In this document: positions 1 to 40,472 of the stretch, one piece after another
How the letters are laid out: every line of letters begins with the position of its first letter
How positions within the stretch are numbered: position 1 is the first letter of the stretch
From: Bacteroidia bacterium
GTDB lineage: Bacteria; Bacteroidota; Bacteroidia; Bacteroidales; VadinHA17
Reading direction: 5' to 3'
Assembly: GCA_026391475.1 (NCBI GenBank)
Contig: JAPLED010000064.1
Location: 1 to 40,472 of the forward strand
Length of the DNA stretch: 40,472 nucleotides
Notes under the pieces: generated by a model
Told to the model about the DNA's origin: nothing
Seen by the model: only the letters and a program-made list of their open reading frames with translations
The model's database searches: none
Translations under genes and position numbers: made by a program

Positions 1-929
1 TCTTTAACAAAGTCGAGTGCCCCACCACCAGATGCTGCCAGTCCGATAACCTCTTCAAGCCATGTAGTGCCTGCAGTTTTCAGATGTATCCCCTTATCAT
101 ATTTTTTAATTATTGAACCTATGTGAGGATAAATAGCAAACTTATCTGATCCCGAGTGAATACTCATCTTCAGATTTTCGGGCAGACCAAATTCTTTTAT
201 TGCAAAGTCAATTACCATGAGATCAGATTCAAATTCTGCTGCAAACTTAAGAGGGTCACCTACATAATCAACACCCTTATTGAATCTTCCGGAAAACTTG
301 GGAGCTATTGTCTGAACAGGGATATCTTTAGAAGCTAACATTTTTAGAATAAAAAACAGTTCAACAGGTGTCTGAGGATCAGGAACTTCATCCATCGATA
401 CTTCAGTAATAAAATTGCCACTTCCTTTTGCCTTTTCAATTTTTCTGAAAATATCCCGGGCCTTTAGTGCAGCAAACAGGTACTTTTCAGCTATTTGTTT
501 AATTTGTGATTTTGAAATCTTAAATAACAATTTTGTTCCGGGAATATTCAGAACACCGGTGTATTTCTCAACACTGGCCAGAAACTCAGCTATCTCATTA
601 TCTTCAGCTTTCTTTCCGATATAGGATGCAACATCAATTGTGAAAAAATCAGAGCTTTCAATAAACCTGTCGACTGTATCAAAATTTATATGATCAGCAT
701 CAACGAAATAAGCTTTTTTAAATCCGGCACTTTTTGTTACCGAATCAGCCTCAATCCTGACATCTCCGGGCTGAGTACCAATGGTGGTGTGTTCCCTGTT
801 CGATTTATTCCAGACAGGTGTTATTTCAATGCCTTTTCCGGAAGCTGCTATAATTGCTTTGAGTTGTGCACCACCCTGGTGACCAAATCTGTCGCCAAGA
901 CCAATTGAATATTTTCCAAGTGTTTTCAT
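1..929 (-). CDS. uxaE: Tagaturonate epimerase UxaE (3' part cut off by window edge)
   Basis: Predicted tagaturonate/fructuronate epimerase, which interconverts D-tagaturonate and D-fructuronate in the cytoplasm so that galacturonate can enter the glucuronate branch. The visible 309 codons begin with ATG at 929 (MKTLGKYSIGLGDRFGHQGG) and stay open to base 1. The N-terminal GLGDRFGHQGGAQLKA stretch and the later FDTVDRF, EVSMDEVPDPQTP and MSIHSGSDKFAIYPHIG segments are recognisable features of this family, recalled from memory. Characterised members are about 480-500 residues, so roughly the last third lies outside the window. It lies 43 bases downstream of the LacI gene on the same strand, next to a hexuronate transporter and in the same block as uxaC. 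Assignment is by recognition plus pathway context. Confidence 0.85.
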   Translation of the reverse strand, partial: MKTLGKYSIGLGDRFGHQGGAQLKAIIAASGKGIEITPVWNKSNREHTTIGTQPGDVRIEADSVTKSAGFKKAYFVDADHINFDTVDRFIESSDFFTIDVASYIGKKAEDNEIAEFLASVEKYTGVLNIPGTKLLFKISKSQIKQIAEKYLFAALKARDIFRKIEKAKGSGNFITEVSMDEVPDPQTPVELFFILKMLASKDIPVQTIAPKFSGRFNKGVDYVGDPLKFAAEFESDLMVIDFAIKEFGLPENLKMSIHSGSDKFAIYPHIGSIIKKYDKGIHLKTAGTTWLEEVIGLAASGGGALDFVK

Positions 930-972
930 TCTTATATTTTAATACGGTTAAATTCAATAATTTAGTAAGTTA

Positions 973-2028
973 TTATAAAAAGAAGTCAACATTTTCAGAT
1001 GTTACAACATCGACAGGAATGTACTCTATTTTATCCGGTACCTTATGTAATGACAAAAATTCAAATAATTTTTTAATCCCTTTATAAGTTTGTTCTTCAG
1101 GCCTCTGGCCAATTAAAAACCTGGTTATACCCGACTTGAGATATTTTACATTCATATCCAGAAGATCATATCCGATGAGGTTAATGGATTTTAATCCTTT
1201 CTCTTCAAGGTATAAGGCAATCAGATATGATCTGGAGCCGGTAATAAATATTGATCCGATACCCGGATTTTCCTCAAGTACTTTATCGAATGCAATCCTG
1301 ACACTTTCTGAAGATGGATCAGGAATATTGATATTTATCTTTTTGCCTTTGTTAATACCCGATTTATGGAAATAGCTCAGAAATCCATGTTTACGTTTGT
1401 TAAGGTGGTGCACATTCTGAATATTTCTTGCGATGGTTACAACAAGTATATCACTTTTTTCTGGTGTAATCATATCAATAAGTTGTCCGGCAACTCTTCC
1501 GCTCTGAAATATATCTTCACCGATATAAGCAAGGAAATTAGTATTTTCAATAAAACCGTCAATAAAAACAAAAGGGATCTTCTCTTTATACAGGCGCGAA
1601 CAAAATGCGATGGATTCTGATTTGAAAATCGGCGCCAGTAGTACTCCATCAGGTTTGAGATTTAAAACAGCAATGGTTTTTTTTTGAAAATCATCTTCAC
1701 ACTGCATATCAAAAGTTACCTGGCTTAGAGTCACCGGAAAGGGATCAAGTTCTTCAATAGCCCTGGTCATGCCAAGAGGATGCTTTAGCCAGAAAGAATT
1801 GTCCTCTGTCGGCTCAGGAAGAAGTGAAACCATGTGAAATCTTTTCTTTAATTTCAATACCTGAGCCATCACGTTGGGAGAATAGTTTGTCTCTTTCAGA
1901 ATTCTCTGGACCCTTTGCCTTGTTTTCTCAGAAACTTCTCCTCTCTTATGTATTACCCTGTCAACTGTACCTATCGATACACCGGCAAGCCTGGCAATAT
2001 CTTTTATTCTTGCTTTTTTCAAGGTCAT
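973..2028 (-). CDS. LacI-family transcriptional regulator, probable hexuronate regulator
   Basis: DNA-binding repressor or activator of the LacI/PurR type. The N-terminus has the LacI helix-turn-helix (IKDIARLAGVSIGTVDRVIH) followed by the hinge region, then a periplasmic-binding-protein-like sugar-sensing domain to the C-terminus. An in-frame ATG ten codons upstream (2058) gives 361 residues, but the ATG at 2028 (MTLKKARIKDIA, 351 residues) puts the start right before the HTH as is usual for the family, so I chose it. It lies between the hexuronate transporter and uxaE on the same strand, so a role in sensing a uronate or its keto derivative is likely, but the effector is inferred only from position. 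A possible palindromic operator lies at 12098-12105 in the divergent promoter region. Confidence 0.88.
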   Translation of the reverse strand: MTLKKARIKDIARLAGVSIGTVDRVIHKRGEVSEKTRQRVQRILKETNYSPNVMAQVLKLKKRFHMVSLLPEPTEDNSFWLKHPLGMTRAIEELDPFPVTLSQVTFDMQCEDDFQKKTIAVLNLKPDGVLLAPIFKSESIAFCSRLYKEKIPFVFIDGFIENTNFLAYIGEDIFQSGRVAGQLIDMITPEKSDILVVTIARNIQNVHHLNKRKHGFLSYFHKSGINKGKKININIPDPSSESVRIAFDKVLEENPGIGSIFITGSRSYLIALYLEEKGLKSINLIGYDLLDMNVKYLKSGITRFLIGQRPEEQTYKGIKKLFEFLSLHKVPDKIEYIPVDVVTSENVDFFL

Positions 2029-2121
2029 CTGTTCGAAAATTGAATTGCAAATATCCACTATCTTCTCATTATCAGGAGACAGCGGACATTAGCATATCAT
2101 TTGTTGATTCAGGATTACTAT

Positions 2122-3420
2122 TTAATCAAGAATCACTTTTTTATTCTTAGGCGCAAAGATGTTCATTATGGCCCATGCAAGCAGATAAGCGCTTCCTGCA
2201 ATGGAAAACATCACAACATAACCGGTTTCAATATGTCCAAGATCTTTAAAATGCTGGATTATATCGCCTGCTATATAAGAAATAAAGGCACCGCCGACAG
2301 CACCTGCCATCCCGCCTATTCCGGTAACTGAACTGACTGCTTTCTTTGGAAAGGCATCTGATACCGTGGTAAAGATGTTGGCAGACCATGCCTGGTGCGA
2401 TGATGCTGCAAGAGCGATTAAACAAACTGCACCCCATGTGCTCACTGATGGTGATTGGGCAAAAATTATTGGAACTACAAGAACTGCAAAGATCAGCATT
2501 GTTAGTTTTCTTGCCTTGAAAGGCGTCATACCCTTCTTGATCATATAACCTGAAACCCATCCTCCGCTAATACTTCCGACAGTTGTCATTGTATAAATGA
2601 AGGCAAGAGGCAAACCGAATGATTTTACGTCCAGACCTGCACCTCTGACAGTTGAAAGCCAGCCGGGGATCCAGAATAAATAAAACCACCAGATCGGATC
2701 AGTAAGACCTTTTCCGATAAAGAAAAGCCATGTCTGTCGATATTTGAGAAGCTTCATCCATGAAACCTTCTCTTTAGTTTCCGACTGTTCATCAACATCA
2801 CTATTTATATATGTAAGCTCACCTGCAGAAACCTTTTTATGTTTCTCGGGTATTTCATAAAAGATAAACCACAGGATTACCCATATAAATCCTATCGCAC
2901 CTGTAATTATGAATGCTGCCTGCCAGCCCCATGCAACTATAATAGCCGGAATTGCAAGAGGTGCAACAATTGCCCCGACATTCGTCCCGGAATTGAATAT
3001 GCCAGTGGCAAGAGCTCTCTCTTTTTTCGGAAACCATTCTGCCACTGATTTTATTGCAGCAGGGAAGTTACCGGCTTCGCTTATGCCAAGGAATCCTCTC
3101 CAGAATCCGAATCCTAATACTCCTTTTGCTAGAGCATGACCCATGGCTGCAATGCTCCATAAGATGACCGAAAGCCCATACCCTATTTTTGTTCCAAATT
3201 TATCGATCAGCCTTCCGGCAATGACCATACCGAACCCATATAATAACTGGAAAGCCATGATAATGTGTGAGTATTGTTTTTCACCGATGCCAAGATCAGA
3301 TTCCAGAAGGGGTTTCAGGATCCCTATTACCTGCCTGTCGAGGTAGTTCACTGTCGTCGCAAAGAAGATCAGAGCGCAGACAGTCCATCTGTAGTTACTG
3401 AATTTTTGTGTTTCTGACAT
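2122..3420 (-). CDS. exuT: MFS hexuronate/sugar-acid:H+ symporter (ExuT-like)
   Basis: Inner-membrane major facilitator of the anion:cation symporter group, likely importing glucuronate and/or galacturonate. The 432 residues contain about 12 hydrophobic segments. After the first helix comes the ExuT-type signature ATTVNYLDRQVIGILKP, then GRLIDKFGTKIGYGL in the loop between helices 2 and 3, and GFWRGFLGISEAGNFPAAIK around helix 4, all typical of hexuronate and related sugar-acid transporters. A charged cytoplasmic loop divides the two six-helix halves at about residues 195-225. It begins 20 bases after gnd and is followed by the LacI regulator, consistent with an operon. The exact substrate cannot be read from sequence; galactonate or gluconate are alternatives. 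Confidence 0.85.
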   Translation of the reverse strand: MSETQKFSNYRWTVCALIFFATTVNYLDRQVIGILKPLLESDLGIGEKQYSHIIMAFQLLYGFGMVIAGRLIDKFGTKIGYGLSVILWSIAAMGHALAKGVLGFGFWRGFLGISEAGNFPAAIKSVAEWFPKKERALATGIFNSGTNVGAIVAPLAIPAIIVAWGWQAAFIITGAIGFIWVILWFIFYEIPEKHKKVSAGELTYINSDVDEQSETKEKVSWMKLLKYRQTWLFFIGKGLTDPIWWFYLFWIPGWLSTVRGAGLDVKSFGLPLAFIYTMTTVGSISGGWVSGYMIKKGMTPFKARKLTMLIFAVLVVPIIFAQSPSVSTWGAVCLIALAASSHQAWSANIFTTVSDAFPKKAVSSVTGIGGMAGAVGGAFISYIAGDIIQHFKDLGHIETGYVVMFSIAGSAYLLAWAIMNIFAPKNKKVILD

Positions 3421-3440
3421 AATTTTTAGTTGGTTAGTAA

Positions 3441-4895
3441 TTATACATTGTATGTTGATGAAGATGTTGTACCACCACGTCCAGTCCAGTTTGTATGGAA
3501 AAATTCTCCACGTGGCTTATCAGTTCGTTCATAGGTGTGAGCTCCAAAATAATCGCGTTGCGCCTGTAAAAGATTGGCTGGCAGCTTTTCGCAACGGTAA
3601 CCATCGAAATAGCCAAGAGCAGATGAAATTGCAGGAACCGGTATACCATTGGTTACGGCAGCCGAAACTACATTTCTCCAACCAGTCTGGGCTTTTTCAA
3701 TTTTCTCCTTAAAGAAAGGATCGAGAAGAAGATTTGTTATTGACGGATTATTATCAAAAGCCTCTTTTATTTTACTAAGGAAGGCAGACCTGATTATACA
3801 ACCGCCCCGCCACATAAGAGCAATTCCTCCGTAATTAAGCTTCCATTTATATTCCTGGGCAGCAGCCTGCATCAGAGCATAGCCCTGAGCATATGATACT
3901 ATTTTAGAAGCGTAGAGAGCATCCTTAATATCATTTATAAACTTAACCTTGTCTCCGGTAAATTTTGGGGCAGGTCCGTGCAGTATTTTTGAGGCCTGTA
4001 CACGCTCTTGCTTTATAGCTGACAGACACCTTGAGAAGACTGCTTCTCCGATTAAGGTAAGAGGCATACCAAGATCAAGAGCAGCAATAGCAGTCCATTT
4101 ACCGGTACCTTTCTGACCTGCTGTATCAAGTATCTTATCTACAAGAGGTTTACCGTCTGTGTCTTTATATGCTAGTATATCGCGGGTTATCTCAATAAGA
4201 TAACTGTTGAGTTCCTCTTCATTCCACTCTTTAAAAATAAGATGCATCTCATCTGCACTTAAATGTAAAAGATCTCTCAATATCTGGTAAGCCTCTGTAA
4301 TAAGCTGCATATCACCGTACTCGATGCCATTATGCACCATTTTTACAAAATGACCGGCACCATTTTCTCCTACCCAGTCGCAGCATGGAGTACCATCATC
4401 GACCTTTGCTGCAATTGCCTGAAAAATTGGTTTTACAAAAGGCCAGGCTGCTTTTGATCCTCCCGGCATGAGAGATGGTCCGAGTAATGCTCCTTCCTCA
4501 CCACCCGACACTCCCGTTCCGATGTAAAGAAGACCTTTGCTTTCAACCAGAGCCGTTCTCCTGTTGGTATCCGGAAAATGGGTGTTTCCACCGTCTATAA
4601 TTATATCTCCGGGTGAAAGATGGGGGATAAGTGTTTCAATCATTTCGTCAACGGCACTACCAGCTTTAATCATAAGCATTACTTTCCTTGGACGTGCAAG
4701 AGATCCAACAAGTTCTTCAATGGAATGGGTCCCGATTATCTTCTTGCCCTTGGCTCTTCCTGCAAGGAAATCAACAACTTTCCGGTCTGACCTGTTATAA
4801 ACAGAAACCTGGAAACCTTTGCTCTCCATATTAAGCACAAGATTCTCACCCATCACGGCCAATCCTATTAATCCAATGTCTGAAAATTTGTTCAT
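3441..4895 (-). CDS. gnd: 6-phosphogluconate dehydrogenase, decarboxylating
   Basis: Oxidises 6-phosphogluconate to ribulose 5-phosphate and CO2 with NADP. At 484 residues it is the usual full length for the long form. Visible family features are the N-terminal Rossmann motif (GLIGLAVMGENLVLNM), YNRSDRKV after the second strand, DGGNTHFPDT, the catalytic-region sequence GHFVKMVHNGIEYGDMQ containing the conserved Lys and His-Asn, and the C-terminal DYFGAHTYERTD with the phosphate-binding His/Arg. Housekeeping gnd genes usually sit with zwf/pgl, which are absent here. Its place inside a hexuronate block, downstream of Gfo/Idh and LarA-like genes, suggests that a sugar acid may be fed into gluconate and the pentose phosphate pathway. 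No gluconate kinase is visible in the window. Confidence 0.95.
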   Translation of the reverse strand: MNKFSDIGLIGLAVMGENLVLNMESKGFQVSVYNRSDRKVVDFLAGRAKGKKIIGTHSIEELVGSLARPRKVMLMIKAGSAVDEMIETLIPHLSPGDIIIDGGNTHFPDTNRRTALVESKGLLYIGTGVSGGEEGALLGPSLMPGGSKAAWPFVKPIFQAIAAKVDDGTPCCDWVGENGAGHFVKMVHNGIEYGDMQLITEAYQILRDLLHLSADEMHLIFKEWNEEELNSYLIEITRDILAYKDTDGKPLVDKILDTAGQKGTGKWTAIAALDLGMPLTLIGEAVFSRCLSAIKQERVQASKILHGPAPKFTGDKVKFINDIKDALYASKIVSYAQGYALMQAAAQEYKWKLNYGGIALMWRGGCIIRSAFLSKIKEAFDNNPSITNLLLDPFFKEKIEKAQTGWRNVVSAAVTNGIPVPAISSALGYFDGYRCEKLPANLLQAQRDYFGAHTYERTDKPRGEFFHTNWTGRGGTTSSSTYNV

Positions 4896-4955
4896 AATTA
4901 GATGTTTATGTTGTTTTTGCTTATACTTATTCCTTTCGTCTTTAATTCATGAACT

Positions 4956-5053
4956 CACCCCCTGCCCCCTCTCTGCTTCGCAAAGAGGAGGTAATCTCCT
5001 TACTTCTTCCTTTTTAAACCCACCCCTTGCCCCTCCCATGAGGGGATTTTTTT
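4956..5053. repeat. C-rich twin repeat with hairpins in the gnd upstream gap
   Basis: The 174-base gap between gnd and the Gfo/Idh gene carries two copies of CACCCCYTGCCCC (4956-4968 and 5021-5033, one mismatch), each followed by a hairpin. The first stem is 4969-4976 paired with 4980-4987 (one mismatch). The second is 5030-5035 with 5040-5045, followed by seven T at 5047-5053. The second looks like an intrinsic terminator on the plus strand, but both neighbours are on the minus strand, so I read the pair as an intergenic repeat and not a working terminator. Its effect on gnd expression is unknown. Confidence 0.5.
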
Positions 5054-5088
5054 GAGTACTTTTATCTTTTTACTTTTGCCTTTTGCCT
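5054..5088. repeat. Heptad array (TTTGCCT/TTTTACT words)
   Basis: Five phase-locked 7-bp units, the last two identical (TTTGCCT at 5075-5081 and 5082-5088). The array runs across the stop codon of the Gfo/Idh gene (5070-5072), so that protein's last residues, KGKRQK, are encoded by repeat units. Confidence 0.6.
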
Positions 5089-6062
5089 TTATAATACTCC
5101 GCAACTATCTCATCCATCACCTTACTCGTTCTTGCTCCAGAGACTCCGGTACTTGGTGAGATACCATTTCCTTTCAGCGACTGAACAACTTTTTCAATGA
5201 GGTTATACTGAACATGCTCAGGGCGTTCATTTATAAATTTCTGCCTTCCGGAATTATTTGAAAGAACTATTGGTTCAAAACTAAAAGTAGAAAATCTTAT
5301 TGAACCTTTATCTCCGATAATCTCGATAGTATCTCTGCCACTCTCAAGTGAAGCACTGAAGCACCATGAACCTGTTCCGACAATATTATTCGGGAAAACA
5401 AACTCAGCCGTTACGAAATCTTCTGCTTTATATAACCCGGCCTGATTAAGAACAATGGATTTCACTTTCAGTATTGGTCCGAATAAAAAATCAAGATAAT
5501 CAAGCTGGTGAGATGCCAGATCAAAAAAATGTCCGCCACCTGAAATTTCAGGATCAACACGCCAGGAAAGTTTTCCGGATTTTTCATCTTCCGAAGGAGC
5601 TATGAATAACTGCATTTGCAGAAAACGCACTTTTCCGATACTTCCGTTTTCAATAAGGTCTTTTACCTTCAGGAATCCTGGAAGAGCTCTCCTGTAATAG
5701 GCAACAAATACGGGCACCTTGTACTTTTCTGATGCCTTATTTATTTTCAGACATTCGGCATAGTTAACTGCCATTGGTTTCTCAATATATACCGGTTTGC
5801 CGGCTTTAATTGATTCAATGGCATATTCTGCATGACTTGAAGGAGGTGTAGCAACATAAACCGCATTAATATCTTTATCGTTGATCAGGTCATATGCTTT
5901 GGAATAAAACTTTGGTACATTATGCCTGCGGGCATAATCCTCTGCCAATAAGGCATCCCTTCGCATTACTGCTATCAGTCTGGAGTCCTTCACCTTACTA
6001 AAAGCCGGTCCACTCTTTACTTCAGTGACATTTCCACAACCTATTATGCCCCAATTTATCAT
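5070..6062 (-). CDS. Gfo/Idh/MocA-family NAD(P)-dependent oxidoreductase
   Basis: Cytoplasmic sugar or sugar-acid dehydrogenase of the glucose-fructose oxidoreductase / inositol dehydrogenase family, 330 residues. The N-terminal Rossmann fold shows WGIIGCGNVTEVKSGPAF, then AVYVATPPSSHAEYAIESI and the family hallmark GKPVYIEKPMA with the conserved Lys. The C-terminal half-barrel carries GGGHFFDLASHQLDYLDFLFG, with the usual Asp and His of the active site. It starts 21 bases after the LarA-like gene, so the two are probably co-transcribed and may act on the same compound. The substrate is not determinable; the block suggests a uronate- or aldonate-derived molecule. The final residues run into a 7-bp repeat array. 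Confidence 0.85.
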   Translation of the reverse strand: MINWGIIGCGNVTEVKSGPAFSKVKDSRLIAVMRRDALLAEDYARRHNVPKFYSKAYDLINDKDINAVYVATPPSSHAEYAIESIKAGKPVYIEKPMAVNYAECLKINKASEKYKVPVFVAYYRRALPGFLKVKDLIENGSIGKVRFLQMQLFIAPSEDEKSGKLSWRVDPEISGGGHFFDLASHQLDYLDFLFGPILKVKSIVLNQAGLYKAEDFVTAEFVFPNNIVGTGSWCFSASLESGRDTIEIIGDKGSIRFSTFSFEPIVLSNNSGRQKFINERPEHVQYNLIEKVVQSLKGNGISPSTGVSGARTSKVMDEIVAEYYKGKRQK

Positions 6063-6083
6063 TTGATGAGAGATGCTTGTTTT

Positions 6084-7358
6084 TTATTTTGTTAATCTTT
6101 CCTTTGAAGTCCATAATCCAAGAGCAGGATTTGAGATGTAAAAAATTTCTTCTCCGTCAGCCATCCTGTTAAATCCATCTTTCAGCTTTTCGGGGCTGTA
6201 TCTTTTCATCATTTCTGTAAGATCATGATATCTGAAGTTTACAGATTCTATCTCTTCGCGTGTCAGGTATCCGGGACAATAAGTTATTGAAAATCTTCCT
6301 TCCGAACTTCCGTGAATAAGGTGAGCTGCTGCGCTCAGATTATTGCGGAGCTCTTCGTTTTCACTTAAAGACTTTAATGTGGCAGGGGTTCCGCGGTAAC
6401 CATATTTTCTGATCAGTCTGTCGATCTCTTTATCTTCTCCAAACTCTTTCAATCCGGGTGCCAGTACAATCAGTTCCCCGTTGTCAGCCATGGCCATACG
6501 TGTCCTGTAAATGCTCTTGTTACCCAGCCAGGTACTCCTATACTCCGATGGGTCGAGATAAACCACGACTTTCTTTAAAGGTTTATCAAGTAACGAAAAG
6601 TTGACTTTTATCGACAACTCAGCTGCAAGCCTGAAGACCTCTTCATCATCCCCGATAAAGAGTCCGCGGATAACAAGCCTGCCTGTTTCATCACGTCCAA
6701 TTACTGTATGCACATATACAATTGGAAGATGAGATGTGAAATTGGCTGAAGCATAATTTAATAAACTTCTTACCGGGTTACTGACTTTGCCCATTATCCT
6801 CTCCATCCCGTAAACAGCTCCGATAAAATGGCTCTTATTTATTCCTTCGGGTCCTCCCGTTCCCACAAAGAGGTTTTTATTATAATTGGCCATACCGATC
6901 ACTTCATGAGGAACAACCTGTCCGACTGACAGAATGAGGTCGTGTCCTCCATTGAAAACCAGTTTGTTAAGTTGTGCAGGCCAGGAATAGTCAAAAGCAC
7001 CGTCAGTTATCTTAGAAACGAATTCTCCGGGAACGGTACCCACTGTTACTACGTCTTTTCTCCAATCATGAATACGGAAAAGATCTTTTGGCACGCCCTT
7101 ATACATTTCTTCCAGCTCATGGTCTGACATGGGTGCATGGGTTCCCAGAGCAGGAAGGATATCTTTAATTCCATCTTTATAATAATTATATATCAGAGTG
7201 GTCAGATCTCCTGCTTTTGAATGAAAACGGGTAAAATCGGGAGGAACTACCAGCACTTTTTTCCTTGTACCAAGCTTAACCAAAGCCGAATAGAGTCCAA
7301 ACTCAAGGTCATTTGGGCCTATGACTGTATTTTCTGAACCTGATTTATAATAAATCAT
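6084..7358 (-). CDS. LarA-family nickel-pincer racemase/epimerase homologue
   Basis: Homologue of lactate racemase LarA (DUF2088), a group that uses the nickel-pincer nucleotide cofactor to racemise or epimerise 2-hydroxy acids; sugar-acid 2-epimerases such as a D-gluconate 2-epimerase are known members. The 424 residues show PPDFTRFHSKAGD near residue 40, ALGTHAPMSDHEL with His74, GQVVPHEVIGMANYNK with His151 and Lys161, and INKSHF with His177. The His151-Lys161-His177 spacing (10 and 16) equals that of His174-Lys184-His200 in Lactiplantibacillus LarA, where the Lys binds the pincer cofactor, so the catalytic set looks intact. The cofactor genes larB, larC and larE are not in the window. From context, mannonate, gluconate or a uronate-derived acid are plausible substrates; none is proven. 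Confidence 0.8.
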   Translation of the reverse strand: MIYYKSGSENTVIGPNDLEFGLYSALVKLGTRKKVLVVPPDFTRFHSKAGDLTTLIYNYYKDGIKDILPALGTHAPMSDHELEEMYKGVPKDLFRIHDWRKDVVTVGTVPGEFVSKITDGAFDYSWPAQLNKLVFNGGHDLILSVGQVVPHEVIGMANYNKNLFVGTGGPEGINKSHFIGAVYGMERIMGKVSNPVRSLLNYASANFTSHLPIVYVHTVIGRDETGRLVIRGLFIGDDEEVFRLAAELSIKVNFSLLDKPLKKVVVYLDPSEYRSTWLGNKSIYRTRMAMADNGELIVLAPGLKEFGEDKEIDRLIRKYGYRGTPATLKSLSENEELRNNLSAAAHLIHGSSEGRFSITYCPGYLTREEIESVNFRYHDLTEMMKRYSPEKLKDGFNRMADGEEIFYISNPALGLWTSKERLTK

Positions 7359-7411
7359 AACTTATCCTATTTCTGTTTTCATTAGATCATTTTATCCTCT
7401 TATAGTCATTG

Positions 7412-7481
7412 GGCGGCAGGCATCTGGCGTCAGGCGTCAGGGTTTGACCTGTAGCCCGTTGCCTGTCGCCTGTCGCCTATT
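7412..7481. repeat. Inverted heptad array (GGCGTCA ... GCCTGTC), ten units
   Basis: Ten consecutive 7-bp units in one phase. The left four start with GGC (GGCGTCA at 7426 and 7433), a central pair acts as spacer, and the right four start with GCC (GCCTGTC at 7461 and 7468). The halves are inverted relative to each other and could pair over about 30 bp with roughly three quarters matches. The array fills much of the gap between the LarA-like and HAD genes and covers the HAD stop codon at 7477-7479. Confidence 0.75.
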
Positions 7482-8358
7482 TCCAATGCGGATGTTCAGG
7501 CAGATAAGCTTCAAATTCTTTAATCAGTTTTTCCTCGTAAACGCCCTTATATGTTCCGGCAAAGAACCTGTCCATACCTTCTTTATAAAGTCTTTCCCAC
7601 GATGCTTCCTCTTTTCCGGGATTAATAGGGAAGAAGAGAACCCCGTTTGATTTGGCTGCCTTCAGGTCACCGTTAGCATCTCCGATCATAAGTATCTTGT
7701 CATCAGGATATTTACCTTTGGCGGCATACTTAAGATGTTCGGTTTTTGTGCCATGTTCCTGTCCTGCTATCATCCTGAGAAAATGGTCGATTTTGTTTTC
7801 TTCCCATTCACGTTTAAGAGCAATGAACGGTGTTTGTGAAACAACCATCGCATCAGCTTTTGGTTTCATTTTTTCGAGGCACTCCTTTACGAAAGGAAAA
7901 GGGGTAATGCCAAAAACCATTTTTTCAATATCCTCATTTACTTTCAACGACCATTCAAGTGTCTGAGTAATGAAAGGATCATTTACTTCTGCCGCATATT
8001 TTATTAAGGTAGGGTTACCCAGTTTGGTCTCCTTCTTTGTCCAATCAATTAGAGGTGTGGCAGAAGGAACAGTAAAATTTCTCGCTTTAATCTCGGGACG
8101 GGTTGCTAAAAGCCTGAGTGTCTCATTGACTGCAAGAAACCTGTTGCATCCCCGGTTGGTGGAATACAGGTTCACAAACTCCCATGTCTCGCGGGCATAT
8201 TTCGAAACTGGTTGCATTTTGAAATATTTGATGAAGTTGGGGCAGAAACACTCTTTCTGCTTGATCTCCATTGTATCAAATGCACAGCCATCGGAATCTA
8301 TTCCGATAAAAAACTCTTTTTCCGGCTTAAGGTTAAGTAATTGTTCGTGTGGGTTCAT
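7477..8358 (-). CDS. HAD-superfamily hydrolase (phosphatase-like)
   Basis: Probable cytoplasmic phosphohydrolase, 293 residues. HAD motif I is DSDGCAFDT (Asp21 nucleophile, Asp23 general acid), motif II is the VVSQT stretch with Ser/Thr, motif III is the Lys in GTKTEHLKYA, and motif IV is MIGDANGDLKAA with the metal-binding acidic residues. A large helical cap lies between motifs I and II (about residues 35-160), of the type that sits over small phosphorylated metabolites. It starts 24 bases after the phosphofructokinase-like gene and is likely co-transcribed. The substrate is unknown; a phosphorylated sugar acid is a guess from the neighbours. The stop codon lies inside a heptad repeat array. 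Confidence 0.75.
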   Translation of the reverse strand: MNPHEQLLNLKPEKEFFIGIDSDGCAFDTMEIKQKECFCPNFIKYFKMQPVSKYARETWEFVNLYSTNRGCNRFLAVNETLRLLATRPEIKARNFTVPSATPLIDWTKKETKLGNPTLIKYAAEVNDPFITQTLEWSLKVNEDIEKMVFGITPFPFVKECLEKMKPKADAMVVSQTPFIALKREWEENKIDHFLRMIAGQEHGTKTEHLKYAAKGKYPDDKILMIGDANGDLKAAKSNGVLFFPINPGKEEASWERLYKEGMDRFFAGTYKGVYEEKLIKEFEAYLPEHPHWK

Positions 8359-8382
8359 AATTTCATTAAAGAATGTAAAGTA

Positions 8383-9669
8383 CTATTTTTCGTATGCTTC
8401 GAGTTTATATTCCGGTAGTTTTTTGTCTGCAAATTTCATTTCCAGCCTGGCAAATCTCTGCCTTCCGTTTATCATGGGAACAGATGGCCAGTCTTCACCA
8501 ATTAGTGGTCTGACGTAAGCCAGAAATTCATCTGTAACATCGTACCGGCATGGTGCAATCCATTTTTCAGGGAAGGTTCTTTCGGAAAGGGCAACTTTTT
8601 CAAGAGGAACTTTATCGTACCGTACATTATATATTATACCGGGTTCCCTGAGAATAGTAGCCATCCAACCATTACCCTCATAAAGTGCTATCTCAACAGC
8701 TTTCTGACCTACTTTATAGGCTTCATCAAGATCCACAATTGAGGCATAGGCAGTAGTATGTCGCTGATCGGTTCCCATCACCTGTCCACGGGCAGCGCCT
8801 CTGGTCTTTAATCCCTTGCTGTTAAGATAATTAACAACAGTCTGATAAACCGGGTTCTGGCTCGAGCCGAATGAGGTATGGCCAAAAGCATCTTTAACTT
8901 CTCCGATACTTCCAACTTCAAACCCTTCACTTATCACTACAATGCATCTTCCGTCTTGTTTTAACTGATCATTGACATTATCAACCAGGGTATCGATAGA
9001 AACCTTTGATTCAGCCATATATATCTGTAACGGCATCTTTCTTTCGGGATCGGCAAGCCTGGCAGCTGCAGGAATATATCCGATCTTGCGGCCCATTGCC
9101 TGTATAACCAATACAGGATCAGCAGTAGCAGAGCCCATATTCTCTTCATTGGCATTCTGGATTATATGCGACCAGTATCTTGCCACGCTTCCATATCCCG
9201 GTGTGTGATCAATAAGTTTGAATTCATTGTCACCCACGTCATTATCGATAGTTTTGGGTACTCCAACTGCTATCAGATCAAGCCCTTTTGTTTTTGCAAG
9301 TTCACTAACTTTAAAAGCGGTATGTTGCGAATCATTTCCACCTATATAGAAAAAGTAACCAACGTTATGAGCTGTAAAGACATCCATAATTCTCTGAAAA
9401 TCCTTTTGCTGTTTATCCTTTAGTTTATAACGGCATGTACCTATACTTCCGGCAGCAGGAGTGTTTCTTAACAGAGCAATCTCCTCTTCTTTCTGAGCTG
9501 AAAGATCAAGAAGCTCCTCTTTCAAAACTCCTTCAATTCCATGCCATCCTCCATAGACCTTCCCGAATTTATCCGGAAACATCCTGCATGTTTCGATTAT
9601 ACCTCGTAATGAGCTGTTAATCACCGGTGATGGCCCTCCGGATTGAGCAACTATTACATTCTTCGCCAT
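8383..9669 (-). CDS. 6-phosphofructokinase family protein, PPi-dependent type
   Basis: Phosphofructokinase-fold enzyme, 428 residues, predicted to phosphorylate fructose 6-phosphate or a related sugar phosphate. The N-terminus has the phosphate-loop region IVAQSGGPSPVINSSLRG. Next come YIGGNDSQHTAFK, where ATP enzymes usually have GGDGS, and VPKTIDNDVGDNE, where the Lys replacing Gly in PxTIDND is the hallmark of pyrophosphate-using enzymes. QAMGRKIGYIPAAA and VISEGFEVG are further family segments. The charged residues place it in the PPi group by rule, but cofactor use has not been shown. It stands 124 bases downstream of the SDR gene with a heptad array in between. Its place in a uronate block may reflect a need to use KDG-derived triose phosphates in gluconeogenesis, or a non-standard substrate. 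Confidence 0.85.
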   Translation of the reverse strand: MAKNVIVAQSGGPSPVINSSLRGIIETCRMFPDKFGKVYGGWHGIEGVLKEELLDLSAQKEEEIALLRNTPAAGSIGTCRYKLKDKQQKDFQRIMDVFTAHNVGYFFYIGGNDSQHTAFKVSELAKTKGLDLIAVGVPKTIDNDVGDNEFKLIDHTPGYGSVARYWSHIIQNANEENMGSATADPVLVIQAMGRKIGYIPAAARLADPERKMPLQIYMAESKVSIDTLVDNVNDQLKQDGRCIVVISEGFEVGSIGEVKDAFGHTSFGSSQNPVYQTVVNYLNSKGLKTRGAARGQVMGTDQRHTTAYASIVDLDEAYKVGQKAVEIALYEGNGWMATILREPGIIYNVRYDKVPLEKVALSERTFPEKWIAPCRYDVTDEFLAYVRPLIGEDWPSVPMINGRQRFARLEMKFADKKLPEYKLEAYEK

Positions 9670-9683
9670 TTTTATTATTTATT

Positions 9684-9746
9684 GTTTTGCGTTTATCGTT
9701 TTTTGTTTAGTGTTTTTAGACTTTTGATATTTGCATTTTGCATTTA
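9684..9746. repeat. Heptad array of T-rich units, nine units each starting with G
   Basis: Between the SDR stop and the phosphofructokinase start lie nine consecutive 7-bp units, all beginning with G (for example GTTTTGC, GTTTATC, GTTTAGT, GCATTTT, GCATTTA). The words differ but the 7-bp phase is never lost. A short 8-bp repeat (TTTTCAAA twice) follows at about 9773-9789. Confidence 0.55.
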
Positions 9747-9793
9747 TCGTTATTACTTTTTTAATTATAGGATTTTCAAATTTTCAAATTTCA

Positions 9794-10636
9794 TCACACT
9801 CCCGAGTAAGCACTGAACCCTCCGTCAACAGGAATAACTACTCCGGTGACAAATTTAGATAAATCCGAAACAAGGTAAAGAAGGGTTCCTGTCAGTTCTT
9901 CAGGGATACAGTAACGTTCCATAGGTGTACCGTTGATGATTTTCTTACCTCTCGCTGTGAGTCCTCCGGTTTTCTCATCAATTAGCAGAAACCTGTTCTG
10001 ATTTGTCAGAAGAAATCCCGGGGCTATGGCATTGACCCTGACTCCGGTTTTTGAGAAGTGCACTGCCAGCCATTGTGTGAAATTATTAACAGCTGCTTTT
10101 GCAGCAGAATAAGCAGCAATCTTGGTAAGAGGTCTGTATGAGTTCATTGAAGATATATTGATAATAACCCCCGATTTTTTCTTCACCATGTCAATCGCAA
10201 AAACCATTGATGGTATAAGTGTGCCTTTAAAATTAAGGTCAAACACCTTGTCGAACCCTTCGATCTGAAGTCCGAAGAAGGTATCTTCAGGGTTTTCGGT
10301 CTCGGTACCTTCCATCTTTTCGACTTTGGTTGTAGCCGCCGGAGAGTTTCCGCCGGCTCCATTCACAAGAATGTCAATAGTGCCGAATTTATCGTGAATA
10401 TTTTTTTTTGCTGCCTCCAGTGAAGCCTTGTCCAGAACACTTGCCGAGACACCCATTGATGGTGTCTTGAATTCTTTTTCAATCTCTTTTGCCACCTCCA
10501 CAGCAGCCTCCTTATTGAGGTCCAGGATTACAGTCTTAACACCCTGTGCAGCAAGCGATTTAGCCATGGCTGAGCATATAATACCTGCACCTCCGGTTAT
10601 AACTGCTACTTTATCTTTTAAGTTCAGATCGTTCAT
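9794..10636 (-). CDS. SDR-family D-mannonate oxidoreductase (fructuronate reductase)
   Basis: Short-chain dehydrogenase, 280 residues, likely reducing D-fructuronate to D-mannonate with NAD(P)H. The nucleotide-binding motif is AVITGGAGIICSAMAKSLA near residue 15, the NNAG-equivalent is LVNGAGGNSPAA, and the catalytic Ser and Tyr-x-x-x-Lys are in INISSMNS and AAYSAAKAAV. The long insert after NGAGG, with the DTFFGLQIEGFDKVFDLNFKG segment, matches the mannonate-oxidoreductase subgroup seen in uronate operons of Firmicutes and Bacteroidota. It begins 6 bases after uxaC, a strong operon sign, and catalyses the step expected after UxaC/UxaE. The next enzyme, mannonate dehydratase UxuA, is not in the window. 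A generic sugar dehydrogenase is the main alternative. Confidence 0.8.
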   Translation of the reverse strand: MNDLNLKDKVAVITGGAGIICSAMAKSLAAQGVKTVILDLNKEAAVEVAKEIEKEFKTPSMGVSASVLDKASLEAAKKNIHDKFGTIDILVNGAGGNSPAATTKVEKMEGTETENPEDTFFGLQIEGFDKVFDLNFKGTLIPSMVFAIDMVKKKSGVIINISSMNSYRPLTKIAAYSAAKAAVNNFTQWLAVHFSKTGVRVNAIAPGFLLTNQNRFLLIDEKTGGLTARGKKIINGTPMERYCIPEELTGTLLYLVSDLSKFVTGVVIPVDGGFSAYSGV

Positions 10637-10642
10637 GTCAGT

Positions 10643-12046
10643 TTATTTATTAAAACCAAAATATTCCTTTGCATTCCTGTAAGAGATACCTTCAATTAAA
10701 GGTTTCAGGAGTTCTTCTTCGTCAGGGATAAGCCCTTTCTCAACTTCTTCTCCGACAAAATTGCAAACCAGCCGCCTGAAATATTCGTGGCGGGGATAGG
10801 AGAGAAAGCTTCTTGAATCGGTTACCATTCCAATAAACCTTCTTAATAATCCCAGAGCTGCAACGTCCTTCAGATGCTTTTCCATGCCGCTTTTCTGATC
10901 AAGGAACCACCATGCAGGGCCATATTGTATTTTAACGGCCGATGAACCGTCATTAAAATTCCCTGCCATGGTTATCATCATCTCATTATCTGCAGGATTT
11001 AGATTATAAAGTATAGTTTTTGCAAGCTGCTCAGTATTATCAAGTTCACTAAGGAATTTCGACATTTTTAATGCGTCCTGTGAAACACCTATTGAGTCCC
11101 ATCCGGTATCAGGACCCATCTGTCTGAACATGCGTGCATTGTTATTTCTCATGGCGCCAACGTGGAACTGTTGTGTCCAGCCTCTCTTATGGTTCATTTT
11201 ACAGAGTTCGAGCATAGCAGCTGTCTTGTATTTTTCGGCTTCCATGCACGAAATGCTATCTCCTTTGAGCAGTTTCTTTAATATTTTATCAATCTCTGAT
11301 GCCGTAAATGTGGCAAAATAGAAACGATCAAGTCCATGATCGGAAAGGCGACCTCCTGTTTCATGAAAAAACATGTGTCTGCTATCAACTGCTTCAATGA
11401 GAGCTTCAAAGTTCCTGATCTCAAATCCGCTTGCCTGTTCAAGCTTCAGAATATATGCCCTGAACTTTTCCGGGTTTTCTGTCTTGACAATATTGTCAGG
11501 TCGGAAGGTTGGTAAAACAGTTTTTTCAAAAGACGCTTTTAACTTTATATGATGTTCAAGGTTGTCGGTAGGATCATCGGTAGTGCAGATCACTTCTGCT
11601 TTCATCTTTCGTATTAATGATCTGGTACTGAATTCTTTTGTCTGAAGCAAAGCAGAGGCTTTATCATATATCCCTGTTGCGGTAGATGGTGAAAGCAGTT
11701 CATAGATGTTGAAGTATCTGGCAAGTTCGAGATGTGTCCAGTGGTACAAGGGATTTCCAACGGTAGCGGGAACAGTCTCGGCCCACATTTTAAATTTTTC
11801 CGGGTCTGATGCATTTCCTGTGCAATACGCCTCATTGATGCCGTTGGTCCTCATTGCATGCCATTTATAATGATCCCCTTCGAGCCAGGCCTGGGTAAGA
11901 TTATTAAATTGGCGATCTTCAGCTATCATTGCCGGGGAAAGGTGACAGTGAAAATCAATTATAGGCTGATTCTCAGAGTATTTATGATAAAGCTTTTCTG
12001 CAGTTTTATTGCCAAGCAGAAAATCATCATTAATAAATGATTTCAT
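10643..12046 (-). CDS. uxaC: Glucuronate isomerase (uronate isomerase)
   Basis: Converts D-glucuronate to D-fructuronate and D-galacturonate to D-tagaturonate. The 467 residues are the normal length, in the amidohydrolase fold. The N-terminal metal motif is PIIDFHCHLSP, with two His ligands, and typical UxaC segments follow: WLEGDHYKWHAMRTNGI, EVICTTDDPTDNLEHH, RGWTQQFHVGAMRNNN and MVTDSRSFLSYPRHEYFRR. It is the first gene of the minus-strand uronate block, with a 239-base divergent gap to the GH105 gene, and the mannonate oxidoreductase follows after 6 bases. Start ATG at 12046 (MKSFINDDFLLGNKTAEKLY) is well supported because the family begins this way. Confidence 0.95.
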   Translation of the reverse strand: MKSFINDDFLLGNKTAEKLYHKYSENQPIIDFHCHLSPAMIAEDRQFNNLTQAWLEGDHYKWHAMRTNGINEAYCTGNASDPEKFKMWAETVPATVGNPLYHWTHLELARYFNIYELLSPSTATGIYDKASALLQTKEFSTRSLIRKMKAEVICTTDDPTDNLEHHIKLKASFEKTVLPTFRPDNIVKTENPEKFRAYILKLEQASGFEIRNFEALIEAVDSRHMFFHETGGRLSDHGLDRFYFATFTASEIDKILKKLLKGDSISCMEAEKYKTAAMLELCKMNHKRGWTQQFHVGAMRNNNARMFRQMGPDTGWDSIGVSQDALKMSKFLSELDNTEQLAKTILYNLNPADNEMMITMAGNFNDGSSAVKIQYGPAWWFLDQKSGMEKHLKDVAALGLLRRFIGMVTDSRSFLSYPRHEYFRRLVCNFVGEEVEKGLIPDEEELLKPLIEGISYRNAKEYFGFNK

Positions 12047-12097
12047 ATCTTTTTGTTTGGAATTGCAATGTTATATAAAAAGGAAAACTTATATTTA

Positions 12098-12105
12098 CGT
12101 TAACG
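12098..12105. promoter_or_regulatory. Possible LacI-type operator in the uxaC/GH105 divergent region
   Basis: An 8-bp perfect palindrome, CGTTAACG, lies in the gap between the divergent uxaC and GH105 genes, about 50 bases upstream of uxaC. LacI-family operators are palindromic and often contain ACG/CGT arms, and a LacI regulator is encoded nearby (973-2028). Only this one copy was noticed, so the link is weak. Confidence 0.25.
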
Positions 12106-12213
12106 ATCACGAAAATAAGAATTACAAATCAATTAATCAAGAAATATGTTCAGTGTTTAACATTAATTAATATTCCGGAAAAACAATTCATGCCAAAATG
12201 AAAATGGAAATAA

Positions 12214-12243
12214 TTGCGTTTTCCATCAAAGAATGTATTTTTG
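12214..12243 (+). promoter_or_regulatory. Bacteroidota-type promoter for the GH105 gene
   Basis: TTG at 12214-12216, a 19-base spacer, then TATTTTTG at 12236-12243. The latter is a perfect match to the Bacteroidota -7 consensus TANNTTTG, and the TTG spacing fits the -33 element. Transcription would start around 12250, leaving a leader of about 35 bases before the ATG at 12286. Confidence 0.55.
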
Positions 12244-12285
12244 TGTTCAATGGAAAAATTAACTAATCTATTAATAAACTTAAAA

Positions 12286-13434
12286 ATGAAGAACTTAAAA
12301 TGTGTCTTACTTATTATTTTAATCGTCTCATCTTTAAGAGGTTATTCCCAAGAACAGCAACCATCTGCGTTTAAAACGGATCTCACTAAAACGGATATTA
12401 AAGCTGTTCTTAAAGCAGTTGCAGACTGGCAGGTCAGAACACCTCTCACGCACCACCTTGCCGATTGGACAAATGGTGCTCTCTATTCAGGTATGGTTGA
12501 ATGGGCAGGTATAGCCGGTGATGAATCATATTACGAATGGCTTAAAGGAATTTCAGAAAAACTTTCATGGACATATTATATTCATGATAATCCACTCCGT
12601 AGGTATCATGCTGATGATTATTGCGTTGGTCAGACATATATTGAACTTTATCGCAAGTATAAGGATAAGAAGATGATTAAGCCAATGAGAGCTTATCTCG
12701 ATCAGATCCTTAAAGACCCGGCAAAGGGAGATCTTTTATTTGTCAATACCAAAGAATATTGGTCAACCCAGCGCTGGTCGTGGTGTGATGCTCTTTTCAT
12801 GGGACCAACGGTATGGGCAAAAATGGCTGATGTTACCGGCAAGGAAAAGTATCTCAATTTTATGTACCAGGAATATAAGGCAACAACCGATTATCTGTAT
12901 GATAAGGAAGAAGATCTCTATTTCAGGGATTCAAATTATTTTACCAGGAAGGAAGCCAATAGTGCGAAAGTATTCTGGGGACGCGGTAATGGCTGGGTGT
13001 TTGCCGGGCTACCGATTATCATAAGGGAACTCCCTGAAAAGTATAGGAATAAGGATTATTTTGTGACAATATATAAGGAGATGGCTGCAAAACTTCTTTC
13101 GCTACAGTCCGCAGACGGATTCTGGCATGCCAGCCTTCTCGATCCTGCAAGCTATCCTAGTCCTGAAATGAGCGCAACTGCATTTTTTGTCTATGGCCTG
13201 GCCTGGGGTGTGAATAATGGATACCTCGATAAGGAGACATATCTTCCTGCAGTTGTAAAAGGATGGAAATCAATGGTCACTTCTGTATGGCCCGATGGTA
13301 AAGTCGGATTCATTCAACCGATCGGAGCAGATCCAAAAAGTGTTACAAAGGAAATGACCGAAGTTTATGGTGTCGGTGGATTCCTGATGGCAGGAACGGA
13401 AATTACCAGGCTGATTGATAAAGGAATCCTTTAA
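12286..13434 (+). CDS. GH105 family unsaturated rhamnogalacturonyl/uronyl hydrolase, secreted
   Basis: Removes the unsaturated 4-deoxy-uronate from the non-reducing end of lyase-generated oligosaccharides (rhamnogalacturonan, ulvan or related). The 382 residues begin with a signal peptide (MKNLKCVLLIILIVSSLRG) ending around GYSQ. The rest is an (alpha/alpha)6 barrel of the GH88/GH105 type with RYHADDYCVGQTYIEL, WSWCDALFMGP containing the catalytic Asp of YteR-like enzymes, and FWGRGNGWVFAGLP. An open frame extends upstream to a TTG at 12214, but the signal peptide and promoter position fix the ATG at 12286. It heads the plus-strand block ahead of GH5, kduI and kduD, so its product would be isomerised by KduI. 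A short 7-bp repeat begins at the stop codon. Confidence 0.88.
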   Translation: MKNLKCVLLIILIVSSLRGYSQEQQPSAFKTDLTKTDIKAVLKAVADWQVRTPLTHHLADWTNGALYSGMVEWAGIAGDESYYEWLKGISEKLSWTYYIHDNPLRRYHADDYCVGQTYIELYRKYKDKKMIKPMRAYLDQILKDPAKGDLLFVNTKEYWSTQRWSWCDALFMGPTVWAKMADVTGKEKYLNFMYQEYKATTDYLYDKEEDLYFRDSNYFTRKEANSAKVFWGRGNGWVFAGLPIIIRELPEKYRNKDYFVTIYKEMAAKLLSLQSADGFWHASLLDPASYPSPEMSATAFFVYGLAWGVNNGYLDKETYLPAVVKGWKSMVTSVWPDGKVGFIQPIGADPKSVTKEMTEVYGVGGFLMAGTEITRLIDKGIL

Positions 13435-13666
13435 TTACGAATTACGAATTACGAATTACGAATTAGAACAATATGAAGACTGATAATATGATACAAACAA
13501 AAAGTTATGCTTTTGCAGTAAGTATTGTTAAGACTTATCAGTTTTTAGTTGAGGTGAAAAAGGAAGAGGAAATTCTCAAAATAGTTGGATCAATTACTAA
13601 AACACTAAAATCAAAACTTTTTTAACATAATAATTTCTAATTCGTAATTTCTAATTTCTGATTTTT
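13434..13666. repeat. Inverted heptad arrays bracketing a gene relic
   Basis: The 252-base gap between GH105 and GH5 is bracketed by two short arrays. On the left are four exact ATTACGA units (13434-13461). On the right are five units of AATTTCT/AATTCGT/GATTTTT type (13632-13666). Reversed, the right array reads as AATTACGAATT-like sequence, so the two form imperfect terminal inverted repeats around the decayed four-helix-bundle gene. This is the layout of a small non-autonomous element, but no transposase or clear target duplication was seen. Confidence 0.5.
13473..13625 (+). pseudogene. Remnant of an S23-type four-helix-bundle protein (internal deletion)
   Basis: A 50-codon reading frame from ATG 13473 to TAA 13625. 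Its first part (TKSYAFAVSIVKTYQFLVEVKK) resembles the first helix of the four-helix-bundle family related to proteins encoded in 23S rRNA intervening sequences. Its last part (EEILKIVGSITKTLKSKLF) resembles the end of the last helix. The roughly 70 residues normally between, including the RSGTSIGANVEEA-type region, are missing. I therefore read it as an in-frame internal deletion of a gene normally about 120 codons long. It sits between inverted 7-bp repeat arrays. The family identification is from remembered sequence patterns, not a search. Confidence 0.65.
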
Positions 13667-13686
13667 TGATTAACCGAACATTATAT

Positions 13687-14889
13687 ATGAGACAGAAATT
13701 TGTATTAATATTTGCCTTAGTCTTAACTTCAACAAGTCTGTTAAACAGTCAGGGATTTCTTAAAGTGAAGGGTAAGGAGATCGTAAATGGAAAAGGAGAA
13801 CCTGTTCTCCTCAAAGGCATCGGTCTTGGTGGTTGGATGCTGCAGGAACCCTATATGCTGCAACTTTCAAAAGTGGCCGGGACCCAAACTGAAATCAAGT
13901 CTAAAATTACGGAATTAACAGGTGAAGAAAACTGTGAGAAATTCTACAGGAGCTATCTGAATAACATGATAACTAAAAGAGATATTGATTCGCTGAAGGC
14001 ATGGGGATTCAATTCCATCCGGTTACCAATGCATTATAATCTATTCACATTACCAATTGAAAAAGAGCCTGTTGCCGGACAAATAACCTGGCTGAAAATG
14101 GGATTTGAATTGACTGATAATCTTCTCTCGTGGTGCAGGAAAAACAAAATGTATCTGATTCTTGACCTTCATGCCGCACCTGGTGGACAGGGAAATGACC
14201 GACCGATTGCAGACGTTGATACTCTGAAACCACAACTTTGGGAAAGTGATGCTAATTCGCAAAAAACCATAGCTCTCTGGGCAAAACTTGCAGAAAGATA
14301 TGCAGATGAAGAATGGATTGGAGGATATGACCTTATCAACGAGACCAACTATAAAATGGAAGGCAATGAACCCTTGAAGAAGCTTTTCCTGACTACAACA
14401 CAAGAGATTCGTAAAGTCGATAAGAACCACATTATTTTCATTGAAGGCAACCAGTTTGCAAATGATTATACCGGTCTCACTCCTCCATGGGATAATAATA
14501 TGGTATATAGTTTCCATAAATACTGGAATCCTGCTACAATTGAGACTATTCAGCGCTTTCTTGACCTAAGGGAAAAATATAACGTGCCATTGTGGATGGG
14601 GGAGTCAGGCGAAAATACAAACGAATGGTTTAAAGCTGCTGTTAACCTGTTCGAAACAAATAGTATAGGATGGGCATGGTGGACCATTAAAAAGATAGGT
14701 TCTGAAAGCAGTTTAATGACCATTACCAAACCGGCAGGATATCAGAAGGTCATCGACTACTGGGCAGGTAAAGGACCTAAACCAACAGTTGAAGAGGCAA
14801 AAGCAACTTTCATTGAACTGGCAGAAAATGTGAAAATTGAAAACTGTAAGATAAATTATCTTGTGCTTAATGCTTTGTTTGGGAAATGA
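13687..14889 (+). CDS. GH5 family glycoside hydrolase (cellulase-like), secreted
   Basis: Predicted endo-acting beta-glycosidase with a TIM barrel, 400 residues after the ATG at 13687. A TTG further upstream is open but precedes a clear signal peptide (MRQKFVLIFALVLTSTSLLN), so it was not used. Family features are GIGLGGWMLQEPYM near the N-terminus, WGFNSIRLPMHYNLF, LDLHAAPGGQGNDR, the acid/base Glu in GYDLINETNY and the nucleophile Glu in PLWMGESGENTNEW. The Trp-rich AWWTIKK segment follows the nucleophile. It lies between GH105 and kduI, so it probably attacks the backbone of a uronate-containing plant or algal polysaccharide. The exact substrate (beta-glucan, xyloglucan or other) cannot be called. 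The heptad repeat starts at the base after the stop. Confidence 0.88.
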   Translation: MRQKFVLIFALVLTSTSLLNSQGFLKVKGKEIVNGKGEPVLLKGIGLGGWMLQEPYMLQLSKVAGTQTEIKSKITELTGEENCEKFYRSYLNNMITKRDIDSLKAWGFNSIRLPMHYNLFTLPIEKEPVAGQITWLKMGFELTDNLLSWCRKNKMYLILDLHAAPGGQGNDRPIADVDTLKPQLWESDANSQKTIALWAKLAERYADEEWIGGYDLINETNYKMEGNEPLKKLFLTTTQEIRKVDKNHIIFIEGNQFANDYTGLTPPWDNNMVYSFHKYWNPATIETIQRFLDLREKYNVPLWMGESGENTNEWFKAAVNLFETNSIGWAWWTIKKIGSESSLMTITKPAGYQKVIDYWAGKGPKPTVEEAKATFIELAENVKIENCKINYLVLNALFGK

Positions 14890-14952
14890 GGCTACAGGCT
14901 ACAGGAGAGTTATTAATGCCTGACGCCTGTTGCCCGTTGCCAGTTGCCATTT
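14890..14952. repeat. Inverted heptad array (GGCTACA ... GCCYGTT), nine units in phase
   Basis: Starting immediately after the GH5 stop codon: two GGCTACA units (14890-14903), a 14-base spacer (exactly two units), then five GCC-starting units (GCCTGAC, GCCTGTT, GCCCGTT, GCCAGTT, GCCATTT; 14918-14952). The GGC-then-GCC layout is the same as at 7412-7481. Phase is kept through the spacer. Confidence 0.7.
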
Positions 14953-14984
14953 ACTTTTTTTAATATTCAATTAAATAAAACGTT

Positions 14985-15821
14985 ATGAAGTTAGAACTAA
15001 GATATGCCGCACATCCTAAGGATGTTAAGACTTATGATACAGAAAGACTAAGAAAAGAATTTCTAATTGAAAATGTCTTTATAGCAGATGAGATATCGCT
15101 TGTCTATTCGATGTACGATCGTTACATTGTTGGCGGTGCTATGCCGGTTAGAAAAGAATTAAAACTTGAAACATCAGATGAACTTAAAGCGGAACAGTTT
15201 CTTGACAGAAGGGAAATGGGAATTATTAATGTTGGCGGAGATGCTGTTATAGATGCCGGAGGCAAAACCTATAAAATTGGATTCAAAGATGCTTTATACC
15301 TTGGAAAAGGAATACGTGATGTCATTTTTAAGTCTGCTGACACAAAAAACCCTGCAAAGCTTTATATTAATTCAGCACCTGCTCATCATACATATCCTTC
15401 GAAAAAGATTACACTTGCCGACGCAGAAGTTGTGGTTCTGGGAAATCCGGAGTCATCTAACCACCGGACTGTTAGTAAGCTGCTGGTAAACAGTGTGATC
15501 GAAACGTGCCAGTTGCAGATGGGAATGACAGAATTGAAAACAGGCAGTGTATGGAACACAATGCCTGTTCATACTCATAACCGGAGAATGGAGGCTTATT
15601 TCTATTTTGAAGTACCGGCAAAGCAGGCAATATGTCATTTCATGGGCGATCCCGACGAAACAAGACATATCTGGATGAAGAATGAACAGGCTGTTCTTTC
15701 CCCGTCATGGAGTATACATAGCGCAGCAGGAACATCAAACTATACGTTTATATGGGGAATGGCAGGGGAGAACCTCGATTACGGGGATATGGATGTCCGT
15801 TACCCTGACAGTCTGAAATAG
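14985..15821 (+). CDS. kduI: 5-keto-4-deoxyuronate isomerase
   Basis: Isomerises 5-dehydro-4-deoxy-D-glucuronate (DKI) to 3-deoxy-D-glycero-2,5-hexodiulosonate (DKII) in pectin and uronan breakdown. At 278 residues it is the standard length for this cupin enzyme. The zinc site is visible as [16 protein letters not shown] (two His and the Glu) and the later His in [15 protein letters not shown]. The N-terminal [22 protein letters not shown] and [12 protein letters not shown] are also typical. It is followed by kduD, the next step, after 146 bases that hold a large decamer palindrome, and it takes the product of the GH105 enzyme encoded two genes upstream. Confidence 0.96.
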
Positions 15822-15826
15822 TTCTT

Positions 15827-15936
15827 AACTCTGTGTAACTCTGTGAAACCTCTGTGTACCTCTGTGTAAGTTCTTCTTTTTTTTTGTTACACAGAGAGAC
15901 ACTGAGAAGACACAGAGTGCCACAGAGGCTTCAGAG
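15827..15936. repeat. Large imperfect palindrome of CTCTGTG decamers
   Basis: Four units of about ten bases containing CTCTGTG on the left face a T-rich centre (about 15871-15885) and then complementary CACAGAG units on the right. The innermost stem is perfect for 10 bp (CTCTGTGTAA at 15860-15869 with TTACACAGAG at 15887-15896). It begins six bases after the kduI stop and fills most of the gap to kduD, where it could form a long RNA hairpin in the transcript. Confidence 0.75.
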
Positions 15937-15967
15937 AATCTCTAAATTCATTTAAAAAAATATTTTT

Positions 15968-16762
15968 ATGAAAGATCTATTTGATTTAACAGGAAAAGTA
16001 GCCCTGGTTACCGGTGGCACGCATGGTATCGGACTAGCAGTCGGGTTGTTGCTTGGTAAGGCTGGCGCCAAAGTTTGTGTTAACGATTTGCAGGATGATA
16101 AGCTTCTGAGTTGTAAAGAGAGCTTTAAAAAGGAAGGCCTCGATGTCTTTACTCTGAAATTCAATGTAACCGATGAAAAAGATGTTGATAAGGGAATATC
16201 CCTGATAGAAAAAAGCGTTGGTTCCGTGGATATTCTTGTCAATAATGCAGGTATTATAAAGAGAATCCCGATACTTGACATGTCAATATCAGACTACAAA
16301 CAGGTTATTGATGTTGATCTTGTAGCGCCACTGATTATTTCAAAAAGAGTAGCACCGAAAATGATCGCAAAACGTAGCGGTAAGATTATTAATATGTGTT
16401 CCATGATGAGCGTTTATGGCCGCAATACTGTCTCAGCATATGCTTCAGCAAAAGGAGGTCTTAAGCTTCTGACACAGAGTATGACATGCGAATGGGCAAA
16501 ATACAATATTCAGATCAATGGGATTGGTCCGGGCTATATCGCCACATCACAGACAGCGCCCATACGCGAAAACGGACATCCTTTTAACGACCTAGTCATG
16601 ACCCGCACACCGGCAGGCAGATGGGGTGAACCGGAAGATGTTGCAAATGCAGCACTCTTCCTTGCTTCAAAAGCCAGTAACTTTGTCAATGGACATATAT
16701 TATACGTTGATGGCGGTATTCTCGCCAACTTCGGGTATGTGAAGGGGGAGAATGAGATTTAG
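15968..16762 (+). CDS. kduD: 2-dehydro-3-deoxy-D-gluconate 5-dehydrogenase (KduD), SDR family
   Basis: Reduces the KduI product (DKII) to 2-keto-3-deoxygluconate (KDG) using NAD(P)H. The 264 residues have the classical SDR layout: cofactor motif ALVTGGTHGIGLAVG near residue 14, LVNNAGIIKR, catalytic Ser in INMCSMMS and the Tyr-Lys pair in SAYASAKGGLKLL. The MACEWA-like segment (QSMTCEWAKYNIQINGIGPGY) and the end VNGHILYVDGGILANFG match KduD proteins. Directly downstream of kduI on the same strand, so the pathway step fits. KDG kinase and aldolase are outside the window. An array of 8-bp repeats begins right after the stop. Confidence 0.92.
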   Translation: MKDLFDLTGKVALVTGGTHGIGLAVGLLLGKAGAKVCVNDLQDDKLLSCKESFKKEGLDVFTLKFNVTDEKDVDKGISLIEKSVGSVDILVNNAGIIKRIPILDMSISDYKQVIDVDLVAPLIISKRVAPKMIAKRSGKIINMCSMMSVYGRNTVSAYASAKGGLKLLTQSMTCEWAKYNIQINGIGPGYIATSQTAPIRENGHPFNDLVMTRTPAGRWGEPEDVANAALFLASKASNFVNGHILYVDGGILANFGYVKGENEI

Positions 16763-16840
16763 ATATCTTATTGTCTTGATGTCTTATTGTCTTGTTATCT
16801 TGCGGTCTGCTTTAAAGACTTTAAGGACTTTATAGACTTT
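16763..16840. repeat. Octamer array followed by nonamer array between convergent genes
   Basis: From the base after the kduD stop there are six 8-bp units, most with the core RTCTT (TTGTCTTG twice, ATGTCTTA, TTATCTTG; 16763-16810). After three bases come three 9-bp units (AAAGACTTT, AAGGACTTT, ATAGACTTT; 16814-16840). The second array overlaps the stop codon of the beta-barrel gene (16830-16832), so its C-terminal residues are repeat-encoded. The nonamer family recurs at 27076-27111. Confidence 0.65.
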
Positions 16841-17732
16841 CGACTTTTTTCAATTTCAGATAATACCTGAAAATAATTTTCAGACCAATTGATTGGGCTG
16901 TTGTTTTACTGCTTCCTCCCATAAGACTGTTTATCTGATTGGCATCTGATGAAAGCTGGAATTTATCAGGTGAAGAGTAATTTGAAATACTTGAAAGTGA
17001 TTTGTCATAACAGGCTGCTACTGCAATCTGAATTTTTTTCTGAATAAAGAAATCAAATCCGGCAGAAGCAGTAGCATTAAAACCCAACGGTTTTAGTTCC
17101 AATTCACCATCTGTGTCAATGCTTTTGTTGCTCGGAAATCCATAAGCAGGAAGATTTTCAAGCAAGACATTATAGGCAGGATAATAACCTTTATAGGTGA
17201 AGGTTCCACTGCTCTTGTAATTCTTACTTATTGGAAATGATATATTTACACCGGTCTGTAAAAAGAAACCTATTGTTTCATTAAAAGGTAACCGGAGATT
17301 AATGCAGAAAGGGATACTTAAAAAATCAATGTTCTGTACCTCATTAATACCAGAGCCTGAAACTCTCCGTTCGTAGGATTCATTCTCTGAATCGGTGGTA
17401 TTAAACTTATTTTGATAGGTATCAAGTGTTAATTGAGTCTTATATGAATTTAATCCAATACCTGATGATAGTCCAAAATAGTTTGAAAAAAAGTATCCAA
17501 TTTCCACAGATCCAAAGAAAGAAGTCTTTTTGCTGGAAAGAAGTTCGGAAACGGATAGGGTTCCAACATTTATAATATGAGATTGGGATGGTCCCAAGTT
17601 AAGCCCAACAAATATACCCGGTTGATTTCCTGCGCTGATATCGGTTTCCTGAGAAAAGACTTCATTTTGATAACAAATTATCAGGAAGACTGTCAAGAGG
17701 ATTTGTCTGATATATATTATTCTGAGACTCAT
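16830..17732 (-). CDS. Outer-membrane beta-barrel protein (PorT-like fold)
   Basis: Probable small outer-membrane beta-barrel of the type common in Bacteroidota, 300 residues from the ATG at 17732. A GTG six codons upstream is also open; the ATG places the signal peptide (LRIIYIRQILLTVFLIICYQ, cleaved near FSQ) at the N-terminus. The mature part shows alternating beta-strand patterns with aromatic girdles such as SVEIGYFFSNYFGLSSGIGLNSYKT and FFLQTGVNISFPISK, ending in LKIIFRYYLKLKK. No enzymatic motif is present. It lies 28 bases downstream of the M6 protease gene on the same strand, so the two may be co-expressed. The function is unknown; a structural or type IX-associated role is conceivable. 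Confidence 0.7.
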   Translation of the reverse strand: MSLRIIYIRQILLTVFLIICYQNEVFSQETDISAGNQPGIFVGLNLGPSQSHIINVGTLSVSELLSSKKTSFFGSVEIGYFFSNYFGLSSGIGLNSYKTQLTLDTYQNKFNTTDSENESYERRVSGSGINEVQNIDFLSIPFCINLRLPFNETIGFFLQTGVNISFPISKNYKSSGTFTYKGYYPAYNVLLENLPAYGFPSNKSIDTDGELELKPLGFNATASAGFDFFIQKKIQIAVAACYDKSLSSISNYSSPDKFQLSSDANQINSLMGGSSKTTAQSIGLKIIFRYYLKLKKVESL

Positions 17733-17760
17733 CTTAATGGTGTTTTGCACAATATGAAAA

Positions 17761-20538
17761 TTACTTTATAACTATGATCTTTGTATAATATAAATCTTTA
17801 TTATTCAGCAACACCTGAACAAAATAGATTCCCTCATCTAAATTGTTCACAGGTATCTCTTTGAGCAGTTCATCGTTTATATTTTCAACCTGGAATTCCA
17901 TCACTTTTATCCCTGCTGAATTTATTATACTGACTACGGCTTTGCCCCCAGATTCGTCACTGATTTTTAATGCAAAGCTTACGGATGCTGGATTTGGGTA
18001 AACCGAAAGAGATTTTGTCTCCGAAATTGAAATTGTATTTGAGGAATTCTGACACCCATTTTTGTCGATGGTTTCTACCTTGTAAGCACCTTTCTGTTTG
18101 TTAGTTACATAGTATTGATTGATTGCATTTGAAATTGCAGAACTACTCTTATACCATTGGAAATTTGTAATTGAATCGCCTAAATTCGAACATATCAATA
18201 CATCACCCCATTTAGCATTAATTTTAGGGACTACACCTCTTTTAAATGTTACTGTAACTGGCTTAATATCATAACATCCTGATCCGTCACTACCTTTAAT
18301 ATAATAGGTTCCTTCCGTTGCCGTTGCCGGTGTTGCGTATGGCAACGTGGCTGCTGCATCTGTCCAGTAGGTATAGGTCAATCCTGCCGTACTTCCTGCA
18401 GTCACTGCTGTTGCTATGAGATCAACTGTTGCCGGTGAACAGAATGCTGCAGGGTTCGTGATAGCGACTGTTGGTAATGGATTAACAATTACTACGTGTG
18501 AAGTCGTTTTTGGACCATTACAACCAGCAGCGCTGGCAATGATGGTTGATGTTCCGCTCCAGGTGCCCACGTATGTTACCGCTCCTGTGGAAGTATTAAT
18601 GGTATTACCGACGGTTAGTGAGGCCGCATCAAGGCTGTATGTTATTCCGGTGGTGTTGGTTGCAGTAGCTGTGTAGGTTACTGAACCGGCACTCTGACAA
18701 TAGGTTGATATTGTACCCAGTGTGAAAACAGGTGTGCTTACTGTTGGAGTGATTGTTACCGTTCGTGTAACCTGTGCAGATGGTCCATTGAAACCATTGG
18801 CAGTTACCCTGATATCTACAGTTCCTGAGAACCCATTAGACCAGGTCATAACTCCTGTTGTGGCGCCGATTCTTCCTGCTGATAAATTGCTTAAACTCCA
18901 GTTAAAACCTGTACTGTTTGTCGCTGTAGTCCTATATGTAGTTGTGGTAGTACCATTTGTCAACTGACAGGTAGGTTCTGTTCCTGCGGATATTGTAATT
19001 GCAGTTGGTGTGCCTATGGGTGTGATTGTTACATTAAAAGATATGGTTGTACCCGCAGCAGTAACATTTGAAATATTTAATCCACCCGCATTTCCATCTT
19101 GTAGGAAGCTACTTGGATTTGTGGCATCATTTATGGCAGTTCTACCAACAGTAGATGAAAAAAAAGCATTTTTTGGGGTGCCATTAACCATCGGAGTTCC
19201 ACCTGGCCTGTAAACATATACTTCGTCAGGTGGTCCGTCTGCATTGCCGTATTCTCTTGTATCAATTCTGTAAACAATTAAGCCGGAACCTGGAATATTA
19301 GTTTCAAATGTTCCTGTTTTTTTTCTGTATTCTACCATAAAATATTCATTTGTAGAATATGGTGAAGCTATCTTATAACAATTGTTTGTAGATGAAGTTA
19401 AAGGATTTAAAGTATATGTACCTGAAGATGTTATTTCTGGTATCGTGCTAATCCAGGTATGACCAGTATATCTCCATTTCATATATGATAGCATGTGTCC
19501 ACTTCCAGCTTCCATTAAATCCCAACTTCCAACAGGTGAAATAACTCCCTGATCTTGATAGTGATATAAATCGGGAGAACCTAAAACATGAAACATCTCA
19601 TGGCAAAGTGTTATTACCGAAGCTTGATTTTCAGGTTGAAAAGTATAACTATACACTCTTTTCCCATTAATATTTACTGTTTGAGAAGACATACTGGATT
19701 GATGTGCCCATAATAAATCATCCCATGCGCCACTATTGCCTTTTACAATAAAGCAAACATTATCTACATCATTATCTCCATCGCCATCTATATTTAATGC
19801 TCCGGGAACAGGTGAATTTGCATTTATCCAGGTTATTGCATCAAAAAGTAATTGATCTTCTCTTTTATAACTTTCTGAACCACTGTTGAATCCTGTAGGA
19901 TTTGTAGTTGCATTATAGGGTTCAAAATAACTGCGAGGATGAGTATCTTTATAAGATAAATTAGTAGTTAACGCACAAGCTGGATAGTGAGTACTGCTAA
20001 TTGTTAGTTTATCATAGGAAACTTCCTTGAAATATGATTTTAGAGCAACACCTGTTGCCGGGTTGAATTTATCGTCATAAGACTGCCTTGTGGTCGTAAA
20101 TTCAGCATCGTCAGAAAATCGAATATAAATAACCAGGTTATTCAGAGTCCCTGATTGAGGTGCGTTGCTCAGTCCACTTTTTCTTGCAGTTTCGTAACTA
20201 AACATTGCAACTTTTTTGCGTTGATACTCTGTTTTTGAAATTTTAGCCCATTTGCTTAATCCAACACTTGCAGGGTCAACGCTATTAACTAAATACTTAG
20301 ATGGTTGCAATAAATCGCCATTCTGCTCGGCATAGTAATAATATCCATCCGGAGCTTGAATAATCGTATATCCTTTATCATCGTGAATCCAATTATAAAA
20401 TTCATCTCCAGTTACAAAGCAACTGATAGTTTTTCCATCAGGTTGTGTAATTGTATATGGAAGCTTTTCAAAATAAGCTGCTCTAACGAATGTAAGAATT
20501 AATAACAAAGCCGAAATAAGTAATGCTCTTTTTTTCAC
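17761..20538 (-). CDS. Secreted M6-family metalloprotease with Ig-like repeats and Por sorting domain
   Basis: Large extracellular zinc protease, about 925 residues. After a signal peptide ([16 protein letters not shown]) comes a propeptide region with [18 protein letters not shown], then the catalytic domain. Its zinc site [15 protein letters not shown] lies near residue 313 (HExxHxxGxxD) and [12 protein letters not shown] follows, as in M6 immune-inhibitor-A-like enzymes. From about residue 520 to 800 are Thr/Ser-rich Ig-like repeats. The end ([15 protein letters not shown] ... EGIYFVQV) is a type A C-terminal sorting domain for type IX secretion, so the protein is expected on or outside the cell surface. 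There is no ATG at the front: GTG at 20538 fits the signal peptide best, with TTG at 20544 the alternative. Confidence 0.88.
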
Positions 20539-20552
20539 AATCAAAGATTTTC

Positions 20553-20576
20553 AATATCTTGAGGTCTTATGATCTT
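20553..20576. repeat. Short octamer array with RTCTT core
   Basis: Three 8-bp units ending in RTCTT (AATATCTT, GAGGTCTT, ATGATCTT) just upstream of the protease start. The core and period match the octamer array at 16763-16810 at the other end of the same two-gene unit. Confidence 0.4.
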
Positions 20577-20601
20577 ACCTGTAATTTCAATAATCAGACA
20601 A

Positions 20602-21528
20602 CTATCCTTTATTCTCAGGATTCTCAGGATGATCATCTGAATATGGCTTTGCATAAAGATCCTCAACTCTTACCTTTTCATTTTCTGGATTCGACGTGGT
20701 GATTGACTGTCCTTGTTCTTCTCCTGCCTTGCCATTGAAATATAAAATGCAGGCAAATATTGGCATTAAAGGAAGAGTAAGGGCGCCAACTACTGCGGAA
20801 AGAATGATAAACAATGGATTAGTTGTCATATCCACAAGGTTAGTGGCATCCTCAGGATTCATAATTGTCTTCACGAAGTTACCTGTAAAAGGAAGAAGTA
20901 CAATACCTGAAAAGATTACAGAGACAACAATCAGAATTATAATGAAAACTGCCACCCAGCCTATGTTCGACCAGAAATTCCTGTGTACCAGGGTTATGGT
21001 CCTGCTGATGGTATTGCCTATATTGGCCCCTTCAACCATCATAATTGGTAAGATGAAAAGGTAGAGTGTCATTAAATATAATATGGAAAAGAACACCCCT
21101 ATTACCAAAGCAAGAATGCCCAGGACAATTGCGACTACACCTGCAAGTGCAAGAAGTACCATTATAATAAGGTATGGAATATAATACTTAAGCGATTTAA
21201 ATAAAGTGACAAGGACATTGTCCTCACTGTTCAACGGACTGTAAATTATATAGTATTGAAGGATTGTTGTAAAAAGCAGATTTACAAGCAATATTATTAA
21301 AATCGGTTTAATGTAATCCTTCAGCATTCCAAGCATAATCATCGGATCGGTGGCTGTTTGAATCTCCTTAATATTTACAAACGTTGAAGCATACTGCATC
21401 ACTAGCGACATGACCAGGGAAATAATAAATAAAGAGACGAATTTTTTTTTATAAAACTCCCATAATGAACTCATTGCACTGTCAATATTATGTTTGCGGT
21501 AGAGTGGGTGACTGCTGAATTGATCCAT
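20602..21528 (-). CDS. Multi-pass membrane protein of unknown function
   Basis: Inner-membrane protein, 308 residues, with about six hydrophobic segments (for example FVSLFIISLVMSLVMQYA, PYLIIMVLLALAGVVAIVL, GWVAVFIIILIVVSVIF). The long central helices and the GNTISRTITLVHRNFWSNIG segment between helices recall membrane regions seen in glycerophosphodiesterase-associated and related uncharacterised Bacteroidota proteins. A hydrophilic tail of about 45 residues ends in DDHPENPENKG. It stands alone between the M6 protease and a UPF0316 gene on the same strand, with a 16-unit heptad array upstream. I do not recognise a function. Confidence 0.65.
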   Translation of the reverse strand: MDQFSSHPLYRKHNIDSAMSSLWEFYKKKFVSLFIISLVMSLVMQYASTFVNIKEIQTATDPMIMLGMLKDYIKPILIILLVNLLFTTILQYYIIYSPLNSEDNVLVTLFKSLKYYIPYLIIMVLLALAGVVAIVLGILALVIGVFFSILYLMTLYLFILPIMMVEGANIGNTISRTITLVHRNFWSNIGWVAVFIIILIVVSVIFSGIVLLPFTGNFVKTIMNPEDATNLVDMTTNPLFIILSAVVGALTLPLMPIFACILYFNGKAGEEQGQSITTSNPENEKVRVEDLYAKPYSDDHPENPENKG

Positions 21529-21564
21529 TATTTCTGATATTAATTTTTTTCAAATCTAAACAAT

Positions 21565-21676
21565 AATTCCTAATTTCTGGTTTCTTGTTTCTAGCGTAAG
21601 GCTATAGGCTACAGGCTACAGGCTACAGGCTACAGGTTTTACTTTTTACTTTTTACTTTTTACTTTTTCCTTTGTC
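21565..21676. repeat. Sixteen-unit phase-locked heptad array
   Basis: Sixteen consecutive 7-bp units without one indel, running from 21565 to the base before the UPF0316 stop codon. The words change along the array: first AATTYCT and KGTTTCT types, then GGCTATA and four GGCTACA, then CTTTTTA three times and CTTTTTC/CTTTGTC. It is the longest and clearest heptad array in the window. Confidence 0.85.
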
Positions 21677-22276
21677 TTATTTCCCCTTCCTCCACTGCCT
21701 TAACACATTACTGAAAGGGAATATGCTGTTCGGCTTTTTCGGTGCGAAGATTCCCTCATTAACAGCCTTTACGTCCTCAATAGTATAGAATGCTTTGGGA
21801 TTGAACCGGTTTATGACATCAAGAACATTTGCAAGCTCATTTCTTTGTACAATGGTATATATCAGATGTACCTTTTCCCTTGCCCCATGTGCTTCCACCA
21901 CTGTTGCTCCATAACCGCTTTCGTTAAGGGTCTGTACGAGTTCTGTCCCCCTCTCGTGTGCGAAAACCCTTATCATCTGGATCCCCATCGCAAGTTTCTC
22001 CTCAATAATCATCCCTACAAAGTTACCTGTAGCAAAACCTGCAGCATACGCAATGTAATTTATATAGTTATTGAGGTTCTGCATTATCTTGCTGATGGCA
22101 ATAATCCATATCAGCACTTCAAAAAATCCGAGAATGGGAGCGATGTTCCTCTTCCCTTTAGAAACGAAGATTATGCGCATTGTACCGATCGATACATCGC
22201 ATATCCTGGCCAGAAATATCAAAAGGGGCATCAGCACATAGCTGAACAGATCGGAATCGAAGAATGAGGTTTCCAT
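21677..22276 (-). CDS. UPF0316 / DUF2179 family membrane protein
   Basis: Uncharacterised inner-membrane protein, 199 residues. Three N-terminal hydrophobic segments (VLMPLLIFLARICDVSIG, APILGFFEVLIWIIAISKI, YIAYAAGFATGNFVGMII) are followed by a cytoplasmic DUF2179-like alpha/beta domain with GYGATVVEAHGAREKVHLIY and ending in FYTIEDVKAVNEGIF. The DVSIGTMRIIFVSKGKR stretch after helix 1 is characteristic of the UPF0316 family. DUF2179 domains are thought to be ligand-sensing, but no function is established for this family. The stop codon touches the end of the heptad array. The protein C-terminus continues about 20 residues past the domain. Confidence 0.85.
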   Translation of the reverse strand: METSFFDSDLFSYVLMPLLIFLARICDVSIGTMRIIFVSKGKRNIAPILGFFEVLIWIIAISKIMQNLNNYINYIAYAAGFATGNFVGMIIEEKLAMGIQMIRVFAHERGTELVQTLNESGYGATVVEAHGAREKVHLIYTIVQRNELANVLDVINRFNPKAFYTIEDVKAVNEGIFAPKKPNSIFPFSNVLRQWRKGK

Positions 22277-22482
22277 GATGGTTTAAATTTTAATGGAAAC
22301 AAATATAGGAATAAGGAGCTAATGGTGCAACGGAATGACAGGAGAAGGGGGGAATGGGTGAAGGACAAAATGAAGTGAAAAATAATGCTTAATCACATAT
22401 TTAAACATTTCCTGATTTTAATTGTTAAATTGTAGCGCAATAAGGTTATGATTTTGAGTTAGCATAATTGAAACATAAATAA

Positions 22483-22490
22483 TATTTTTG
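22483..22490 (+). promoter_or_regulatory. Possible -7 promoter element for the 22522 gene
   Basis: TATTTTTG matches the Bacteroidota -7 consensus TANNTTTG and lies 31 bases before the start codon. The nearest upstream TTTG (22453-22456) is 26 bases away, longer than ideal. The rest of the 245-base gap 22277-22521 is AT-rich with a G-rich patch at about 22340-22370; nothing else was recognised there. Confidence 0.3.
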
Positions 22491-22521
22491 ATAATTAATT
22501 TAAACCAAAACAGATAAGAGT

Positions 22522-23586
22522 ATGAAATTGAGCAAACTGACTATTCCGGTAATCCTTACATTAGTACTTGGGATTGGTATTGTATCATGTACCGGTAAAA
22601 CAACTAATAAGAATATGCACACTGGCGTGGAATATTACAGAAACCTGCAATTCAGTGAGACACCTTATGATATTGAAAAAGGAACCCACCCGCTGACCTC
22701 TGATGAAGCAACTACTATTAACAGCTATAAATTTACTTATGATAATTCGGGCCGCCTTTTGTCTGTGGAATTTCTCCGGAACGATGTACTTCTTGGTTAT
22801 TCATCCATGCAAGGTGCTGCTAAGATCGTATATGAATATAAAGATAATAAGCAGATTAAGCATTATTATAACAATGATAACGAACCGATTGAATCAGCCG
22901 GTGTATTTGCTTCTGAGTATACACTCGATGCAAATGGTAATCGTACGGGGCTTATGTTTTTAGGGAAAGATGGGGCAATGGTAGAAAACAGGAATAAAAT
23001 CCATTCCTGGACATGGAGCATACTTCCTGATGGAATGGTAAGGGAACTCAGATACAATCTCGCAGGTGTAGAGACTGTTATGAACCCCTTCTGTCCGTTT
23101 TTTGAACTCAGATTTACTTATAATGAAAAAGGTTATGTGACAAGAATGGCAAATTATATGGCCGACACTCTCTATAACTGTACAGCGGAAAACTGTGGTG
23201 ACATTGGCGTATCTTATTTCACTTTCACCCCCAATGAAAATGGCGATGTTGAAAATTTTGCGGTTTTTAATGTTATCGGACAAATGTCAAATCTTTACTG
23301 GGGATGGTCAAAACGTATTAATAAGTTCGATGAGAACGGTTATGTTTTAGAGACTGCATATTTAGACCAGGATGATGAATACGTAGGAGGGAAAATGGTT
23401 CCCGTAACACAGAATGTATATGATAGTCATGGCGCCGTTACTGAGGTTATGAGCATGGATAAAGACAGAAATGTAATTAACAGTCCTGAAAACGGAGTGG
23501 CTATCACAGAGTACAAATATGATGAACCGGGTAATCGTACTGAGACACTCAGATTTGACAAAGACCGGGTTGCAGTAAAGCTATAG
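22522..23586 (+). CDS. Lipoprotein with YD-like text repeats, unknown function
   Basis: Predicted lipoprotein, 354 residues. The signal peptide MKLSKLTIPVILTLVLGIG ends in a lipobox IVSC, so the mature protein is anchored by a Cys near residue 23. The body is built of short beta-hairpin units of the form YxYDxxGNRxxxxxxDxxG, such as FTYDNSGRLLSVEF, YTLDANGNRTGLMF and YKYDEPGNRTETLRF, which recall YD/RHS-type repeats without forming an RHS core. No catalytic motif was seen. It is 22 bases upstream of a double-rhodanese lipoprotein on the same strand, so the two are probably co-transcribed. Function unknown. Confidence 0.65.
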   Translation: MKLSKLTIPVILTLVLGIGIVSCTGKTTNKNMHTGVEYYRNLQFSETPYDIEKGTHPLTSDEATTINSYKFTYDNSGRLLSVEFLRNDVLLGYSSMQGAAKIVYEYKDNKQIKHYYNNDNEPIESAGVFASEYTLDANGNRTGLMFLGKDGAMVENRNKIHSWTWSILPDGMVRELRYNLAGVETVMNPFCPFFELRFTYNEKGYVTRMANYMADTLYNCTAENCGDIGVSYFTFTPNENGDVENFAVFNVIGQMSNLYWGWSKRINKFDENGYVLETAYLDQDDEYVGGKMVPVTQNVYDSHGAVTEVMSMDKDRNVINSPENGVAITEYKYDEPGNRTETLRFDKDRVAVKL

Positions 23587-23608
23587 CCAATTCAGAAATA
23601 ATCCGGAT

Positions 23609-24649
23609 ATGCAAAAACAATATTATTCGATATTCCTTATTTCAGTTCTGACTTTAATTTCATTTGCGGGATGCTCTGGAAATAAAACAGAAAAGAAACA
23701 GGAAACGTTACCTGTACAGGAGGTTAAAACTCCTGTGGCTATTGGAAATGAGACTTCATTACTGCTAAAAGATCTTGAGGAAAATGGTGATTATGTTAAC
23801 AGTCAGGTTTTTCCATCATTAATTAAAGCCTCGATTGTAAATGAGAACCTTAATAAAAATCTTCTTGTGGTTGATCTAAGGTCATCAAAACAATTTTTAG
23901 AAGGTCACATAAAAGGTGCAGTTAATAAGAAATTTGAAGAATTGCCTGCTTATTTTGAGACTGGGATTAAACCATTTGAGTATGACAAGATTATTATTGT
24001 CTGTGAAGATGGTCAGGTATCCAGCTATACAACCTCGTTGTTAAGGTTGATGGGCTATGGGAATGTATATTCAATGAGATGGGGCATGAGTGCATGGAAT
24101 AAAAAGTATGCACAGGATGGATGGATGAAGGGTGTCTCGGGAAAGTATGAAGCCAACCTTGAAAATAAGGTAAATGAAAGACCTTCTTCAAAAGCGATGC
24201 CGGAACTGAATACAGGAAAGACTACAGGAGAGGAGATCGGAGCAGCAAGGTTCCGGAAACTGTTTGAAGAGGGTATCGGGAATATCCTGATTACAGCTGA
24301 TGAGGTATTCAACAATCCGCAAAAATATTTTATCATTAATCTTGAGAGGAAGGATAAATATGAGGATGGACATATTCCCGGAGCAATCAGATATAAACCT
24401 GACGCTACTCTTGGATTTACCGATGAAATGGCTTCTATTCCCTCTGATAAAACTGTGGTGGTTTATTGCGGAACAGGACATAACTCAGGATTTGCAACAG
24501 CCTACCTGCGCTTATTTGGTTATGATGCCAGAACTCTTAAATATGGCAATAACAGTTTTATGTATGACAAGATGGTCAGGCAGAGAACTGCTTTGTCGTG
24601 GCTTCCCTTTACCGGTGAGGATGTAAATGATTTTTCCCTTGTGAAATAA
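23609..24649 (+). CDS. Double-rhodanese lipoprotein
   Basis: Envelope-anchored protein of 346 residues with a lipoprotein signal (ISVLTLISFAGC) and two rhodanese domains. The first (about 80-170) has VVDLRSSKQFLEGHIKGAV and an active-site Cys in IIVCEDGQVSSY. The second (about 230-320) has INLERKDKYEDGHIPGAI and the Cys in VVYCGTGHNSGF. Both catalytic Cys are kept, so it could bind or transfer sulfane sulfur outside the cytoplasm. It converges on the minus-strand YeeE/YedE-rhodanese module that ends 22 bases away, which suggests a shared sulfur theme even though the genes are on opposite strands. Tandem domains resemble thiosulfate sulfurtransferases, but substrate specificity cannot be read. 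Confidence 0.8.
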   Translation: MQKQYYSIFLISVLTLISFAGCSGNKTEKKQETLPVQEVKTPVAIGNETSLLLKDLEENGDYVNSQVFPSLIKASIVNENLNKNLLVVDLRSSKQFLEGHIKGAVNKKFEELPAYFETGIKPFEYDKIIIVCEDGQVSSYTTSLLRLMGYGNVYSMRWGMSAWNKKYAQDGWMKGVSGKYEANLENKVNERPSSKAMPELNTGKTTGEEIGAARFRKLFEEGIGNILITADEVFNNPQKYFIINLERKDKYEDGHIPGAIRYKPDATLGFTDEMASIPSDKTVVVYCGTGHNSGFATAYLRLFGYDARTLKYGNNSFMYDKMVRQRTALSWLPFTGEDVNDFSLVK

Positions 24650-24670
24650 TTAAACAGGATCAATTAAAGT

Positions 24671-25138
24671 TTAAAGTTCCGGTCTGACTAATGTGTCGGG
24701 CTGGAATTTATATTTTAAGACCTCACTATCAGCGTCATTGGTGAGGATGTAAATATTCTTGTAACCCATCTGACTGAGAACCATCCAAATCCTGGCAGAA
24801 ACAGCCGTTTCAGAAGATACAAGCAGAACCGGACCATCATGTTTCCGGATAATACTAAGATTATTTTTACTTAAAATGGAGTCCGCAGCAATAAAGAGAT
24901 CATCACTGGTAATTTCGTTAAGACCACTGCCTGCTTCACCCAGATTTATGATAAGTTTTTCTCCCGAAAGGGTATTGATCTGCTCTCCGGTTATTATATT
25001 TGATTGCTTTACTGATGGTTCAGCCCATTTTTTTGCATCAATTTTAAAATGGTTTGTACCAAATGATCTGAGAAGGACCAGAATCAATATTGGTAAAACA
25101 ACAGCAATTACCACCTTATATTTATTTATTAAGCTCAT
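24671..25138 (-). CDS. Membrane-anchored rhodanese-fold protein without catalytic Cys
   Basis: Small protein of 155 residues with one N-terminal membrane anchor (YKVVIAVVLPILILVLL) and a degenerate rhodanese-like domain. The strand-loop that normally carries the catalytic Cys reads VLLVSSETAVSARIWMVLSQMGYKNIYIL: the following helix and GYKNIYIL are conserved, but the Cys position is Ser. It is the last gene of the YeeE/YedE-rhodanese module and is separated from the preceding rhodanese gene by a heptad array that fills the gap. It is unlikely to transfer sulfur; a binding or scaffold role is possible. Confidence 0.65.
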   Translation of the reverse strand: MSLINKYKVVIAVVLPILILVLLRSFGTNHFKIDAKKWAEPSVKQSNIITGEQINTLSGEKLIINLGEAGSGLNEITSDDLFIAADSILSKNNLSIIRKHDGPVLLVSSETAVSARIWMVLSQMGYKNIYILTNDADSEVLKYKFQPDTLVRPEL

Positions 25139-25139
25139 C

Positions 25140-25202
25140 GATTGTAATTCCTGATTCCTGATTTCTAATTTCTAATTTCTAATTCCTAATTCCTGATTAT
25201 TC
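25140..25202. repeat. Heptad array (ATTCCTG/ATTTCTA words), nine units
   Basis: Nine 7-bp units in one phase (ATTCCTG three times, ATTTCTA three times, ATTCCTA, plus GATTGTA and ATTATTC at the ends). The array fills the whole gap between the two rhodanese-like genes, from just before one start codon to across the stop codon of the other (25197-25199). Confidence 0.75.
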
Positions 25203-25808
25203 ACATCCACCATCAAGTTTTTTGAAAGAAATATGTTTTGCCTCAATGAATTTCAACTTCAAACTATCAGGCAGACTATTAATTTCTGTAAACATTTTTC
25301 TGGCTCTTGTCCTGGTTTCAAACAACGCATTTTCCCTGGCGGAGATCCTTTCTCCCGTAAAACTACTATTCATTACAGTGTTAAACCATTCATTAAGACC
25401 ACCTTTCAATACATAGATATTTTTGTATTTCAATCCACTTGCCAGGACAAGGGCATAGTTTGAATCAAAATCGCCATTGGAGTAAAAAATAGTCTTAATA
25501 TTTTCGTTATTCAGGAAACCACCAGGGTCATTATTAAGGAGTTGATAGTAGGGGACATTTATCGAACCCGGGATATTCACAGATCTGAATTCTTCAGGCG
25601 ACCTGAGATCGATAATCTGAACGGTAGTGTCTTCAGATACAACAAATCTAGCTACCTGGTCCACTGTAAAATATGTTTTTTCGTCAAGTACTTCGGACAG
25701 TAACTTTTGAGGTTTGACTGTAAGCGACCGGTTCGCAGAAAGGGGTAATAAAGCGAGGATAAACCCCAGACATAAAAGTCCGGCTGAAAATTTTTCTCTG
25801 GTATTCAT
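25197..25808 (-). CDS. Exported rhodanese-like protein with Cys-to-Ser change
   Basis: Single rhodanese domain (about residues 45-135) behind a signal or anchor segment (FSAGLLCLGFILALLPLSA), 203 residues in all. IIDLRSPEEFRSVNIPGSINVPY is typical of the family, and the helix and GLKYKNIYVLKGGLNEWF after the active-site loop are well kept. The loop itself reads TIFYSNGDFDSNYA, with Ser where the catalytic Cys normally sits. A Cys near the very C-terminus (LDGGCE) is present but outside the domain. It follows the second YeeE/YedE gene by 11 bases and belongs to the same operon. It probably binds a sulfur compound or acts as a partner without turnover; this is inference. Confidence 0.78.
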   Translation of the reverse strand: MNTREKFSAGLLCLGFILALLPLSANRSLTVKPQKLLSEVLDEKTYFTVDQVARFVVSEDTTVQIIDLRSPEEFRSVNIPGSINVPYYQLLNNDPGGFLNNENIKTIFYSNGDFDSNYALVLASGLKYKNIYVLKGGLNEWFNTVMNSSFTGERISARENALFETRTRARKMFTEINSLPDSLKLKFIEAKHISFKKLDGGCE

Positions 25809-25819
25809 CTTTTCAAAAA

Positions 25820-26422
25820 TTAGATTTCGTTGGTTATATCAGGTCGCGCAAATTTCTTTTCTGCTGCTTCAGCAAGCCAGAACATTATTACCGCAGCAAT
25901 AATAAGCAGAAAAATAAACAGCCCCGGAGAAATACCCATGACCTCATTTATTTTAACCGGACCTTTATATGACCTATTAGCGAGATTCTGTATTAACGGG
26001 TAGGTTTCAGCAAAAAGGAATGCTCCGGTGAGCCCACCTGCAAAAAATACCATTGCATCAATCTTACCTATCGAAAGTGCGCTTAATCCTGTACCAGGAC
26101 AAAATCCTCCCATAATAAATCCGGCACCCATTATTACTCCGCCAACTATTGATGAGGTAACATAAAATTCGTTCACGAAAACCATATTCAGATTAAGAAG
26201 TCCGAAGAAGCTTAATAACTGAGAGCCGATTAGTGCAACAATCGCTGCCGTAAAGAATACCTTTATTACAGTTGTATCGTACCCGTAAAACATCCCGATA
26301 AGTTTACGGCTCGAAGAGAATCCTGCCTGTTCGAGGGAAAATCCGAAACCTATGCCAATCAGCAGTGCTATAAGCAGATCGAGCCATTCCGGCATTGTTA
26401 ATAATGATGAAAGAGGTCCCAT
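25820..26422 (-). CDS. YeeE/YedE family sulfur transporter, C-terminal half
   Basis: Membrane protein of 200 residues with about five hydrophobic segments, matching one half of the YeeE/YedE thiosulfate/sulfur-compound importer family (TsuA-like; also called PmpA/PmpB when split). The Cys motif GGFCPGTGLSALS is the conserved sulfur-relay site in these channels. GFGFSLEQAGFSSSRKLIG near the N-terminus is also characteristic. It lies 67 bases downstream of the other half-gene, and the rhodanese-like gene follows at 11 bases, a common arrangement in sulfur-trafficking operons. The imported species (thiosulfate or another sulfane sulfur donor) is not determined. Confidence 0.87.
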   Translation of the reverse strand: MGPLSSLLTMPEWLDLLIALLIGIGFGFSLEQAGFSSSRKLIGMFYGYDTTVIKVFFTAAIVALIGSQLLSFFGLLNLNMVFVNEFYVTSSIVGGVIMGAGFIMGGFCPGTGLSALSIGKIDAMVFFAGGLTGAFLFAETYPLIQNLANRSYKGPVKINEVMGISPGLFIFLLIIAAVIMFWLAEAAEKKFARPDITNEI

Positions 26423-26489
26423 ATTTTTATTATTAAATTGTCTAAATAAATTTAAGCTTTAAATGCTACAGCCTCTATAGCCTTCTTCC

Positions 26490-26999
26490 TCATATCCAGT
26501 TTTTCCTGAAAAACCAGGCGAAAATATATGCTGAACCGAAAATTGCAATCATTGTGACAAAACCGGCAACAGATAGTACGGCCATTCCTGATAGAGCAGC
26601 GCCACTGGTACATCCCCGGGCAAGCTGAGCACCATAAACAAAGAACACACCACCCAGAAATGCAAAGATCAATCGCCTGGAATTTGATATCTTTGGAGAC
26701 TTTTCAATTTTGAACTTCAGTCTCTTTGAAATTGCTCCTGATAAGAATCCACCGGCTACAACTCCGAGTATTTCGAGTGTCAGCCAGTTTTTTAAAGGTT
26801 TTTTCCCGTCTTCGAAATATTTGCTGTAGTAGATTGATTCTTCAGCATGCTGACGGTCAACTGCTCCGACAATCGAGACAACACAGTATTTGAGACCACC
26901 GCTGGCTCCCAGGCCGCGACCTGATAGGAACATCGCCAGAAGCAGTACTATCCCCAGCATGGTACCTGCCAGATAAGGATTCATGTATCTGTTTTTCAT
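26490..26999 (-). CDS. YeeE/YedE family sulfur transporter, N-terminal half
   Basis: First gene of the sulfur module: a 169-residue membrane protein of the YeeE/YedE family. Four hydrophobic segments flank a polar insert with HAEESIYYSKYFEDGKKPLKNW. The conserved relay Cys is in QLARGCTSGAALSGMA, and another Cys occurs in LKYCVVS. With the next gene it would make a complete two-part importer. The ATG at 26999 is followed at six codons by a second Met (MNPYLAG), which could be the true start. The 288-base gap upstream (27000-27287) holds only repeats and an AT-rich leader for truA. Confidence 0.85.
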   Translation of the reverse strand: MKNRYMNPYLAGTMLGIVLLLAMFLSGRGLGASGGLKYCVVSIVGAVDRQHAEESIYYSKYFEDGKKPLKNWLTLEILGVVAGGFLSGAISKRLKFKIEKSPKISNSRRLIFAFLGGVFFVYGAQLARGCTSGAALSGMAVLSVAGFVTMIAIFGSAYIFAWFFRKNWI

Positions 27000-27075
27000 T
27001 ATTTGAAATTCTGATATTAATGTTTTCTCTGTAAATACAAAAATAGTAAATGTGAGTTATAAGACAAACAGTCAG

Positions 27076-27111
27076 AAAGTCTATAAAGTTCATAAAGTTC
27101 GTAAAGTCATA
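27076..27111. repeat. Nonamer array AAAGTYYRT
   Basis: Four 9-bp units (AAAGTCTAT, AAAGTTCAT, AAAGTTCGT, AAAGTCATA) in one phase in the gap between the sulfur module and truA. Read on the other strand, this is the same family as the nonamers at 16814-16840, sharing AAAGTCTAT exactly. A G-rich 9-bp-like repeat (GGGAGACTG) follows at about 27142-27159. Confidence 0.65.
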
Positions 27112-27183
27112 TTGAAAAAATGAAGGGGTGAATGGGAGAGGGGGAGACTGGGAGACTGGCTTTTTTAGATTACATACTGTTCA

Positions 27184-27239
27184 CCGAGTATCCAGTACCG
27201 AGTACCAAGCACCTAGAACCTAGCACCAAACAACGAGCA
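27184..27239. repeat. Heptad array (CCGAGTA/CCTAGCA words), eight units
   Basis: Eight 7-bp units ending in A (CCGAGTA, TCCAGTA, CCGAGTA, CCAAGCA, CCTAGAA, CCTAGCA, CCAAACA, ACGAGCA), in perfect phase, about 50 bases upstream of truA. The final A of every unit and the leading C of most are fixed while the middle varies. Confidence 0.7.
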
Positions 27240-27287
27240 CATTTCGTTATTTATTTTTTATCTTTATAAAATATTTAAACAACGAAG

Positions 27288-28064
27288 ATGGCCAGATTCA
27301 AACTTACAATAGAATACGATGGAACGCGCTATATCGGTTGGCAGATGCAGAAGGGCGGAAAAACAATTCAGGGAGAGATACTCGATGCCTGCAGGGAGGT
27401 ATTTAAAGGTGAAGAGATTGATGTTTTTGGTGCGGGACGTACTGATGGTGGCGTTCATGCATCGGGTCAGGTTGCGCATCTCGGTGTTGAAACAGATCTG
27501 GCACCGTTGAAGATAAAATACGGGATCAACGACCGTCTTCCACCGGATATCTGTGTAATAAATGTTGAAGAGGCACATCCGAAGTTTCATGCCCGGCACG
27601 ATGCAAATGCCCGCAGTTATATTTACCAGATAAGCAGAAGACGTACTGCCTTCGGGAAAAAGTATGTATGGTGGATAAAAGACCAGCTTGATATTGATCT
27701 GATGAACGAAGCTGCAAGAAATTTTCCCGGACTGAAAGACTACAGGTACTTCACTGACGAGACAGCGGAACAATCATCCACGAAGGTAGAGATACTTCAT
27801 GCAAAGGTGAATGATTTTGGTGACATGCTTGTCTTTCATGTTGTAGGTTCACATTTCCTGTGGAAGCAGATAAGACGTATGACGGGAGTCCTGGTTGAGG
27901 TAGGACGTGGCAAACTGTCACCCGCTGATGTTGCTTCATTTTTCAGACTCAAGTCAGATATTCCGGCAAAACTTACAGCTCCGCCAAGCGGGTTATTTCT
28001 CGAAAAAGTATATTATAAAAAGGAAGAGATCAGCTACCAGACAAAGCCTATCATAAATTTCTAA
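27288..28064 (+). CDS. truA: tRNA pseudouridine(38-40) synthase TruA
   Basis: Housekeeping RNA-modification enzyme that converts uridines 38, 39 and 40 of the tRNA anticodon arm to pseudouridine. The 258 residues are the normal length. The N-terminal RFKLTIEYDGTRYIGWQMQ and the catalytic-Asp motif GAGRTDGGVHASGQV (residues about 47-61) are diagnostic, and GSHFLWKQIRRMTGVLVEVGRGK near the C-terminus is also conserved. It is a single-gene unit on the plus strand between two minus-strand blocks. Its stop codon (28062-28064) is inside a heptad array that spans the whole convergent gap to the radical SAM gene. Confidence 0.97.
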   Translation: MARFKLTIEYDGTRYIGWQMQKGGKTIQGEILDACREVFKGEEIDVFGAGRTDGGVHASGQVAHLGVETDLAPLKIKYGINDRLPPDICVINVEEAHPKFHARHDANARSYIYQISRRRTAFGKKYVWWIKDQLDIDLMNEAARNFPGLKDYRYFTDETAEQSSTKVEILHAKVNDFGDMLVFHVVGSHFLWKQIRRMTGVLVEVGRGKLSPADVASFFRLKSDIPAKLTAPPSGLFLEKVYYKKEEISYQTKPIINF

Positions 28065-28118
28065 TTACGAATTACGAATTTCTAATTCCTGTAGCCTGTA
28101 GCCTGTAGCCTTATTTTA
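28056..28118. repeat. Heptad array (AATTACG then GTAGCCT), nine units between convergent stops
   Basis: Nine phase-locked 7-bp units: AATTTCT, two AATTACG, AATTTCT, AATTCCT, three GTAGCCT and TATTTTA. The array covers the truA stop codon at one end and the radical SAM stop codon at the other, so it forms the entire convergent gap. GTAGCCT is the reverse complement frame of the GGCTACA word at 14890 and 21607. Confidence 0.8.
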
Positions 28119-29060
28119 ATCGCAGGTACATTCGATCCGGCTTATTATATCCTGGCTCAGGTTCATTGCTATTAACCGATTGGTTCTCTGATCAATACAT
28201 TTATTGCAGCTGGAAAACAGGCCTAAATCCCATACATCGGCAAATACACGTCCTGCATTTAGTTTAATACCATATTCCAAAACTGTTTCCAGGGAGTGGA
28301 TATCCGGTGGCGCAAAGTGGCCTTTTCCCAATAACAGATCCATTGCCCCGTTGCCTGCCCTAACAGGAATAACCGTACAACATTCAACACCAGCACTAAA
28401 GGCAAAATCAATTGACCTTTCCGCCCAATATATACCTTCTGATTCAGTGAGAAAAGGAGGACGGAGCAGAATAAATGCCCTTGACGGGATTCTGTGTTGT
28501 GTAAGGTAGCTGACCGAATTCCTGAAATCCTCCAGGGTCATTTGCTTATTGAGTTTTCGGAGTATCTCAGTATGCACGGTTTCAAGTCCCAATACCACTT
28601 GTAATTCAGGCTTAAGCATATCCCTGAAAAGCAGACATTTTTCATTGATCAGTCTGGGATGACTTTCAACGATAACAGTTTCGAAATTACTTACCAGTGA
28701 TGCAATTTTTTTATAATCCTCTTCAGGAATAGCCCTTCCATCAAAGAAACTTCCACTATTATAGAGTTTCAGATGTTTAACTTCAGGCAGGTGATTCAAA
28801 GCCCATTTAATCTGGTTTGGGATAGCACCAGCAGGGACAGATTCATCGGTCGTGTTTTTCCACAGATCACACATCAGACAACGAAAAGGGCATTCCCGAT
28901 TCGTCAGAAAAATGATCGCAATATCTTCAATTTCTCCAGAAATGGAGCGTTCTTTTTCAACCAGCCATGCATAGGGTTTTTGCGGATCAACAGAATTTTT
29001 CCTTCCCCGGTTGGACACTATCCACCGGTCATTAATAACGAGTTCAGGATTTTCACTCAT
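28116..29060 (-). CDS. Radical SAM protein, last gene of the candidate biosynthetic operon
   Basis: Predicted [4Fe-4S]/S-adenosylmethionine enzyme, 314 residues. The cluster motif is RECPFRCLMCDLW (Cys57, Cys61, Cys64; CX3CX2C). Further segments, LKLYNSGSFFDG, VIVESHPRLI, LQVVLGLETVHTEIL and AFILLRPPFLTE, resemble the group of radical SAM proteins that includes the archaeosine enzyme RaSEA, by memory only. Four more Cys near the C-terminus (285, 288, 311, 313) could hold a second metal site. An in-frame ATG exists at 29141, but the ATG at 29060 overlaps the upstream stop in an ATGAGTGA junction, typical of translational coupling, so I chose it. The reaction is unknown; it may modify the product of the neighbouring ligase. 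Confidence 0.78.
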   Translation of the reverse strand: MSENPELVINDRWIVSNRGRKNSVDPQKPYAWLVEKERSISGEIEDIAIIFLTNRECPFRCLMCDLWKNTTDESVPAGAIPNQIKWALNHLPEVKHLKLYNSGSFFDGRAIPEEDYKKIASLVSNFETVIVESHPRLINEKCLLFRDMLKPELQVVLGLETVHTEILRKLNKQMTLEDFRNSVSYLTQHRIPSRAFILLRPPFLTESEGIYWAERSIDFAFSAGVECCTVIPVRAGNGAMDLLLGKGHFAPPDIHSLETVLEYGIKLNAGRVFADVWDLGLFSSCNKCIDQRTNRLIAMNLSQDIISRIECTCD

Positions 29061-30381
29061 AATTTGAAAGAAACTCTTTCCGGTAAGCAATTTCTCGCTC
29101 AGGAAAATGCCTTTTAAAGTCCTTGGAAGAAGTCGCGCCATGCTGAAAGCGTCTTTTCGGGAAAACCGGCATTTCCATTCCCGTAATAGCCTTTATACCA
29201 TGAGAAACTATCTGTCCCTTAAGATCATATAACTTTTGATGATCCCAATTGGTCATATCAATATATGGAATACCTTCAGAAATTTCGATCACATTGGGTA
29301 AAGTATAAGGACTGAATCCTTCAAATCCCAGCAAATCTGAAGGAGTAAAGGTCCGCATGTAACCCCTGCTTAATCCTCCTGAATAGGTTAATGAATGTTT
29401 GATTGACTCTACTCCCCAGCCTTCATGATAAAGCATGAGGTTATTAAGGACACTGCGTATAGTCAGTTCAGGGTTTTCTTCAATCGGATAATCTTTTAAA
29501 TTTTCATCACCTCCGTCTCCGTCAATTATGTATTTCCAATCGGGATAACGCGACCGGATTCCCTGCAGAAGGGACAAATTCATTGTTGCGGATTGTATAT
29601 CAAGAGGTTTATAGTCTTCGACAACTTTCACAGCCTTCTTCCAATCCAATGCTGAATAATCCACTTCAATGGGTTCCAGAAATATTTCCAGATTCAGTGC
29701 TTCCAGAAATTTCCTCGCCTGAATTAAATCAGCCCCATCGCCGTCAATCGATAGTGTAAAAGCTTTCAGCCTTGATGGGCTTTCACCAAGTTCTTTCAGT
29801 GCATGGTAAGTAAGTAAGAAAACAGAACCACTATCAATTCCGGCAGAAAAAGTAACTCCGATAGGGCCTGCTTTCGCATGGAACTGCAGCCATTTTTTTA
29901 TTTCCTTGTACAATCCCGCAATATAATTCTCACCTATTTGCGCCGGATTTTCATGGGTAAATTTGTTGCGTTCAGGAGTGAAAAACCGACTATAAACAGG
30001 ATTTGGATCAGGACAACCCAACAGTTCAATTTTTGTAATATAGTGGGCCGGAGCCATCCTTGTATAGGAGGGATGGAATTGGTTATCAAGGCCTTCCTTT
30101 TTAAGATAATCAAAAATGACATCAATACGTTCAGCAATTATAAGGTTAGGACCAGCCGGACGTTTCGCAATAAAATAACGGATCGGACGGCCAATTGATC
30201 GTGCCATCCGGATGGTCTTACCATCAACAGAAACAAGAGAAAATTGTCCGTCAATCTTGCGAACAGCTTCAACATCCCCTGATCTGACAATATTAACTGC
30301 TTCTTCGTGCGTCATATTATAAATGACATTTTTCTCTGGATTGGTGAGATCTATTACATTCCCTGCATATTGATTATTCAT
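29053..30381 (-). CDS. Asparagine-synthetase-like amide ligase lacking the glutaminase Cys
   Basis: AsnB-fold ATP-dependent ligase, 442 residues. The C-terminal synthetase domain has the PP-loop TFSAGIDSGSV (residues 179-185, in place of SGGxDS) and the second acidic motif IDGDGGDENL (287-293, equivalent to SGEGADE). The N-terminal domain keeps a remnant of the Ntn glutamine amidotransferase fold (GQFSLVSVDGKTIRMARS) but starts MNNQYAG, with no Cys2, so it cannot hydrolyse glutamine. This state is also found in beta-lactam synthetases and lasso peptide cyclases, which form amide bonds by adenylation. No lasso partner proteins (RRE or transglutaminase-like protease) are present. It lies 29 bases after the FG-GAP gene and overlaps the radical SAM start by 8 bases. 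Confidence 0.8.
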   Translation of the reverse strand: MNNQYAGNVIDLTNPEKNVIYNMTHEEAVNIVRSGDVEAVRKIDGQFSLVSVDGKTIRMARSIGRPIRYFIAKRPAGPNLIIAERIDVIFDYLKKEGLDNQFHPSYTRMAPAHYITKIELLGCPDPNPVYSRFFTPERNKFTHENPAQIGENYIAGLYKEIKKWLQFHAKAGPIGVTFSAGIDSGSVFLLTYHALKELGESPSRLKAFTLSIDGDGADLIQARKFLEALNLEIFLEPIEVDYSALDWKKAVKVVEDYKPLDIQSATMNLSLLQGIRSRYPDWKYIIDGDGGDENLKDYPIEENPELTIRSVLNNLMLYHEGWGVESIKHSLTYSGGLSRGYMRTFTPSDLLGFEGFSPYTLPNVIEISEGIPYIDMTNWDHQKLYDLKGQIVSHGIKAITGMEMPVFPKRRFQHGATSSKDFKRHFPEREIAYRKEFLSNYE

Positions 30382-30410
30382 ATTCTTGGTTTTTATACTG
30401 TTATCAACTA

Positions 30411-32075
30411 TTATTTTGTTACAATTCCTTTGCCCTGTAAAATGGTGAGATAACGATCGCAGGTAATGTTCTTATAAATCTCCTTTTTCCCGTCTGACCA
30501 GGCGATCTCAAGCAGGTCAATCTGCTTTTGCTGGCCCAGTCCGATGTGAAGACGGGGATCATTATTTGAAAGATAGCTTGTTGCCCATTGATTGACAAGA
30601 ACCTGCTTCTTTCCACCTGCTGTTACAGTTACTTTTGCACCAATTGCTGAAGCCGGCCCGTTTTTCCCTTTCAGTGTCAATCCCAGCCAATGATTGTTGT
30701 TTCCTCCATCATTTCTGAGCAGTACAGCTGTTGCCTGCTTGTCAACATGAGAGATAATAATATCGAGGTCTCCGTCGTTGTCAAAATCCCAGACAGCTAA
30801 ACCCCGACCGGAACGTTTGGTTGAGAAATAGGCACCATGCTCTTTTCCGACATTTTTAAAATGTCCTTTCCCGTCATTCTCCAGCAATAATGGATATTGC
30901 AGAATAAGTTCTTCTGCAGTTCCGTTTGCGGCAACTATATCTAGGTCACCGTCATTGTCATAATCAAAAAGTTGTGCACCCCAGCTGCCTTTACCGGCCA
31001 TAGCTCCCGCAACACCACTTACTTCTGTTATGTCCACAAAAACACCATTATCAACATTGTGGTAAAGGGCTCCGTAATCAAGGTCCGAAACGAGGATATC
31101 AATCAATCCATCACCATCAATATCACCAATTGACCCATGCATTGAACCTGTCCCTTCCCCCTGACTGTTTGCTGCAATGCCGCTTGATATGGCGACTTCG
31201 TGATATACCCTGTCATCGTTTCTGAAAAGGAAGTTTAACTGATGGTCATTGGCCTGAAAGATATCAAGATCACCATCATCATCATAATCAAATACGGTTA
31301 ATCCCATACATTTTGAATCAGGAAAATATAGGTTATTTTTTTTCGTTACATCAACAAATCTCCCGTCTGGTTGCTGCTCGTACAGCATCGATGCCTGACC
31401 ATTATATTCAGTTGGACTTGGCATCATACCAGGTGTTGCAGGCGAGACATAAGCCGGGTCAAAGGCCAGAAAGTTGCCAACCATTGCATCAAGTCTTCCA
31501 TCCAGATTATAATCCCAGAATGCAACCCCTATACTCCATTTTGTGAAGCCGTTTAACTTATCCGGCCCACTTAAACCTAATGAAGCTGTAATGTCACTGA
31601 ATGTACCGTTGCCGTTGTTATGGTAGAAAACATTTGGACCATAATTCAATAGATAAAGATCCTGATAGCCATCGTTGTCAAGATCAATAGCACCGGCAGC
31701 CATGCTCCAGTGACGGTCATCCACTCCGGCTATTTCAGAAACCCCGGTAAATGTTCCATTTCCGTTATTTTTATAGAGCTCGTTATGTGAATTCTTAAAC
31801 ACTTTTCCTTCAGGATCAGATATGCCTTCAAGATAGGTTCCATTCATCAGGTAAAGGTCCATTAATTGGTCATTGTTGTAATCAAACACAGTAATCCCCG
31901 ACCCGCTGCTTTCCAGGATATTCTTATAGGAATAGTCACCAAAAGTATATTTGAAATTAATTCCGGACTGTCTGGTTATGTCTGTAAACATTACGCCCTT
32001 CTTTTGCGCTGACGATACAACCGTGATACAAATCAGAAAAAGGCAATAAAAAAAACCGATAAACTTCTCTCTCAT
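30411..32075 (-). CDS. Exported FG-GAP/VCBS seven-bladed propeller protein with UnbV/ASPIC domain
   Basis: Secreted or periplasmic protein of 554 residues with a signal peptide (FIGFFYCLFLICITVVSSA). Seven Asp-rich calcium-type FG-GAP motifs are visible, among them DYNNDQLMDLYL, DLDNDGYQDLYL, DYDDDGDLDIFQ, DIDGDGLIDILV and DFDNDGDLDIII, suggesting a complete seven-bladed integrin-like propeller. The C-terminus carries an ASPIC/UnbV domain with QWATSYLSNNDPRLHIGLGQ and LLEIAWSDGKKEIY. UnbV proteins are named from enediyne antibiotic clusters. The start ATG shares its A with the upstream TAA (TAATG), so it is coupled to the preceding TPR/FG-GAP gene. A ligand- or product-binding surface role is likely; no enzymatic motif was seen. 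Confidence 0.85.
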   Translation of the reverse strand: MREKFIGFFYCLFLICITVVSSAQKKGVMFTDITRQSGINFKYTFGDYSYKNILESSGSGITVFDYNNDQLMDLYLMNGTYLEGISDPEGKVFKNSHNELYKNNGNGTFTGVSEIAGVDDRHWSMAAGAIDLDNDGYQDLYLLNYGPNVFYHNNGNGTFSDITASLGLSGPDKLNGFTKWSIGVAFWDYNLDGRLDAMVGNFLAFDPAYVSPATPGMMPSPTEYNGQASMLYEQQPDGRFVDVTKKNNLYFPDSKCMGLTVFDYDDDGDLDIFQANDHQLNFLFRNDDRVYHEVAISSGIAANSQGEGTGSMHGSIGDIDGDGLIDILVSDLDYGALYHNVDNGVFVDITEVSGVAGAMAGKGSWGAQLFDYDNDGDLDIVAANGTAEELILQYPLLLENDGKGHFKNVGKEHGAYFSTKRSGRGLAVWDFDNDGDLDIIISHVDKQATAVLLRNDGGNNNHWLGLTLKGKNGPASAIGAKVTVTAGGKKQVLVNQWATSYLSNNDPRLHIGLGQQKQIDLLEIAWSDGKKEIYKNITCDRYLTILQGKGIVTK

Positions 32076-35000
32076 TATTGGTCTCTTTTTTTAATTGCAT
32101 TATGATAATCCTCTGATGTTACAATTCTTGTGTTATATTCCCGAAGATATTTTTGAAGTTCAGGATCTTTCGGATAAGAATCCTTCTCAGCAGGAGGATA
32201 ATTTGTCATGCCATGAAAAGGAAGTGGTAATACAGTATTGCCAAGTGCAGTGTTTATATCCCCATCCTTTACCCAGCCCACACTATGGATAAGAAAATCT
32301 CTTTTCCATCCCTTTTTTAATTCCGGTAATCCTTTGGCATCAAATTCAATAGATGTTTCATCACCAGCATTGGAAATAATATATTTGTTATCCGACTCAG
32401 TAAGGAGAGGCAATACATTACCATAGCGTGTATAGTTACCTGACAAATCCCGCCATCTATTATTTTTATCAACATCTGAATAATCAAACCAATGAGGTCC
32501 ATAGCGGCCACCTTTTCTAAAGCTACGGGAAAATCCCCGGTAATGAAGGTCAGCTGAAACGGGTTTTATAACGGTTGAAATGATCGGAGCGTTTGAAAGA
32601 CAATCAGAAAAGAAGATATAATCCCAGTAAATCTCCATATTTGTTCTTATCCTGATCCGATGATCTGTAGAAAGCATTTTACCGGAGAGATCGGCAATTA
32701 CTGTTTTATTCTTTCCCATCGGAAAGCCCAGGTTATCAATTACTGTCTCCCATTCACCTTTTTTATTAATTACCTGGATGATGGGTGGAATGACTTTAAT
32801 ATCGTGGGATTGTGAAATGGCTACATTAATACTGGCATCCGTCGGAAATATCCAGCCATTCAGGAAAAGGAATAAATTCCCGGTTTGATCCACTTCACCC
32901 GGATCAAGAATCATGTCCTGCATCTCTGTAACTCCTTGATATTTATCAGGTTTGAAATCGGACAGATACCTATCGTCTTTTTCAGTAATAAAAGAAAGAA
33001 CATCGTTTCCCTGCGAATCCTTTGCTGAAACGGGGATATGCTTTTCCTTAACCTGGAAAATCCGATAACCAGGGAAAGGTGGTGGAGAAAACTGTTCAGG
33101 AACGAAAACGTCAACTGAATCGGGATGATCAACTGCGACCAACTGTACTTTGTCAAAATATATAGTCTCCCAAAGTTCTGATGTCACCTGAATCGAATAC
33201 ATTCCTTTCTTGGGCTTTAATAATTCACCCGGTATTTTTATATAATCATCCGATGCATCAGGGAAAGCATATGCAGTGTTACCTCCCATAATTCCCAGGG
33301 GCATACCGAGCGCACTTCTCCAGATGATATCTTTCGCAAATACATATTCGTCACCATTCCAAGTATAGAGAAAAGGACAAGAACCTTTCAGGGTCTGTGC
33401 CTCAACAAGTGACTGATCGGTCCCCGGAAAAAAAATGTTCTGAGGTACACCATTTGTCCAGGTAATTCTTATAACATCAGCTTTTGAACGATTTCCTATA
33501 CCAAAAAGGACATTGGGATCAGTTACTATCATAGTCTGGTAAAGATCACCTGCGCGCATTTCCACTTTTGCCCCAATCCCAAAATGATTATTCTTAGCGC
33601 TTCCAGCTCTTAAGCCCACAAGTTTCATCTTGATAAAATGGTTAATATTACCGCCATCATTTCGCAACAGGAAAACTCCACCATTCAAACCGGCAATCAC
33701 CACATCGAGATCACCGTCCTCATTATAATCAAAAACAGCTATTTGTTTTCCGGATTTCGGTTCTTCAGGTAACAATTTAGAAACATCGGTAAAATTCCCT
33801 TTTCCGTCATTATGAAAAAGAAACAGTCCCCGTCCGCCCTTTTCTTCAGATTCTCCTGCTATAAGAAGATCCAGAAATCCGTCATTGTCAAAATCAAAAA
33901 AAGAAGCATCATAAGCTTTAACATGCTGAATTGCAGAGAACATTTCGTTTGTATTTTTTACCCGTTCGAAACTGCCATTGTCCAGATTCCGGAATAATTC
34001 ATGGTTACCTCCATTAACCGAAGTAATGAACAGGTCTAAAAATCCATCATTATTGTAATCTCCAACCGCTACTGCGCTGGAGCCTCCGTTACTTTTCAAA
34101 CCACTATTTTCGGTAATATCTTTAAAAACACCCTGTCTTTGATTTGAATATAAAATATTGCTGGCATTCTTATTCACAACAAAAAGGTCAATGTCGCCAT
34201 CGTCATCAAAATCGCCAAAGGCTGCATCGCGACTATTAACATCTCCACTTGATAAACCCATTTTTTCGGTTTGCTCCTGAAATGTGCCATCAGAATTATT
34301 CCGAAACAGCAGATTCGAATTTGACCTTGCTTCAAATAAATCAAGATCTCCGTCATGATCCAGGTCGAAGAACAAAGCCTTATTTCCCCCGGTTTTGCTG
34401 CCGATTTTCGCTTTGGCTGTAACATCTTCAAAAGTTCCTTTTCCTGTATTTCTGTATAATATATCACCATCTTCCTTCACGATATAAAGGTCAATAAACC
34501 CGTCGTTGTCATAATCAGCAAATGCAGTTGAGGATTCCTTCCCCGAATGTCTGAGACCTGCTTTGGTTGAAACATCACTGAACCGTCCCATTTCATTATT
34601 GAAAAGATAGTGTTTATAGGATGAACTTGCCGGATCATAGCTGCCCACATAAAGATCTATGTCGCCGTCACCATCATAATCAGCTGCGGCCACGTGTGTG
34701 GAATTTCTGAATTCAGTATTCTCACCGTCAACAAAGGCCGGAACAATATTCAGGCCTGCAGATGAAGTTACATCGGTGAATTTAATCACATCCAGCAGAG
34801 ATCCATTTTCATTGATTTGGGATGAAGTTTTTTGGTCAAATGTAATCAGCGGAAAACCGATCAGGGACCCCCCCGGACCTTTCAACTCCATAATACCTGC
34901 CTGATATGGAGAGGTAACCTTAAGATAATTATGGAAAATAGTAAATTGTATAATCGCATTTCCCTTATCCTGTTTTTTCAGGGATGAAAGTGTTTTATCA

Positions 35001-35641
35001 TAATAATTAATGGCTTCCTTTGGAAATTCGGGAAATTGTTTATGGATTATTTCCATTTGTTCTATTGCCTTATCAGTGTCTCCTTTACGGATATAAATCT
35101 CGATCAGGTTAAGTTGGGGGACGATATTCCCCTGAGCTTTCTCAACAAGCTTAAGCAGACAATTCTCGCGTTGCTTTTGAGATTCCTCATCTGTCCCTAT
35201 CGAATACAATTCAGAAAGATCATACAGTATTTTAATATGGTCAGGAGCAAATGTAAGTGCCTCTTTAAGTTCCGAGATCGAACGATCACGTTCATCATTC
35301 ATCTGGTAAACTGTAGCCAATATCAACCTGATATCAGGATCTTTGGGATCAATTTTAATCGCTTTTAAAAGCTGCTTTTCAGCTTCCGGATACTTGCCCA
35401 TTCTTAAATATGCCAATCCCAGATTTGCATACCCCAGTTTTTCTTTTGGTGCCAGATCGATAAACTTTAAGAATTCCTTTTCGGCCTCGTCAAGTTTAAA
35501 CTCTTCCAGATAGGCAAGTCCCAGGGTTTTAATGGTCATCAGATCCAGCGATTTTTGCCTGTTATTTTCTGCAGTATTTTTACAGCTGAACAGGATGAAG
35601 AAACAGAGAACAATCAACAATAGTAAATTTGTCTTTTTCAT
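32075..35641 (-). CDS. Large TPR + FG-GAP propeller + UnbV lipoprotein
   Basis: Envelope lipoprotein of 1188 residues from the ATG at 35641. An in-frame ATG 16 codons upstream would precede the signal and overlap the previous gene. The signal MKKTNLLLLIVLCFFILFSC ends in a lipobox Cys. About residues 40-200 form TPR units (KLGYANLGLAYLRMGKYPEAEK and similar). Residues about 290-650 hold seven FG-GAP motifs (DYDGDGDIDLYV, DYDNDGFIDLYI, DLDHDGDLDLFE, DFDDDGDIDLFV and others). An UnbV-type segment (VLFGIGNRSKADVIRITW) follows, then a C-terminal domain of about 400 residues starting SCPFLYTWNGDEYVFAKD, found with such proteins in other phyla. It is coupled to the next FG-GAP gene by a TAATG junction. 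Function unknown; the build suggests an outer-surface binding platform. Confidence 0.82.
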   Translation of the reverse strand: MKKTNLLLLIVLCFFILFSCKNTAENNRQKSLDLMTIKTLGLAYLEEFKLDEAEKEFLKFIDLAPKEKLGYANLGLAYLRMGKYPEAEKQLLKAIKIDPKDPDIRLILATVYQMNDERDRSISELKEALTFAPDHIKILYDLSELYSIGTDEESQKQRENCLLKLVEKAQGNIVPQLNLIEIYIRKGDTDKAIEQMEIIHKQFPEFPKEAINYYDKTLSSLKKQDKGNAIIQFTIFHNYLKVTSPYQAGIMELKGPGGSLIGFPLITFDQKTSSQINENGSLLDVIKFTDVTSSAGLNIVPAFVDGENTEFRNSTHVAAADYDGDGDIDLYVGSYDPASSSYKHYLFNNEMGRFSDVSTKAGLRHSGKESSTAFADYDNDGFIDLYIVKEDGDILYRNTGKGTFEDVTAKAKIGSKTGGNKALFFDLDHDGDLDLFEARSNSNLLFRNNSDGTFQEQTEKMGLSSGDVNSRDAAFGDFDDDGDIDLFVVNKNASNILYSNQRQGVFKDITENSGLKSNGGSSAVAVGDYNNDGFLDLFITSVNGGNHELFRNLDNGSFERVKNTNEMFSAIQHVKAYDASFFDFDNDGFLDLLIAGESEEKGGRGLFLFHNDGKGNFTDVSKLLPEEPKSGKQIAVFDYNEDGDLDVVIAGLNGGVFLLRNDGGNINHFIKMKLVGLRAGSAKNNHFGIGAKVEMRAGDLYQTMIVTDPNVLFGIGNRSKADVIRITWTNGVPQNIFFPGTDQSLVEAQTLKGSCPFLYTWNGDEYVFAKDIIWRSALGMPLGIMGGNTAYAFPDASDDYIKIPGELLKPKKGMYSIQVTSELWETIYFDKVQLVAVDHPDSVDVFVPEQFSPPPFPGYRIFQVKEKHIPVSAKDSQGNDVLSFITEKDDRYLSDFKPDKYQGVTEMQDMILDPGEVDQTGNLFLFLNGWIFPTDASINVAISQSHDIKVIPPIIQVINKKGEWETVIDNLGFPMGKNKTVIADLSGKMLSTDHRIRIRTNMEIYWDYIFFSDCLSNAPIISTVIKPVSADLHYRGFSRSFRKGGRYGPHWFDYSDVDKNNRWRDLSGNYTRYGNVLPLLTESDNKYIISNAGDETSIEFDAKGLPELKKGWKRDFLIHSVGWVKDGDINTALGNTVLPLPFHGMTNYPPAEKDSYPKDPELQKYLREYNTRIVTSEDYHNAIKKRDQ

Positions 35642-35678
35642 ACCACCAAAATTAAGAAATAAGAATTTAAATTCGGAC

Positions 35679-36803
35679 TTATCTTTCAACTAGTACCGGA
35701 ATACCATTTTTTATTTCCATCATTCCGGGAACACCTATACGATTTCCTTTATTATCAAATTGTATCATTCCCGTAACACCTTCATATTTAATATTTGCCA
35801 ATGTTTTTTGTATTTTATCACGATCAAGACCGGCATTTCTAATAGCTTCAATAATTAAATTCATACCATCAAAGGCATATGCTGCAACCGCGTCTGGCAT
35901 ATTGCCAAATGTTCTTTGAAACTCTTGTTGGAAGGCTAAACCCTTAGATCCCAACCACTTTCCTGAAGAAACCAATACAACACTTTCATAACTTTTCAAT
36001 TCCTGATCTGATAATTCTTTTTCACCCAACACAGATAATGTGCCAAAAACAGTCTGGTTCATTTTTCTTTTTCGCATTTGCTGAATTAATTTCAATGAAG
36101 CCGAAGGTTGTCCAAATAGAATAATACAATTGACTTCTGCTTTATAAATCTGATCAAGCAAAACATTAAAATCCTGACTGGAATTCTCATAAAAAAACTG
36201 CAATGGGTCCGCTTTGCCAGCTATTTTCGTTTCTTTCAAAAAGCTGTCTAAGGCCAATTTTGAATCATAACCATTATCAGCAACTGCCGCTATTTTAGTA
36301 ATTTTTCTCTTATTATATATTTCTTCAATAAATGCAGCAGCCTGCTGAAGATCGTTTGGCACACAACTAAAATACCAGGGGACAAAAGCCTGAGACAGTG
36401 TTGGATCACTTGCCCATGCAGATAAGAAAACAATACGGGCTTTGGTAGTAACCTGTTCAACAAGGTGAGCATTTCTCCCATCGTGAGAACCCATGATGGC
36501 CCAGACCTCTTCTTCAAAAATCAGGTTGACTGCTTCTTTTGAACCGGTTCCCCAGGGTCCTTCCATTGAATGCACTACCAATTGGAAAGGCCGGCCATTA
36601 AAACCTCCCTTTTCGTTTGCTTTCCGAACGGCCATTTCAGCGCCATGTTTAGCTGCCACGGATTTATTATCAGGGATTAAAAGTCCAATTTTTACAGTCT
36701 TATCCGGCCCTTCCGGATTTTTCGAGGCCTGCACATTTGGGACAAAAAGAGCCAGCATAGTGAATACTAGGTAAGCCCGAAATAATAATTTCAATATTCT
36801 CAT
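35679..36803 (-). CDS. Orphan periplasmic binding protein, branched-chain amino acid (LivK) type, copy 2
   Basis: Exported substrate-binding protein of the Peripla_BP_6 family, 374 residues with a signal peptide (LLFRAYLVFTMLALFVPNVQA). The two lobes show VKIGLLIPDNKSVAAKHGAEMAV, GGFNGRPFQLVVHS, VWAIMGSHDGRNAHLVEQV and, in the second lobe, KITKIAAVADNGYDSKLAL and AYAFDGMNLIIEAI. It is paralogous to the binding protein at 37725-39035: both have a WG near residue 80 and the YDGMN/FDGMN helix. No permease or ATPase gene is present, so import through a standard ABC system is not supported here; it may be a sensor or product-binding protein. It starts 20 bases after the DAHP synthase. Confidence 0.85.
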   Translation of the reverse strand: MRILKLLFRAYLVFTMLALFVPNVQASKNPEGPDKTVKIGLLIPDNKSVAAKHGAEMAVRKANEKGGFNGRPFQLVVHSMEGPWGTGSKEAVNLIFEEEVWAIMGSHDGRNAHLVEQVTTKARIVFLSAWASDPTLSQAFVPWYFSCVPNDLQQAAAFIEEIYNKRKITKIAAVADNGYDSKLALDSFLKETKIAGKADPLQFFYENSSQDFNVLLDQIYKAEVNCIILFGQPSASLKLIQQMRKRKMNQTVFGTLSVLGEKELSDQELKSYESVVLVSSGKWLGSKGLAFQQEFQRTFGNMPDAVAAYAFDGMNLIIEAIRNAGLDRDKIQKTLANIKYEGVTGMIQFDNKGNRIGVPGMMEIKNGIPVLVER

Positions 36804-36823
36804 TTAATGATCTCATTGAACCT

Positions 36824-37738
36824 TCAACTCACGGAAGGTTTCGGTAATGAAATTTCCCTACCCAAGGCCTGGGCTATTTTCTTCAAATCAGTCATCAATT
36901 GGGCAAATTCATTCGGGCTGAGCGATTGATAACCATCACATATTGCTTCCTCAGGTTTATAATGGACTTCTATAATTAAACCATCTGCTCCAACTGCTAC
37001 CGCAGCTTTTGCCATTGAAGGCACCATCCACCTGAGACCTGTCCCGTGACTGGGATCAACTATTACAGGAAGATGACTGAGCCGTTTTAACATAGGAACG
37101 GCACTCAGATCGAGTGTATTTCTGGTGGAAGTTTCAAAAGTACGTATACCACGTTCGCAGAGTATTACCTGTTCATTGCCCTGATTAAGTATATATTCGG
37201 CCGCCAATAAGTACTCTTCAATGGTTGCCATCATACCCCGCTTTAGCAAAACAGGCTTCCGGCACATCCCTGCTTCCTTTAAAAGAGGGTAGTTTTGCAT
37301 ATTCCTTGAACCAATCTGTATCATATCGGCATACGAGGCTACCAACCCGACCTGCCGGGTATCCATCACTTCTGTGACCACCGGCAAACCTGTTTCCTCT
37401 CTTATAGAACTGAGCAATTTTAATCCTTCTTCACCCAAACCCTGAAAGTTGTATGGTGAAGAGCGTGGTTTGAAAGCACCGCCTCTTAATATCCTGGCAC
37501 CACCTGTCTTTACTGCCCTGGCTGTTTCAAATAGTTGTTCCTGGCTCTCCACGGCGCAGGGTCCTGCAATAACAATAATTTCAGAATCGCCTACCTGAAC
37601 TCCGCCAATATTCACGATTGTATCATTCGACTGTGTCTTACGACTCACCCTGGGCGGAATGGAAAATCCAACATTTTCCGGATTATAGTATGGATTTGTC
37701 TCCATTATGTCTTTCCTTATAAGATTAATATCCTGCAT
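36824..37738 (-). CDS. aroF: 3-deoxy-7-phosphoheptulonate (DAHP) synthase without regulatory domain
   Basis: Condenses phosphoenolpyruvate and erythrose 4-phosphate to DAHP, the first shikimate-pathway metabolite. The type I-beta catalytic barrel is intact: [62 protein letters not shown] and [10 protein letters not shown]. The 304-residue protein has only a short lead-in before the barrel, without the ferredoxin-like or ACT domain that gives feedback control in many relatives, so it may be unregulated. I chose the ATG at 37738, which overlaps the end of the upstream binding-protein gene by 14 bases, over the longer frame from 37801. No other shikimate gene is near; its place between two binding proteins suggests a dedicated biosynthetic role. 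Confidence 0.9.
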
Positions 37739-39035
37739 TACTGGTATGCCTCTCCATGTCCTTAGGAGGGGGAGCCAGAGAAAATTTGAACTTTCCGTCA
37801 CGGACTTCTGCCATATAGATGTCTCCTATATCATTCCAGCTACCATCAAATACAATTTTGCCGGTAATGCCTGGATAATTCTGAAAAGTTTTCAGATCAG
37901 TTAGCACATCACGGATCAATACGCGGTTAAGACCCGCTTTGTTAATTGCCCCGATAATAATGTTCATGCCATCATAAGCATGTGCCGCAAAAACATCCGG
38001 TTCCTGGCTGAATCTCTTTAAATAATTACTTTGAAATGCCTTTAACTTTGGAATATCTGCGTTGGGATTATATTGACAGGTAGTCACAATGCCTTCAGCC
38101 AGCTTACCGGCAATTTTGAGAAACTCGGGATTAACCATCCTGTCTGAGCCATAGATTGGTTGTTTTAGTCCCATTGCACGTATTTGTTGTAAGATCAGCG
38201 CAGATTCTTTGGCATTTCCCCAAATTAGTATAGCATCTGGTGAAGTTACTAATATTCTCTCCAGCTGTGTTTTAAAATCTGTTTCCCCGTCATTAAAACG
38301 CTCTTCGATGACCATAGGATGACCTACACGTGTTGCAGTCTCAGAGAATATCTTGATCCCCACTCTTCCATACCGGTTATTGGCCCTTATCACTGCTACG
38401 CGGGAAAGACCATCCTTCTTGTAAATCTGGTTAACCAATGAATAACAGCTCTGCCTGTCATCACTGATGACGCGGATTACCCAGGGGATGGCTGTTTCCG
38501 TAAAAGTAGGATCAGGATCACCTGTACAAACCATAGGTATCTCCAGTTTTAAAGTAGCTCTTATTGCAACGTGTGAAACTATGTCGTCGATGGAACCCAA
38601 CCAGGCCCAGACCTTTTCATCATCCATTTTCACCACTTCATTTGCAGCAGCACCCCATAAGCCAACATCATTGTGTATCATTAATTTAAAGGGAATGCCA
38701 CGATATCCTCCTTTTTTATTGGCTTCTTCTATTGCCAGAGTAGCTCCCTGTAACATTTGTTTACCAAGGGACACAATCACTGAGCCTTCCAATGGTCCCA
38801 AAAATCCTATCCTTACCTCTTTAAGATCCGTGGGAGGTGGAATCTCCCGACCTGCCCCGTAAAATTTTATGGGTTCAAGAAAATGATATTTATAGGCTTT
38901 CTGAAACCTTTGATAAGGAAAGATTTCATCCGAAGCCTTACCATAGTTTTTATTTTTATCCTGTCCGATTAAATTTGAAGTCGGAAACAATAAAGTCAGG
39001 ACAAAAATTGCTATTAATAAATATTTTGATTTCAT
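37725..39035 (-). CDS. Orphan periplasmic binding protein, LivK type, copy 1
   Basis: Exported Peripla_BP_6 substrate-binding protein, 436 residues from the ATG at 39035 ([18 protein letters not shown], a clear signal peptide). The longer frame from 39083 overlaps the Rid gene and was rejected. Key segments are [70 protein letters not shown] and [19 protein letters not shown] polar stretch of about 60 residues lies between the signal and the domain. It starts 10 bases after the Rid gene and overlaps the DAHP synthase start by 14 bases, indicating tight coupling. No ABC permease or ATPase accompanies it. The ligand is unknown; amino acids or aromatic acids are usual for the family. Confidence 0.85.
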
Positions 39036-39045
39036 GAGCTTGTAA

Positions 39046-39621
39046 TTAGTTTGATTTGCAGATTGCATATACTTCGATTTCAACTAAAAGGGTTTCCCAG
39101 CAAAGTCGTGCCTGAATTCCGGTACTGGCAGGTAAAGGATCAAGATTCATCCACTGATAAAAGGAGGTGCGGATTTTATTGAATTCGGCATAATCTCTTT
39201 CAATATCCCTGAGATAATTTGTTGTTCTGACAACATCATGCCATGACATTCCCTCAGCTGCCAGAAGATTGGTGATATTGCGGTAAGTTCTCCATTGCTG
39301 TGCCTTAAAATCGCCGAGGTGCTCGGCTTTACCTTCCTCATTTACACTGGCTGTACCTGAAATGAGCAAAACCTTATGACCGCCGAAATCAAGTCGCAGC
39401 GCCCTTGAAAAAGATGATGGTTTCTGATAGTTGTATGCTTCATTTATTACCTGGGGAGCATGTGTTACATGTTTCTCAATCGGAGGTCGCTCATTATGAA
39501 GGGATGGATAAACTGATTCAATAAGTTTATTATCATCAGATAAAATTCCGAGTTTTTTCATCTCAACACGCTCTCCATCTGTGAGTTTTGAAAGATCTAT
39601 CAATAATTCTTTATTGCCCAT
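39046..39621 (-). CDS. Rid/YjgF-superfamily protein, chorismatase-like
   Basis: Cytoplasmic protein of 191 residues with a C-terminal Rid (YjgF/YER057c) domain from about residue 65. Visible segments are LRLDFGGHKVLLISGTASVN, HLGDFKAQQWRTYRNITNLL, DVVRTTNYLRDIERDYAEFN and ARLCWETLLVEIEVYAI. The GTAS, GD...Q and LLVEIE pattern resembles the C-terminal half of chorismatases (FkbO/Hyg5/XanB2 type), which cleave chorismate, more than short imine deaminases. The N-terminal about 60 residues are shorter than in true chorismatases, and the usual Arg before the last motif is replaced (CWE for CRP). Together with the DAHP synthase two genes on, a role in handling a shikimate-derived compound is a fair guess, not shown. 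Start ATG is 39621. Confidence 0.75.
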   Translation of the reverse strand: MGNKELLIDLSKLTDGERVEMKKLGILSDDNKLIESVYPSLHNERPPIEKHVTHAPQVINEAYNYQKPSSFSRALRLDFGGHKVLLISGTASVNEEGKAEHLGDFKAQQWRTYRNITNLLAAEGMSWHDVVRTTNYLRDIERDYAEFNKIRTSFYQWMNLDPLPASTGIQARLCWETLLVEIEVYAICKSN

Positions 39622-39646
39622 TATTTCTATTATTTCTATTATTTAA
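39620..39646. repeat. Short nonamer repeat between propeller and Rid genes
   Basis: ATTATTTCT twice in tandem and a third partial copy, spanning the Rid start codon, the 17-base gap and the stop codon of the propeller gene. Small, but it follows the same rule as the larger arrays. Confidence 0.4.
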
Positions 39647-40472
39647 GTAACTCTCCACGACTGACTCCTTTTTCTGTAGCAACCCACAGGACATCAGCAT
39701 CAGCATCAACACCAATTATAAAATTATGTGCAATGGATGGGGATAATGGCATTTCTCTGGTAGATTTATTCATAGTACTATCATCGTTACGACCAAAATT
39801 TTTAACGATGGCCATTCCATCGCTGTTATTGTCATTTTTCTTATAGGTTACCCAGCTTTTTCCATCAGTACAGCTTAACCCTTTATCGCTGCAAATAAAA
39901 ACTACCGGACCTTCAGCCCTGAGAAAGTTGATAAAATTACTTGCCAAACCACTGTCATGGTCGAAGTACCCTTTCCAATGGGTTCCATCGTAACGGCTTA
40001 TGCCAAAGTATGTAGATACCCATAAAATACCATCTGCATAAGAAGTGGCTGTAGTTATATCATGAACTACACCATCATCGGGGAGAAGGTCAATTTCCAT
40101 TTCACCATCGGGATCAGTGTAATCCTTGAATTGCTTTGTTTTTTTAGTGTATTCGATTACTCCGCCCCCCCAGGCTGCAATAAATATCTTTCCATCTCCT
40201 GCCGATACACCATATGTCCAGGGCTCATGCATGGGAGCATTCTTTTCTGTGAATATCTCCCATTCTTTAGTGTAAGTATCATAATGGCCGGCGCCGCCTC
40301 CGGTAGCAGTCCATACATCTTTGCCATCACAGATAACGCAGTAAACCAGATCATTAGGAAGGCCGCTATTAAACTGCGTAAAAGTTTCGAATTTGCCTGC
40401 GGACCACCGGCTTAACCCTCCCAACGTTCCAATCCATACATCCCCGGTTAATTCACTGACATCTATTGAAAC
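39639..40472 (-). CDS. Regulator-type beta-propeller protein (5' part cut off by window edge)
   Basis: C-terminal 277 residues of a protein whose start lies beyond the right edge. The frame is open to base 40472 (VSIDVSELTGDVWIGTLGG), so no start is visible. It is built of Reg_prop-type propeller repeats as found in the sensor part of hybrid two-component systems: DVWIGTLGGLSRWSAGKF, DVWTATGGGAGHYD, ILWVSTYFGISRYDGTHW and VLWVATEKGVSRGE, each blade with the xWxxTxxGxxR(W/Y) pattern. No kinase domain follows the propeller; it stops 15 bases before the Rid start, so this copy is probably a stand-alone surface or periplasmic propeller. It is the first visible gene of the nine-gene operon. Confidence 0.75.
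   Translation of the reverse strand, partial: VSIDVSELTGDVWIGTLGGLSRWSAGKFETFTQFNSGLPNDLVYCVICDGKDVWTATGGGAGHYDTYTKEWEIFTEKNAPMHEPWTYGVSAGDGKIFIAAWGGGVIEYTKKTKQFKDYTDPDGEMEIDLLPDDGVVHDITTATSYADGILWVSTYFGISRYDGTHWKGYFDHDSGLASNFINFLRAEGPVVFICSDKGLSCTDGKSWVTYKKNDNNSDGMAIVKNFGRNDDSTMNKSTREMPLSPSIAHNFIIGVDADADVLWVATEKGVSRGELLK

Follow-up and report, generated by a model that had tools for sequence, protein, structure and literature searches.

What does a bacterium make, or modify, with an operon in which a DAHP synthase, a chorismatase-like Rid protein, an asparagine-synthetase-like ligase and a radical SAM enzyme stand next to binding proteins and propeller proteins? An earlier note on this DNA had described nine same-strand genes at 28116..40472 as an operon for a small molecule built on a shikimate or chorismate unit. 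Below we describe the locus, follow its genes through related and distant genomes, and weigh what the operon might do.

Gene content of the locus

The window, which is the whole stretch of DNA analyzed here (40,472 bases), is one entire contig (G000:C33), and nine reading frames indeed fill its minus strand from 28116 to 40472. Named domains were confirmed in eight of them with Pfam and NCBIfam, and the truncated ninth gave no domain hit of its own. This frame, PROP (39639..40472), runs past the contig end and is missing its 5' end, and it can be assigned as a Reg_prop-type propeller protein by its full-length relative in locus L039 (13469-14728), which has Reg_prop repeats (PF07494). It is followed on the minus strand by RID (39046..39621), a one-domain Rid-fold protein of 191 aa (PF01042, 62.1 bits), by the periplasmic-type substrate-binding protein SBP_B (Peripla_BP_6; 37725..39035), by a type I-beta DAHP synthase (36824..37705) and by a second Peripla_BP_6 protein, SBP_A (35679..36803). 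Further downstream lie TPRFG (32075..35641), a TPR and FG-GAP/UnbV protein whose start resembles that of a lipoprotein and whose C-terminal domain is conserved, and FGGAP1 (30411..32075), an FG-GAP/UnbV propeller protein (PF13517, PF07593) with a signal-peptide-like start. The last two genes, likewise on the minus strand, encode an ATP-dependent ligase of 442 aa (29053..30381) and a RaSEA/QueL-like radical SAM protein of 314 aa (28116..29060).

The genes had been said to be separated by at most 29 bases or to overlap, and this holds for the ATGAGTGA overlap of 8 bases, where the radical SAM start at 29060 falls within the 3' end of the ligase gene, and for the TAATG at 32075. For three genes, however, comparison with relatives favors later start codons. 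With the DAHP synthase starting at ATG 37705 the supposed 14-base overlap at 37725 turns into a gap of 19 bases. The start of SBP_B moves to 39035, 10 bases after the Rid gene, and that of TPRFG to 35641, which leaves a gap of 37 bases and so exceeds the stated limit of 29. A nearby RiPP precursor was set aside because of the tight intergenic spacing in the operon.

A twelve-gene operon in relatives

The nine genes are the downstream part of a longer operon. In 13 of the 26 fetched relative loci (L037, L039-L042, L044-L051) all twelve genes occur in one order, namely genes for an FG-GAP protein, a hydrazine-synthase-alpha-like protein and a fused beta-gamma-like protein, and then the nine of the window. 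The three upstream genes were verified by profile, and the Rid gene of L047 was located by tblastn. The other 13 loci are truncated by the end of a contig, have genes missing or show another arrangement. In the own genome the three missing upstream genes were found where contig C11 breaks off, adjoining two-component genes. Among 146 relatives, the ligase is present in 36 and the beta-gamma protein in 34, with both in 30 (Fisher p 6e-21, uncorrected for relatedness), and TPRFG is present in 40, in 34 of them with the ligase (Fisher p 1e-24, also uncorrected); these counts leave aside two hits for the ligase with E values of about 1e-4. The cultured hosts of the operon are Maribacter, Lutibacter and Lutimonas. 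The set is a conserved operon, and the refuting condition named in the earlier note, a gene set not conserved together in any related genome, does not hold. The heart of the operon, the hydrazine-synthase-like complex, lies off the window.

The ligase and the radical SAM enzyme

Judged from gene content, the ligase and the radical SAM enzyme are an obligate pair. Their genes are adjacent in 70 of 80 loci and both occur in the genome for nine more (79/80). The pair is the most widely conserved part of the operon and is found across many bacterial phyla, with a ligase identity of 59-92% among 31 relatives across phyla; the fetched neighborhoods of the pair in other phyla contain no Rid or DAHP synthase gene.

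The synthase domain PF00733 is recognized in the ligase with 38.8 bits (cut-off 21). Sequence and profile searches against solved structures gave no match. Only fold comparison did, in which the AlphaFold model (mean pLDDT 84.9) paired with synthetases for asparagine and beta-lactams at E about 1e-12. Similar to beta-lactam, carbapenam and asparagine synthetases, the ligase has a two-domain fold (TM about 0.54-0.64) and a PP-loop-like S-A-G-x-D-S sequence, but it is 9-17% identical to these enzymes and reaches 34 bits against the 267 of the asparagine synthetase model TIGR01536. It also differs in lacking the N-terminal catalytic cysteine of glutamine-hydrolyzing asparagine synthetases (32 rows), with the exception of L056, in which a Cys stands within the first 12 residues of a frame that begins farther upstream than the start common to the others. 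In the radical SAM protein the CxxxCxxC motif (C57/C61/C64) is invariant in 11 rows, as are C285, C288, C311 and C313. The protein scores 29.0 bits with PF04055, slightly below the cut-off of 29.5, and 110.4 bits (E 1e-31) with the RaSEA model TIGR01210, which is about half of the cut-off of 212.15, so RaSEA-type chemistry is a guess.

In archaeosine synthesis by ArcS and RaSEA, the nitrogen of the transferred lysine remains in the product. The pair described here is similar in that a transferase- or ligase-type enzyme is partnered with a TIGR01210-type radical SAM enzyme; however, the ligase belongs to the asparagine synthetase family and not to ArcS, and the TIGR01210 score is half of the cut-off. 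ArcS of T. kodakarensis transfers lysine only when complexed with RaSEA (PMC11298593). Our literature search found no paper joining ligase, radical SAM, FG-GAP and UnbV, and no function for the pair.

The Rid protein, the DAHP synthase and a chorismate-derived product

Cys327 of the chorismatase Hyg5 has a role in the enzyme, and the catalytic Glu of chorismatases is also present in RidA, whose deaminase activity depends on Arg105 as catalytic residue. RID aligns with the C-terminal, catalytic domain of two-domain chorismatases such as FkbO and Hyg5 (hhalign probability 98.2), and its Cys174 and Glu181, each with 95% conservation or more across 41 sequences, align with Cys327 and Glu334 of Hyg5, in line with the resemblance to chorismatases given in the earlier note. 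Its Ser166 aligns with the Arg of 2dyy, and the catalytic Arg of RidA is thus absent. Glu-334 of Hyg5 is essential (PMC7170507). However, RID has one domain instead of two and reaches 25.2 bits with the chorismatase model TIGR04444 (cut-off 325), less than the 45.2 bits with the general Rid model TIGR00004 (cut-off 106.25); since, in addition, the Glu is common to RidA, chorismatase activity of RID is a guess. RID is absent from eight of 34 operons (six changes on the tree), and all eight RID-less genomes contain a two-domain chorismatase, compared to eight of the 26 with RID (Fisher p 0.0007; about 0.06 in a relatedness-aware test). These two-domain proteins also score below the TIGR04444 cut-off. 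Matches occur in 46 of the 146 relatives, and in the genomes that have a beta-gamma gene as well, the chorismatase gene lies within the operon in G068, on the same contig in G056, and on a different contig in all others. A general operon part it is therefore not.

The operon DAHP synthase scores 403 bits with TIGR01361 (cut-off 267.75) and its match to PRK08673 begins no earlier than profile position 71, which indicates that the N-terminal part of the family is missing. It is an extra copy and not, as the earlier note had considered as a refutation, the only housekeeping enzyme: a second, divergent DAHP-synthase frame of 371 aa lies among consecutive genes for aromatic amino acids in the same genome (PF00793 141 bits, over the cut-off; NCBIfam models matched below cut-off). 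Among the 80 loci, 27 have both binding proteins, and of these 13 contain the DAHP synthase and 14, e.g., in Maribacter and Lutimonas, do not; in Lutibacter it is present in two MAGs (L118, L122). A chorismate-based product, as originally suggested, is plausible for the Bacteroidota version of the operon, but this reading is weakened by the fact that both the DAHP synthase and RID are optional.

Our best explanation, which we put forward tentatively, is that an aromatic, nitrogen-bearing compound is made from chorismate by the cytoplasmic enzymes and supplied to a periplasmic heme-propeller complex, which would bind or oxidize it outside the inner membrane. The DAHP synthase, where present, would boost the flux to chorismate, which RID, or in some species the two-domain chorismatase, would convert to a hydroxybenzoate-type acid. 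The glutaminase-less ligase would then activate the carboxylate with ATP and couple an amine, the carbon skeleton of which might be removed by the RaSEA-like enzyme with the nitrogen retained, comparable to the action of RaSEA after ArcS. After export from the cytoplasm the product would be bound by SBP_A, SBP_B and the propellers, and it would serve as redox substrate or cofactor for the MauG-like diheme domain, with the neighboring two-component system presumably switching the operon. Against this explanation, the operon contains no small-molecule exporter gene.

Two alternative oxidation partners and possible protein maturation

The flavin and MauG-like partners also fit the maturation of a protein cofactor. 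Among 33 ligase genomes, 17 have a close beta-gamma protein and 14 a QhpG-like flavoenzyme, and none has both; no Rid or DAHP synthase gene was found within the fetched neighborhoods of the flavoenzyme genomes. QhpG dihydroxylates protein tryptophan in complex with a radical SAM enzyme, and MauG is a diheme enzyme acting on protein tryptophan (PMC7876137). The main rival explanation, which we consider possible though doubtful, is therefore that ligase, radical SAM enzyme and oxidase, be it MauG-like beta-gamma or QhpG-like flavoenzyme, mature a cofactor derived from the residues of an exported propeller protein, likeliest TPRFG. The mutually exclusive oxidases, the likeness to QhpD/QhpG and MauG in combining a radical SAM enzyme with a flavoenzyme or using a diheme enzyme, and the steadiness of TPRFG as partner of the ligase, with a relative in 20/20 ligase-bearing genomes tested and in 34/36 ligase-bearing relatives, all speak for it; FGGAP1 is present in 44 of 80 ligase loci. 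However, QhpG, the best NCBIfam match of the flavoenzyme, is reached with 77.6 bits against a cut-off of 240 and the MauG family by beta-gamma with 20.4 against 443.85, and, unlike the Qhp and MauG systems, the set has an extra ligase and no known target protein. Moreover, 60 of the 67 planctomycete genomes having the TPRFG family do so without the ligase. When 40 TPRFG proteins from ligase genomes were compared with 23 from ligase-free ones (excluding L231, which is the split copy of G154, and two copies from ligase-free Bacteroidota, L232 and L233), five columns differed clearly, none with a gained Cys or Trp and one with Tyr where most ligase-free proteins carry Trp; by this residue signature TPRFG was rejected as modified substrate. 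Its C-terminal domain gave no match to solved folds under E 0.001, with a weak partial CBM32 resemblance.

A broader idea, which we regard as rather speculative, is that the glutaminase-free ligase and the RaSEA-like enzyme might be the obligate core of an undescribed multi-phylum cofactor pathway, which would install nitrogen by "ligate, then cut" and feed one of two exchangeable oxidation modules, either a hydrazine-synthase-like heme complex outside the cytoplasm or a QhpG-like flavoenzyme, and that hydrazine synthase might have descended from such complexes.

A role of the operon in periplasmic sensing or uptake of aromatics, with the biosynthetic-looking genes supplying or degrading a signal, is unlikely. 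Two binding proteins with no permease gene within the operon, the Reg_prop propeller and the adjoining two-component genes would suit such a role, but it would leave unexplained why the obligate pair also occurs in phyla that have none of these parts in its vicinity.

Relation to hydrazine synthase

By sequence, the first of the upstream genes encodes the FG-GAP protein. The alpha-like protein that follows has a single heme motif, and the fused beta-gamma-like protein has three. All three subunits of anammox hydrazine synthase (5c2v) have homologs here (beta E 3e-54, gamma 3e-19, alpha 4e-19), and beta and gamma are fused as in Scalindua (PMC10732223). Nevertheless, a true nitrogen-nitrogen bond former or other anammox-type enzyme in Bacteroidota is very improbable, because key residues of hydrazine synthase are absent. 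Heme I of its alpha subunit has a tyrosine ligand four residues past the CxxCH histidine (PMC12607021); in 12 of 12 alpha-like proteins examined this Tyr is absent and a single CxxCH is present, so that there is no second alpha heme. In the one protein aligned to 5c2v_C, gamma His144 is replaced by Trp and Cys165 falls into a gap. The curated hydrazine synthase families are missed as well (NF052342 261.5 against 1250; NF052339 95.5 against 800). Hydrazine-synthase-like clusters of unknown function have been described, with key residues missing in clades I-III (Hagglund et al., 2025; PMC12758564). In its gene order and numbers of heme motifs, the operon has the features printed for clade III: the genes run from FG-GAP through alpha to the fused beta-gamma, with two substrate-binding protein genes downstream, beta-gamma has an additional heme motif, and alpha lacks its second heme. 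Five of the twelve operon genes fit the layout printed there, and the main text of that paper does not contain DAHP, radical SAM, UnbV, ASPIC, asparagine, chorism-, RidA or histidine kinase.

That housekeeping genes lie together here by chance has next to no probability, since DAHP synthases and Rid proteins are common families but one order recurs in 13 loci with strong co-occurrence over 146 genomes.

Implications

Hydrazine synthase is the enzyme that makes anammox possible, and related proteins of unknown function occur in bacteria that do not perform anammox. The operon gives one branch of these relatives fixed biosynthetic partners and cultured hosts, and Maribacter, Lutibacter and Lutimonas open its chemistry to deletion and mass spectrometry. 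With its high ligase identity across phyla, the ligase/radical SAM pair points strongly to a metabolite or cofactor that is yet to be described.

A CONSERVED TWELVE-GENE OPERON

The window is the whole of contig C33. Nine minus-strand frames fill positions 28116-40472, and domain searches found the domains named by the earlier note in eight of them; the ninth, the propeller gene PROP, is truncated by the contig end, and its full-length relative carries Reg_prop repeats. The gene set proposed there is borne out, with start sites shifted after comparison with relatives. The gene truA (27288-28064) lies convergently behind the operon, likewise in several relatives. In 13 of 26 fetched loci of relatives, all twelve genes of a longer operon run in one direction: FGGAP2, the hydrazine-synthase-like genes alpha-like and beta-gamma-like, PROP, the Rid-fold gene RID, the binding-protein gene SBP_B, DAHP synthase, SBP_A, the TPR and FG-GAP/UnbV gene TPRFG, FGGAP1, the asparagine-synthetase-like ligase and the radical SAM gene. 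For this count, RID of L047 was located by tblastn and the upstream three genes by profile, FGGAP2 being incomplete in some loci. The other 13 show contig-end cuts, absent genes or another arrangement. In the window's genome the same upstream trio lies where contig C11 breaks off, preceded by histidine kinase and response regulator genes, and we infer that C11 adjoins C33. At locus L154, on C11, the kinase frame next to the operon (5381-6622) stops after 51 of 111 ATPase-domain positions, which points to a broken frame or to a shorter variant. Transcribed away from the two-component genes, at L154 7712-16000, are SusC-like and, by eye, SusD-like genes and a 1094-residue FG-GAP frame.

RELATION TO HYDRAZINE SYNTHASE

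Comparison with hydrazine synthase gave matches to beta (E 3e-54) and gamma (3e-19) for the beta-gamma-like protein and to alpha (E 4e-19) for the alpha-like one, which also matches Pfam HZS_alpha. However, scores with the curated hydrazine synthase families are far below cut-off, all 12 alpha-like proteins that were read have a single heme motif that no tyrosine follows, and in one aligned protein Trp replaces gamma His144 and Cys165 has no counterpart. The complex is very unlikely to be a hydrazine synthase. Homologs of this kind are described in the consulted parts of PMC12758564, where clade III, given no function, agrees with our operon in the order of its genes, in the number of hemes and in having two genes for substrate-binding proteins; a term search of its main text found no mention of the remaining operon genes.

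THE LIGASE AND ITS PARTNERS

The predicted ligase structure (pLDDT 84.9) resembles asparagine and beta-lactam synthetases, but unlike glutamine-hydrolysing asparagine synthetases the protein lacks the catalytic cysteine. The ligase is present in 36 of 146 relatives (38 matches, two at E about 1e-4 excluded). A scan of species genomes confirmed at least 418 stretches out of at least 587 candidates, and the best 80 retained span, going by record title, Bacteroidota, Marinimicrobia, Calditrichota, Gemmatimonadetes, Planctomycetes, Verrucomicrobia, Deltaproteobacteria, Roseithermus and others. The radical SAM gene adjoins the ligase in 70 of these 80 loci and lies farther off or elsewhere in the genome in nine more. 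The single exception is G366 (L116, judged by length and place the same contig as G001:C117), with a ligase of only 392 residues. In both G001 (L057) and G366 the radical SAM partner was not found genome-wide, DAHP synthase is absent and the ligase C-terminus is shortened; both enzymes may be decaying together. Six Bacteroidales loci (L098, L103, L104, L105, L110, L112) have after the pair a creatininase gene (6/6), a peptidase S58 gene (five) and a URO-D-like gene (three), with divergent SusC-like genes in five. In L129, from a MAG titled Candidatus Scalindua and possibly misbinned, the pair stands beside a TPR/FG-GAP gene and a close beta-gamma protein is absent.

Among the 146 relatives, the ligase occurs together with beta-gamma in 30 (totals 36 and 34; Fisher p 6e-21) and with TPRFG in 34 (totals 36 and 40; p 1e-24), both uncorrected for relatedness. 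Four genomes (G012, G054, G056, G064) have beta-gamma and no detected ligase; six have the ligase and no detected beta-gamma, one of which (G048) carries a beta-gamma fragment at a contig end (L059). A TPRFG relative is found in 20 of 20 ligase genomes across many phyla. In planctomycetes, by contrast, the TPRFG family occurs in 67 of 199 genomes but the ligase in just 7, and these 7 are among the nine best scores. A flavoenzyme, whose best NCBIfam match is QhpG (below cut-off), is encoded behind the pair in L128, L131, L135, L137, L139 (the same locus as L186), L141, L143, L190 and L191; in L133 it comes ahead of the pair. A close beta-gamma protein (at least 45% identity) is present in 17 of 33 ligase genomes and the flavoenzyme in 14, with no genome having both; kinship may account for part of this split. 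Two flavoenzyme genomes (G157, G165) have distant beta-gamma relatives (28-37%). G164, outside the flavoenzyme search, also has a distant beta-gamma relative; in G162 neither protein was seen.

PROPOSED CHORISMATE LINK AND FUNCTION

The window's genome has another DAHP-synthase frame (371 aa, below NCBIfam cut-offs) within an aromatic gene row. Its KDO8P synthase on C131 (L063 446-1101) is divided between two frames, by sequencing error or as a broken gene. RID aligns with the chorismatase catalytic domain (hhalign probability 98.2, 24% identity), keeping Cys and Glu; Glu-334 is essential in Hyg5 (PMC7170507, parts consulted). RID's 45.2 bits with the general Rid model versus 25.2 with the chorismatase model count against this link. 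RID is absent from 8 of 34 operons, and a two-domain chorismatase occurs in all eight RID-less genomes versus 8 of 26 RID-bearing ones (Fisher p 0.0007); of six independent pairs, 4-5 agree and none is opposite (p about 0.06). The operon of G068 itself contains the chorismatase. Two-domain FkbO/Hyg5-like chorismatases, all below family cut-off, occur in 46 of 146 relatives (e.g., L144-L153), commonly in the genus and its kin and nearly all outside the operon. DAHP synthase is present in 13 and absent in 14 of the 27 loci, among the best 80, with both binding proteins.

Our best reading, held tentatively and at rather less than even confidence, is that a chorismate-derived nitrogen compound is made for the heme-propeller complex: DAHP synthase (where present), RID or a chorismatase, the ligase and the radical SAM enzyme would act in turn, the product would leave the cytoplasm and be held by binding proteins and propellers, and the two-component genes would exert control. 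The nearest analogy for the ligase and radical SAM chemistry is ArcS/RaSEA; the ArcS of T. kodakarensis does not transfer lysine unless it is complexed with its radical SAM partner (PMC11298593). Enzymes resembling asparagine synthetase yield amides, lactams and nitriles in other pathways (PMC13060819, PMC12715798). The main alternative, maturation of a protein-derived cofactor, would suit the QhpG- and MauG-like partners (PMC7876137), but a residue-signature test did not favor TPRFG as the modification target. The system is real, conserved and largely undescribed, and the layout of unknown function published in PMC12758564 matches five of its twelve genes.
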